Under the pieces are notes generated by a model. The model did no database searches. It was not told where the DNA came from and worked only from the letters and a program-made list of their open reading frames with translations. The position numbers and the translations under genes were made by a program. A DNA stretch of 64,000 nucleotides from Reticulascus tulasneorum (Eukaryota > Ascomycota > Sordariomycetes > Glomerellales > Reticulascaceae): positions 3,596,001 to 3,660,000 of the forward strand of contig LSAX01000003.1 of assembly GCA_001557505.1 (NCBI GenBank), given 5' to 3'. This document shows, piece by piece, positions 1-64,000 of the stretch. Numbering within the stretch: the stretch's first letter is position 1; each line of letters opens with the position of its first letter.

Positions 1-670
1 ACACATCAAATTTTGTGCTCGCATCTCTTCTGGAAGACTCGACATCAAGTCTCCCGCTGCTGCCATTGTGCTTTCACCAAATGCCCGAAACAGATCAGTA
101 TTACGACCGGCGGTACCGCCCTTGTCCGTGACATTTGAGTTCATATAGAAGAGGTTCGGAGGTATGACTTGCTGTAAGTGGTCATGCCACTCGACGGGAC
201 AGTCGATGTCCTTGAGATACAATCGTTGTCGTCGTTCATCGCGGAAGTTGGTTGGTGTCCATTGGCTTGCAAGTTGCTTCATAGATCTGAGGTAGTGGCC
301 CATGGTCATAGGAATGTCGCTCTGAGCCTTGATGTCACGGACACTCTCCTCTGCGGGAACTGTTAGCATGTGTAAGAAGGGACGTGAGGTATAGCTTACG
401 TTTCTTATTATACGTTCTTTCCAACCACTCGGCGCTGAAGAGCGAGTCTGGCAGTATTTCGTTCCATTGTTCAATCACCAAGGGCTTCCCACCGTTGATG
501 ACATGCAAAAGGACTAGCTTCTCGAACTCTTGTGGACCAAGGTTTCGGATCTGGCCTGTGGAGATTCGAAGCACCCATTCGAAGTTGGGAGCTCCGTCGA
601 CCAAGGCTTGGAGATCGAGATCTGGGGGTATCGGGTCGAACTTGGCTTGCGGATGGATTGACGTTGGCAT
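1..670 (-). CDS. JmjC-domain protein, N-terminal part (runs off the window)
   Basis: Start codon at 670. Exon 1 is 670-400. A 49-nt intron (399-351, GTAAGC...CCGCAG, branch TGCTAAC) leads into exon 2, which continues past base 1. The spliced frame reads on without stop through DIDCPVEWH, QVIPPNLFYMN and AAGDLMSSLPEEMRAQNLM. I recognise these blocks as the region ahead of and entering the cupin fold of a Pezizomycotina JmjC protein family. The Fe(II)/2-oxoglutarate ligands would lie beyond the window, so activity cannot be judged. JmjC proteins are usually histone or protein hydroxylases/demethylases acting in the nucleus; that role is inferred from the family. It is transcribed away from COQ2 across a shared 750-bp upstream region. 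Confidence 0.83.
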
Positions 671-1422
671 CCTGCCCGTAGGTGGGGATCCGGGCTTGGA
701 TCCAAGTTGCTGCGACTACTCTGCTGCTGCTAGAGGGAGAAATGGGCAATAAAACCCAGACGAGGCATGATGTTGCAGGCTAGGATGCCGGTGCTACGGG
801 AACGATTTCATGCGAGTGAGGAAGAATGCGAGAAGAGGCTTTTAAGAGCTCGCCAGTCCAAGTGAAGTTCACAAGCAGGCAAGGCAAAGGTGGCGCGAGG
901 CGCGTGGTGAGGCTGGGATGGAATCAGACTGATGTGCGCGCCCAATCAAATAGCTGATGTGCACAGACCATAATTGGTCAGCCACGAGTTTGTGCAAGGC
1001 TCAACTGAGTCAACGCGATTCAGCTGGAAGGTTGCTAGCCTCGTCAACATTTAGAGATATCTGACAGATGACGGAATCGCGGCTTTGACAGCTAGTAAAT
1101 GTAGGTGTTGTTGCCTTATTTCCTTCCTTATGCTTGTTGAAATCACCCGCATTGAATCTTGCCAAGACTTACATCGGATTACATTGACTCCTGGTCTGAT
1201 TGATTTTGAGTGCATACCATTTTGCATCATTCTTCCTTGCAGCGAGCAATAGGCAAGATCATTTCATCTGAGTTAAAGGCTTTTTGAAAATCTCTGCTCA
1301 TCAGTGTCTCATTTCATATTTGCTGGGAATCCTGTATCGGGGTTCGTCGCTGGCCACTGAGCTTCGTTTCACACTGAAGCTGGCTTATCCACACCCGTGC
1401 TAACGCTCTAAAGTAGGATGAA
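671..1422. other. divergent intergenic region, JmjC gene / COQ2
   Basis: Upstream region shared by two divergently transcribed genes. I see no coding frame, RNA gene or repeat of note, and no clear TATA box. Confidence 0.6.
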
Positions 1423-2655
1423 ATGAAGGTCTTAAAGCTTCCGAGCTCTCTAGGCTTGGGCTCATACCGAAGAGCAGGACGGTCAAACGCAAAGCTCTTG
1501 CCATGGACTGCATCTAAGCTTAGACTGGCTCTATATCATGAGCCAAGGTCGAGAGCCATCCCTCGACAATCTCATGCAGTCTTGCATACATCATCCAGAC
1601 ATCTCTCTGTTTCGATCGCAAACGACAGCATCAGCAAGAGCTCGATCGCTGACGTCTCGACGCCGCCGAGCGCCCCAGTTTACACACCGCCGAAGTCAGG
1701 CATTCTCTCCCTTCTCCCACCATCATGGGTGCCATACGCCGAATTGATTCGGATCGACAAGCCCACTGGCACATACTATCTGTTTTTCCCATGTCTCTTC
1801 TCGACCCTCATGGCTGCACCTCTGGCGGTTCCAATGGCAAGCCCTGGCTCCGTGATTGGAACCACGGCCCTCTTCTTTTCCGGCGCGCTTATCATGCGTG
1901 GAGCAGGCTGTACCATTAACGACCTGTGGGATCGAAACCTTGATCCCCATGTGGCAAGGACTCGCCTCAGGCCCATTGCACGACGCGCCATTACCCCATT
2001 CAAAGGCCTCGTCTTCACCGGAGTACAACTACTAGCTGGTCTGGGCATCCTTCTTCAGTTCCCAACCTCCTGTCTGTTCTACGGAATCCCGAGTCTTCTC
2101 TTCGTTGCTTCATACCCCCTCGCCAAGCGAATCACATACTATCCACAGTTTGTCCTGGGTCTGACGTTCTCGTGGGGCGCAATTATGGGATTTCCAGCTC
2201 TCGGCGTGGATCTACTTTCCAACAGTGCGGCCTTGACCGGGGCCGCCTGTCTGTACACTTCTAATATTGCATGGACTGTGTTGTATGATATGATATACGC
2301 ACATATGGACATCAAAGATGATGCCAAAGCGGGCATCAAGAGTATTGCTCTGAAGCATGATGCCCAAACCAAGCAGGTCCTCACTGGGCTTGCTATCACT
2401 CAGATTGCCCTCCTTGGTGCTGCGGGAGTGGCGACTGGCGCTGGTCCGGCTTTCTTCATAGGCAGCTGTGGAGGTGCCTTGGTTACGCTTGGTATCATGA
2501 TTAAGCGTGTCAACCTTAAGAGTGTCAAGGACTGCTGGTGGTGGTTTGTAAACGGGTGTTGGCTGACCGGTGGTGTCATTAGCCTGGGCCTAGGAGCGGA
2601 TTACCTTGTACGATATGCCCAGGACGAGGAAAAGGAAACCCAGCTCATAGAATAG
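1423..2655 (+). CDS. coq2: 4-hydroxybenzoate polyprenyltransferase, mitochondrial (COQ2)
   Basis: Intronless 410-residue UbiA-family prenyltransferase. It joins the polyprenyl tail to 4-hydroxybenzoate, the first committed step of ubiquinone synthesis, in the inner mitochondrial membrane. Both Mg2+-diphosphate motifs are present: NDLWDRNLD at residues 166-174 and DMIYAHMDIKDD at 289-300. Between and after them are hydrophobic stretches fitting the eight to nine family helices. The first ~95 residues are rich in Arg, Ser and Leu and poor in acids, like a mitochondrial presequence. The first ATG is taken because the leader follows at once. It converges on RPS23, with about 230 bp between the stops. 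Confidence 0.95.
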   Translation: MKVLKLPSSLGLGSYRRAGRSNAKLLPWTASKLRLALYHEPRSRAIPRQSHAVLHTSSRHLSVSIANDSISKSSIADVSTPPSAPVYTPPKSGILSLLPPSWVPYAELIRIDKPTGTYYLFFPCLFSTLMAAPLAVPMASPGSVIGTTALFFSGALIMRGAGCTINDLWDRNLDPHVARTRLRPIARRAITPFKGLVFTGVQLLAGLGILLQFPTSCLFYGIPSLLFVASYPLAKRITYYPQFVLGLTFSWGAIMGFPALGVDLLSNSAALTGAACLYTSNIAWTVLYDMIYAHMDIKDDAKAGIKSIALKHDAQTKQVLTGLAITQIALLGAAGVATGAGPAFFIGSCGGALVTLGIMIKRVNLKSVKDCWWWFVNGCWLTGGVISLGLGADYLVRYAQDEEKETQLIE

Positions 2656-2883
2656 ACTGTAGCATCATGTAACAACATAGCCGTCACTTATGGCCCATGA
2701 TCTTCAACAGTCCCGCATCACCGCCTGGATGTAGGATCGCCGTTCTTACGTGCAAATGGGGACTTTATGATCTTTTATTTATCAACCAAGTCTTCCATGA
2801 AGTATCAGGACCGTGACCCTTAGATGCCAATGCAAGCGTAAAACTCCATGTGCCGAAACTTCCCGTGCCATCCTGCTGCGAAT

Positions 2884-3408
2884 CTACGATCTTGGCTTTT
2901 CCTTCTTCTCCTTCCACAGAGCAAGCAGACCCACACCAGAGACCTTCACGACCTTGAATCGCACACCGGGAATATCACCCTTGGCCTTGCCCTTTCGGCC
3001 GAAACCAGCGAGGAGGACCTCATCGTTCTCATCGACGAAGTTCAAGCAACCGTCATTGGGGACTAGAAGTAATCCATCATCAGCAATCGCCCTTCACAAA
3101 GCCAAAATCTTCCTCGCACGCTTGAAGTGCGGGAATTGGGTATTCATACCGAAAGCAGTGACCTTCTTGCCGTTCTTGATCAGCTGTACTCTCACGCATT
3201 TTCGAATGGCTGAGTTTGGCTGCTTGGCCTCGACACCGACCTTCTCGAGGACGATTCCCTTGGCGTGTGAGGAGCCTCCGAATGGCGAGGACTTGAAGGC
3301 GGTTCCCAGAGCTCGCTTCTTGTATCCCAGATCGGCCCACTTCTGGTCCTTTCGGTTTGTTCGCAACTTTCGGGCGGCGTTCAGACCGCGAGGTTTTCCT
3401 CCAGCCAT
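2884..3408 (-). CDS. rps23: 40S ribosomal protein S23 (uS12)
   Basis: Two coding exons, 3408-3150 and 3062-2884, are split by an 87-nt intron (3149-3063, GTATGA...TTCTAG) inside the VTAF|VPNDGC block. They give exactly 145 residues, the same length as yeast Rps23. The decoding-centre segments KQPNSAIRK and VPNDGCL and the C-terminal KEKKEKPRS match uS12. The protein sits at the A-site interface of the small subunit and monitors codon-anticodon pairing. Upstream, GTATGT at 3504 and a CTGAC branch before an AAG acceptor at 3414 suggest a 91-nt intron in the 5' UTR, common in fungal ribosomal protein genes; I infer this without transcript support. Confidence 0.97.
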
Positions 3409-3775
3409 GGTTGCTTCAAAAGAACGTCAGTGGGTGCGATACGAAAATTGCAGGATAGAGAGGGTTGTATAAATTCTGAGGAGGCTTCGTAGAGTGCTAC
3501 ATACCGATTTATTTGAGTATCGCGATTATGGGTGGTGCTGGTTGTTGGATGTCGTCGTAGCGAAAATGTTGACCAAATCAGAGGCTGGCCTAGCTGGAAT
3601 TTTGGTAGGGCCACAAAACCCTAGAGGGGACCCAGGGCAAGATAACTTGTGATGCCTGAGGCTCCAACGTGGACAGGGGCCCCAAGTCAAAGAATTGATC
3701 CGCCCCACCACACGTCATTCCCTCCAATCACAAACACATGCCTGTGGCTTGACGTATCCACGAAAGCACGCCCAA
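3409..3775. other. divergent promoter, RPS23 / unknown gene
   Basis: Short divergent region that holds the probable RPS23 5' UTR intron (3414-3504). Nothing else is recognisable. Confidence 0.5.
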
Positions 3776-4669
3776 ATGCAGTCAAGCTCAAGAGGTTCGG
3801 ACTCCAGGTCTAGAGCCTGGAATGTTCATGAAGAAACACAGAATGTAGGCATGTCTCAAAGTGTAAAGAGCAAGGGGAAGCTACGCGATCCGCCTCCCAC
3901 ACTATTCCTTCACCCTACACCAGCCGCCTCCAATGTCTCTTTGCCAGGCATTCTTGCACCAGGAGCTCCAGCCCCTACGTCGACCAGTGTACCACCTTTG
4001 TCACAGCCGCAACAGTCGGGCCTACAACGCAATGGCTCTCTTCACGGCGGCTCGGTGGTCGCGCAGTCAGTCACTCGACCAACGCGGACCCTGAGAGCTA
4101 TGGAAAGCGCACGAAGCACCGATAGGACAGATGCTCTCTGGGCTGAGATGCAAGCTACGTTGGAAGAGGTCGAGTTGTCTGCATCTGGGGGCACACATGT
4201 GTTTGGACCGGATCACGATCGCAAGCTCGCCGAGCTTCGGGCAGCACAGATCGCCCTTGCGCAAGCCTGGGCTCGAAGCGAAGCTGACGAAGCCATCGAA
4301 ACCACTGCTTCCGCGTCTGGTGATGAGGTGCGCAACCTCAAAGGGACAGTGCTTGGTGATCTGAGCAAGACCGGCGACGGCACTGATGCTGCACGAAGTA
4401 CCGCTGGAACAACTAGCGCTCGGCCAGGCAGCAGTGGAATCGGTACGGAACGATTGGGTGCAAAGCTTGAGGAGGAAACGGAGGTGGACATCCTTCTTGC
4501 GCGGAGAAGACGTGAGGCAAACGATCGGTACTTCCAGCGGGTGAACCAGGGAGTGCTTGACGTAGTAGCCAAGCTCGAAGATGTTGCCGTCGCTATGCGA
4601 GCAGTAGAACAGGAAAGCAAGGACATATGGGGAGAGAACGACAGTCTTCCTGGTAGTGCAAAGACTTAG
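3776..4669 (+). CDS. uncharacterised fungal protein with helical C-terminal half
   Basis: I do not recognise this family. The open frame extends upstream to 3695, but the ATG at 3776 gives a more natural start (MQSSSRGSDS, 297 residues). The first ~110 residues are low-complexity and rich in Ser, Pro and Gln. From about residue 110 the sequence is Ala/Glu/Arg-rich and probably helical, with two likely coiled-coil stretches: around DALWAEMQATLEEVEL with HDRKLAELRAAQIALAQAW, and near the C terminus, NDRYFQRVNQGVLDVVAKLEDVAVAMRAVEQ. No enzyme motif, signal peptide or membrane segment is visible. A helical subunit of some complex is possible but is a guess. Codon use and the long unbroken frame support it as a real gene. 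Confidence 0.62.
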   Translation: MQSSSRGSDSRSRAWNVHEETQNVGMSQSVKSKGKLRDPPPTLFLHPTPAASNVSLPGILAPGAPAPTSTSVPPLSQPQQSGLQRNGSLHGGSVVAQSVTRPTRTLRAMESARSTDRTDALWAEMQATLEEVELSASGGTHVFGPDHDRKLAELRAAQIALAQAWARSEADEAIETTASASGDEVRNLKGTVLGDLSKTGDGTDAARSTAGTTSARPGSSGIGTERLGAKLEEETEVDILLARRRREANDRYFQRVNQGVLDVVAKLEDVAVAMRAVEQESKDIWGENDSLPGSAKT

Positions 4670-5406
4670 ATCAGTGTTTGTTGTACTCTCACATGCTGGC
4701 ATAATGCATCGTGGTTGGGCATGGATTTGGTGTTAGTGGTCAGGCGTTGGGGATGAATTTGGACTTGAACAAGAACGACCTGAGGAACTTGAAATGTGGC
4801 CTGAACGGGGAGTGCTGACCTGTCTCAGGATGTGAATTCAAGAGATTGTATTTGTAGATTGTGTAGTAGTAATAATCACTATCAAAGTGGGTGGGACTGC
4901 TTCAATAGCACCACCCCGTGCCATAGGCCAGGCATTGTGGCTGCAGAAGACGCAATCTCAGGAGTCACCATGTTACCTGCACTTTCCTAAGACCTGAGGG
5001 ATTTGAAGCAAGCGAGTACCTGGTACGATCGCGACAAACCACGAGACTCAGCCATTGAATTTGTGATGGTATGGGGACGGCTCTCATGCATGTAACCTCA
5101 TCAGGAGACAGGCCGCTACATAACATCCTGTTGTTCACGATCCTGTTCTGCGCTCTTCTACACAAGCCCGTTAGTTATCTGCCAAGGCATCTACTAACAA
5201 AGGCTCAGGTGCGGGCTATTCGAAACGTCCCAGAAAGCCGCAGCTAAAATCCGACTCTTCACCACAGCGGGACCATGATACAATCAATCGTTAAGGACGG
5301 AGTTGTCCACAGGAATCCACAAGGGAAGCAAGGCGAACCTGTCGCCTTGAGCCACCGCAGCAGACCAAGTTGCTCCATGATAATTTTTCGTACATCCAAT
5401 CTCATC
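4670..5406. other. intergenic, 3' sides of two convergent genes
   Basis: Holds the 3' flanks of the unknown gene and the HET gene. No coding frame or RNA gene is supported. Confidence 0.5.
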
Positions 5407-7569
5407 CTATAACAAACGGATTCTCTCCCTTCTCACAGTCGGACTCAACTCCTCTTTCGTCATGGAAACGAAGCCAACTATTTCTGGTGTCGGAAATAAT
5501 GCGTAGAAACTTCGCCAGGAGAACAGCATGGAACCAACTACCTCGTACCCATCACCTTTGCGTCGGACGACTCTGGCTATTAGGGATGGAGCTGAGGTGG
5601 TCGTTTCAGCGAGGAGAATCACTTTGAAAGAGTCGTCTTTCGCAGGGCCCGCACGAAGTGACTCCTCGAGGGACAAATCCATCAGTGTACACTCAAGGTA
5701 GCCGCGAATTCCCTTGGCCGCTATCCATGTGATCCAGTAGCCCGCGCTCATCGGTACAGGTTTGCGTATCATCGAGGAGGGTTGCCAATAGCGACCTGCT
5801 AAGCCTGCTAGTTGCATTTTCCAAGCTCTGTGGGTCTCATCCAATGGTTCTGGGAGGTAAACGAGGTCGCCATCGAAAGCATCTGTTTCGATATAGATCA
5901 CTCTCGGTGGACTGATGCCGTCACCCAATGCCCTGAGTCCTGATCTATCATAGCTGTCCAACTGTTTGATGTTTCCGTCCTGCTGTTCAATATAGATCTC
6001 AATATCTCGAAGCGCATCAAGTGATATGAACCCCCCAGGATTATGCTCTAGGTCCTTGAGGCTCCAAACTCTGTCTAGTAGCCCCCAGCTGACCGGTCCA
6101 GACCATGCGAGCCATGACCATGATGGAAACCCCGCCAGCCTCCTCGCGCTTCCCGTGGTATGCCATGTCATTGAATGCACAAAGCTAGAACTTAGAGCGA
6201 GGGGTTCTTTCGTATTGTCCAGAGGCGCGAGAATCGGGACGCCGTGGACATGATACACAGGTCGCGCCTGTTGCGCCAGGATCTCGAACACCCCTAAGAG
6301 TGCCATAAGGCGGTCTTTCACGAACGTCAGTTGTCGCGATGAATACTGCGAGATGTAGGCGTAAACCTCTTGTGGCTTGGCGCCGAATGCCTCGGTATGG
6401 AACATAGATCTCCTGGATGAGCTGAGGCGGGTACGTGGATCAACGACGACCTCATCGCGCATCATCATTTGACACTCGAAGAAAACCTGCTGGTGGGTAA
6501 ACACCAACCGCCGCTTGGAGAGCAGAGCTTCTTGATATGTCCATCCTCTTGTCGCCCACAAACTCTTCTCCGCCCGCTCCCGAGGCTCATCAAGCAAGCC
6601 AATCACCTCTCTGTTGCGTAGCGTCGCCCGTGGTTGTCGGTCTCGTGATCTGCTGCCAGCCCCCGGCAAGCCATACCCGGGAGAGTCTCCAGCAACGGCA
6701 ATGATGGTGATGATGGCAGCTCGATAAATGGATCCCATCTGGCTGACCTGAGCATGCGTCTCTGGAATGTTGTTCTGGTCAATACAGTATCTGTCAACCC
6801 AGAGATATCGATAGCCAAGGCCTAATGTTACGCTGATAGCATCCTTGATAGTTGCAGGCGCATTTTTCAGGGCATTCGCTCCGTCATTAATGTTTACTGA
6901 AGACTTATCCATTCCCCAAACATAACTGAGGGCAACATACTGACATTCTTTCGGGGTTGGCACAATCTCCTTCGTGGAGCAGTCTATAAGTCGAAGTGCA
7001 AGAATGGGAGACAGCTGTGGCCTGCATGCCTCATGCTCGCTGCATATACTGATCCAATTCTTGACCTGCCCATAATCCAACACATCCGGCTTGAAGCGAC
7101 TGGGCTGCAAGTACGGGTTTGTCTTCCCCAGTTGGGACGATCCATCCAAGAAGGCAAACCTAGGGTTTCGTGAGACTTCCAATGCGCGACAGAAATGCCG
7201 GTCACGCTTCTCGATATCCTTGGGCCGGACGAGAACAAGGACCGGGCGTGACTTATCCCAAGGGCCAAATCGGCAATCGCCAGGCTGCAACCAAGTGGTA
7301 CTGACGAGCAGGAGATCTTCATGTTGCGCCTCGGCCGGCACTCGCTCCAGGAGCCATGATATGATATCGCACACGGAACAAGACCCGTCCCTGGAGTCGT
7401 TGAACTTTGCCGGGACGTGTCGTAGTTCCACGAGGTCATGACCGGGCTCGGATGGTGATTTGGAGTGATCCAGCGAAACCCGCCCTGGGCTGCGCTTTGG
7501 GAGAGGACCCCTGAGATCAATTCTAGCACAAGCCGCACACAAGCCTTGCGCCGAGGAGCTTGCCATCAT
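5407..7569 (-). CDS. heterokaryon-incompatibility (HET) domain protein
   Basis: Intronless 720-residue protein. The HET domain runs from about residue 208 to 365, with the three usual conserved blocks: YVALSYVWG at 211-219, YLWVDRYCIDQ at 255-265 and RGWTYQEALLSKR at about 341-353. The N-terminal ~200 residues carry spaced cysteines (CAAC, CSVCD). The C-terminal half has the Trp-rich FPSWSWLAWSGPVSWG segment typical of the large fungal HET family. HET proteins trigger cell death on fusion with a genetically different strain, but most family members have no proven role, so function here is inferred from the domain only. The gene is flanked by long non-coding DNA on its upstream side. Confidence 0.9.
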   Translation of the reverse strand: MMASSSAQGLCAACARIDLRGPLPKRSPGRVSLDHSKSPSEPGHDLVELRHVPAKFNDSRDGSCSVCDIISWLLERVPAEAQHEDLLLVSTTWLQPGDCRFGPWDKSRPVLVLVRPKDIEKRDRHFCRALEVSRNPRFAFLDGSSQLGKTNPYLQPSRFKPDVLDYGQVKNWISICSEHEACRPQLSPILALRLIDCSTKEIVPTPKECQYVALSYVWGMDKSSVNINDGANALKNAPATIKDAISVTLGLGYRYLWVDRYCIDQNNIPETHAQVSQMGSIYRAAIITIIAVAGDSPGYGLPGAGSRSRDRQPRATLRNREVIGLLDEPRERAEKSLWATRGWTYQEALLSKRRLVFTHQQVFFECQMMMRDEVVVDPRTRLSSSRRSMFHTEAFGAKPQEVYAYISQYSSRQLTFVKDRLMALLGVFEILAQQARPVYHVHGVPILAPLDNTKEPLALSSSFVHSMTWHTTGSARRLAGFPSWSWLAWSGPVSWGLLDRVWSLKDLEHNPGGFISLDALRDIEIYIEQQDGNIKQLDSYDRSGLRALGDGISPPRVIYIETDAFDGDLVYLPEPLDETHRAWKMQLAGLAGRYWQPSSMIRKPVPMSAGYWITWIAAKGIRGYLECTLMDLSLEESLRAGPAKDDSFKVILLAETTTSAPSLIARVVRRKGDGYEVVGSMLFSWRSFYALFPTPEIVGFVSMTKEELSPTVRRERIRLL

Positions 7570-8680
7570 CCATACATCGACATTAACGACCAGAGATCAC
7601 CCTGCCAGAGCATAGTATGCTGGAAAGACTGAAGAAGAGGGCGAACACGGGCGATCAAGCCATGTGATAGCGATGTACAAGTTGATGAGTCGATGATACA
7701 CACTTACAAGTAGATGCCAGAAGCCAGTTTTTAGAGCCAATCCCCGTGCTCGCTCTATCCAGGTCTTGGCACATGGTGCGCAGAGGGGAAGCTCGGAACA
7801 ATGTCCAATAATTAGAGGGAATGGAACAGTTCCTCAAGGCGGTCTATAACTCTACTCGGAAACAATTCCTGACCCAGATGAGAGTAATTGCTTTGACTGT
7901 AAGCCTAGTCATTCCTACTGCTTATATCCCCTAAATTCAGTCATTGTTGGGTTACCCTCGTCCAACTTCCGTGTAAGGTCATGTGCACAGTTCCTGGGCA
8001 ATGGTAATTGCTACGCAACCATGTATTATGTGAGAATGCCACAGCCATTGAACCAGACTCAAGATTGTGACCATCGAGTCTGGCGTAGATGGCATTTGCG
8101 AGAGCTTCCTTATCTCTGGTCCAGAGGCTGCTGGTTGTCAACCTTGGATTGATTGTCAAGTAGCCATTTCCCAGACTGCTTTTACATTCTTCTACCTTTT
8201 AATTTTTATTTTAGTAAATCAAAGTACGCGTCTGTGCAGCAACTCATACAGAACAGGATCAACTAGAAGATCAAGGGTAAGGCCCAATTGGAGAAGCCGC
8301 TGTCACCACCTTCCGAACGCGGAAGCCTAAAAATTGACAGGCATGCGACCAAAAGTACCCAAAGTGAAAAAGGTGGGCCGAATCAGCAACGCCACCTGTC
8401 ATACCAGGCCAAATAGCAAGCCATCGACCTCCCTGGAGTGGATGACAAAGACACTTTTCAACTGCCCACTTCCGTCACCAACGCCTTGCAACACGTTCCT
8501 AAACCAACGCCATCACTACAAGACTACGAACACGTCGACTCTATCCCCTGAGCATATTCACCGAGGAAATCCTGCACTCGACGCCATATTCCAAGAAGAA
8601 CAACAATAATCGAAGTCGCTCGCTCGAACGATCGTTAAGCGCTCTACAAATCCGACTCCGACCGCATCAAATCCGACATC
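7570..8680. other. intergenic between HET gene and inhibitor gene
   Basis: About 1.1 kb upstream of two divergent genes. Only short chance frames; no repeat or RNA gene seen. Confidence 0.5.
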
Positions 8681-9024
8681 ATGAGACTTTCCACTCTTAT
8701 GGTTGCTGCCCTTGCGGCTTTCCCCAGCGCTCTCGCTGTTGATCAATCAAAATCAGTCATCGTTTGGTTCGAGAAGGCCGTGCCGCAGAGCATAGTTGAT
8801 AAGGCGAAGGCGGACATCGTCTCGGCTGGTGGGAAGATTACCCATACCTACTCCTTGATCAAGTACGTCTTCCAGAAATCAAGACAGCGCACTGCTTCCT
8901 ATGCTAACTGAATGCCAGCGGCTTCGCGGCGATTGCACCTGTCAAAGCTATCGAGACTGTTCAGGCCTGGGGCAAGACTGACGTCCGTATCGAAGAAGAC
9001 AAGATGGTTTCCGTCACTCGCTGA
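8681..9024 (+). CDS. secreted I9-type proteinase inhibitor-like protein
   Basis: Two exons, 8681-8862 and 8919-9024, with a 56-nt intron (GTACGT...GCCAG, branch GCTAAC), encode 95 residues. Residues 1-19 form a clean signal peptide ending ALA. The mature ~76 residues read as a lone peptidase-inhibitor I9 fold: SVIVWFEKAVPQSIVDKAK, then GGKITHTYSLINGFAAIAP, then a C-terminal basic end. This is the module of yeast Pbi2 and of subtilase propeptides. Such proteins bind subtilisin-like proteases (vacuolar proteinase B in yeast) and can act as folding chaperones. Yeast Pbi2 lacks a signal peptide; this one would enter the secretory path or vacuole. The target protease is not visible in this window. 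Confidence 0.82.
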
Positions 9025-10579
9025 GCGATGCCCGACTTTGGACCATATCCGTCAGTGTCAGCAAGGCCAGTCTCTCGCTGGCTGATGGTGGTCTGATGGT
9101 GTACTATACTGGCGTAGGAGGTTGGGAGGACTTTTGGCTGGACTGAAGCATACGCTTAATGATATCCGCCCAACGACGGCGGCTACGAAATGCATGTTTC
9201 CTTTGTGATAAGATTGGGATGGATTTGGCGTTAAATACCGGGATCCATATAGTGATAAAATTCATATTTTTGCAGAGTCTAAGACGAAGATGCGCGTTTG
9301 TTCCTCCCTTGATTGCGCCGATGGATCCCCTTGAATACGCTGGACCTCTATCCTCAAGATGCGTCAAACCGAATAACTTGACTAGCGTTTGGATGAGTGA
9401 CAGAAAGGTATACATGGAAATCTACGTACGTAGAGAGTAGTAGTCTGGGAAATATATGCTTACCTTACTCATCTATGTCTATTCACATATTGCAGCAAGT
9501 AAGATGATGCCAATCATTCCATAAGAATGTAACCGCGTTGGCACTTGATTGACGTCCCTGTGTCTTATAGACTCTAGCTAGGTACGGGGCTGTTGGCATT
9601 CAAGCCATAATATGTAGAGCAGTTGCAAGTTCATGCCACCGATAAACCAGCTCTGCGTTCCCGAAGCCATCGACGCCCCATGTTGGCGGATCTGCCTACC
9701 CGCCCGTCCTATTCTACCCGCCCGGTGGAATGTAACTTAACCTGCAACTCTGTGGCTCTATCCCTCGACGTCATTAAGTGTTAAGGACCAACATGCTGCA
9801 TGGTGAGATTTAGTTCACAGGCCGGTGTTTCTGATCTTCGCCTACGCTGCCCAATATGCACAGAAGCATCCTTTAATTGTTCACGTCTGCAGAATCTCGG
9901 ACATGTCATAGCGCATTTGTGGGGAAAGTCTGACGATCCACAGTGGTTCGCAGCGGTCGATCAGCAATCTTGGAGCCTGTGCTGAAAGACTCGAAGGTTT
10001 TCGCCTAGGCATTCAGGACAAAGGCGGTCACTATAAGCAGCAGTCGCCTGAACAACTTGCTTTGTACTCGATGTGAACAAACCATGATCCACGCGCAATG
10101 GAGGAACATCCAAGGTGTTCAATAAGAGTGGCAGTATGTCGCCTCGGCCAATATGAGGCCGGCTGTCTAGCCCTGCTTTAACAAAGGGAACACGGGATTA
10201 TGCAAGCCAAAAGGCGGGCGCTGCATGCTAGTACATGGTGTTTAAAATACAGTGGAAAACAACCCTGTAAGCCCCAGAACCCCTGTTCAGGTCGCGTCAC
10301 CTCAAGTTTCGGGTGTAATCGATAAGGAGCTTGAGATCTGAACAATGCACCTGGCCTTTTGAGACGACAAGACTTTTGCCCTTGAACAGTGCCACCGCCG
10401 GCACGAAACAATGAAACACTGACAAAGTTATTATACCCGCTTGCTCCGCTTCGAGATGCGTCCTTGAGAAGGTCACCTCTCCCTAGTTGGGGCATCACGA
10501 AGATATCGAGCTTAAAGACCATCCATCGTGTCCGACAAGGTAGCATTTGTTCCGCCTTGCTCTCTGAGCTCTGACAGCC
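9025..10579. other. 1.5-kb intergenic region with a possible coding relic
   Basis: No gene is supported. A 61-codon frame at 9800-9985 contains CPICTEASFNCSRL and HVIAHLW, faintly like a zinc-binding segment, but it has no partner exons and may be chance. Confidence 0.4.
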
Positions 10580-13500
10580 ATGTCATACTATCAGGATAGC
10601 GCGCAGGCCGCGCTGTTAGAATGGGTAAGTGCCGGTTTTTTTGCTTCTTCCTCTTCCCCTACTGACTCCATCATCTTCCGTTGATTACTCCACTGTTTAG
10701 AGCTCATGCTAACGCTTTGATATCATAGGCAAACCTCTTCCCCCTCGAGCGGACGGCCGATTCATTGGACGACTTCACAGATGGCGTCCTCCTATCCCAG
10801 ATTCTCAGGGACTTGGACCCTTCCTACGATGCCTCCCAAATCGAGCGAAACGCCGGACCGTCGACGTGGCTGAACAACAAGAGGAATCTCCAAGCCGTCT
10901 ACAAAGGGCTCTTCAAGCTGGTCCGGAGGGAGTGTCCTGGGCTTGAGCATCAAACCAAGCTTGCAGACTTCCGTGCCATTGCTGAGAAGCCAGATCCACA
11001 GGGTATTAGCCAGGTAGGTTTTCGAAAGCCTTATCCAAGCCCTCGGGACCAGGACGTTTCTCTAATCTCTATTGTGGTCCAGCTTATTGCCGTAATGCTA
11101 GCCGTCGCATTGCTTCGAGAAAACAACGAGGAACACATTCAGCATCTGCAAACTGCCATTAAAGACCAAGCCACTCTCACACAGCTCATGATGATTGTCA
11201 AGAAGAAGAAGGACGAAATGGCTCTCGCTGCTGACACTGCTGACATTGAGCAAGTCCAAGAAGATCGGGATGTTGATCTTGCCTTTGAGGAGGAGAAAGC
11301 CCATTTGCTGGCCGAGTTGGACAGGAAGCAGAAACACCTTGCAGACACCGAGACACGACTTGGGCACCTGCAAGAAAGCTATGATGATTTGAAGGATGAA
11401 GCCAACCGAAAAGACCGAGAGCTGGAATTTCTCAAGAAAACCACACGCGATGGCGCTTCCGACTCTCAGATTATCAAGGCCCTCGAGCACAAGATTCGAG
11501 AGCAAGACGAGCTCATCGCGAACCAAGAGACGCAAGCCGAAAATGACCGTGTTGTCAGGCGCAAACTGCAGAAGGATGTCGAGCTTCTCTCCCAGAAAAG
11601 CCAGAAAGCCGAATCCCTTGACGATGAGGTCAAGGAGCTGAGGTACCAAAATGAGGAGCTCTCCAAAAAGGCCAACATTGGCGAGCGGTACAAGCAGAAG
11701 CTTGAGAGCCAGAAGAACCTGCAGACGGAAATGCAGAACCTCATTTACGAGAAGGAGTCCTTGCAACAGGATCTTGCCCAATATCAGAATCTCAAGAAGC
11801 GAAACGAACAGCTAGAACTTACAAACGAGCAGTATGCCTCGAAACTCCAGGACTACGAGTTGCAGCATGTTGAGCTCGAGACACAACGAAGAGCTCTGCG
11901 CGAGGATATTCTCCAACTGAGGCAGCAACTTGTCACTCTTGAGTCGCAGCGTGGCCACGACGAGCGACTAATTGCGGACCTTCAAGAGCAGATTCATGCC
12001 GGAGGCGGCGAGGCTATGGTCTCGCCGACTGCCATCTCAGCTGGTCTTAACCTGGAGCAGGAGCTCAATGAGGCCGGGAGTGGCCCCAATTTTAGTCTCG
12101 AAATATCTAGACTCAAGGCGGAGAACAACTTGCTTAGAACTAGCATGGGCTCCACGTCCGAGAACGCCCGGCTTCGACAAGAACTGGAAGAGGAACAACG
12201 GCAACGCAAGAGAATCCAGACAGACTTCAACGAGATTTTCGAGAAGCACCAGGTCATTCAAGCGCAGGTCAGCGCTTTAGCCAATGGCTTGACAAAGGAA
12301 GGGTTAGTCCGCTTTGTTGAAGAAGCATCTTGCTCCAATGGTTTCCTGCCTTTACTTACGCATGAATACTACAGAGACGAGGCATTTGGCAACTTGAAAG
12401 TCCAGCTCCTCCAAGCTCAATCCGAGATTGATGCCAAAAAAAGACAAATGCAGGCCTTGCAGGCTGAGCTCGCTGACAAGTCTCGCGATCTTATTAGCGC
12501 CAAGACAGATCTCTCGGCCGTCGAGAAGGACAGCGTTGGCGCTCTCGAAGAGTTGAAATCTACTGACAAATTTATATCAGCATCCCTGCGGGAAGAGCTT
12601 GATGCCTTACGGCAGCAGAACAAGAACTTAGTTGTTGATCTAGATGAGCGACAAAAGCAACTGATCCAGACTCTTCTTGAAAAAGACCAGCTTCGCAGCT
12701 CGGTTGGCGAAGCCAAAGATGGCCAGGAGAAGCTTCCCGATCAAATTGGTTCAACGGAAGAATTATCCCAGGCTCTTCGAAAGGCCAACGAGAAGGTTGA
12801 AAAACTGCGTGATCGTCTCAAGGAGCGACAACAGGTGAGTGGCTCCGGTCCTCAAGTTATTGTATCCTTGCCAAAGCGAACCGATGTGCCGACCCTTGAT
12901 TCCCTTGCCATGGCCGAAGTCGTCATGATGGAGTTGCCGGCCGTACCACCCACGGCTATTCTGAACGGCAGATATCCCGCAGAGCGGTCGGCTTACACCC
13001 CCGTTATTCCCCGTGTCTCCCATGCCTCTCAAAATGAGAGCCAGGGCAAGAGTGGCCAGACATGGTGGCGGTCACTCTTGAAGAGGCGCAGATAGGGTCG
13101 GCAGTCGGTCCAAGCATGGTGTTGTTGCGCATAAGTGTGGACAATATGACTAACTTTTCTCTTCTGCAGCAACTCGAGAAAGCCGAGGTAGCCAAGTATG
13201 ACCTGCAACGGAAACTCAAGGCTACACAGGATGGCGGAGAGTCGGCGGCGCAAAAGGTATGTGTGATTCCATCTCTGTTTTGCCGTCGATTATGTAACAA
13301 CGACACATGTATCTACCATGCTTTTCTCCAAAACCCGTGTTCATTAGCTGCCACTGCTTTCGGTATTCTAACGTTTTGTGATTATTCAAAGGCTGCGAGC
13401 GACCAAGTCATCAAGAGTCTGCAAAGAGAAAACGCGCTCATTGCTACGGCCTGGTATGACCTCACCAGCCGGCTGCAGAGCAACCACGTCGTGTTGCAGA

Positions 13501-13626
13501 GGAGGCACGACGTCCCCAAGAGCTGGCTCAATAAGCAGCGGCAAATGGTCAATGGTAGGGCGTCCTCTCCATGTTTCTTCAACGTCAACCAAGGCTAATG
13601 ATGAACTAGCCACACCAAGGAGGTAG
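10580..13626 (+). CDS. hookA: Hook-family dynein/endosome adaptor
   Basis: Six introns are read here: 10625-10728, 11014-11082, 12303-12374, 12835-13169, 13257-13391 and 13555-13609. Joined exons keep frame and give 758 residues. The N terminus (MSYYQDSAQAALLEW, then FPLERTADSLDDFTDGVLLSQIL) is the Hook calponin-homology-like domain that contacts dynein light intermediate chain. From about residue 115 to 690 the protein is almost continuous coiled coil. The end (ENALIATAWYDLTSRLQSN, then VPKSWLNKQRQMVN) matches the C-terminal cargo-binding region used to attach to early endosomes through the FTS/FHIP partners. Function: couples early endosomes to dynein for transport along microtubules. The 335-nt fourth intron is open in the upstream frame for 86 codons (see findings), so an alternative shorter C terminus is possible. 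Confidence 0.9.
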
Positions 13627-14680
13627 GGGATTCCGGCAGACCAGTCCGCCCCCTTCTTCGGCACATCCCTATAGAGTGATCAGCATCTTTCATTTCTTCA
13701 CGAGAAACACCTTTTTTGCCTCCAAATAGCAAGCATTGTGGAGTTGGATTTCGTTGCGGGGGAAGGGGCCTCTTCTTATTTTCTCGATTCGGCATTGCGT
13801 TTTGCGTGGAAGCTCTGCATTTTTACATAGAGTTTTGCTTTTGCAGTGGACGTGGGGTTTTGCGGGTGCAACTTATGTGAAGGAGATGAAGATAGGATTC
13901 ATTATGAATATACCCACATTTTATTTTGGATTTCTCCATGCCAGCTTTTGACAAAGACGCGGACTTTCTGTGCTCATGGTGCTGGGGTCTGAATGCCTCG
14001 GGACCGGACTGTAAGAATCGTCTGGTACCCCAACTTGCCAATGGAACAGTCACAAAGGTTAGGAGTCTACGTGCTGTGATGGGAGCTGTCTGTGAAGAGT
14101 CTTTAAAGTTGAAAGATGTGTTGGCGTAATCGAAGTTCTAGTCTTTGCTGCGTGGCCTAGGCCATTCTCACACAATTTGCGTTCTTTGTGGCGTTTCTTC
14201 GAAACTGAGATAGGCTTCACAGGGAACTATATGATATCCGACTGTTACGTAGGTCCTATACTATACTACGGTTGTTGTTTCACTCGCACGCATGTCTAGT
14301 GTAACGACAGTAAGCCCACCCGGCATCTGCCATCCTAGGAGCGCCTCGGAGGCGGCAAGGGGAACTCGCCATCTGCACTGTCACGACCAAGGCATATTTT
14401 CACGGCACAGACGTTGCAAGCAAACTTCCAGCGGGTAAGGTTACAAAATATCCGACTGCAAACCGCCAGTTTTTGTAATTAGTGTAACAGTGATACATAC
14501 AAGCGTGATGGAGGGTCTCTAAACGATACATGGTTCCTCAGATCGAGAGCGGCTCACCGATGCAGCCTGTGGCGTTGAATCCTTTCCAGTCCACCGTAAT
14601 CCATAAAAGTTCAATCCACGTTCATGGTCGGTAGCGTGACATCAATAAGTCTCTTCCTCAGGCACCGGAGCCCGGCGAAC
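13627..14680. other. convergent 3' flanks of Hook and ADK1
   Basis: One kb between two convergent stops. It is presumed to hold two 3' UTRs. No other structure recognised. Confidence 0.5.
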
Positions 14681-15709
<1,029 letters not shown>

Positions 15710-16831
15710 TTTTGCGAACTAGGAGCGGGAGTAGGAAGCCCTTTGACCCAAGGCGCGTAGGAGAGCGGCGGCGGCGATTAAAATAGGGGAGGGAGAGGGT
15801 GGTGGGAGGAAAAAAGGATGGCGGAGAGGAGATGTCGAGGTGAAGCAGCGGATAGCTTTGCGGGAAAAATAAATGCAAACCAAGGTTCGTCGTGGCCGGG
15901 ATTGAAGAGACAGAGAGAGAGGTACGAGCGCCTTTCGCGCAACCGGGAGCTACCACCGGTACGGGTATGGAAAACGTGGACCTCGGCGGAGAGGAAGTAT
16001 CGCAAAGTACCTCTCGGGCCTGCGGGTAGCCTGCTGGGTACCCACGCAGGTACAATGTAGTTTAGCAGGGAGGAACCTGAAGGGACAGGCGGGAAAATGG
16101 AGGCTGCTACGCTAAGAAACAGCCGAACGAACACCTCACTAACTAATTACCTAGGTACTTTGTAACTTGATTAGGTACCTAAGGTACGTACAACGCCCGC
16201 CACAGATACTACGCAGTAGGTAGTTCTTCCAATCGAAAATCCTCGTCGCAACCGTGTCTGTCAAGTCCACAGAGTTCCGCGACCGACCGTGCAATAACCA
16301 CATGAGCGAAGCAGCCGTCGCTTTGCGTTTATCACACTCGCCTTTTCCCGCAGCGCGCACTCTTGATGGCCCCCCACACTGTGTGCGCCTATCCGTGAAG
16401 CATGCGTTCCACCGACTCGCAACCTCTTGCGCCCATGAATCCAGAACTGCGCCGTAAAACAACGCTGAGAGGTCATTCATTTCCATCCTTGAAAGGGGGG
16501 GGGGGGGACGCATTTTTATCACCTACATCCGTTAAAGGTGTCGTGTGTTTAATACTTGCCTACCGACTCTGAGCATTCAAGCTACCAGACGGAACTTACC
16601 ACAGTAAGTTACCTTTTCAAATATTGGCGAGGTGAATGACTGTCGTATAGATTTGCAGCTTCCTCTATGAGCCCATCAGTTAGAGTGGGAAAGAATTTAT
16701 GAATACCGATATGTCAGCCTGGAGCATCCAGTTGTTAGATGTAGAGGTCTAGTCCCCCGCGACGAACTACATTAACCAAGAGAAGTTGATATGATAAACG
16801 TCTGTTAGACCATGGAAATATTCCATCACTA
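15710..16831. other. intergenic with poly-G run and TACCTAGGTA motifs
   Basis: Upstream of ADK1 and downstream of the NLR gene. It contains a run of 13 G (16495-16507) and two copies of the palindrome-like TACCTAGGTA/TAGGTACCTA motif at 16148-16192. No gene seen. Confidence 0.6.
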
Positions 16832-19800
16832 CTAAATCGCTTCGGCCTCCGCGTATTTCCCCTGCTCACGTAGGAGACCCCTAAAGTTCCTCAAAGTAAT
16901 AACTGTGTTGGGGTGCTCGGCGCCTAGTATTTCAATACGAAGCTGAAGCGCCTGCCGGCATAACTCCTCGGCCTCATCGTACTTCCCCTGGTGACCGAGC
17001 ACTGTTCCAAGGTTACCGATACTAGTAAGTGTGTCGGGGTGCTTGGTGCCTAGTATTTCAGTACGAAGCTGAAGCGCCTGCCGTTCTAACTCCTCGGCCT
17101 CATCGTACTTCCCCTGGTGATCAAGTACTACTCCGAGGTTATTAATATTACTAAGTGTGTTAGGATGCTCGGCGCCTAGTATTTCCATACGAAGCTGAAG
17201 CGCCTGCCGGTATAACTCCTCGGCCTCATCGTACTTCCCCTGGTGATCAAGTACTACTCCGAGGTTATTGATATTACTAAGTGTGTTAGGATGCTCGGCG
17301 CCTAGTATTTCAATACGAAGCTGAAGCGCCTGCCGGTATAACTCCTCGGCCTCATCGTACTTTCCCTGGTAAGCGAGCACTGTTCCAAGTTGACTCATAC
17401 TTGTAATTGTATCGGGATGTTTAGCGCCTAGCACTTCACAATAAAGCTGAAGTGTCTGCCGATTTAGCTCCTCGGCCTCTTTATATTTCCCTTGGTTTAT
17501 AAACACCATCCCAAGGTTGTTCATACTGACAAGTGTATCGGGGTGCTTAACGCCTAGTACATTAGTTGATAAACGAAGCGTCTGCCGCTGGACCTTCTCG
17601 GCCTCCTCGTACTTCCCTAGCGTACCGAGTACAACCCCAAGCTGACTCATACTGACAAGTGTATTGCGATTCTCAACACCTAGCACTTGGGTCTCAATCC
17701 TAAGGGTCTGCCGGAAAAGCTTCTCTGACTCCTTATATTTTCCAAGGATATAATGGCTCTGAGCTATCATATAGAGAATCCTGGCCTCTGCCTCGCCGTC
17801 GGCTGAACTCTCCCGGAATTCCAATGCTACCAACGCATGTGGAAGATACCGCAGCCATGTTGACTTGTTTTCGTGTTCTGGATCTGGGAATACCTCGCTG
17901 AGCTGTTTAATTACAGCTCTGACACATGCGTGAAAGTCTCCTTCCTCCGCTAGCCAATTTCGCATCGCCAGCGGAACGAGCCTGTGTATATCGTATACCT
18001 CTTGACCTGGCCGCTCGCTGATAAATGAGTACGCTTTCAGCATGCCGATCGCCTCGTGGAACGCTAGCGGACTGTCCCCGGGCGGGAGGAGATATTTGGG
18101 AATCTCCTTCTCAGCAAGAAATGACATAAATCGTAAGTATTGACCGGCGAGGAAATTATCCCTGGAGATGTGACGGAATGAAATCAGCCATGTGATGGCA
18201 ACCGGATTTCGAGTGCTTTTATAGCGGGTTCGATCTCCAAAGTCCTTACTAAGTAGCTCAATCAAGTTCGCGTCACTTGACTGGCACAGTGTTAGATACT
18301 GCGTTGTACTCATACTGGTTTGGTCCATGTACGCGGATGCCTGCTTAATGGCGAGCGGCAGATCCGCCAGGAAGTCAAGCAGCTTTGTCGTGCTCTCGCC
18401 ATCGCTCGTCTGATGCGGAGCTAGGGTTTTGTGCAATAGCTCAACAGCTTCTTCCCTACTCATCTCAGTCCCCCGGATAACGTTAGTTCCCGGAATGTCA
18501 AGCTTGCGGACGACCTCGTGGTTTCTTGTTGTGAGCAGAATAGACCCCTGGCGGCTGAAAGGGATGTAGTCACACAATGGTGTAGCCCCGGCAGTGCCGA
18601 AGAGCAACTCGGCGTCGTCGGCGTTATCGATGATCAAGAACCAGTTGTCAGCACTTTGGCTTAGTGCTTTCTTAACGAGCACCTTGATGTCTGCTTTGTC
18701 CTCATAAATCCCATCAACCTTCAGCTGTCGGCCGATCTCGCGGTAGGCGTTCTCGAATGTGGTGGCATCGACAGCCGGAACCCAGAAGACAGAGCAATCC
18801 GGATGCTCATCCCGGACGCGAAAGGCGGCCTCGAGTGCGATCTGCGTCTTTCCAACGCCACCGAGGCCTTCAATAGCCGTCCGTTGGCAATCGTCCTTTT
18901 CTTTAGTAGGAGGGATCAAGTCAAGAAGCTGGTCCAAAACCGACGCACGCCCGATAAAGTCCTTGTTGCGACCGAATGGGACGATCCAATGACTGCTTTG
19001 TGTTATTTCTGCTACTGTGGATGATATGGTACGCAATCTAGTCGGTACTTCTCTGCTTGGAGATCTTTGATGTATCTGGCAGAGAATGTAGCTGACAATG
19101 TCGTACACAGCATCATGTGACGCAAACTTGACCAGCTCCGAGTGCGTTCGGTCGACCGCTATTAAGTGATCCAATGGGATGCCGGGTGGCAAGCAGCTCG
19201 TTGCTGAGGCCCGACTTACAAGGCGCCGCTTAGGGCCGATCATCTTGTAATTTCCATTGGCATCCTGCAGTGATGTTGGCATGCTGCTTCGGCTGACTGA
19301 ACAGATTCTTACCTTGGCTGCCGTGGGTGACAGTTTCGTCTCGTAAAAGCAGAAAATTTCCAGTTTCGTCCGCCTTAAGGCTCTGTTGAAGTCTCGCTTC
19401 TGCATCATCAAGACATCCGACTTGATGTTGCTAAGCGACTCAACAAGTGGCTTATTTGGCTGGCCGTGCACCATAGGAATCAATGACTCGATGTCCATTC
19501 CATCGTTCGGAACGCCGAAGAAAAGTGACCCGAAGATAAGGTTGATCAGGTCCGCATCCAGGTCAGACTCTGCCATTCGAATCAATGCCTCTTTGATCAA
19601 CAGCCCACCGAGACTATGTCCGATAAGAACGAGAGGCTTCATTTTCGTTCGAATCAGCCGGCATATGGCGACTTGGAGCACGCTGGAGAAATCATCTAGG
19701 CCAGCAAAACTTGTGCTCTGCTGGAGACTGCTTTCATAGCCATAGATCATCACTCGGGCTGTCGGCATGTCACGAGGAAGGCTGTCACTTAGCCACATAT

Positions 19801-20341
19801 GGCCATCGCCTTTGTGCGTGAAGGAACCATAGGGATGACTCCCTAAACCAGAGACAGCAAGAATGTCGACGTGATGTTCTCCACCGGGGTTGCGTAGCAC
19901 TGTGATGCCATCAAAGTGCTGATCGATTACTAGTCTGACACTGGGAAGGACATCACTCTTCCGAGTGGCCCTGGTGCGTGCGTTCCCGGAAGGTGCTGGT
20001 ATGTGAATCGTTAAATGACTGGTTGGTTCAAGCGTGGCTAACTGCGCCGGCAGATGGTAGAAGCGAACAGTTGCGACCTGGTCGATGCGAAGATTCGGCG
20101 CGAGTGTGCGAATACAGACGCCGTTCCCTACTTCTCTGTTCTGGTTATCGCCTCCGTTCCCTGTAGTGTTTGCGATCTGCAGAGCTGGATGGTTTTGAAG
20201 AACATCGGCCAAGCTCTCCTTGTCGAAATCCAGCGGCACGCCTTGGACTCTCCAAGTCTGCTGACTGGGCTGCATCTTATACTTGTCGGCTGGGGAAGAT
20301 GGACGGCTTAGCTTGAGGCATGGAGCTCTTAAGCTTGGCAC
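16832..20341 (-). CDS. fungal NLR: alpha/beta-hydrolase + NB-ARC + TPR array
   Basis: Open frame of 1169 residues. An in-frame 48-nt intron (19312-19265, GTAAGA...CTGCAG) is likely removed, leaving 1153. Order of parts: N-terminal ~150 residues of unknown type; an alpha/beta-hydrolase (SesB-like lipase/esterase) with DILAVSGLGSHPYGSF and nucleophile elbow GHSLGG around residues 241-246; then an NB-ARC ATPase with Walker A GLGGVGKT at about 477-484 of the spliced protein, Walker B WFLIIDNADD, sensor ILLTTRN and a DLPLAIKQ motif. Eight 42-residue TPR units of the kinesin-light-chain/nephrocystin type (each ending GKYxEAE) follow to the C terminus. NLRs of this build are intracellular sensors in which repeats recognise a ligand and the N-terminal enzyme acts as effector, often in incompatibility or immunity. 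Ligand unknown. Start could also be the ATG at 20275. Confidence 0.92.
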   Translation of the reverse strand: MPSLRAPCLKLSRPSSPADKYKMQPSQQTWRVQGVPLDFDKESLADVLQNHPALQIANTTGNGGDNQNREVGNGVCIRTLAPNLRIDQVATVRFYHLPAQLATLEPTSHLTIHIPAPSGNARTRATRKSDVLPSVRLVIDQHFDGITVLRNPGGEHHVDILAVSGLGSHPYGSFTHKGDGHMWLSDSLPRDMPTARVMIYGYESSLQQSTSFAGLDDFSSVLQVAICRLIRTKMKPLVLIGHSLGGLLIKEALIRMAESDLDADLINLIFGSLFFGVPNDGMDIESLIPMVHGQPNKPLVESLSNIKSDVLMMQKRDFNRALRRTKLEIFCFYETKLSPTAAKVRICSVSRSSMPTSLQDANGNYKMIGPKRRLVSRASATSCLPPGIPLDHLIAVDRTHSELVKFASHDAVYDIVSYILCQIHQRSPSREVPTRLRTISSTVAEITQSSHWIVPFGRNKDFIGRASVLDQLLDLIPPTKEKDDCQRTAIEGLGGVGKTQIALEAAFRVRDEHPDCSVFWVPAVDATTFENAYREIGRQLKVDGIYEDKADIKVLVKKALSQSADNWFLIIDNADDAELLFGTAGATPLCDYIPFSRQGSILLTTRNHEVVRKLDIPGTNVIRGTEMSREEAVELLHKTLAPHQTSDGESTTKLLDFLADLPLAIKQASAYMDQTSMSTTQYLTLCQSSDANLIELLSKDFGDRTRYKSTRNPVAITWLISFRHISRDNFLAGQYLRFMSFLAEKEIPKYLLPPGDSPLAFHEAIGMLKAYSFISERPGQEVYDIHRLVPLAMRNWLAEEGDFHACVRAVIKQLSEVFPDPEHENKSTWLRYLPHALVALEFRESSADGEAEARILYMIAQSHYILGKYKESEKLFRQTLRIETQVLGVENRNTLVSMSQLGVVLGTLGKYEEAEKVQRQTLRLSTNVLGVKHPDTLVSMNNLGMVFINQGKYKEAEELNRQTLQLYCEVLGAKHPDTITSMSQLGTVLAYQGKYDEAEELYRQALQLRIEILGAEHPNTLSNINNLGVVLDHQGKYDEAEELYRQALQLRMEILGAEHPNTLSNINNLGVVLDHQGKYDEAEELERQALQLRTEILGTKHPDTLTSIGNLGTVLGHQGKYDEAEELCRQALQLRIEILGAEHPNTVITLRNFRGLLREQGKYAEAEAI
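16859..17370 (-). repeat. 126-bp tandem repeat array coding TPR units
   Basis: The core segment that begins ACTCCTCGG recurs at 16963, 17089, 17215 and 17341, exactly 126 bp apart. Two adjacent units differ by one residue in 42 (QLRIEILG versus QLRMEILG). DNA identity this high points to recent duplication or gene conversion. Confidence 0.9.
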
Positions 20342-21253
20342 GATTCACTACTCTTTGCATTCGAACTAGAACAGCAACGCTCTGCTAAGGCAGACGAACC
20401 ATGCTTATGGCCCTCGCGAGGAACGTGGTTCTATCCGACGGTGCTAATTATTGCGTTGTCGACACCTGGAATTGATGAGTCGTTGCAGCCGGGCCGAAAA
20501 GAATGAGGCTGTGGCTTGTCCATGGTGCCAATAAGTTCACGTGAGCTGTCCTCAGCCATAGTGCAGATTGGAAGAACGAGGCTTCGAGGCTGCAGCCTAG
20601 ACTGGTTGGCCGGCATTGGTTGGCTTTACTTCCAACATCCAAGCTTTAGTTGGCACTTCAGCCTCGATGTTTGTGGGACTCAAGGTCCCTTTTGTGAAGT
20701 TGCAGTATCCATATCTCATTATAACCTTTCGAGCCAGAAAGAAAGAAAAAATCACAGTCAAACTAATAGCCAAGAAACTGATGCACACAAAAAGTGCGGA
20801 TGTGGGAAAGGATTCAATGTGAAGAGGCTGTCGGGGCACAGGCTCTTTCTGAGACCCTCGGACGAACCATAAAACTAGAGTTGGTCTCTAGCCACTAACC
20901 TTAAATTATGGTTGCTTCAATTATCGTATCTTAAGTAAATATGATGTACAAGCGCCCATAAGTACTGGAAACATTCCCGTTGTTATAATCGTGAATATGT
21001 GAGCGGAACCTTTCAGCCAGCATGAGGGATTCTTGTGGCTGATATGGCGGGAGTGGCTTGACTCTTTGAAACACGTGACTTCAACAAGGCTCGCGCTTCT
21101 TTTGCCGCTAGGCCCAATTGGGAACTAAGCTGGATCGAAAGGCAGCATCTCAAGTACGACAACTCTTTGAAAATCAACGCCGACTCTACATCCCACAACA
21201 TTCTCACGAACCGAACTCATAACCCCTGCGACACCCATAAATCCCACTCTAAG
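20342..21253. other. divergent intergenic region, NLR / RPN8
   Basis: Contains upstream regions of both genes and the RPN8 5' UTR. No other feature supported. Confidence 0.5.
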
Positions 21254-22414
21254 ATGCCTGCCACAACAGCAGAAACTCTCTCCCTCGTCACCCGAAACGT
21301 CTCCGTAGCTCCGCTGGTGCTCCTGTCCGTCGTCGACCACTACAACAGAGCAGTAGTCAAGGGTTCAAAAAGACGAGTGGTAGGAGTCCTACTAGGCCAG
21401 AACGATGGGAAGAACGTCCGTGTTTCAAACAGTTTCGCAGGTAACATTTACAAAGTCTACGTGGTGATCATATTAAGCAAGAAAGCTGACAAATTGCTCA
21501 GTACCGTTCGAAGAGGATGACAAGGACCCGACAGTGTGGTTCTTGGACCACAACTACGTCGAGGGCATGAACGATATGTTCAAAAAGGTCAACGCAAGAG
21601 AAAAGCTGATAGGATGGTACCATTCCGGCCCGAAGCTGCGGGCTTCGGATCTCGAGATCAACGAGCTCTTCAAGCGATACACACCCAATCCTCTATTGGT
21701 AATTATCGATGTCCAACCAAAGGAGGCCGGCGTGCCAACAGACGCCTACTTTTCAGTCGAAGAGATTAAGGATGTGAGTGCAGCACGGGATATTCATTTG
21801 CCTAGAACTATATACTGACAGCCCTCGTTCAGGACGGAACCACCACATCCCGAACGTTCGTACACACCCCATCGATCATCGAGGCAGAGGAAGCAGAGGA
21901 AATCGGCGTAGAGCACCTCCTACGAGATATCCGCGATGTCGCAGTCGGCACCCTCTCCACCCGCATAACGAACCAATTGCAATCTCTCCAAGGCCTTCAC
22001 CTCCGACTCCGCGACATCGGTGCATACTTACAAAAGGTGCTCGATGGCCAACTCCCTGTAAATCACGCCATTCTCGGCAACCTCCAAGACGTCTTCAACC
22101 TCCTACCGAATCTCTCGACTCCCAAGGCCGAAGAGAAGGGCACCAGCGGGGAACTCTCCTACGCAATGAGCACGAAGACAAACGATCAGCTCATGGCTAT
22201 CTACCTCAGCAGCTTGATCCGCGCCATCACCGCCTTCCACGACTTGATCGAGAACAAAATCCAGAACCGGCAGCAGCAAGAAGAGAAAGAGGCCAAAAAG
22301 GACGAGACGAACGGCAAGGATGAAAAGAAGGAGAGCAGTGTGAACGGCGTGAACGGCGAGGCCAAGGAGGGCTCGTCGGAGAAGGATAAGGAGTCTAAGG
22401 AGAAGAAGAAATAG
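21254..22414 (+). CDS. rpn8: 26S proteasome regulatory subunit RPN8
   Basis: Three exons (21254-21440, 21502-21773, 21833-22414), with introns of 61 and 59 nt, give 346 residues. The MPN domain spans about residues 12-150 and includes VVGVLLG and [20 protein letters not shown]. The first JAMM histidine is replaced (WYHSG), so this is the inactive MPN partner of the Rpn11 deubiquitinase, as in all Rpn8 proteins. The following helices ([20 protein letters not shown]) and a Lys/Glu-rich tail ([16 protein letters not shown]) agree with the family. It acts in the proteasome lid. The start at 21254 is preferred over upstream in-frame codons because [12 protein letters not shown] aligns with the usual N terminus. 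Confidence 0.96.
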
Positions 22415-22636
22415 ACATCAGGCGCGGCGGCGCGGGAAAGAAAGGGAGTGGCATGAACGAGGTGATTGATACCTGCGATAGACTCAAGAATGCGGGCATG
22501 TTTTAATACTTCGGCGTCCGGAAGGTCTGACCAGGAAGACGGGCATTCTCGTAGGAATTGAGTGTGCCTTGTACATTGATAGCATGTGAGAACAGCTGGG
22601 GCTGGAACAATACAGCATGCAAGCCGTTGCCTCATT

Positions 22637-23395
22637 TCAGATGTCCGCAACCAAGCCAGCTACCTCGTCCCTGCTAGCCATCCGCTCCACAACGTACTTC
22701 CCCAACATGCCACCCCATCGCTCGGCCAGGAGACACGCAAGCAGATGCTTGCAGCATGGAACCGGAGCATCCGCCTTCGAAACCCCATCCAGGCTTGAAC
22801 CTCCAAATTGCCACTCTACCGCCGTTTCTTTGTCATGAGTTGGGACATCTTCATGATTTGCAGGTAGAATCTCATCCTCGGCGGCTACAACGCCAGCAGG
22901 AAATGCCTCGAATGCGAAGTTCGCGCATGAGCAGTTCCAGGCATCTAGGTGGACAATATACGGCTGCGTCGTCGTCGTGGCGCCGCCGCCGCTATAGTTC
23001 CGTCTTGACATCGTCGACGCCACAGAGCGAACTAGATAGAACACAGCTCCATTCCCCGAACTCGGCTCCTCCGTCCGCCTTTGCCCCTGGCCATCCTCCC
23101 CTTCTGCCTTTAAGTCGTCCTGATCCGAATGCTCCGAGTGGACAACTCTCGTCACGAGGCTCCGGTCCAGGAGATCCAGTGCCGGCAAGACGAGAGATGG
23201 GAAGAGGACGTGGAGAGTTACGATCAGTGAGCGCTGAGATATGTGGATTGACTTCAGGGGGTTGTCTGTTGGAGCTTGAGGGTTGTGGCCTGGTCGCTCG
23301 ACTCTGTCCTGCGGGGCTGGGATGTTGGCGATGGAGTTGATGAGCGAGGTCAGAACATGCCTCGGTGATGAGAGAGTTGCCATTCTGGCTGACAC
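22637..23395 (-). CDS. SWIM zinc-finger protein, Shu2/Sws1-like
   Basis: Single-exon frame of 252 residues. The diagnostic part is a SWIM zinc-binding pattern: C155-S-C157 in DAWNCSCANFAFEAF, and C215-K-H217 in PCCKHLLACLLAERW. The spacing and sequence resemble the SWIM subunit of the Shu complex (Sws1 in fission yeast, Shu2 in budding yeast, SWSAP1's partner in animals). That complex helps Rad51 filaments form in recombination repair. I assign it by motif and length only. A predicted helical region around residues 55-85 precedes it. It lies convergent to RPN8 with about 220 bp between stops, and its start is 459 bp from the HEM13 stop. Confidence 0.75.
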   Translation of the reverse strand: MSARMATLSSPRHVLTSLINSIANIPAPQDRVERPGHNPQAPTDNPLKSIHISQRSLIVTLHVLFPSLVLPALDLLDRSLVTRVVHSEHSDQDDLKAEGEDGQGQRRTEEPSSGNGAVFYLVRSVASTMSRRNYSGGGATTTTQPYIVHLDAWNCSCANFAFEAFPAGVVAAEDEILPANHEDVPTHDKETAVEWQFGGSSLDGVSKADAPVPCCKHLLACLLAERWGGMLGKYVVERMASRDEVAGLVADI

Positions 23396-23854
23396 AAGTT
23401 CACTTCATGATCCCTATATGCAAGATGTGGGATACCGAGAGTGAAGCTTGTCGATGAAGCAACTCTCGTTGACTCAAGATTGAGTCATTTCTCAACCGCG
23501 GAGTGAAGGGAAAGCTCTGACGATAGCACGACTATATTATATGAATTGGATTTCCAAGCGAGATAAAAGCTAATGTGAGGAGGGCAGGAGTCGCTTTTTC
23601 TGCAGTGAAGTGCAGTTTAGTTGCCACAGTCAAGGTGTGTGAAAGCCGTTGGAGTTAATACAGTGTGAAACAAGCGATTTAACAACTGTCATTGGTCTGG
23701 GTTGAACTAAGCATCACTAGCAGATTTATGGTAACCACCACTATTCCAAACAACTATAGTAGCTTTTCCGCCTCTATTTTCTCTATATGCTATGACATTT
23801 CTTGATGATGAGTACATAATGTTACATGGATCGTTTTCGGCGGGCACATGAGCC
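23396..23854. other. intergenic, upstream of SWIM gene and 3' of HEM13
   Basis: Presumed HEM13 3' UTR and SWIM-gene promoter. No further signal seen. Confidence 0.5.
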
Positions 23855-25138
23855 CTAGACCCACTCTCTAGGAGTCCTTAACACATCAACAAGTCTCTGC
23901 TCCCGACTCTTGGGTTCAGGCTCGTGCATATACTTCCAAGTTGCGGTAAGGGGTAAACTCATAAGTATACTCTCGACTCTTGAGCCAGGCGTATTCAAGC
24001 CGAATGCGGTCCCTCGATCGTGGACCAGGTTAAATTCGACATATCGGCCCCTTCGAAGCTGCTGCCATTCCTTTTCCTTTTCAGTGAACGGCATGTCTTT
24101 CCGCCTCTCAACAATAGGCAGGTAGCCTGGTAGAAAAGATTTCAGGCAGTCCTGGATGAAGGCGAACGTGTTCTCGACGTCCTTCTCCGAATCGTCCAGG
24201 TCGTCAAAGAAGATACCGCCAATGCCACGGCTTTCGCCCCTGTGCTTGTTGTAAAAGTATTCGTCGCACCATTTCTTAAATCGGGTGTAGTACGACTTGT
24301 CGTGAGAGTCGCAAGCTTCCTTAAGAGTCTTGTGGAAGTGCACCGCATCTTCATCGAAGAGGTAGTTTGGCGTCAGATCACTACCGCCTCCGAACCACCA
24401 AGTAGCCGATGACCCATCTGGATTCGCAGTCTCGAAGTACCGATAGTTCAGATGGACCGTCGGCGCCATAGGGTTCTTGGGGTGTATGATCAGGCTCAAG
24501 CCCGACGCAAAAAAGGGCAAGGAATCAACCGTGTCGTCTAGGTTCTTGTGGTTCACCCGCATCTTGGCAATTGCAGGTTTCGGGAGGTTACCATAGACAA
24601 CGCTGATGCCGACGCCGGCCTTCTCGAAGACATTGCCATCCTGGAGCACACAGGTGATGCCACCTCCACCTTCCTTACGGGCCCACTCGTCTTTCCTGAA
24701 CTTTGTCCCGTCAAACTTCTCAAGCTCCTTGACAATTAGTTGTTGCTGCTCTTTGATAAACTTCTCCATACGCAATCGCATCGGGGAGTCGTCCGTTACA
24801 CCGGCCTCCCGTTTCGCAAGGGCATCGCGCTCGGCAAGGGTTGGGGAGTCCAATTGCGCGGGATCTTGTGTAGCCTAATGGAGAGGTCAGCTTTTGAGCA
24901 CCAGGTCTCTAGACGGTCACCATACCATCTTGTAGAAGAGCGGTGCAGCGACTCCAAGGCCAACTGCTGCCAACAACAGCCGATTGAAGGAATTCGAAGG
25001 TCCTTGGCTGGCTAATTGAGGCTTCCCAGAGCTTGAAAGAGCTCTGCGACTGGAAGGGAATGGTTGCAAATGACTGCTGGAGATTGGCCGGGATTTTAGC
25101 TGGGCCAGCAGCCTCTGTGCTTGACGATTGGAGGCCAT
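23855..25138 (-). CDS. hem13: oxygen-dependent coproporphyrinogen III oxidase (HEM13)
   Basis: Two exons, 25138-24926 and 24874-23855, with a 51-nt intron (GTATGG...CATTAG), give 410 residues. The catalytic domain starts about residue 95 and has the family blocks [20 protein letters not shown] (about 229-239), [17 protein letters not shown] and [19 protein letters not shown]. It oxidatively decarboxylates coproporphyrinogen III to protoporphyrinogen IX in heme synthesis. Exon 1 codes a 71-residue leader: a basic, acid-free stretch ([18 protein letters not shown]), then a hydrophobic segment [15 protein letters not shown]. This looks like a mitochondrial presequence with a membrane stop-transfer, so the enzyme is probably in the intermembrane space, unlike cytosolic budding-yeast Hem13. 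Confidence 0.96.
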
Positions 25139-26056
25139 TTCCAAAGTATAAGTAGTATGATCCAAAAGGAGCCACTAATCGTGTTCAATTGGATGATGCC
25201 ACTGACAGACACATCAAGCCATTTTTCTCGGTCGCTGGTCGCCGGGTTGGTAAAATCGAATGTTCAACCGAGCTCGAATTTGGTCCAACCCCTGGTCAGC
25301 TCAGTCAGTGACGGATGGTGGGGTGAATTCGACCAACTGCCTTACCAACCTACTTACCTAAGGTAATAGGCTAGGTACCCGGTTTAGCGTTCCTGTAGCC
25401 AGAGGCCTAAGTACCCTCCGTACCTTGCGCCCCCCGCTGCATTCATGCCCCAGGCAAAATTGACTGTACAGTATTCGCACTGTCTTCTCACCAACAACCC
25501 CAAAGACAGAATGGCCTCATATCAAGTCGGTATGACTTCACGAATGTTTTAGGCCGGTCATGTCGAATAGATCCAGACTAAGAGTGATATTTCCAGCAGC
25601 CTTTTACTGCCAAAATTCGGGTCTCAGAAGGGACCATAGCCTCCACAAAATCAGGGGTCCCGTGAAGCCTCCAGGCAGGGGACAGTGCGGCTGCCTTCTG
25701 ACTCCGCAAGTCACCTGCCTAGCCTTCGTGATTCACCGACACCTCGCCTTCCACCCCAAAGTAGAATGGCCCACCCGTTTAGTCATTCATCAGCCCCGCG
25801 CTGTCCGCCTCCCTCCCAGCAAGTGACCGCCCATTCACCAGTGACCCAAGGCGGCAACAAACCCACGTACCATTCCTTTGCCTTCCCATCCACGCAAACA
25901 ACCTCCACCTAACTCTCCCTTCTACACCTTTCTCCGATCCGTCATCAGCATTCATCATCGACCTCTTCGCAGCGTCGTACTTAAATCCCGCACGCTCCCC
26001 AGAGCCCAGTCCTCGACACCAAACACATCCCACCAAGCAAGCAAGCAGTCGTCATC
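25139..26056. other. divergent promoter, HEM13 / ATG8
   Basis: Includes the TTACCTAAGGTA and CTAGGTACCC motifs at 25354-25380 and a presumed ATG8 5' UTR. No coding frame is supported. Confidence 0.55.
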
Positions 26057-26629
26057 ATGCGATCCAAGTTTAAGGACGAGCACCCCTTTGAGAAGCGAAA
26101 GGCCGAGGCCGAGCGCATCCGACAGAAGTATTCGGATCGGATTCCCGTAAGTATTTTCTGTTCTCGTCGCACATCAGCGTTCCTCGAGGTGCCCATGCCG
26201 CTGTTGCCTCCTGGCTAGCAGCGGCCTTGCCCTCTGCCTGATTAGCTTCGTCACATCCTCCTCAAAGTACTCAAAACTGACGAGTCTCCAAACAGGTCAT
26301 TTGCGAGAAAGTCGAGAAGAGCGATATCGCAACCATCGACAAGAAGAAGTATCTGGTTCCCGCGGACCTGACGGTTGGCCAGTTCGTTTATGTTATCCGA
26401 AAGCGAATCAAGCTCTCTCCGGAGAAGGCCATCTTCATCTTCGTCGATGAGGTTCTGCCGCCAACAGCTGCGCTTATGAGCAGCATCTACGAGGAGCACA
26501 AGGATGAGGATGGGTATGTCGCTTTCACCCCGATGAGCGAAGTAACAAAGACTAACCAGACCACTACGTAGGTTCCTCTACATCACCTACTCCGGCGAGA
26601 ACACCTTCGGCGACTACGAGACTGTCTAA
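26057..26629 (+). CDS. atg8: autophagy ubiquitin-like protein ATG8
   Basis: Three exons (26057-26146, 26296-26513, 26572-26629), with introns of 149 and 58 nt, give 121 residues. The sequence is nearly invariant for the family, from [20 protein letters not shown] through [20 protein letters not shown] to [12 protein letters not shown]. The conserved glycine of NTFG lies five residues before the end. Atg4 removes those residues, and the exposed Gly is joined to phosphatidylethanolamine on the phagophore. It drives membrane expansion and cargo binding in autophagy. Confidence 0.98.
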
Positions 26630-28540
26630 GCAACTGGTCTGTCGCAGCTCTTCTTCTCTTAGATGCAGACTGCTTCCGGCGTTACGGTCTTGAATGGGTG
26701 AGCCTTCCAGGAGGTCCTGGGTTGGTTCGTGTGTAATAGCTGCGGATTCCGGGTTCTCACGGAAGAGGGCGAGAGGCTGGCAAACATGACTGGTTGAAGA
26801 GACACACGGGGCAAGCACAGACATGGCAACATTCTCTTTCACTGCCTCGGATTTTTCAAACCCGTATTTTGTCAACCGCCGAAGCCTCGTTGGGAAGATG
26901 GCATGGAAATTGACATTATGACTCAGTTGGTTTCCTTAGAACGCAAAGCTCGTTTGCTACCCCAAGATGTCTTTACCGTCCTTGATGCACTGTGAATGTT
27001 TGGTGACTTGTTTGTCGTCGTGGACATGCCAGCTCCTGAGTTGAGCAAAGTTGGTACTGTTTTATGACTGGTCTGGCAGTAGCTCGCTGGAACTGTCTAG
27101 ATCTCTCCTAGCTGTCGATTCATGGGCTGCTAAGAAGCCGTATGTAGTTCTCGGTTTTCTTTTCCTGATTTGAACTCAGAGTTACGAACAATTTGAACTA
27201 AGAAGCTTGCCGCCACCAAACTCCCATTCCAGCTCGCGGATCGTTTTGCATTTCCTTGCCCAACTCGACACGATCTGAAAATCTGGGCAAGAGAAAGTTC
27301 TCAGACTGCTTAAAATCAAAGCATACTTGTTGTAGGTCTATGGAGCCTTTTTCCCTTTGTCGTAAGTGGCATGGTAGCTCCAGCTAATGGTCTCAATCTT
27401 CAGCAACTAGTTCAGCTTCCGAGTCTCTGTAGTGAAACTGAAGACTCTTCTGGTATAATCACACTTTTTGAACAAGCAAACTATTCAAAAACCCCCTCAG
27501 ATTGTCATGGAACCTTGCAATCCCCTATCCAGTATCATTAAAATGGAGTGGGAACAACCAGCTCCATACTGTCCTTTTGGTGAGCTTCGGGGAGCAATTT
27601 AGAGTTGCTTGCTATCAGTGCTTATCGCGTGGATTATCAAAGTACATTATTTAACTGTTTATATGTGCGGTCCTGACCATATGGGAGCAAGGACCGTTCG
27701 CAGCAGGGAAAAGCTGCCCCTAGGGTGGAGACCAGGCCTCAGAGAGCTTGTAGATAAGTACTGCTGAATGGACCTTTCCAGTATGGTGAAAGACAATGTA
27801 AGGCATTCTGTAGAAGCCAACGAGAAATCTGATAGTCATTTCTGTTAATGCATATTTGAAGGATGATAATTTTCAGACTTGGGCTCGGCGCGCCAAGTAC
27901 AATCCAATATTGCCGTGGCAGCTAAGCAAAAGCTCTCCACATATGCCACAGAAAGTTCTAAGCAGTCTTTACTTATAGCGTCGAATCAAGAAAAGGACCT
28001 TCTCAAGGAAGCAGGACGACAGATACTGGCGCTCAGAATACTTCAAAATCGGGCCTCGTACGTGATCAGTAAGGTAACTATTGTAGGTACCTATCTTACT
28101 GGGTCCTGATATTGTCGGTTGGGTTGCCGGGGTCAAATCGTAAGCACCACCGCGGTGACCAGTCGGCGGATTCCCCTTGACACGTGGCTGAGGAACTCTC
28201 CACTTACAACAACGTTCGACGAACTTTATCCTTCTTTGCCTCTGACCAAGCCGGCGGGACAAGGGACCAAAACGGAATCCGCCCCGTTGAGACGACTTCG
28301 AGATCCCAGAAACTGCAGGTTGGATTCGCTAGCTCGGACGGTTTTCCACCCATTTTCTTCATCACCCTCAATACGACCCATCCACGTGGGAAGCTCACCC
28401 TGAGCTTCCATCAAGTATAAGAATGGATGAATCCGTTCACGCTCATCCCTCGCAGACGGATTTGCGGTTCTGCGTGGGTGACCAGACTCGTCGCTGTCTT
28501 TAGTGTAGTACTTTTTGTCTCGTTCGCTCTGCAGCTAACA
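26630..28540. other. 1.9-kb intergenic region
   Basis: ATG8 3' flank and phosphatase upstream region. One TAGGTACCTA motif at 28084-28093. Only short unsupported frames; no repeat or RNA gene recognised. Confidence 0.5.
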
Positions 28541-30356
28541 ATGGCTCTCTGGGCTCGAATGCGCCCCCTGTTTGTCGCGGTCGCGGTGACCGGGCAAGTG
28601 GCAACCGCGCAGGCAATTGATATAAGCTGGCATGCGCCGGCCCAGTCCGAGATCAACAATTTCACGGCAGTTCTCAATGGCGAGGGCGCATATGGCTTCA
28701 TTTTCAACACGTCGGAGACCCCGGATGAGAAGTATGGCACTTACAACTGGTGCAACATGCCCCATGTCAGGAAGACGGAGTATGTCAAGCCCTCCGAGGA
28801 GTTTGAGCTTCAATATGTGGAATTGGTAAGTGTAGTTGTCCTACTATCCTCGTGCGACGCGATCTCACCAGCCACAGATTCACCGGCATCACAAGCGGAC
28901 GCCGTACTCGTCCAACGCATTTCCAGTCGAGCCGTATCAGTGGAATTGCGATGATCAGGGGCTTTACTACTACGGCGAGCCCTTTGCAGGCCATGACTCC
29001 GCAAAGGCCTACTGGAAAATCTACAGCTCCCCTGTCAACCCGTGGGTTCCAACCGGATGGATTGGTAGCTGCCAGTTCCCCCAGATCACTGCAGCGGGCT
29101 TGGATGACTCGTGGACGCACGGCGCGGACTTGTACGGGGTTTACCACGACCTCCTCGGATTCCTCCCCGGCAAGGGCGAGGACTGGACTGGCAAGGTCAA
29201 GTATCGGGTGACGAACAATGTCATCACTACCCAAGTTTCCGGAATGGTCATCAACGGCATGTGGGGAACCACCGAGTCTACGGGTGTTAGCGTCCAGGTA
29301 TATTGCAGCGCAGACACTATGATTGTGCAGGACTAACTTGGCATCTAGGCAAGTGGTGTGGACAGTCTGGAACCGCAGTACGGCTGCAGCAAAAGCTCCG
29401 ACCTCTTCAACGCCATCAAGTCGGGTAGCAACCCTCCGTGGACACAGCATCTTACTTCCTCGGCGCCGCTCTATGCGATTTTGGATGATATCTCCGGGGT
29501 GCCTCCCTCGGATGGTGGATTCCATGCATCCATGGACCACTACTACGACAACCTGTCGGCGCGCCAATGTCATGCCAAGCCCCTTCCTTGCAAGCTTGTC
29601 GACGGCGTTAACAGCACCACTTGCATAACTCAGAAACTTACTGACGCCGTCTATCGTATCGGCCAGTGGGAATACAGCCAGATCTACCGCGACGCCCCGT
29701 CATCCCTCCCCGCCAGTGTCTCAAGCTTCGGAGTCTGGATTGCTGAGCTCGCATCCCACCTACGGGAAGTCATGGATGGGAAGAGCAGTACCATTTACTT
29801 GCACAACATTGCGCACGATGGCTCAGTCTCCCGGCTGCTCTCCATCCTCCAGCTCGACGTCATGATATGGCCGGGCATGGGCTCAGAAGTCGTCTTCGAG
29901 CTCTACAAAAAGAACGAAGGTGGCTCCGCTCCGAACCCAACCCCGACACCAGCACCAGGCTGCAACCGTAACAACTGCCTACGCCAGGTGATCAAGGAGT
30001 CCGTATCAGCCAGCAGCTTTTGCCCATCCTTGACTGCGGCCGCAACCTGGACACAACCCCTGCCGACTTGGGTGTCCAACTGCGACGGTGACGTTGCGGC
30101 CGTCTCTTCCGCTTGCTCCTGCGTCGTCACGCCGACAGCTACCAGCACTACCAGTGCGCCGACAAGCACTCCTACGAACGGTAGCGGATACTACGTGCGT
30201 GTGCTCTTCGGCGGGCAAGTCTTCAAGTCCTCCAACCCGACTCTGGGTCTCATAGATATGATCCCGGTGGAGACGCTTTTAGCTTACTTTGACGGGCTCG
30301 TTGGTGTTGGCGCAAGCTTGGTGAAGGGGAAGTGCAGTGGATCGATCCCAGCCTAG
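28541..30356 (+). CDS. secreted histidine acid phosphatase with inserted Cys-rich module
   Basis: Exons 28541-28825, 28878-29297 and 29349-30356, with introns of 52 and 51 nt, give 570 residues. A signal peptide (residues 1 to about 25, ending ATAQA) is followed by a clade-2 histidine phosphatase. The catalytic RHxxRTP motif is RHHKRTP at residues 98-104, split from its lead-in by intron 1, and the proton-donor HD is in IAHDGSVSR (H391-D392). It would hydrolyse phosphomonoesters outside the cell or in the wall. Before the last strands (YYVRVLFGGQVFKSS, from ~516) sits a ~75-residue insert with six cysteines (C440-C493) and a Thr/Ser/Pro linker. An ATG 38 codons upstream is in frame; I prefer 28541 because it leads straight into the signal peptide. 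Confidence 0.87.
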
Positions 30357-30436
30357 TGGACGTGGTCGATACATTGTGCTGTCTCGTACACCTGCCTTCT
30401 TGCAGATAGTTATAATACAAAAAGAGTTCATGACAA

Positions 30437-31845
30437 TCATGCCAATCCATTAAGTCGTTCAACGTCATCCCACCTGCCATTCCGCATGGAGTCCATTTTC
30501 CTCAGCTTGGAGAGCCACTCCTTTAGATCCTGCTTCTCCTCATCGGTGGGCTCTCGCTGCTCCACCGCGGACAATGCAAGTGTGTACTCCATCAACGCTT
30601 CATATACCCACTTGATATCGTCGTAATCTTCCAGTAGATCCTTGATGTCTACTATTTCCCGCTTCACGTACCTCGCCCTGTCTTCAATGCTGAAGTTCGG
30701 CGTTATAGCTAGGCGACCAGCAGAGTCTGATAAGCTGAGGATCAGGTATTGATGGTAGTACCAGAGCGATTGGTCTTCAGGGCCAACATTGAGCGCTTCT
30801 CGAACGAGGTTTAATTCTGCGGTTCGTTAGCATAGCCATCGCCCGCATGTCACTGCCAAGTCGAACGTACCTTTATCCAAGAATGCCTGCCTGTCCGCAT
30901 CGCTCGACCCTCTCTCGTCCAGCAACCGCGGAATCAGCTGGGCGCGATTGTGCCATGCCGAGAAATTGGACAAATCGACATGGATCATCTTCGTCGTGTA
31001 TTCAAACTCCGACTCGACCATGCTCGTACCTTGCAACACATCGCTTTCCAGCTTCGAGACGAGTTGCCGTCGGTATCCCCAGGCGTGGAAGTTCCGTTTG
31101 TCTTTGGTGAGCATCTTGCTCGCCAACCCCAGCTCCTCTTCCCATAGTCTCCGTGCGGCGGGCACGTCCAGACGGGAAATGCCCTGCTCCAAGAGCCAAC
31201 GGCGATATTCCCATATCCAGTAGCATTTAGGGGCTGCCAACAAGAGAGGGACTGTAAAGCCTAGTTCTGACTTGAGGACATTCAGATCCTGCTTCTGGTC
31301 CTCTTCAGAAGCTCCATCCTTCTCTACTCTGTCGTCCACGCTCTTGTTCTCGTCCGCCGCATCCGCGTCAGGTGTAATACCACTCTTCCCACTCCCGACT
31401 GGTCCTCGGGACCCGGGGTCTGGCGGGGTCTCGCTCGACGAAGAGGTAGATAAGGCGGCGGATGACGCTGAGGGAATGTAGGTTGCTGAAGAACTCTTGC
31501 GCGGCGCCGACGGCGAGGATCCAGGCGACCGTCTTGATAATAAGCCACAGGTTAGGCAGCGCCTGCGGACGTTCCATATCGTGTAGTACTCGGGGTTCAG
31601 GCGCAGGAGCTTGGTGCTCAGGGCGAAGGTCTCGGCGTCGTGGGTGTTCGAGTCGACGCGGGCGCGGATGGAGGTCTGGAGGGTGGTGAGGTTGGCGATC
31701 TTGTCGAGGTCGGCTTGGCGCTGGGTTTCCGTGCGGGTGGTGCGGGATGAGCGGGTTATGCCATGCTAAAGCTGTTGTTAGCTGGGGCTCTGAAGGGAGA
31801 TGGAGATGGGAACAGGGGAAGGGGAGGGAGGGCTACGCTGGCCAT
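30437..31845 (-). CDS. bet4: Rab geranylgeranyltransferase alpha subunit (BET4)
   Basis: Exons 31845-31837 (only nine bases: Met-Ala-Ser), 31765-30871 and 30816-30437 give 427 residues. The prenyltransferase alpha-subunit repeats are clear: LNPEYYTIWNVRRR, CYWIWEYRRWLLE, FHAWGYRRQLV, FSAWHNRAQLI and LWYYHQYLI. With the beta subunit Bet2 and Rab escort protein it attaches geranylgeranyl groups to Rab GTPases. A Ser/Pro-rich insert of about 75 residues sits between repeats one and two (residues ~75-150), longer than in yeast. The tiny first exon rests on a weak donor (AGC|GTAGCC), but HGITRSSR then runs in frame and no other ATG fits. Divergent from AMA1. Confidence 0.92.
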
Positions 31846-32982
31846 GGCGGGATGAGAGGTTCTATACTGGTGTGACAATGGCCTCGAGATTTAGAGGCCG
31901 TAATGATGAAGGTGACTGGAAAGGTGGCCGAGGTAGATGAAGCTCATGATCTGATATATGTAGTATGTATGAACCTGGGGTGCCTCCAATGCCCCGCCAT
32001 GCCGGCTCTACTCTACCTAAGGTGTCAGCTAAAGTTATACATGCACTAGGCCGGCTGAAAACAGCCAGAGCTTATTAGCCCCGCATATCGATTAAGTTAG
32101 ATGCCTGTAGCCTGTCATTAATTTACCACTTTAAGTGACCTTCATAAGGTACTTGGCGCATCTTACATTCCAACGACTTCAAGCTCCAGGTCGACCGGAA
32201 TCCTCATGAGACTGCTCGCCTGGATTGAACAGTCTGTTTTCCGAACCTTCTGGCCTCAATGTAGTCACGATGAATATCGTGTCATACTATTCGGAGCTTA
32301 TGGCAATTGATGTCTCATGAAGCCGTCCCAATATCTCAGTTATTATCCCTTGATGGAAAGCTCTATCCTCTTCGGCTGCTCCCTGGGTGATGGTGTCAAG
32401 TTTCTTTAATGAGTTTGGCTCACATTGATACCGCACCTACCTGACATCTGAAAGACCAAGCCAAGCTTCAGCGGAAAGCTGATTCATCTCGCAGGCACCT
32501 TGGAGCTACAGCACTTGGGAAGTTATGAACGGCATATTGGCCGTCCCAGGATAGGTATAACTCGCTCCTGCGCTCTATACTCCGACTTTGAACGAGATGT
32601 TTCAGCCAGGCGAACTCTTCCCAGTGGCAGATGTCCTTCTCCTTCCCTCTCACTCTCTCCATTCCTAATTCTCTTGTCCCCTATGGTGCCGTCTCGTAAG
32701 TATCACTACTTATCACCAACTTCGCGTGTCGATACCCATACATAGATTGAGCTTCGCCGACAGCTCTGGGAGAAGACTTTGGGTTGGCTCAGTTCGAGCT
32801 TGACTAGGTATTATTGATTTCACACCTTCATTTGCTATGCCAACGGCTGGTTCCGGTTGTATCTCGACCGCTCAGTTTTGATCAACGCTTCAGTGAAGAC
32901 ACACTCGCTCTCTCTTTTATACTCTCTTTACTTCCCCAATATCCTCCCATTGGGCCGCCATCATCGATACCGATACATTGAG
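31846..32982. other. divergent intergenic region, BET4 / AMA1
   Basis: Upstream DNA of both genes with a pyrimidine-rich stretch near 32636-32680 and a TACCTAAGGT motif at 32024. No gene seen. Confidence 0.5.
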
Positions 32983-35416
32983 ATGGCCAAGTCCCGTAGG
33001 AGTCGTGTTGTTTCAAAGTTCTTAGGCCATTTCTCCAGCCCAGCAGACTCCGGTTACTCCTCCGCGGACGTATCTCCAGAGAGATGCGGAACGCCCGTTA
33101 ACTATTACCTTGGTTTCGACGGCCCGGGCTCGTTGGTGAGCTATGACTCTTCGTATAAGAGCGGGGAGCCCTCCAACCCGGTGACGCCCTGCAAGCCTCA
33201 GTCTAAATTCATAAGGTCTTTAGCTTCAAAGACCAATCTTTCGTTGCCCTCGCCAGTCGCAGATGTAACTCTGAAACCATTAAAGCGGGAAGCTTCCGCT
33301 CGGCCGACGCAGCGTGCTACTGGTTCTCTCAAATCCCCTGATCGATTTGTGCCCGTCCGAGATGGTTCTATTCCCACCTTCGAAAAGTACCGCACAACGA
33401 AGCAGGTCGAGGATCTGTCGCCTTCCGAAAAGTTGCTCAGGCATGGCAGCGCCAGCCCTGATCCATTTTCTATTCGGCGAAGGGCCGTGGTATCCATGGC
33501 TTCAGACTTTCGCCCAACTTTGAGATCTGACACGATTGGTGAGCCCCTATCTCACCAGCACCGGTATTAGCTGACAGCAACAGTTGGAACCGTTCTTGGA
33601 CCACTTCCCCAGAATCAAAGGGTAGTCGGCGAAAGGCGGGCAAGCAATGGGACCGTCTGGGCAGTTGGTGGAATCGCACCCAGCGGGGCTGCAATCGATG
33701 ATGGCCACGGGCGGCTCATTCGTAGCGGAACGAACGCGCAACTCTTCACTACGAATTTCCCCAGCTCGAAGCCCAAGGCGAACGAGGAGAGCGAGAAGCA
33801 TGAAGGTCGGCTTGCCACTGCTTTAAACATTGACCAAGCCACGAGAATCCTCGACTTTTATCAGTTCTCAACTTTCCCCTATTGTTCCCCAAAACAGAAA
33901 GTGAGGCAAGCTCTTATTGACCTGAAGACAACATGGAATGGCACCGAATGGATTAAGAAAGACAACCAACAAAGTACGGTGAAACCTAAGGTGTGTATTG
34001 TTCTCCTCCATCTTGCTGACATTCGCCCAAGAAGCTTCGCGGCCGCCCGAGACTAGAGCTTTACCAGTAGCGCCATTCAAAGTGCTAGATGCCCCGAATC
34101 TTCGTGATGACTACTACTGCTCGATACTTGCATACTCAGCAACTTGCTCAACTCTTGCAGTCGGGCTGGGCAACATACTCTACGGCTGGTCAGAGCCATT
34201 AGGGGTCAAGGTGCTAAACCAAGGTGGCTCTGATGCTTGGTTGACTTCGGTTGCCTTTTCATCTACCAATGGGAGCAAGTGCATCCTTGCATTTAGCAGG
34301 TCGAACGGATATTTAGGTCTGATGTCACTTTACGACAGCTTGCTTCCTCGATTCGACTGCCAACAGCCATTCCCTATAAACTGCGTTGGTTAGCGGCCGA
34401 CGAGTACGACGAGGCAGTCCAAAAATCCCTACTCACCAGGCATCAACGTTTTGACCGAAGACTTACTCGTTGGTGACGAGATGGGGAACGTCTACTACTA
34501 TATCGTCGAATGGCCGTCAGCATGGGAAGTTGAGAGAGACAACTGGCCGGGTACCATGACACTGGTAGGTCGCATTACAGTCCATGCTCAGCAAATTTGT
34601 GCACTCGTCTGGTCCCCCAATGGCGAATTCTTTGCCTCTGGCGCCAACGACAACCTCTGTTGTTTGTTTGAAGTAGAGAAGTTATTCCAGCGGAAACGGC
34701 GCGGCAGCACATCAAGTTCAACTATTCGCCGAGCCAAACGACCACAGAGTCACAGCATCTCGGAATATGATAGTCATGGGAGCGAGGAGCCAGCCTCTAT
34801 GGCTGAAGATGGAACGAGCATTCGCACAGTTAGAACATCGCCAGACAGCGTCAGGCACATCAAAGCCGGATCAGAAAACCACCGATGGATACATGGTGCT
34901 GCAGTCAAAGCTATCGCGTTCTGTCCCTGGCAGGATGGGCTCATTGCAACAGGTGGTGGATCCAACGACAAGTGCATTCATTTCTTCCACACACGGTCTG
35001 GAGCAGCTCTCGCTACCATCTTCGTTGCATCGCAGGTAACGTCGCTCATCTGGTCAACCACCCGCCGCGAGATCGCTGCGACATTTGGGTACGCTCAGCC
35101 AGAACATCCCTATCGTATTGCGGTCTTCAGCTGGCCAGATTGCAAGCAAGTTGGGGCTATCCCGTAGGACGGTGAGCATCGTGCCTTGTATGCTATTCCC
35201 TATCCCGGGGGGCCGGGTGATGCACGAAACCAGTCTGAGAGTCGGACAGCCAAGGAAGGCTGTATAGTTGTGGCTGCGAGTGACGAAAGCGTGAAGTTCC
35301 ATGAGGTATGGTCGGCGGAGCAGAGAGCTACTTTTGGGGGCTCGGGCATGCTTGGTGGGAGTGACATTTTGGAGGGATTGGAAGGCATTGATAAGGAAGG
35401 GGATATCATTCGTTGA
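32983..35416 (+). CDS. ama1: meiotic APC/C activator AMA1, interrupted by two TAG codons
   Basis: CDC20/Cdh1-type activator. Exons 32983-33538, 33584-about 33973 and about 34032-35416; the second intron boundary is inferred (GTACGG...CCCAAG with a TGCTGAC branch). Reading two in-frame TAGs as sense gives 776 codons. The C-box is DRFVPVR at 120-126; then SPSEKLLR, the WD40 propeller starting FKVLDAPNLRDDYYCS, and a C-terminal Ile-Arg tail (GDIIR) that docks on the APC/C. The TAGs, at 34391 (codon ~436) and 35165 (~694), fall where I expect Trp: CVG-TAG-RPTS and AIP-TAG-DGEHRALYAIPYPGG. Translation without correction would stop before most of the propeller. Sexual-stage A-to-I editing (UAG to UGG) is the best explanation; a pseudogene is the alternative. 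It opposes SYN8, with 464 bp between stops. Confidence 0.86.
34384..34402 (+). other. first in-frame TAG of AMA1 in a hairpin loop
   Basis: Stem CGUUGG (34384-34389) pairs over all six positions with CCGACG (34397-34402), with one U-G wobble. The seven-base loop UUAGCGG holds the TAG, with its A at 34392. Candidate A-to-I editing site. Confidence 0.7.
35156..35177 (+). other. second in-frame TAG of AMA1 in a small hairpin loop
   Basis: CCG (35162-35164) can pair with CGG (35170-35172), leaving loop UAGGA with the A at 35166. An outer GCU/AGC pairing (35156-35158 with 35175-35177) can extend it across bulges. This stem is weaker than the first. Confidence 0.5.
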
Positions 35417-35880
35417 TTCGGCGCTTCGATGGCCTCGTATGGGGGCTCTGGACTGGTTAAGGTGCCAAATTGCTTAACTCTAGACGGTGGGGATAGGAAT
35501 TACGGGAAGAATGATACTATTATGAATGAGCCACTCTGCTCTAGAGAAGTTTGATACACGAAGACGTGATGAGAGGCCCTCTGCTAAACCTATCTCACGT
35601 GAGAGGGTAATAAATATCCTTGGAAAGAACTTGACAACATCGCGCTATCCATGCTCGTTGGCCAGCCCAAGATGCGTGCTGTCCTGCCGCGAGCGCATAT
35701 ACCTAAATGGCAGAATAACGGAAAGCAAATCTACCGTCAACTCCAAACCATCCGATGCGCCGGTTCCCGAAAGCCACTGTACCCAGTTCTCAGTTGCCAG
35801 CTTGTGGTTCCTGAGAGCTACCCAACCCCCCTCTTCGTCTTCGAGCTTCAAGCCCACCGACACCAACACGGTCCCTCCCA
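35417..35880. other. convergent 3' flanks of AMA1 and SYN8
   Basis: Presumed 3' UTRs only. Confidence 0.5.
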
Positions 35881-36806
35881 TCATTTGAGAACCGCAATCA
35901 GGAGAATCAGAATGATAATCAGCGCTATGATGATCATCATCTGCTTGCTCTCGCCGGCGTCCTTGGCTATCTTCCCCAGCGACCTCTTGGCCCGATCCAG
36001 CCGACTCACATGCCGATCCGTGACCACATCCACCTCGTCCAGCATGGCGACTTGGCTGTCCAGCTCATCGCCGATTTGCATGCTCAGCTCTCGCTGGCGG
36101 CCGATACTCTCGCCCAGCCGATCCAGGTGCTCGTCCTGCTCCGAGAGGACCTGGTTGTGGTAGGTATGGATCTGCTCATTGGACAGCCCCTCGGCGTGGT
36201 CCCTGTAGCCGGCCGAGTCCGGGTCGTCGCGGTAGGGCTGGTGGCTGCCGAAGAGCTGGGCCTCGACATCGCCGTCTGGGGGCAGCGGCGAGTCGGAGAA
36301 ACGGACTGTTTTCGGGGAGGGGGCTGCGGCGGCGAGGACGGCGGAGTTGCGGAGGGACTTCTTGAGTGGCTTGGTCGAGGTTGCGTGGGCGAAGTCGCCG
36401 CTTAGAAGAGGGTCGTTGGGGTGGGTTAGGGTCGAGGTCGTGCCGGGACTGGAGAAGCCGTGGAACTGTGAGGTGAGGTCGTTGTATTGTTTCTGCAGCG
36501 AAGGCAACGAGTCGCTGATTGTCAACGCGGCGCTGGGTCATCAGTTAGTTCCAGCCATTGTCCTCGATCGCGAAGCTCGTAGCCTCTAGAGGTAGCAAAA
36601 GTGACGTACGTTTCATCGCCCGCGTCCTGCAGGCGCTTCTCCTCCTTCTGCAGCGCCTCGAGCCCATCGCGGAACTGGTCGAGCGAGCGCGAGATATGGC
36701 CGTCTTGCGTGTCGCTCTCGAGGTTGAGGGATTGCGCTCGTTGGCGCTCGAGGAGGGACAGCTTCACGTGGTCGGCGAGCAGGAAGAGCTGGTTCGGGTT
36801 CGACAT
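35881..36806 (-). CDS. syn8: endosomal Qc-SNARE, SYN8-like
   Basis: Exons 36806-36610 and 36532-35881, with a 77-nt intron (GTACGT...CCCAG, branch ACTAAC), give 282 residues. A helical N-terminal region precedes the SNARE motif, about residues 195-255 (from the HNQVLSEQDEHLDRLGESIGRQRELSMQI region to VTDRHVSRLDRAKRSLGKI). In it the central zero-layer Gln is the Q of LSMQIGDEL. A single C-terminal membrane anchor follows: MMIIIALIIILILLIAVLK. Tail-anchored Qc-SNAREs of this type act in endosome and vacuole fusion. The closest match I know is the Syn8/syntaxin-8 group; Tlg1 or Syx6-like is less likely because of length and the long N-terminal part. Confidence 0.85.
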
Positions 36807-39296
36807 TTTCGGGGCGTGGGGAGATGGCCCGCCGGTGGCGACGGGGTCCGAGGCAGATGGGAGGGTGAGGCGCCGAGTACGTAGCTGGCTACGGAGGAGG
36901 GTAGGGCGTTTGGTGATAGATGGAGGAAATGTTCGTTGAAGACTGGTCGTTCCGCGGCGGGTGTTGGAGACTGAGACGGCTAGGGTGGAGTGGGTGGATT
37001 ACGTGTGTGTCGAAGGCAGACGGGCCATGCAGGGCCTGGGCTTGGGTCGCCAAGCAGGTGACGAAATACCCGGTCTTACTGGCAAATCGACCTGAATAGA
37101 ACGTTTGTCGAGTTCGGAGATTATTAGATTGAATATGTAGCCGAACATCAAGGGTTCTTGTAAGTTCTTTACATGAATACCTTCTGATAGGGGCATTGTA
37201 TCTACCAATCATAAAAGATAGCTCTTTCTGCGCGGACAGCAGCTGCTGGGACAGTCTTCCATCCAGGTCCGGCCCAGGTGCATCGGATTCTAGGCCACCC
37301 GCTTGACGGTCGCTTACAGGGGCAGTGCTTGGCGCCGGGAAGCGAATCAGATGTAAACGGCCAGGCTTGCCTCTGACGTTCTTGGTCCTGAGCCATGGAA
37401 TCGGGAGATCAACTATATGCCAATAGTTATGGTTTTGTACGATTTTAAGACTAGTCTTAGGAATTGAAAGTACACAGGCATTAAATGTTGCCCAATGTGT
37501 TGTCACATGAGATTAGCTTTTGCTTCACTGCAGCAGGCGCGTCCTCATCATGCAAGCTTGTACTTGCGAATCGTTGACCTCATACGCAATAATACTAAAG
37601 TAACGATCGACTCGTCCAAGTGACAACGCTGTAGAGAGTCAAGTCTAAAGCTCAAGAGAAGAAACTCTTGAACATCCCATCTCTCCATTCCAAAGCGACC
37701 AAGTATCACGAAGTGATATAATGCAAATGAATACCTATTGAGCTTTCTGTTCCCAAAACAACACCAAATCTGGCAAAAGGTCACATTTCTCCCACACGCC
37801 TCGTCTCCCTCATTCTGAATATATACTACTGGCTTCCGATCACTCCAGCTGGGCTTTCTTGAAGGCGAGCCTACGGTTGTGTACTTACACCCACCCGTTC
37901 TGCAAATGTCTTGCCGGGTGATATTCTCTTCTGAGTGCTTCTGGCACTTACACATGGACTACAAACAATCTTCAACAGGAGCAGTGCCCTCCCCTATCAA
38001 GTAAAGCTATCATTTCTGGTGGCCAAGATGCTTCCTAGGTCGTATATTGCCAAGAGAGACGAGAGGTCTGCCCCCTCCAGTGGAGAAGAATAGAATATCT
38101 ATGCCATGGCTCCATAACAATGTCATGGTCAGGAGACTAGAAGGTGATGTAATTGAGCAGTCTCTGTGCACCCCATCACAACAGCTAGCACCAGACATGC
38201 CGGGTCCAAGATTGACTCCCGGACGCATGAGATTCTAGGAGATACCATGAACTTGTCACGCATCGACCTCCCAGCCGCTTTCCACTAACAAGGACAACGG
38301 ATATAACATCTCCTTAACTATATGTGGCGGAAGACGCAGAGTCTTCATCTCTTCGGCCATACACCATGTGGTTAGGAAATGAAGGGTTTATCCTCGATGA
38401 GCTTCAGTTGACATTCGGTTACGTTGGCTACGCAGGACGTGGCTAGAAGGACTTTATGGGTTATGTAGGACCTGGCTTACACGTCGCAGGTCCAGAGCGT
38501 AGACTAAGCTTGTCACATTTATTTTGAATGGGGGGAATAAGAGAATATATACCAATGACTGCAATTCGTTGCTAGATAAAGTCAACTTCGTATGCAGTAC
38601 CCGTGTCACCATCCTTATCTTAGCTTGAAGATCATCATCCAGGAAACGTCGTTGGACCGTTGAAGAAGTGCCGATCGACCACTTCCTATCTACCAAGACA
38701 CTTGAACGACAGATTGGTTTAATGGCGTGTGGGAGATGGCCTACGTTTTGGTGTGACTTAAATCTTATATACAGTAAGATTCGTTGACTTCACTCTGCAA
38801 AGGCTCGGGAGGAAGTGCTGAGATTACCTCATGCGAAGAAGCCTCTGCCCAAGAGCTTTGGCCATATTACTACTGATAAGCTTGCAGTCTTGCACATCTT
38901 ACTCATGCTCCGATAAATTGAGCACCAAGTCATTCCAGATCATAGGGGAAATTGAATGACACGACTAATTATCATAGCCGTCAGACATTTGATCAAGGTC
39001 CACCACCGGTCAAGCTCCTGGATTCCCAGCTCATGATCTTATTCTTCGGGCGGCAGCAACCCTGCCACCATCGGGGAATGTGAACTAAAGTGAGATGAGC
39101 AACGTCCATACCATCTAACATGTCAATTCAGTCCTGTATTCATCGAGCTGGACATGAAGATAAAATTTGAACAATTCAATCTATTCCCAGTCGTCACCTA
39201 TGCATATGAGTACAACCACCCCGCCCTATGAACAATACCATCTACCCGGTAGATACCCGATGAAACCCTTGGGACTCTAGATCCAACCGAAGGACC
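36807..39296. other. 2.5-kb gene-poor region
   Basis: Between the SYN8 start and the 3' end of the small mitochondrial gene. The longest frames, 36889-37506 and 37548-37955 on the minus strand, lack motifs, partner exons and coding character. No repeats or RNA genes identified. Confidence 0.45.
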
Positions 39297-39767
39297 TTAC
39301 AATCCATCGCGCATGCTGGTTCCGGCTTTCGAGGTCTCCTCAGCGGCCTTCTTCGTCCGCTCCTGCAGCGCCGCCGGATCCTCATGCCCAGACCGGTCCG
39401 CCTTTAGGGCCTCCTCCGAGTCGGATGCCAGCTCGGGCTTCCAGTGGCCCTTGCCATCCTTCTGCTTCTTCAGCGAATCCTGCTTGTGCTTGTCGTGGTC
39501 GGCTTCTAGAGAGGCGTTTCCGTTAGAATCTATGACCAGAGCCACGCAGCACGACGGGCAAACGGGCAGACATGATAATGAACTACCAAGTGCTTCGCCA
39601 TGCTATGCAGAGGGGAAAGGATTGGGCAACTCACGACCAGACGATTCCTTCAAGCCAGAGCTCGCGCTCGATGAGAATGCAAAGCTCCGTCCCATGACCG
39701 CCATTCTCCCCACATTGACGCTGGCCCTCATAGCCGGGCTCGAGACGGATAGGAATCGGGAAGACAT
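39297..39767 (-). CDS. small mitochondrial protein of unknown function
   Basis: Exons 39767-39635 and 39529-39297, with a 105-nt intron (GTGAGT...GTCATAG), give 121 residues. The first ~38 residues are a classic mitochondrial presequence (MSSRFLSVSSPAMRASVNVG, then RMAVMGRSFAFSSSAS): basic, Ser-rich and acid-free. The mature part is very hydrophilic (HDKHKQDSLKKQKDGKGHWKP, LASDSEEALKADR, ALQERTKKAAEET) and probably helical or disordered. I know similar short GHWKPELAS proteins across ascomycetes, but no assigned role. It may be stress-related; that is speculation. Confidence 0.77.
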
Positions 39768-42204
39768 CTTCTGCGGATTCGTTCGGCTTCGTTTCAATCT
39801 GACGATGGCGATTGGCGTCTGGTGGTCCCAATTGAGTCTTTCTTGAAGTCTGGCTGGAATCTCTCTTTGTCTGGCTGGAGCGTATTGTATGAAAAGGAAA
39901 CGAAGAAACACCGCAGTCGGGAAACACACACCAGGTTCCAGGGCTTTACTTTTCGCATGACGTCACCGTTACCTACTTACCTAAGAGCTACGCTGTGCTA
40001 AAGCCGAGCTCCAGCGCATGTGGATTGTCCTTCGGCTCGAAGGAGAGAGAGGGGAATGGCTTACATAATGCGGATCCCGCCAACTGGGATGCTGCAATTT
40101 CCAATTTTCTCCTGCAACTCGTGTCTGTACCGATTCCGCCAGCCAAAAAGGAAACAAAAGTAAGGTAGATGTAGACATGCATGCGGGCAGCTCCAGCACA
40201 CCTGCCATCAGATGACGCCAGGTGGGCGCTGTCGAGCGGTGCTCTGGATGGGAACTAACCTTCCTAGCAGGCACGTTCACTCACCTGCCTGTCGTGGGCA
40301 ACCCACACACGGGGCAATGTGCACCGCAGCTGGTATCACTCGGACATTTGCAGACGGGCTGGTAAGCGCAGGATGAACTACCTACCTAGTTTCACTGAAA
40401 CCGACCTATGGCTATTGAGAAGTGAAAGGCAAAAGGCAAAGGGCGTACCTGCCATATGGATTCGCAGCAATAATAAGGGGCTTCTATGCCACCCACCCCC
40501 GGGGGCATGTAATGGGGGAGATGAGTCTACTGATACCCCTCTTCCTCCCTCCTTCTCCTCCCCCAGATGAGGCAGCTAGTCAGATTCCGGCCAGCCTGTC
40601 GAAATGCACAACCGGATCAGGAGACCACTAGCATAGACTTTGAGAAATGAGGCATCAATTAACCTGAGTAGTCATAGGAAGTGGTCTAGAATCCCCCAGC
40701 ACTCTATCCCGCAAAGCGTTCAACGTACATCTCAGCTCGGGCGAGGTCTCACACAGGACCCTGGTCCAGGGGGAGCACAGGCACTCCCGGTCTTACCGTT
40801 GACTCCGCATATCTGCACATAATCGATTCTCATATCAGTTCACACAGGTTCATGGCACACGAGAAGCAGCAGCATAATGGTGAACCAAGAATCGTATCGT
40901 ATATTTCCGCCTTGCCAGCATCTTGTGCAAGGTCGAAATGGGCACTACCAAGACATCCCGGGAAAGCTCGTCAGTCGGGGTCCCCCAATGGACACTCCAA
41001 CAACCTCGAGCCTTTCCTATACATTTGAACACCGACAACACAAAAGACACCCAACCTGGTATCCCCCATCACCACATTCCGATTCCCATTGTATCATATC
41101 ATACCGCTCCCAAAACACGCAACACTCCCAGATGCTTTGCGACAAGTGCCCAGACAAGGTTGTTCCACCTTCCACAATCCCCCCCAGTTGCCCTGAGATG
41201 CTGAACCCGTACAAGAGAAGCCCGTCCCAGGAAGAACTAAGTAGTAGTAGTAGAGTGTAAAAAAAAAGGAAGAGAATCAGGATATCAAGCCCGTGTTCCC
41301 GTCCTCCCCGTGATACAAAGAAACAGAAAAGACTTTGACCAACTCCAACCTTCCACCATGAAAGGCTCGAACCCCGTTTCCAGCTTTGGAGATTCCGCAA
41401 AACAATAGCAAAACGCACGTCTTTGCCCGCCACCGACCAGTTGATATTTCCCATGTAAGACCATAACAAGAACACCCATTTGCCCCCGCTTTGAACAAGC
41501 TGCTGAAAAGACACTCATTCTATATGTCGAGAAATTCTTTTTTCTTTGGAATGACTTCGTGACCCATGAACGTCACCATGATGAGAGCAAGAGAATTTTG
41601 TATCATCTTGGAGGCGCAAAAATGAAGTCGAAAACCCCCCGCTACCCGTGAAACGAGAATAGATGCCGAAGATTAGAGAGTACCCGAAAAACTCCGCCGT
41701 AGTGTGTGATTAGAACACCGATGCAATGTTTGTTGAAATGCAAAACCACCTTTTTGGTGAAACGCCCCATTCATGCCGGAAAACAGCCCCATCTTTCGAG
41801 GTCGGGACACAAGAATTTTGTGGTATTTAGTCGAAGAAAAGCCGAAACAAAACAAAAATGGTATCGATGTTGTCTCTCAGGTCGCGCCAAGGTAAAGCCT
41901 GAAAACGAATAATTGTCGGTTTAAACAGGGTATGTCGAGTAGGGATGTTTGTACAGGAGAGATTAGGGATGGGCCTGATGGAGTTGGAAACCAGCAGTCC
42001 CGCCGAAGCCTCGAGTACCCAGCCCGCAAGAGAAAAATCATCGATGCCACTTGTGTTGATTTGGTTTATCGGTGCCCGCCAAGATGAGACGACTGCCTGA
42101 GAGATGAATGAGCAGCGCGTCGTACAGATCAGATTGCAACGGCGCAGACGGCGAGGTCAGCGCCAATCCCGGCTCCCTTCGCAGAGAGCGGGCGCGACGA
42201 CCTC
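39768..42204. other. 2.4-kb intergenic region
   Basis: Upstream of the small mitochondrial gene and 3' of the next minus-strand gene. It contains TTACCTACTTACCTAAG (39969) and CTACCTACCTAG (about 40378) motifs. No gene is supported. Confidence 0.45.
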
Positions 42205-42846
42205 TTACCATCTCCGGCCGATGCCCTGCTGCATCCTGGCGGGTGATACCGACGGCGGTGGGCTGGACATGGAAATGCCCGTGGCGGGATTGATGATGGG
42301 GATGGCGTTGCGGACGCGAGTAGCGGCAGGCTGGTGCAGCTTGAGGCTCGAGTGCTGGCTCTGGAATGTGGGAGGAATGAAGGGTGGAGATGAGGAGTTG
42401 AGCGAGAATGCAGGAGCCACAGTCTGGGGCTGCTGGGTGGGAGAGGATTCGGGCGAGTTGCTCGCGAGAGATGAGCGTTCGGAAGCGCTATGGATGGAAA
42501 CCATCTGATGGGAACAGGCCATGGTCAGTCGACTGTTTGTTTAGATGTACACGGACCATCAACAAGCAAGACTTACGTCGCTTTCTGTCAGGAGGCCGGG
42601 GCAGAACTCCATGTCGTCCTCGAGGTCAAAGGAGCGGCCGGCCTCGAACTTGGTGCGGAAGGTCGACAGCGATGCCGACTCAGTCAGCTCCTTCATGCTG
42701 CGCACGCCGCGGAATTGTCTGTGGGAGTTCTGGGAGACCGACAGCCTCGGTGCTCTCCGATTCCGCCCGCCATGATGACTGTGGGAGGCACCGGGTAGCG
42801 CCGGGGTAGGATGTGCCTGGTGGTTGAAGTGGTAGTATTGAGACAT
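42205..42846 (-). CDS. conserved fungal protein of unknown function
   Basis: Exons 42846-42577 and 42504-42205, with a 72-nt intron (GTAAGT...CATCAG), give 189 residues. It starts MSQYYHFNHQAHP and has no membrane or signal segment. Three blocks look constrained: RRAPRLSVSQNSHRQFRGVRSM, FEAGRSFDLEDDMEFCPGLL, and the C-terminal ATRVRNAIPIINPATG followed by SVSPARMQQGIGRRW. The middle is Ser/Pro/Gln-rich and probably disordered. I recall similar short proteins in other Sordariomycetes, annotated as hypothetical. The pattern of short linear blocks in a disordered chain suggests a regulatory or scaffold protein, but no function can be named. It is preceded by the longest gene-free stretch in the window. 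Confidence 0.75.
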
Positions 42847-45800
42847 TATCTAACGGTCGAAGAGAATTCCACGAAGACACAAAATGGTAGTTTGTTGGAA
42901 GAGTAATGGTCGCCGTCGTCTTGTTGGCCGTTGGGGGAGGCAGTGTAGTAGTATATGGCCGTTGCGGTTTGTGGTTGGGTGGTGGCGGTTTTTGGGGGTC
43001 TTGATGGAGCTGCTGCGGTATTAAAATCAGCTTTTGAAACGCAAACAATGAAACCGGCAGGGAGTCGGCAGGGTGAGCCCGTACGTTTTGTTGATGCAAG
43101 AAGATTGAAGAGGTTCTGTCGGTCGGAGCAAGAAGAGTCGATTTACTTTTGGTCGTTCGGTAATACCGTCTAAACGTTTGGATGGGATTTGATAGAGGTG
43201 GTTAAGGTATTTGGGGGGGGGTTTTGGGAAAGGGAAGATGGGTGGTGGGTGAGGGAGGAGGAGTGGTGAGCCGGAGGAGGCGATGCTTTTGTTGGTTCAG
43301 GCGGAGGATGAATGGGGGAGAAAGAGTGGGGCGTGGGTTTTTAGTTTAGACAGTGGGAATGGAATGGGCGGGAAAAGTGACTTTCGGGACTGTGGTGGTG
43401 GTTTGGGTGGGCAGCAGCAGCAGCAGAAGAATATTGGTGTGGAATGCGGTGGGACATGGGGGAACTCTACAGCATGGGAGAAGAGAAGGATGGTGGATGG
43501 CATGGGTACCTACGTATTATGGGGGAGGGTGGCACGGTGGGTGGGTGGTCTGGTGGTCTGCCGGTTCCACACTCGGGGTACCTGAGGTACGTGTGTACGT
43601 GCGTCCAATCCTTAGGTAGCTTGATGCTGCCTGTGTGGTGGTGGGAGACAGACAACAAAAGAAGAAGAGCACGACGACGAGGAGGAAGGTGGAGCGGAGA
43701 AACAGGGCAGCTTGTCCAATGACAAGGGGACAAGCCACAGTGCTGTGGATACAGTGCACTGTTGACCCACACCTTGACGCCATCCATGATTCGCCACTGC
43801 AATTCCATTGGGCAGCCGATCCCAGGCTAGTCCCGTCGTGGACTAACGTTCCTGTGTTAATTTTGGGGGCATGGCGTCGTCTGCCCGTCAACCTCCCCAG
43901 TGCGTCGGACAGTATACAAGCCTGGCTGCCACTGTCCCTCTCTCTCACTGTGCAGCCTCTCACTGTGCAGCCTCAGCAATAGCCCACTGTAATTAGTGCG
44001 TCTGTGTGTGGTGGATGGTGGGTGGTGTGGCTATTTCGCCTCCCTCTCTATCCCCCAACCCGCTTGGTTTGAAATCCCTACCACATAACCCTGAACGTAT
44101 GCCTATGTATCTGCAGATGTAGGTGAGTAATTCGGTACTAGCCTGTCCACCAAGAAGAAGCTGCCTACCAAAGTACCTCGTACATCACTGCCCACTGGTT
44201 CTGATCGGAGTGCCCTGTCGCCAGGCTGGACAAAACCCCATGCAGGTACTAGGCATGCAAGACACGGATCGATATCCACACTGTGTACCTCCGGCTCTCA
44301 CGCCGACTGTGAGTGAGTCCGGTGGGCGAGTGACTCTTTGCAGCACCAGAGAAATTACCCTCGTCATCCCCCCCCCCCCCCCCCCCCCCCTTCTTCCCAA
44401 ATCCATCATTCCAGTCACCCAAACAAGCACCTCACCTCACCTCACCTCACCCGACAAGTCCCTTCGATCAACTGACCACCGTGCCCGAGGTGGGCCGACG
44501 CCTCTTCGAGTGTGTGTACCTGGGAGCAGCTTTCCACTTTGGTCCCCCCTCCCCCCCAGTGCGAACAGTCAATCTCGACCTAGTCATGAGCAACGTTTGG
44601 ATGGGCCAGCCCAGAAGCCTCCAACAGGGTCGTCGGTCTTTCTCGTGGTCCCCGTGACACAACTCTGTTTGCCCCTCCTCCGATTCTCATTCCTTGCGGT
44701 ACCCAGCCGAATACAGTCATCACAGTGTTCCATTCCCCCTGAACGTGAATGAAAACACAAGCGATGCGTACGTGCGTGCGTGCGGTCCGGATACTACTTT
44801 GGCCCGGGGTCGAGCGTTCGCGATGGAAGCCAGACAGAGAGGCTGTTTCCTCGGCCATGCGACCCTCGCCGACCTCCTCCGACTCGCCTGGCTTCGCCTG
44901 CGCTCTCCATGGTGTCACAGTGTCTTTGAAACTCTCCCCTGGGCCTTGACCAATATTGGCCCGACTGCACATCTGCAGGTGGTTCAAGCCCGCATAATTA
45001 AGTGCGAGGCAGTGGCCATTAGCAGCAGCCTTGTCGCCGTGGGTGGGGAACACCCTCTCGCCTTGACTGGCTAGCTGGCCCTGCCAGAACGAAACTCCAG
45101 AGAAATGACCTGGTCTAGTGCGTCTGCGCTTGGCCTCAGGCTTGTCATTCGGAAACGTGGGCGGCTGGAACCCAGTTACTGTTACCCAAGAGATGGGATT
45201 CTCTGCCTCTCGTTCTTGTCCCCCATCTCCCTCTCTCTCCCACTGTGTCCCTCACACGCTACCCGTCTGCTCCACATCCTCATACAGTGTGAGATTCGCC
45301 GATGCAGGTTTTGGGCTGGGTGTGGTCCGACAAGCAGGCAATGGGAAAGAGTTTCGCAGATCTTGTCGAGGCTTTTCCTTGATGGCCCTGCTCCACCCGA
45401 GCCCCAAGCCAATGCTATTCCTCTTTGTCCCATTGATAGACATGCGATGATGGTATTTGGGGGCAAAACTGGAGGGGTCCTTCAATATCCTCCCGTGTTT
45501 GTGCCCTTCTCTCCTGCCTCTGCGCTTGATACGCTGGGCCATCATGTTCTGCTTACAGGCGCTCTCGCTTGCCACGCGGGTCATAATTGCCAAATTGTTG
45601 AATGGCTCAGGATGATCAATGGCTTGCACCAGCAGCCGCCTTATCGAGCACTGGATTCTTATTCCAGCGCTGCACCAGCGGGTACCCACACAACCCAGCC
45701 CTCTTTTGCATGAATGGAATCGATCTGCTGGGCGACCATCATCCGGATGAGCTTCGTACTGGGGGAGGACCCTGCCAGCCAAGGGGGCGCAACTTAGTAC

Positions 45801-47673
45801 CAGGTCCATTCGCTTCGCACTGTCGGGACCACCCAGACCACCCCATTGTTGCAAGCAGTGACCTGGGCTGGTGCAGCAAGCATGAAAGACGGAACCTTCT
45901 TGAGACACGGCGACACCTCAAGCTCTCGACTCGACTTGCACCTTTTTGAAGACCTGACTCGAGTGACGAAAGGAATACCCCCAATGTCTGCTCATCATAC
46001 TCCCGCTCTGCACTCCCGCTGCTCACTTTATCCTCGGCTTGCCAGTTCAATCTCACCATCGCGAATCCTTTAATGGTATATAACATTCATGCAAACCACT
46101 TTGGTCTATTTACTTCAAACCCCATTCACCAACCGTGCCTGTTCTATTCGTCAATGGCTCCTCCAACCTGCCGCGGGGCGGAGGGTTGCTATTTTGGTCA
46201 GCGGTCTTTCAAAATCGGGTCAACAATGGGGAGGGTAATTATGTTCACAGTGCTCGCAGTCTGTGCCACATGTACGAGGTATCTCGTGTCCCTGGCCTGA
46301 AGGGGGGTTGGCAAAGTATGCCCTGTGCCTGAAGGGTCCATTGGAAGGCATGGAAGGGTCTTCCACGATCCATGGTCAGGCCGATTACTTCCTTTTTGCG
46401 AAGTTTCTTGCCAACCTGCCAGGAAAAGTGTCCTGCAGATGTCTGTCGAACACAGCCCGTTGCTTCTGGACTGGAATCGAAGAGCCAAGTGGGATGTGTG
46501 GAGCAATCCGCTGTGGGTCAATCGCCAAAACCTGCTTTGCTACCTTAGTCCAATCCAGCCTCATTGCCATGCACCTTGAATTCTCCTTGCACCACTCGCG
46601 GAGGCACTTTCATCAGGCAGATCCCACGGTGCTACCGTAGGGACCAGTACGAAGTAGTTATCAAACCCAATACCGTGTGCATTAGATGGCGTCTTGGCAC
46701 CACCGGAGTGAACCGTATGGAAGAGGGTGGTGCGCTATCGCCTGTGCTTCGTTCGCCTTCGATCTGGGGGTTTGCAAGATAGGGCACTCGGACCAGTGCT
46801 TGACAGCTCTCATCCTTCACTGCCACACCGCCATTTCCTCATTCCCCACGGCCTATAGGGTGGTGCCCAGACCTGGATCCAGATTGCCTTTTTGTACATC
46901 GCCTGCTGCGGCCTATTTTCTCTGTCTCACCTAGTGGGGAAAGCTGCTACGCCTTCCGGCTGTTTGCTTACTCTGGAGGCATGGAGCTGCGGCCAACCAC
47001 GGGAGGGAGAAGGAGAAGCACATTAAAGAAGAAACGAAGGGTAACGGGCTCCAACCAAGCCACGCACATCGTGTGCTTTTCACGAAAGTGTGGCAGCCAC
47101 GTTCTCCCTCCTTGCTTCTGCACAGTGCTCCGTGGTGTGTCCGAAACATCTCCGTCCAAATCTGCCATCTCCGAGTCGGCTACGGCGACGCCAGATGTCG
47201 GGACGCTTGAGCTGCAAGGCTGATTGAGCCTCGAAGAAATCGGGCCACTTCGTAAAAACTCGTCTCAATATTTTGCGAAACTTGAATGGCAAATGATTAT
47301 GAACTTGTGTTCCCTCCCGAACTCCGAGGGCCGGACGATGTTGCTGCCCAATGACTGTATCCCTCGGCTGGCTGATCGATGCCGCTTAACCGATGGTGAT
47401 AGCACCGCCCCGTCCCATATAGCATCGTGAGAAGTTTGAAAGTCTAAGCAAACATGTAACAAGCATTCCTCCACGGTATTGAGCTGTAACTCTTCAGGAG
47501 GTAGGATTCGTAACTGTAGGTCAGGTGATAGTGTCAGATCCGCTCCCGCTGGCGGACAGTTCCGGTCCAGCAGTACTACGTACTAGTCTGTGAAGTCCAA
47601 AAATACATTCAATAGACCATCTGAACCGTCTTGAAGCAGACCCTAGTGCCAATTCTTCGCCCAATAGCCAAGT
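42847..47673. other. 4.8-kb gene-free region with low-complexity DNA
   Basis: The largest gap. It holds a 23-base C run (44368-44390), a CTCAC repeat (about 44430-44451), G/T-rich DNA at 43200-43600 and TAC-rich motifs near 43577. Frames up to 218 codons (45252-45908 minus, 44123-44752 plus) lack recognisable domains and overlap each other. It may be an extended promoter/5' UTR or carry a non-coding transcript. Confidence 0.5.
44368..44390 (+). repeat. 23-base poly-C tract
   Basis: Uninterrupted C homopolymer, followed within 50 bases by four CTCAC units. Length in an assembly may be inexact. Confidence 0.9.
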
Positions 47674-49130
47674 ATGAAAGACAAGATCCTGGAAGTCCAC
47701 CTCCCTCACGGGCGCCTCCTGACCCCAGCCATCCTAGCGACGGCCGCATGCCTCTCCGCATATCTGTACCTCCGCCCGGCCCTGACCGGCAAGCCCGCCA
47801 CCCCCAAACCGCCGGCGCGATCGCCGAGATGGACCATCCTGCCCGCGCTGAGCACGCTGCAGCGAGACGAGCTGCCCTACCCGCCTGATCTGCTTCCTGG
47901 TGGGCGGGATGTCGAGACGGCGTATGGGTCTGTGAGGGTTTATGAATGGGGGCCAGAGGGGGGTGAGAAGGTGCTGTTGCTCCATGGGATTGGGACGCCT
48001 TGCTTGGCGCTGGGGGGGATGGCGGCGAGGTTGGTTGAGAGGGGATGTAGAGTTATGTTGTTTGGTAAGTTGCGTGAGAGGCTTGTGGTTTCTGTGAGTT
48101 GTCTGGATGATGGGTGAGATGAGCAGTGATGTTAGTTAGCCTGGAGTCTTGGTTTCGGCTCGAGGGCTTGGTTTTATGAGTGGTGCAACTAGTGTTGCCT
48201 GTAGTGGACTATTGTGTTGACAATTGGAAAGATGAGGATATCAGAGATACTCTCTTGAGTCGGAACGGGAACTAAACCACTGCATTTTACTAACCTGTGG
48301 CAGATTTCTTTGGCAGAGGCTACTCAGATGCGCCAACCGACCTCACCTATGATTCTCGCCTGTACATCACACAGATACACCTCGTCCTCTCTTCATCCTC
48401 CCTATCCTGGGCAGGGAACAACGCCTTCCATCTCATAGGCTACTCTCTCGGCGGCGCCATTGCCGCCTCCTTCACACGCTACCACGCCCACAGCGTCAAG
48501 ACGCTGACTCTCGTCGCCCCGGGCGGGCTTATACGGCTCGACCACATCACATGGAAGAGCAAGTTGCTCTACTCCGAAGACCTGTTCCCGGAATGGCTCC
48601 TGCAGGGCTTGATCAAGATGCGGCTGCGACCCAGGGCCCAGGTGGCGGACCAGCCGGAGGCGCAGGTGGCGCCGGACACAGCGCCCCGGAAAGGGAACAG
48701 CGATGCCACAGGCGGAGACGCATTCGACAACGCGGTGCTGCCGGATACGGCGGGGAGGACCGTCTCGGAGGTAATAGCATGGCAGCTGGACTCCCACCCG
48801 GGCTTCGTGCCCGCATACAAGAGCACGCTCCGCCACGCCCCGATCTACGAGCAGGGGGAGCTGGACTGGAAGGTCCTGCGGTCGCTGCTCGCGGCCCGGA
48901 GAGAAGACGCCTCGGTGCCGGGCCTGGGCGGTGGGAAAATCTGCTTCGTGCTGGGGAGGACGGACCCGGTGATTGTGAGGGCCGAGTTGCTGGAGGACGC
49001 GCACCGGGTGCTGGGGAGCGAGGCGGTGGAGGAGGTTCTGATCGAGGGGGGGCATGAGATTGCGATTACGCAGGGCGTAGAGGTTGCGGATGCTGTTGTG
49101 GACTTTTGGGGGAGGGTGAGCAGATCTTAG
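47674..49130 (+). CDS. membrane-anchored alpha/beta hydrolase
   Basis: Exons 47674-48064 and 48304-49130, with a 239-nt intron (GTAAGT...TGGCAG, branch ACTAAC), give 405 residues. One hydrophobic segment near the N terminus (LTPAILATAACLSAYLYL) probably anchors it. The fold starts at KVLLLHGIGTPC (oxyanion-side HG). It continues through DFFGRGYSDAP to the nucleophile elbow GYSLGG, the acid in FVLGRTDPVI and the histidine in EGGHEIAITQG, so the Ser-Asp-His triad is complete. It resembles epoxide-hydrolase/lipase-like fungal esterases; the substrate is unknown. A GC-rich insert of about 50 residues lies in the cap region. The GC-rich second exon contrasts with its AT-richer flanks. Confidence 0.86.
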
Positions 49131-49990
49131 AATGATGTGTTCTTAGATTCAACTGTACGGCCAAGATGGTTAGATTGTAGAAGCCGTTAACTTATGTCGC
49201 ATTTCCACATCTACATACATACATACGTATCCTTTGTAACGCAACATATGCCCAACATACCTCAGTACTTTGCGACAAAACGGTGGCCACACTGAGACAG
49301 GGACGGAAGTGAGTTTGCACTTCTCAGACGAAACTCAGGCCCATTGGTCAGGAAGCTCTCTATCGTCGAATATTGTAACTGATGGCATTAAAATGGGTTT
49401 GCGCTTCTCAGACGAAACTCAGGCCCACTGGTCAGGAAGTTCTATATCGTCTAGTATTGTAACTGATGGCATTATAAGTTCTAGTCTATCATCGCTTCGT
49501 GATAGGAATTCTTTCGCCCTTTCCGCTAAACTACCAACAAAACCAACCCCCCTGTTCAAACTCAGCTCGTAGGAAGCATTCGCCGACGCCTCTCAAGTCA
49601 AATGCTTGCCCTTCACCTAAACTCCGCCACAAATGCCTTTTCAGGAAATGTAGCAGGCCGATGTCCCGATCAGCCGGACCTTGACTCCTATATCCTAACT
49701 CTTTGCGAGCACAGCCTGAGCTAGCCGAAAGTCCTTGACCAGCATGTTGTCGCAATGACAAAGCTATGCCCAATAAATCTTTGTTGTAACTCCTTCTTTT
49801 CCAGAAAGCTTCGACGCGCTGCTCCGTCAAGCGGATCAACAAAGCGAAACCAACATGTGTCTCCAGCGAGACCGCCGGGGGCCAGGTTCGTCGGAGCTTG
49901 GAGCCATAGAAAACACATCTGAGTTCCAAACCCAGCTTCCACATTTTGTGCCTGCGTAGCTTGGTTTTGACAACTCATGCCCGCCGAATT
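49131..49990. other. intergenic, convergent hydrolase / cyclin C
   Basis: Contains an 84-bp tandem duplication (listed separately) and two presumed 3' UTRs. A 100-codon frame (49270-49572) spans the duplication but is unsupported otherwise. Confidence 0.55.
49313..49480 (+). repeat. 84-bp tandem duplication
   Basis: Copies start at 49313 and 49397 and share blocks such as CTTCTCAGACGAAACTCAGG and TATTGTAACTGATGGCATTA; about seven bases differ. The period is a multiple of three, so both copies read as 28-codon units without stop. Confidence 0.92.
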
Positions 49991-50993
49991 TCACTTGTCC
50001 AGCCCTCTAGCCTTTACAAAGCGATTTAACTGCTCCCGCGTAAGCTTGTCGTTATACTGCTCATGACATTCATAAAACGAAATAAGCTCTTGGGTACAGT
50101 CCACCATCGCCGCAATGTCAACATTGCTCTCTGCGAGCCAAGCACCAAACCGCTGCACACGGCCGAACCGCGGTTCCGGCTGCTTGTCCTTCTCGTTCGT
50201 GGGGGCAGCACCAGCCAGGCCCCCGGAGCCCCGCCCCTGAGCTTGCGTCAGGGCCGCAGTCGCCGCGGCAATACCTGCAGCAGTAGGGGTATTCTGCCCC
50301 GGCGTGTTCGTGGGCCGGAGCACCAATGCCAGTAGTATCGCCGTAAGCGCAATGGTATGCGGGGGGTATAACATGGGCAGATCCGTCATGTAATGGTCGT
50401 TGATGATGGACCACCCCAACGATATATCCTCCTGACTCAAAGCTAGTTCGGCTTGGAAATTCGTGAGCGTGCGGTATGGTTGGTGGACGATGAGCTGCGA
50501 GCTCATCTCGGAGATGAGGAAGAATTCGCACTCGCCTAGTTTCGAGGTATCGAGACCGAGGAAGTCGGGCCACAGCGAGCGCGCTTCGCTGACGATCAGT
50601 CGGATGTGCTGCGGACATTCCTCCATCTTGCAAGATAGGTAAACGGACGTCGCAATGACAAGGTAGGGGTTCGTCCGGCGGATTTCAACTCGCGAGTAGA
50701 AGCGCTTGATGTAGACCTGAGCCGTGGCCATGGCTTGCTGTCGCACACCGAGTCGCTTGCCGAGACGATTGATCTCTGCGTGCGAAAATAGTCAGCAACT
50801 GATCGCGTACGTGCCCAGAACCGGGAGACAAACGTTGATTGAAGTATATGTTCAGGTGGCGCAACTGCGGCAGAGGAAACATCTGGACCAGGTCGGCGCT
50901 GTCGTCCTCCATCTTCTGGCGCATGGTAATCAGCTCATCCTTGGTGAACTGCCAATGCCGGCGCTGCGACGACTCCCAGTAGTTTGCAGCCAT
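49991..50993 (-). CDS. ssn8: cyclin C, Mediator kinase-module subunit (SSN8)
   Basis: Exons 50993-50834 and 50775-49991, with a 58-nt intron (GTTTGT...CACGCAG), give 314 residues. It starts with the cyclin C signature MAANYWESSQRRHWQF. The first cyclin box includes RLGVRQQAMATAQVYIKRFY and PYLVIATSVYLSCKMEECPQHIR; the second box includes PHTIALTAILLALVL and NVDIAAMVDCTQELISFYE. With Cdk8/Ssn3 it forms the Mediator kinase module that represses or tunes RNA polymerase II transcription. An Ala/Gln/Gly-rich insert of about 50 residues (PGQNTPTAAGIAAATAALTQ onward) interrupts box two, as in other filamentous fungi. An in-frame ATG at 51056 exists, but 50993 fits the family N terminus. Confidence 0.94.
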
Positions 50994-51485
50994 TCCACCT
51001 GGAAGGAGTCGCACGACTCTCCTCTCTGGGATATTGGCAGTGGGAAGTCGACTCATCTAGAAAGAGGGGGGGATGGTGTTGATGACAAGGCTGACGATAC
51101 CGATGGGCGGCTACGAGGCTCAAGCCTGCCAGGATCGCGATAAGGAAAATGCCCCTATCGGCGGCCGCTGATTGCTTCGCTTGGCGAAGCCCAGTTTTCC
51201 GCGCTTTTTGACGCTGTGGCTCTCTTTCGAGTACAAACGGTCTTGGCATGCGGCCTTTCCCGAACCACGTAGTGTGTTGCTTTTTCTTGGTAGACACACG
51301 CTTCTCCTCCTACGTCAACCCCAGCTCCACAAGCATGCGCATATAGCGACCCCCCCCGAACCCAGCTTTTCACACATCATTATGCGCTTCCAGACGTGTC
51401 TTTGATCTAGCCCTCTCCATGCTCCCACAGGCGGGCCTTCAGATCCCGACCCCGAACTCTTCGCCTGTCCTGATGCGGCCGCGCC
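50994..51485. other. divergent promoter, SSN8 / Ca2+ carrier
   Basis: Shared upstream region. No further element recognised. Confidence 0.5.
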
Positions 51486-54002
51486 ATGGGGGTGACAGAG
51501 TTGGTTACCGAGCTCGAGATGGAGGTGCTGGAGTCGCAGAACCAGAGGGATAAGCGCGTGGAGGACCTGTGGAAGCAATTGGATGTCCAGGCCACCGGAT
51601 ACCTGGATTTGAAGGGGCTGCAAAAGGGGCTGAAGCGAATTGATCATCGTCAGCGTTTGCCCGTTACCTCGGCCCTGGGCTATGGCAACTGACACGGTGT
51701 TATAGCTATGAAGAACGCCGATGATCTGCTGAAGAAGATTATGAACACCGTCGACACGAATGCGGATGGGAAGATTGAATATCACGGTACGTGAATGGTT
51801 CTTTTCGCTAGCCGCCGCCATTACTGACTGTACCTCGCAACCCAGAGTTCCGAGACTTTGTCGAACAAGCAGAGCGACAGCTCCTGGTGCTCTTTCGATC
51901 CATTGACAGGGACCACGATGGGAAACTCGACAAGAAGGAGCTCCAGCAAGCCTTCAAGGGGGCTGGTCTGGTTGTTCCCATGCGAAGAATCAGCACCTTC
52001 TTCGACGATATCGATCTCAACAACGATGGCTATATCAGTTTCGACGAATGGCGGTAAGTCGAACTTTTTTCTTCTGGTGAATGGATTCGAGTCGAACTGC
52101 ACAGTTACTGTTGTTCACACCACTGCCTGCTCAATCATCAATCGTGGTGTCATAGACGCAGAGCAGAGCTCTATGCCATATCTTTTTGCTTGATTTTAAG
52201 CTATACATGACTTTGACTATGGCTGACGAAATTTCAAGGGACTTCCTGCTCTTCATGCCGACACACGATAGCACTGCGCCGCTAGAGGCGGTGTTATCGT
52301 TCTATTCCTCCATTGTCACCCTCACTTCAGAGGGTGACTCGGTGGTGACGGAGGAGACTCTTGAAGGTTTAGGTACGACCGGCTTCCTTCTACAAAATCT
52401 CTTTGGTTCTATCTTGAGAATCGCACAACCTGCGGATCGTGAGAAACCCCCGAACTCGACGCCCTCACCTGACGACTCGTCGCCCGAGGAATCGCCTCTT
52501 ACGGGATCGGACCGACATCGTCGGTCTGCCGAACAATATCGAGACTTGACATCGCCTTCCAACTCGCCCGATGCCGACGACTTGCACATGGACGCCGCCT
52601 TGTTCCAGTCGTACATTGCAGCAAAAGAAGCTGCCGCAAACGAGGATTACAGAGCGAAACCGAAATCTCAAACCGGCGCTGGCACCCTAGACACATTATC
52701 CGGGACGGACCTGGATTCAAAACTTCATCACAAGAAGAGGACAAAACTGACAGATTTTGTCCCTGATACAGGTTACTTTCTCGCGGGTGCCATCGCCGGC
52801 GGTGTTTCTCGTACCGCGACTGCTCCCCTCGACCGTCTCAAGGTTTACCTCCTTGTGAGCACCAGACCAAGCACGGAGACTGCAATGCATGCCATACGGC
52901 AGGGCAAGCTGCTACTTGCGCTCAAAAATGCTGGCAGGCCATTCGGCGACGCCGTCAAGGACCTATGGGGCTCTGGCGGAGCTCGCGGCTTCTTCGCTGG
53001 TGAGTAACGTGCCCTAATTGCCCCTTTATGATTGTCGTCTGGTCTTGGGCGTCCAGCTCAAGCAGTTGAATGTCACCGACATGAGCCGCTAACTATAGGG
53101 CCAATGCTGACATGGTGGACAGGCAATGGACTTAACGTGATAAAGATCATGCCTGAAAGTGCTATTAAGGCACGTTTTTCTCTCTGACGAGGCTGTAAGA
53201 TTTTGCTGCTGACCGTGGTTATAGTTTGGATCATACGAGGCTGCCAAGCGTGCCCTCGCCAGGCTTGAGGGCCATAACGATCCGAAGAAGATTAGCTCTT
53301 ACTCCAAGTTCACCGCTGGTGGAGTTGCGGGCATGGTTGCCCAGTCAGTTACTTGAGTATTTTGGACGTGACTTTCCGCTGACAATGGGCATTCAGATTT
53401 TGCGTATATCCCCTTGATACGCTGAAGTTTCGGTACGCTCACCTCTTATGATGTTGGCCCTGCCTGGCCGCTAACACATGACCAGACTGCAAAGCTCGAC
53501 CGTCCACGGCGGTCTTACCGGCAATGCCCTCCTCGTAGACACCGCTAAGAAGATGTGGCTTGCGGGCGGACTCAGATCGACATATCGTGGCGTAACCATG
53601 GGCCTCATTGGCATGTTCCCGTACAGTGCCATAGACATGGGCATGTTCGAACTGCTCAAGTCGTCGTACAAGAGTTACATGGCGAAATATGCGGGCATTC
53701 ACGAAGAAGATGCTGTGCCGGGCAACATCATGACCGGAGTCATCGGAGCTTCTAGCGGGGCTTTCGGTGCCACTGTCGTGTACCCGCTTAACGTGCTCCG
53801 GACCCGGCTGCAGACGCAGGGGACGGTGATGCACCCTCCGACATACACGGGCATCTGGGATGTTGCGCAGAAGACGATTAAGAACGAAGGATATCGCGGG
53901 CTGTATAAAGGGCTAACGCCAAACATCCTGAAGGTTGCTCCGGCTTTGAGCATCACCTGGATTATGTATGAGAACTCCAAACGAATACTCGGTCTCGAGT
54001 GA
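51486..54002 (+). CDS. calcium-regulated mitochondrial carrier (SCaMC/Sal1-like)
   Basis: Eight exons (51486-51648, 51706-51786, 51846-52053, 52239-52999, 53123-53169, 53225-53343, 53397-53432, 53486-54002) give 643 residues. N-terminal EF-hands are seen: DTNADGKIEYHEF, DRDHDGKLDKKEL and DLNNDGYISFDEW, preceded by a degenerate one. A long acidic/Ser-rich linker of about 110 residues comes next. The C-terminal carrier has three modules with signatures APLDRLKVYL, YPLDTLKFRLQ and YPLNVLRTRLQ. Family members exchange ATP-Mg for phosphate across the inner membrane under cytosolic Ca2+ control. Intron 5 (53170-53224) has a GC donor (AAG|GCACGT) and an AG acceptor. The start is fixed by an in-frame TGA at 51471-51473. 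Confidence 0.93.
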
Positions 54003-55482
54003 GGGCTGGTTTGGAAGCAGCGATGATTTGGGATATAAGAGACAGGACGGGACTGCATCGCAAGAAGGCGAATCTCGATATCAACTGGAAACAAAGAGTT
54101 GACACTGGCATAGGATCTGGCGCTTGGAACATGGCTCGCGATTTAGAGGCATATTGTCATATCCCGGGCGTTAGGGACTGAAGGACATCCCACGAGGAGG
54201 GTTGTTGATACCATTCGGAAGAACTGAGAGTTGGAGACGCAATGAAATACATTACGAAGCGAATTGCACTGGCACCGTTTCATAGCATACATGTCTCTGT
54301 GGGCGCAACGACAGGGCATCCTGGCCGAACAGACCTCGAGGCAGGCAGGGCCAAGCTGGCCATCGTAAAATAAATGAGGTCGGCTAGTAGTGTCAATGGC
54401 GTGACCGTCAGTAAACAAACAAACACAGCATCTGGAAGTATTGGTGAACAAAAGAGTCGATCTTTGTTCACGTGGAGAGGCCTTACAGCATGCTGCATGC
54501 GTGCATGTATGCATACATACCAAATTCAGAGAGGGCTTACGTGCGGCAGTCGTCATGCCGCGTCGGCCCCAACCACGACGATGCCTCTCTCCTGCAAGTC
54601 CTCGCAGCCCATTCGTAAGACCTGCAGGCTCCAAGAGCCGATGATGCGGTCGGGATGGATGGGCAGCAGCACACGGCCCAAAGCCCAATCAAGCTTATCG
54701 AGTACTTTTGTAGCGGGGACCCGGTAATAATCGGTGAGAAGTTTCTCCTAATACCCCACCTCATTTCTGATAGGACCGGGCCCTTTCACGACTGGACGGC
54801 CAGCCTTCCCGTTCTTGGGGCCAGCCATTCGAGCTTCCTCTTTCTGCAAGAAGTAGTCGCCGTCCCAGACCGTCGTACTAGGCCGCCAGGTAGCTGACCG
54901 GGGATGTGCCCTGCAGATGACGGTGTGGGAGGTACGAGTATCGATATCTACGATCGGCGGGCTGACGAATCGGTCCCCTCCTCCATATCGCATCCTTCGC
55001 TCTGTGGGCCGATCATGTAGTTTTGGACAGTCTGACTTCTACTGTACGCTAATTACAGAGGCAAAACTATTCGGGCCCAACAGAAGTTTCCCTTTCACTC
55101 TCTCGCGCTCTCTGATTGTGACAAACTTCCTTCCCCTTTCTTACAAGACCGGATGCGCAGTCGTGTTCAATTGCGTTCCCACTCGTACGTGTCTTGCCAA
55201 TAACTCACATAATCTCGCAAAAACTGGACTTTCTTCCCTACGTTTGCTTAATTGTTTTGCTTGCGTATCCCCCAGCAAGACTGTGGGGTCGCATCTGCCA
55301 AGCCCCGGTTCGAGCTTCGTGAGCTTTCAGCGTTGGCGGGTTGGCGGGTTCGTTTTCAGCCGCCGTACCAACGTCCGACGTTTTCCAGTGCTAGAACAGG
55401 ACCCCTTTGTTTATTGTATTATTTCGGCGTGCTTGTATGAGAGGCGCTTGAGACCGGGAGAAGGAGGACAGTCGCCGCAGCT
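54003..55482. other. 1.5-kb intergenic region
   Basis: 3' flank of the carrier and upstream region of the next gene. GTACGT near 55185 with CCCCCAG near 55273 could bound a 5' UTR intron of the downstream gene (inference). Nothing else recognised. Confidence 0.45.
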
Positions 55483-58115
55483 ATGCCGGCCCCGTACTCT
55501 GATAATCTGTATTCCGCCGACCTGACCGACGACTCGGACGCGGCTAGCGACAACGACATCGACACCCATCTGTCGCCTACTGATGGTTACTTCCACGCGT
55601 CGGACCCCTCATTGTCAGCTTTATATCCCCCGCAGCAGGAGAGCTCGAGCCAGAGCCAACGCCCACAGTTTGCACAACCGACGTCCGCCGGTGTGCCGCA
55701 TGTACCGAATGTGCTGGTGGCCGACCCCAGTCTCGCCGGGAGAGATGAAGAGGGTTCAAAGGCTAGAGAGGCTAGGGAGGAGAGGATAAATAGCGAGAGG
55801 ACGGTTGCGTCGTCACCTCTTCCTTCCCTCGCTACCGCTACCGCTACCGCTACCGATGCTGTCGTCGCCGTCGAGGATCAGTCTTGGGGAGGGAGTGTAG
55901 CCACGCCATCGCATACGCGGTCTGCATCGACGAGTTCTGCCCAAGCGTCTTATACGTCTTACTCTCCGTCGACAAGTACCCCTCTCCGTTCACCACGCAC
56001 CCACCAGCAACGGAGTCTCTTCTCAGAACGCTCACCTCTCTTCCGCGTACCTGCCGAGGCACCGCCAGCTTACACGCCGTCGCCCACCTCGCCCACCACG
56101 TCGTCGCCCGACCGCTCAGAGAACTACCAGACTTTTGCACCCGCCGCAATGGGCGTGCCCGAGGAATCGACACGTCTGCTCGGCCATGAGCCCGAGAGCA
56201 TGGGCGGCCGGCCTTATGATGAGGAGTCGGGCTTCGTGCCGGTCTGGAAGAACCGGGTCCGCAAGCGGGTTGCTGGCTGGGGATCGAGGAAGACGGTCAA
56301 GGGCGTGCTCTGGGTTGCGTTGCTACTTTCCATCGGCATTGCGATATTCGTGACCATCACTAATGTTGTGGTTGAGATCAAGGTAGGTGGCTCATCGTCT
56401 CTACATATACCCCATCCATCTCATCACCTTGCTCAGCTTGCTCAGCTTGACTGCCAAGCTTTTCACACACACTTCTCCTCACAGCACAATTCTTCCAAGC
56501 ATACTCTAACATGGTGCAGAAACCACACACGCCGTCGGCTCCTAAGGAGCCTGTCACCACACCGCCGGGCAATACGCCACCAGAGAACGCACCACCGAAC
56601 AAAGCACCACCAAGCAGCGACGGTCCCATTCTACCAGTCCCTTGGAACCCTTCGGCCAGCTGCCTGGACTCCGAATACCGTTTCCCTCATGAAGCCTATC
56701 CCCTGGAATTCTCTCCGGGCCGAAGCCTCAGCCTGATGCAGAAAGTCGCACACGACGACCGCCAGTCAGGTTGGCAGCCCAACGTCTACGGCGACATCGT
56801 AGTCCGCCGGCAACAGAACAACAGCCCCGCCCCGAGCATCGATATCGAAATCATCTCGAACGACGAGTCGCTCAAGCCGAGCATCAGCTGGAACTCGGAT
56901 TCCCAGAGCCTGCTGATTGAGACACCTTCCCGGATCGACTGGAGCGCCTCCGCCAAACCATGCATCAAGATCCGCGCTACGATCTGGGTGCCTGAGAAGG
57001 CGGACATGGAATTCGTAGAGCTGCAGTCCCTGCACCTCGACGTCAAGCTAATGGAAAACCTCTCCATCAACCTCTCCCAGCACTTGGATATTTCTACCAT
57101 TGTGGGTCGGGTCCAAGGAGCAAGCAGTAATACCGACCTCATGGCCGATGCCACTTCCAAGGGCGACTCTGGGGTCACCATCGACGGAACACCACCAGAG
57201 GGATTCCACCTCAACTGCCGGGAGATCTCCATCACCACCATATCCGGCGATATCCAAGGCTACTGGCCGCTCTATGACTCCCTCAAAGTCGCCTCTGACA
57301 GCGGTGCAGCCATAATCGCAGTCGGGCCTAAGCCAGTGCACGAAAAAAACCCCAAGCCCGCCTATCTTTCCGTTGGGACCATATCCGGCGACGTGCAAGT
57401 CCGGGAACCCATCGAGAAGGCGTTGGGAAGAGAGAAACCCGAAACCCTCATCCCCCCGCGCGACTACATCATCGACATCACATCCGCGTCGGGGAACATC
57501 AAGGCCGAGCTGGCCTTCACCTCTGCCGCCGAGCTGAGCAGCCTCTCGGGCGACATGTATCTCACGCTGCTCCCGATCTTCAACGTCTCCATGATCCAGG
57601 ACATCAAACGCAGCGAGCTATCAACAGACACAAAATCCGGCGGCACCGAAATCGCCATCCTGGAACCCCTCTGGGTCTCCATCACGGAATCCGACTCGCA
57701 GCTCTCGGAGCCTTGGAAGCCCGAGCCCCCGAAGGACATCCCCTATATCCCCATCGGCAACGATGATCCATACAAGCTAATTCCCCGCCCTCCCCGTCGG
57801 CCCAACACACCCACCGCCTCGTACGAGTCCGGCATCGCAGGCGGCCAACTGGCCCTCCGCTGCCTGAAATCCAGCCACAGCACCATCAGCGGGAACATGA
57901 AGCTCGCCTACCCCGCCTCCTGGGAGGGCCTGGCGCACGCGTCGAGCCTGTCGGGCGACATCGTCATGATCGGTAAGGATTTGGTCATTACGCGCCGCAG
58001 CAACTCGTATCCCAAGTCCTGGGAGGCGAGGAAGGGCAAGGCGTTCGGGGGGAGCGAGCTCCACCTCGATGGCATCTCGGGCAACGAGCGTTTGACCGTC
58101 GGTCACGCCAAGTAG
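55483..58115 (+). CDS. single-pass membrane protein with DUF4097-like repeat domain
   Basis: Exons 55483-56382 and 56520-58115, with a 137-nt intron (GTAGGT...GTGCAG), give 831 residues. Residues 1-270 are disordered, rich in Ser, Pro and Thr, with a TAT repeat (ATATATAT) from a CTACCG microsatellite at 55831-55856. One membrane span, VLWVALLLSIGIAIFVTITN, lies about 275-295, and a Pro-rich stalk follows. The rest (about 330-831) would be on the other side. In it the motif S-G-(D/N)-hydrophobic recurs seven times between about 540 and 820 (TISGDIQG, TISGDVQV, SASGNIKA, SLSGDMYL, TISGNMKL, SLSGDIVM, GISGNERL), as in DUF4097/adhesin-type parallel beta structure. Similar proteins are widespread but uncharacterised in Pezizomycotina. 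Confidence 0.86.
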
Positions 58116-58430
58116 CGGACTCGAGGGGAGATGGCGTGACCGTATTGCGAGGAAGGTAGTGGGAGGAACTCAAAATCTGTTCTAGAGGACAGTGCTACTG
58201 CAACATCTGCATGGCGGGGATAGTATGTAACCATGGCTTTGCATTTGGCGTTTTGGCTGGGCTGGATTATGCAAAGGTAGCGGGGTGGGTGCTCTCGTTT
58301 TTATATACTAGTTAGTTGCCATATACCGATCAATACACGATCCCTGATGAATACACACAAGAATCACAATTTATCTAAGCTTCATTCGTCTCGTACATGA
58401 GGTGGGTATCTATTTTCACACAGCTCTATG
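58116..58430. other. convergent 3' flanks
   Basis: Presumed 3' UTRs of the DUF4097-like gene and TilS. Confidence 0.5.
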
Positions 58431-60489
58431 TCACACAAGTTCTCTCCTCCGTCTAGTCCTCGCCCTTCTTCTACGCCTTGGTCTCGGAGCCTGGCTCTCG
58501 TCTGCCTTGTAATCCCTCGCGGGCAGGCTACTCTCCAACAAGTCCATGTCGACCTTCCGGTACCGAACTTCGTATTGCAGCCACTTCTCCAGTCCGGGCA
58601 GCTGCACCGCCATCGTCGGCAGCGCCACCAACTTCTCCGCCTCCCCCTCCTTCGGGCGCGATGCGTACAGCGCGGGCAGCGTATACCGCACCTTTCCGGG
58701 TGCGTATCGCCTCAGCACGTCGGCGAGGTACGCCTTCCCCTTCTCGTCCAGCCCCTCGCGGAACCCCTGGGCGTGCGCCTGCGCGAACGGCGCGATCCGC
58801 ACCTCGGCCTGCGTCTTGCCCCGCCAGCGGATCCAGAACCGGCCGTCGAACGGCCGCCAGTAGCGCCAGGGGTACCAGGGCCCGTCGCGCGGGCTCTTGA
58901 CCTCCTCGGCGGAGTGCGTGGGGCCCGAGACCGAGGGCAGCGGCTGGTTCGAGGGGTTGGGCTCGCGGCTCAGGAACCACTTCAGGGGCCGGGAGGGGGA
59001 CTGCAGCGGGATGAAGAGCACGCTGCCATGGTTGAAGGCCTTGGGGGTCGCGCTCAGCAGGGGGAGGTCGGAAGGATGGGCGATGGCGGGGAAGAGGCGG
59101 GAGACGGTGGTTTGGAGGTTCGCAATCTGCGGGAGGTGGGTCTCGGGTGTCACGAAGGAGATGAGGCGGCGGATGAGCAGCGCGGCGATCGTCCGGCGGT
59201 GTATTATGCGTGCTTCGTGCCGCTTCCTAGCGTGATTCGATCTTCGAGCAGGCCTGGAAATCGACAGATCAGGCAGTTCGATGATGATTGTCCCGGCGTT
59301 CGGTTCAAAGTTCTGAATCACAGTCCTGGTCGCCCATCTTTCCGCTTCCGAATCCTGCACCCGCGCCTTCGCGACACAATTCCGCGACAGGCGCAGGATA
59401 GCCGGCTTCTGCAGCGCCACGGGCAGCTGGTGGTTCTTGCACATTTGCCTGACTGCGTTCCGCGGCGTCAGCGTCTGGTCCTGGTTCGTGTGGTCCTCGA
59501 ACCACTTGATCTTGTTCGCCTCGCACGTCGCTATCAGCCTGTCCTTGCTGAACTCCAGCAGCGGCCTGTAGACCATGATCCCGGCGTCTTCGGTCTCGAC
59601 CGGCGGCAGCAGCGGGAGCCTTCGCATCTTCCCCGTCTGTGTCTCGTACTCGCGCTCGATGTACGCAATGTCCAGCTCAACCCGCAGCCCGGCGGCCAGC
59701 TCTGCCGCATGGACTTCTGGGTTTAGCTCCGAGCCCAGTTGGCGGCGCACATACCTCCAAGCCTTCCTCTTTGGGTGGAAGCTGAGAAAAGGCATCGTCT
59801 TGGCCTGGTCATCTATGTGGCCGCTCTCGTATGCCCCATGAATATCGTACGATTCCGGTATGTTGTTCGCCGGCAACATGCCCCTCAACCCCCTGCTCCC
59901 ATGCCCGGCCAACAACCGCATCAGCACCGTCTCGTACTGGTCGTCGCTATGGTGCGCAAAGAACAGCGACTCGATGCCCTGCGCAACACAAGAATTCGCT
60001 ATCCTGCGGTACCGAAGCCGTCGCGCCACGCTCTCGATATTCGAAAGCTCTGCGGGATCCTCACCACCCCAATGGAGCGACAAGCGGTGCGGACTGAAGT
60101 GCTTGAACTGAGCCAGCCGGCGAAATACAGCTAATGACTCCTCCGAACTCTCCTTCCTAATCTTATGGTCCACAACCAACCCCGAGATCTTGGCAATGGG
60201 GTTATCTGCGATCTTCATGTTCGGGCTGATAATCTGGGCTTGGTTCAAGAGGAAGGCGAGGGCCATGGAGTCGACGCCTCCACTGACGGCAACACCTATA
60301 AGACCGAACAATTGTGATCAGCAGTCAATTCAAGCATCTTCGGGCCTGGGGGCACGAACCAATGTTTCGCCGCGCCGCAACCTTTGCAAGTGGGAACCGC
60401 GGGGGACATGTTGCTCTCAGGGCATCGAGGAACTCGATCCAAGAAATTGGCTTTGGGACGTGGTGGAACACCTGTGGTGTAATGCCCAT
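58431..60489 (-). CDS. tilS: tRNA(Ile)-lysidine synthetase-like protein (TilS)
   Basis: Exons 60489-60360 and 60295-58431, with a 64-nt intron (GTTCGT...CTTATAG), give 664 residues. Exon 1 codes MGITPQVFHHVP through FPLAKVAARRNI and joins in frame to the PP-loop GVAVSGGVDSMAL (SGGVDS at 48-53). The second conserved block HHSDDQYETVLMRLLAGHG is at about 158. N-type PP-loop ATPases of this family change C34 of tRNA-Ile(CAU) to lysidine so it reads AUA. In a fungus the substrate would be mitochondrial tRNA-Ile, which is inference. The protein is much longer than bacterial TilS (about 430 residues). It ends in a strongly basic tail, PRPRRRRRARTRRRRELV. No strong presequence is visible. Confidence 0.88.
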
Positions 60490-60844
60490 TCCATCATACG
60501 CGAGCTCTCAGAGCTTCGCAAAAAAGGCCTTGAACGGTCTGATGTGCTGTTTTGCGAAGCTTGGAGGGGAGCTTGAAGGTGGGATCGGATGGTGTGGTGT
60601 GGTTTACAGTGGCTTGGAGGTGACCCCCCGGCTGGAGCTCCAATTTTTTTGCCCGGGTTTTCGGAGGAAGAAAAATTCCCATGACCTCACTAATACCGAG
60701 CTCGGAGCTTCACCAGTGCTACACGCGCTTCTCAATTCACCACATTCACCCCAATGCAGTCACAAGCGCCCTCATAGTCCCGGCCCCAGCCTCGCTGGCC
60801 CTATCACGAACCCTGCCTCTGCCTGTCTTCCCTCGACCCTCAAA
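60490..60844. other. bidirectional promoter, TilS / PET8
   Basis: Only 355 bp separate the two divergent starts, both for probable mitochondrial proteins, so they may be co-regulated. Confidence 0.6.
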
Positions 60845-61723
60845 ATGAGCGGTTCGAGCCCCCCGTTCTCGACCGCTCTCCTCGCGGGCGGCCTTGCCGG
60901 CACAACTGTCGACCTGACCCTCTTCCCTCTCGACACCCTCAAAACCCGCCTCCAGTCCTCGGCCGGCTTCTTCCCCTCTGGCGGTTTCGCCGGCATCTAC
61001 CGCGGTGTCGGCTCCGCCCTCGTCGGCTCCGCGCCTGGGGCCGCCTTCTTCTTCTGTACCTACGAGGCCACGAAAACATTCCTCAGCCAGCGAAATGCGG
61101 GCAAGACGAGCGCCTGGACGCAGCCGATGGAGCATATGATTGCGGCAAGCCTGGGTGAGGTCGCCGCCTGCGCAATTCGCGTCCCGACCGAGGTGGTGAA
61201 GCAGCGCGCGCAAGCGGGGCAACATGGCGGATCGAGCGCCGCGGCGTTGAGGAACATCCTCTCGCAGTACTCGCATGTTGGCCTTGCCGGTGTGTGGCGC
61301 GAACTATACCGCGGGTGGTCGATTACCGTAATGCGCGAGGTGCCCTTCACGATCATCCAATTCCCGTTATGGGAGCGGCTCAAGTCTTGGAGTCGACAGC
61401 GGCAGCAGAACAAGAACTGGAAGCTTGAAGGCCCACAGGTTGAAGTCCAGGTCACGGCCGTGGAAAGTGCGCTCTACGGCAGTGTCGCCGGCGCAACAGC
61501 AGCAGGAATCACCACGCCGCTGGACGTGTTGAAGACGAGGGTCATGTTATCACAGCAGAAGGAGAAGGTGGGCGATGTCTTGAGGATGATATATCGGGAA
61601 CATGGATTACGGCCCTTCTTTGCGGGAATGGGCCCGCGTGTTGCGTGGATCAGCGTTGGCGGCGCCATCTTTTTGGGGAGTTACCAGTTTGCAGTCAATG
61701 CCATCAACGGAGCACCTGCATAA
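60845..61723 (+). CDS. pet8: mitochondrial S-adenosylmethionine carrier (PET8)
   Basis: Intronless. The frame is open from 60314, but the ATG at 60845 gives the normal N terminus MSGSSPPFSTALLAGGLAGT and 292 residues. Three carrier modules bear FPLDTLKTRLQ, VPTEVVKQRAQ and TPLDVLKTRVM. The second and third, with GAAFFFCTYE and WRELYRGW, fit Pet8/SAMC rather than ADP/ATP or phosphate carriers. It imports S-adenosylmethionine in exchange for S-adenosylhomocysteine, feeding methylation of mitochondrial RNA, DNA and ubiquinone precursors, and lipoate and biotin pathways. Its neighbour TilS modifies tRNA in the same compartment. Confidence 0.91.
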   Translation: MSGSSPPFSTALLAGGLAGTTVDLTLFPLDTLKTRLQSSAGFFPSGGFAGIYRGVGSALVGSAPGAAFFFCTYEATKTFLSQRNAGKTSAWTQPMEHMIAASLGEVAACAIRVPTEVVKQRAQAGQHGGSSAAALRNILSQYSHVGLAGVWRELYRGWSITVMREVPFTIIQFPLWERLKSWSRQRQQNKNWKLEGPQVEVQVTAVESALYGSVAGATAAGITTPLDVLKTRVMLSQQKEKVGDVLRMIYREHGLRPFFAGMGPRVAWISVGGAIFLGSYQFAVNAINGAPA

Positions 61724-61977
61724 CACGTACGAAATGGAACTGGACGACGATCGATCGGAGGGAGGTATGTAAAACGGATGCATTAGCGGCGTTGAGGCAT
61801 GGTCACCCAACTCTGTATAAACATGAGGCTCATCGATGAGCTAGGCAACTACGCTGCGCGCGGGAAGCCACTTTTTCCAACGCTATGTACAACATCAGAG
61901 CTGGTCCTATACCCCTGTAGAGAGAACTATATAGAAAGAAGGTTTAACGCCGAACTGTTTTGATGTCTACCCGACAT

Positions 61978-64000
61978 TTACGTCGACGCTACAGGAGCTT
62001 GCGCGGCAGCCGGTGGAGTCACCTCCTCGGGCTCGGGAGCCGGTTGTGGAGGGGGAGGAGGGTTGGGGATCTCTTTCCGTCCATTCGCCTTGTAGTACAG
62101 CATGATATCGCTGCCGCCTTTCCAGACATGAGCGCGGAGAGTAGCCAGGCTCATGGTAATCGGTAATGGCTATTCGGGAGTCAGAACACTTTGTCCGCAC
62201 TATAGCAGGAACAAGGGGGGAGAGTGTACATACCTGGTCATTACAATAGAGCTCGAGATACTCCTCCGGCCGCAAAGCGTCCGGTTCCGGTTCCGCAGGA
62301 GGCGGATCAATTCGCTCTGCGACATAAGCCAGTATCTTCTTTACACGGAGCATTCTGTTCGCATTGAGTCGATTGTTCCCATCGGCTGTCGCGATATCCG
62401 GCAATGATTTCTGCCATGGCTGAAGCACAAATGACACTTTCACGGGGTCCTTCTGCGGAACCTGGTTTTGGAGGAGCACTTCGCCCAACCACATGGGTCC
62501 CCGCTGCTCGATGATGTTCGCATCCTTGCCAACCGTCTCCACCGTGCCCTGGTATATGTTGGCGCTTCCACCAGTGGTCTCCTCCTGGATAATGACCTTT
62601 GTGCCTGATGGAAGCTTCAAAACCGGTGTATCACTTGACAAGCTTGGCGTTACCCGCGTTTCGATGAGCTGGTCCGGAGTATCCGTCAATTGCTTGTCGT
62701 ACTCGTTTCTGATTCTCTGAATGACGCCGAGGAAGCTATCATCGACCTCTTTTTCGTGGGTAGAGGACGATTCGGATTCTTCTGCCTTCTCGTCGACCAC
62801 CGCAGGTTTCTCAGTGTTGGTCGAAGCCGAGCGTCCGAGCTTCTTGCTGCCGAATGACATGCCCATACGGAACTTTTTACCAAATGGTGTGCTGGGAGAC
62901 TTGCCGTTAGCTTCCTTGTCCTTGTCCTTATCCTTCTCTTTCTCTTTGCCTGCATCGCCAGCCGGTTTGGCATCTGCAGTCTGCTCGGCCGGGGTAGCAG
63001 GCGTTGCTGCAGGTTTTGAGGCACCTTCAACGGGTGCGATTACACTTGTGAAGTAATCCTCTCGTTCAGTCGATGGACGGCTGGCTTGTGACGCCCTCTT
63101 GTCTAACGGACTGGTTGGACTTGTCGTGCCTTCTGGGACATCTGGAAGACGAGAGACACCAGGCGTGGCGAGACCAATGGCTAGCCCCGGAGTCATCGGA
63201 TATTGCGAGCCGTTTGCCCGAGGTGTTGTGGCGAACTCTGATCCATCCCACCCCGGTATGCTAGAGGACGGAATCGCAATAGATGTTGGTGGATTTGCTC
63301 GGGTTGTAGCAGCAAGTCGTCTTTCTACGGCCTCGTTCAGAGTTTGCCGGTACACCTCGTCCCTTTTGATCTCCTCGTCAATCAAGTTTGCGAAGAGGTA
63401 TCGCAGTATCCACTTTCCAAGATTGACTGCAGAAACAGGTAAGTATGTGCTGTAGTTGATTTTAGCAAGGAATCTTACTTCTCTGGTCATCTCGGAATTC
63501 AACCGGTTCTCCTAGCACCAAGTCGTCGGCGTATGTCTCTGCATCAAAGCAATTAAACGGCTCAAGGACCACGGTCAGGCTGCCCGAGCTCGTGTCGATC
63601 GAGCACCAGGGTGCTACTGCTTCTAGAGTGTTGACCTCAGGTTCGACATCCTCGAGATGCCGTTTGCCGTAACGCTTGATTGGCTCGCACTACAACCTGT
63701 CAGCCTCTTGCCAACGAAAACACGAACTCGTTTCGAACTTACCTTGATCAAATCCCACAGCAAGACATCACCAGCTGTGTCCAACGTCAAGACTCTTCTC
63801 CTATCGTTCAGGAGTCTATGTTTCACCAGACCAAACTGTCCCTCAATTGTTTCCTCGGGCAAGTGATGAATTGGTTCAGGACCGTGAGCAGGGGGGTCTG
63901 CCATGATTTCTGATCCCTTTCGCGTCATGCTAACAGCGCTTAGCGTGGCTGTCTCGGGTTCCCGCGTAGCCTGGGACGGGAAGACTGCCGTATTGGAGAT
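61978..64000 (-). CDS. WDR48/Bun107-like WD-repeat protein, C-terminal part
   Basis: Exons from beyond 64000 to 63743, then 63689-63479, 63426-62234 and 62169-61978, with introns of 53, 52 and 64 nt; frame is kept throughout. The 5' part, with the beta-propeller, lies outside. Inside is the last propeller strand ([17 protein letters not shown]), then [37 protein letters not shown] and [11 protein letters not shown]. These blocks are typical of the DUF3337 region of WDR48/UAF1 and fission-yeast Bun107. A Ser/Lys/Glu-rich disordered stretch (residues rich in [11 protein letters not shown]) precedes a ubiquitin-like C-terminal domain ending [23 protein letters not shown]. Such proteins bind and activate USP12/46-type deubiquitinases (Ubp9 in fission yeast). 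Confidence 0.87.

What the first reader, a model, noticed from the sequence alone, without database searches (positions are those of the whole stretch)
34391..34393. AMA1 carries an in-frame TAG where tryptophan is expected: candidate A-to-I editing site
Seen: the frame before and after 34391 is the same and codes conserved WD40 sequence on both sides (CVG-TAG-RPTSTTRQSKNPYSPG, then LLVGDEMGNVYYY). From the CDC20/AMA1 family I expect CV-x-W-RP here, so one G-to-A change explains the stop. Known: Fusarium graminearum and Neurospora crassa edit A to I in sexual-stage mRNAs, including TAG to TGG rescue of broken frames, and I recall a Fusarium AMA1 orthologue among the reported targets. Inference: this gene makes full-length activator only during sexual development.
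Basis: partly seen in the sequence, partly recalled or inferred. Interest (0 to 1): 0.95.

Follow-up and report, generated by a model that had tools for sequence, protein, structure and literature searches.

The report
Meiosis gene with two editable stops
A fungal gene for a meiosis-specific cell-division activator is interrupted by two stop codons, each where relatives have tryptophan, and the fungus most likely edits both away in its messenger RNA when it makes sexual spores; this kind of editing is known, but these two sites seem to differ from the one in Fusarium.

Summary
Confirmed and extended. The gene at 32983-35416 (+) is AMA1, the meiotic APC/C activator. Of 120 listed homologues, 118 have Trp at the first codon (2 gaps) and 108 at the second (12 gaps); no other residue occurs. 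Both As have U at -1 and fall in hairpin loops in the standard 61-base fold. Protein after both stops is as conserved as in intact relatives. No credible intron removes either TAG. The same genome has uninterrupted CDC20 and CDH1 homologues, an AME1 orthologue with the editing-linked Met-Val pair, and a PUK1 orthologue with TAG-TGG, the state published for Neurospora. Best explanation: sexual-stage A-to-I editing of both UAGs makes the activator. RNA was not examined. Editing of AMA1 is already published for Fusarium graminearum, but gene-model gaps suggest that the Fusarium stop lies at another Trp. The fungus is a Sordariomycete near, probably outside, Colletotrichum. New member of a known kind; the possible novelty is independent placement of such stops at several Trp codons of one gene.

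The parts
32983..33538 (+). AMA1 exon 1, with the first ATG of the gene model
   Evidence: Open frame and homology
33340..33360 (+). C-box-like motif DRFVPVR
   Evidence: Sequence. A strict pattern DR[FYW][ILV]PxR is in 77 of 120 homologues. That the C-box binds the APC/C is recalled
33539..33583 (+). Intron 1, 45 bases
   Evidence: GTGAGC...CAACAG with a CTGAC branch motif; joins the frames
33584..33990 (+). AMA1 exon 2 (other model: ends 33973)
   Evidence: Frame; two frame-compatible models of intron 2 not separated
33991..34051 (+). Intron 2 (other model: 33974-34031)
34052..35413 (+). AMA1 exon 3, WD40 propeller, interrupted by two TAGs; TGA at 35414-35416
34391..34393 (+). In-frame TAG 1 (residue 435), Trp in orthologues; candidate edited A at 34392
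   Evidence: 118 of 120 Trp, 2 gaps
34384..34402 (+). Predicted hairpin 1; A34392 is the first base of a 3-base loop
   Evidence: 61-base fold; holds for flanks of 15 to 40 bases, not for 50
35165..35167 (+).
   Evidence: 108 of 120 Trp, 12 gaps
35162..35172 (+). Predicted hairpin 2; A35166 is the first base of a 3-base loop
   Evidence: 61-base fold; holds for flanks of 15, 25, 30 and 35 bases, not for 20, 40 or 50
35408..35413 (+). C-terminal Ile-Arg (IR tail), lost from the protein if either stop is used
   Evidence: 118 of 120 homologues end in IR; its docking role is recalled

Best explanation
This is a working AMA1 gene whose protein is switched off at the DNA level by two UAG codons at Trp positions. 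Shown here: two TAGs at Trp codons that do not vary among homologues, an otherwise intact frame, constraint on the protein after both stops, hairpin-loop contexts, and a genome with the editing activator AME1 and a second known target (PUK1) in the editable state. Inferred: in sexual tissue the Tad2-Tad3-Ame1 deaminase changes A34392 and A35166 of the mRNA to inosine, both UAGs are read as Trp, and a 775-residue activator with complete propeller and IR tail is made. Without editing, translation gives 434 residues with the C-box-like motif but only about the first quarter of the propeller profile; editing of site 1 alone gives 692 residues without the end of the propeller and without the IR tail. 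Active APC/C-Ama1 would then need both edits on one mRNA.
For: Trp at both codons in all homologues that have a residue there (118 and 108 of 120). Identity to six outgroup homologues is 65.7, 65.1 and 75.6% before TAG 1, between and after TAG 2, against 49-69, 62-67 and 62-72% for 12 other Sordariomycetes. U at -1, and a hairpin loop at both sites in the 61-base fold. L006 is an AME1 orthologue with Met-Val, the pair tied to mRNA editing (PMC11087585 passages). L010 is a PUK1 orthologue with TAG-TGG, as published for N. crassa NCU03242, edited in perithecia (PMC4817773 passages). CDC20 and CDH1 homologues L002 and L003 have no stop inside their matches. AMA1 is a published editing target in F. 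graminearum.
Against: No RNA or protein data. Hairpin loops hold 364 of 1175 UAGs of the window on both strands, so two of two is weak evidence, and the predicted loops vanish in some fold windows. Site 2 has disfavoured bases at -2 and +4, site 1 at +2. A RID-like and a SPO22 gene, orthologues of two published Fusarium targets, show no stop inside their matched domains here. Tad3 was not identified individually. GC at third positions does not single out the frame between the stops (0.553 against 0.527 and 0.516).
Confidence: 0.85

Rival explanations
1. AMA1 is a decaying pseudogene, for instance in a lineage that lost sex or in a gene hit by RIP; the TAGs are plain loss-of-function mutations.
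For: Two stops in the DNA; TG to TA changes are also what RIP leaves on one strand (recalled).
Against: Residues after TAG 2 are the most conserved of the 13 species compared (75.6%). No frameshift, TAA or TGA. RIP indices of the gene (0.68, 1.27) equal those of the window (0.68, 1.26). A very recent death would not show in these tests.
Confidence: 0.06
2. Introns remove the TAGs in the mature mRNA.
For: GT..AG pairs that keep the frame exist: 16 around TAG 1 and 17 around TAG 2.
Against: None of them has both a donor with at least 5 of 6 consensus bases and a branch motif, unlike intron 1. They would remove residues that homologues keep, such as W-R/K-P at site 1.
Confidence: 0.03
3. Ribosomes read through the UAGs, which serve as leaky stops.
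For: The frame goes on without other stops.
Against: Read-through does not predict that both stops replace Trp codons; UAG read-through usually inserts Gln (recalled). Two leaky stops in a row would give little product.
Confidence: 0.03
4. Assembly or sequencing errors, or a mutation private to this strain.
For: One assembly of 35 contigs; no reads to inspect.
Against: Two substitutions of the same kind at the same kind of codon, plus a third in PUK1.
Confidence: 0.03

Closest known systems
FgAMA1 (FGRRES_10728) of Fusarium graminearum: premature-stop-correction editing (PMC4817773 section 12 and passages; PMC11156358 passages; Hao et al. 2019 not held, not read)
   Same: Orthologous gene; in-frame UAG corrected to UGG by A-to-I editing in perithecia
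   Different: The F. graminearum gene model has Trp at both window positions. Its stop is probably at the Trp that matches window residue 384, inferred from gaps shared by three Fusarium models. Two separated stops here.
PUK1 / stk-21 (NCU03242): tandem UAGUAG or UAGUGG in the kinase domain (PMC4817773 passages)
   Same: UAG at invariant Trp codons corrected in perithecia; PUK1 also needs two edits in F. graminearum
   Different: Another gene; its stops are adjacent, those of AMA1 are 774 bases apart
CHE1 and zao: hyphal or virus-induced UAG correction (PMC11169179, PMC12754623, passages)
   Same: UAG corrected by A-to-I editing, U at -1 and hairpin loops
   Different: Not sexual-stage; zao is edited through OLD proteins, not Tad2-Tad3-Ame1

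Membership tests
Sexual-stage premature-stop-correction A-to-I editing | In-frame UAG where orthologues have Trp, frame otherwise intact | tested here: met
   Both sites
Sexual-stage premature-stop-correction A-to-I editing | U at -1 and A in a predicted hairpin loop (30 bases each side) | tested here: met
   Both sites, but background is 31% and some other fold lengths fail
Sexual-stage premature-stop-correction A-to-I editing | Protein after the stop under constraint | tested here: met
Sexual-stage premature-stop-correction A-to-I editing | AME1 with Met-Val at the Tad3 interface | tested here: met
   L006; MV in 51 of 120 listed homologues, KN in 47, others 22; the three Leotiomycete rows printed have KN
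Sexual-stage premature-stop-correction A-to-I editing | Tad2 and Tad3 deaminases present | tested here: inconclusive
   10 deaminase-domain matches; L017/L025 looks like Tad2 by eye; Tad3 not singled out
Sexual-stage premature-stop-correction A-to-I editing | A-to-G change in sexual-stage RNA only | not testable with these tools
   No RNA data
AMA1 meiotic APC/C activators | CDC20/Fizzy WD40 domain, C-box, C-terminal IR, best matches named AMA1 | tested here: met
   Cdc20 and Cdh1 homologues are other genes
AMA1 meiotic APC/C activators | Expression limited to meiosis or the sexual stage | not testable with these tools
   No RNA data
The F. graminearum AMA1 editing site itself | Stop at the homologous codon | tested here: not met
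   F. graminearum P0115 has Trp at both window positions; its own stop position is inferred, not read

The most novel reading that the evidence does not exclude
AMA1 is a repeated target: different Sordariomycete lineages have independently put editable stops at different Trp codons of the same gene (two here; another Trp in Fusarium; gene-model gaps over the window's site 1 in two Pyricularia and over site 2 in nine Xylaria, Nemania and Hypoxylon models). What selection keeps would then be the off-until-edited switch, not a particular site, which would speak against a neutral ratchet as the origin of such stops.
Probability: 0.35. Interest if true: 0.65.

Novelty: new member of a known kind. 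Interest (0 to 1): 0.5.

Why it matters
If both sites are edited, making an APC/C activator for meiosis depends on two separate editing events in one mRNA, a double gate. If stops arose independently at several Trp codons of AMA1, comparing them is a direct test of whether stop-correcting editing is adaptive or a neutral ratchet. It also warns that automatic gene models in these fungi may be cut, or bridged by false introns, at such codons.

Tried and rejected
Pseudogene and RIP: rejected. Intron over a TAG: rejected. Neighbour-base score: site 1 has 5 of 6 preferred bases and site 2 has 4 of 6, but 43 of 71 TRG triplets of the mRNA score 4 or more, so not discriminating.

Gene-model gaps as a sign of hidden stops in AMA1: of 75 internal gaps of 5-60 core columns, 41 hold a near-invariant Trp against 19.5 expected by random placement (0 of 20000 trials); collapsed to 37 distinct gaps, 19 against 10.3, P 0.001. 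A block missing from many Xylariales inflates this; without it, 14 of 32 distinct gaps against 9.2, P 0.037. Three of the 12 gaps at site 2 are in Lachnellula, a Leotiomycete genus (class recalled), a class in which editing has not been found (PMC11087585 passages), so gaps have other causes too. By class, gaps are 0 of 36 Leotiomycetes and 2 of 77 Sordariomycetes at site 1, and 3 of 36 and 9 of 77 at site 2 (7 unnamed proteins apart, none gapped). For PUK1 the gaps do track class: the first Trp is missing in 0 of 31 Leotiomycetes and 63 of 84 Sordariomycetes, with 5 unnamed apart, none gapped. Classes were assigned from organism names by recall.

Other kinases: 9 of 138 kinase matches have a TAG inside, and I fetched and read all nine by eye. 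L007, L008, L009, L022 (two matches) and L027 look intronic, L026 is unclear, L028 has a stop in a repeat where sister repeats have Gln; only L010 fits Trp. Near the SPO22 domain one in-frame TAG reads as a likely splice acceptor. Rfam and tRNA scans of the window found nothing. No fungal DNA other than this genome could be reached.

Full report
What is there. The + strand gene at 32983-35416 has three exons and two short introns clear of the TAGs; intron 2 has two frame-compatible models that I could not separate. Residue numbers below follow the 775-residue model; the other model is one residue longer. The product has a C-box-like motif, a CDC20/Fizzy WD40 domain and a C-terminal Ile-Arg, and its homologues include proteins named AMA1. 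It is distinct from the CDC20-like gene L002 and the CDH1-like gene L003 of the same genome, which have open frames of 570 and 461 residues without a stop.

The stops. Two in-frame TAGs interrupt it, at 34391-34393 (residue 435) and 35165-35167 (residue 693). The homologue search scored 7995 candidates and found 1169; I aligned the 120 that were listed. Position 435 is Trp in 118 and a gap in 2; position 693 is Trp in 108 and a gap in 12; nothing else occurs at either place. The frame has no TAA or TGA before its end.

Is the gene alive? I compared mean identity to six outgroup homologues: five named Leotiomycetes and one unnamed protein (P0020) that groups with them in the tree. The window scores 65.7% before TAG 1, 65.1% between and 75.6% after TAG 2; 12 other Sordariomycetes range over 49-69, 62-67 and 62-72%. 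A gene dead since the stops arose should fall behind in the later parts, and it does not, though a very recent death would not show. RIP indices equal those of the whole window. None of the 16 and 17 frame-keeping GT..AG pairs around the TAGs has both a fair donor and a branch motif.

Context. In the 61-base fold used in the literature (PMC4817773 and PMC9600606, passages) each A is the first base of a 3-base hairpin loop. Some hairpin loop is found for 364 of 1175 UAGs of the window on both strands, and that 3-base position for 11. I noticed the 3-base geometry after the fact, and it fails for site 1 with 50-base flanks and for site 2 with 20-, 40- and 50-base flanks. I treat the folding as consistent with editing, not as proof.

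Machinery and a second target. The genome has five DUF726 matches in three genes. L006 has Met-Val where the three Leotiomycete rows printed have Lys-Asn; published work ties this change to the Tad3 interaction and to mRNA editing in Sordariomycetes (PMC11087585 passages). The spacing to the catalytic Ser differs by one residue from the published numbering, as expected from one extra residue seen in the Hypocreales rows printed. L010 is an NDR-type kinase gene with TAG-TGG at the conserved Trp-Trp of the kinase domain, and that A also lies in a hairpin loop in the 61-base fold. Its homologues have the first Trp in 31 of 31 Leotiomycetes, while 63 of 84 Sordariomycete gene models skip it. Such false introns are what was described for PUK1, and TAG-TGG is the state reported for N. 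crassa NCU03242, which is edited in perithecia (PMC4817773 passages). So two sexual-stage genes of this genome carry UAG at Trp codons. Two other published Fusarium targets do not fit: the matched domains of a RID-like methylase and of SPO22 have no stop inside.

Which organism. G000 is a 42.8-Mb assembly. Its AME1 is nearest to Colletotrichum: 73.4-75.0% to 13 proteins of that genus, which among themselves are at least 79.3% alike. The fungus thus lies near, and probably outside, that genus, in or near Glomerellales. An AMA1 tree of the query and 59 homologues that I chose puts it on a long branch beside Microascales and Hypocreales (quick method, order names recalled). No protein named from Colletotrichum is among the 120 AMA1 homologues listed; broken gene models could explain this, but I could not look.

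Mechanism. Shown: gene, stops, conservation, context, cofactor gene, second target. Inferred: Tad2-Tad3-Ame1 edits both As in sexual tissue, and only doubly edited mRNA gives a complete activator. Products of 434 and 692 residues lack the IR tail, by which activators dock on the APC/C (recalled), so they should not work as activators. Before TAG 1 the Pfam match covers only positions 1-78 of the 292-position propeller profile.

Known or new. Stop-correcting editing of AMA1 is published for F. graminearum (PMC4817773 section 12; PMC11156358 passages). The dedicated paper, Hao et al. 2019, is not held; I saw it only as a reference. The F. graminearum gene model has Trp at both window positions. 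The stretch missing from all three Fusarium models compared (P0114, P0115, P0117) corresponds to window residues QGGSDAW, whose one Trp is residue 384, so the Fusarium stop is probably there (inference). Full-text searches of the held library for Colletotrichum with A-to-I, premature stop and perithecia found no paper, and for Glomerellales with A-to-I RNA editing found two, of which I saw only the listing. I file it as a new member of a known kind, with sites that appear new.

Noticed in passing
L010 position 2421 (G000 C1:2407920): PUK1-like kinase gene with an in-frame TAG at the first Trp of the conserved Trp-Trp, followed by TGG: a second candidate editing site in this genome.
   Followed up: yes
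L006 (G000 C12:1857865-1858972): AME1 orthologue with Met-Val at the position tied to Tad3 binding; nearest to Colletotrichum.
   Followed up: yes
P0104, P0109 at site 1; P0025, P0039, P0052, P0054, P0055, P0087, P0090, P0103, P0107, P0108, P0111, P0118 at site 2: AMA1 gene models of other fungi lack just the stretch around the window's stop positions, which may hide stops there; three of them are Lachnellula, a Leotiomycete genus.
   Followed up: partly
L028 (G000 C25:9000-12500): Kinase gene with tandem WD40 repeats and in-frame TAGs, one at a repeat position where sister repeats have Gln, so not the Trp pattern.
   Followed up: no
window 35881-36537 (-): Open frame just downstream of AMA1 on the other strand, ending in a hydrophobic stretch and SNARE-like by eye; not searched.
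   Followed up: no
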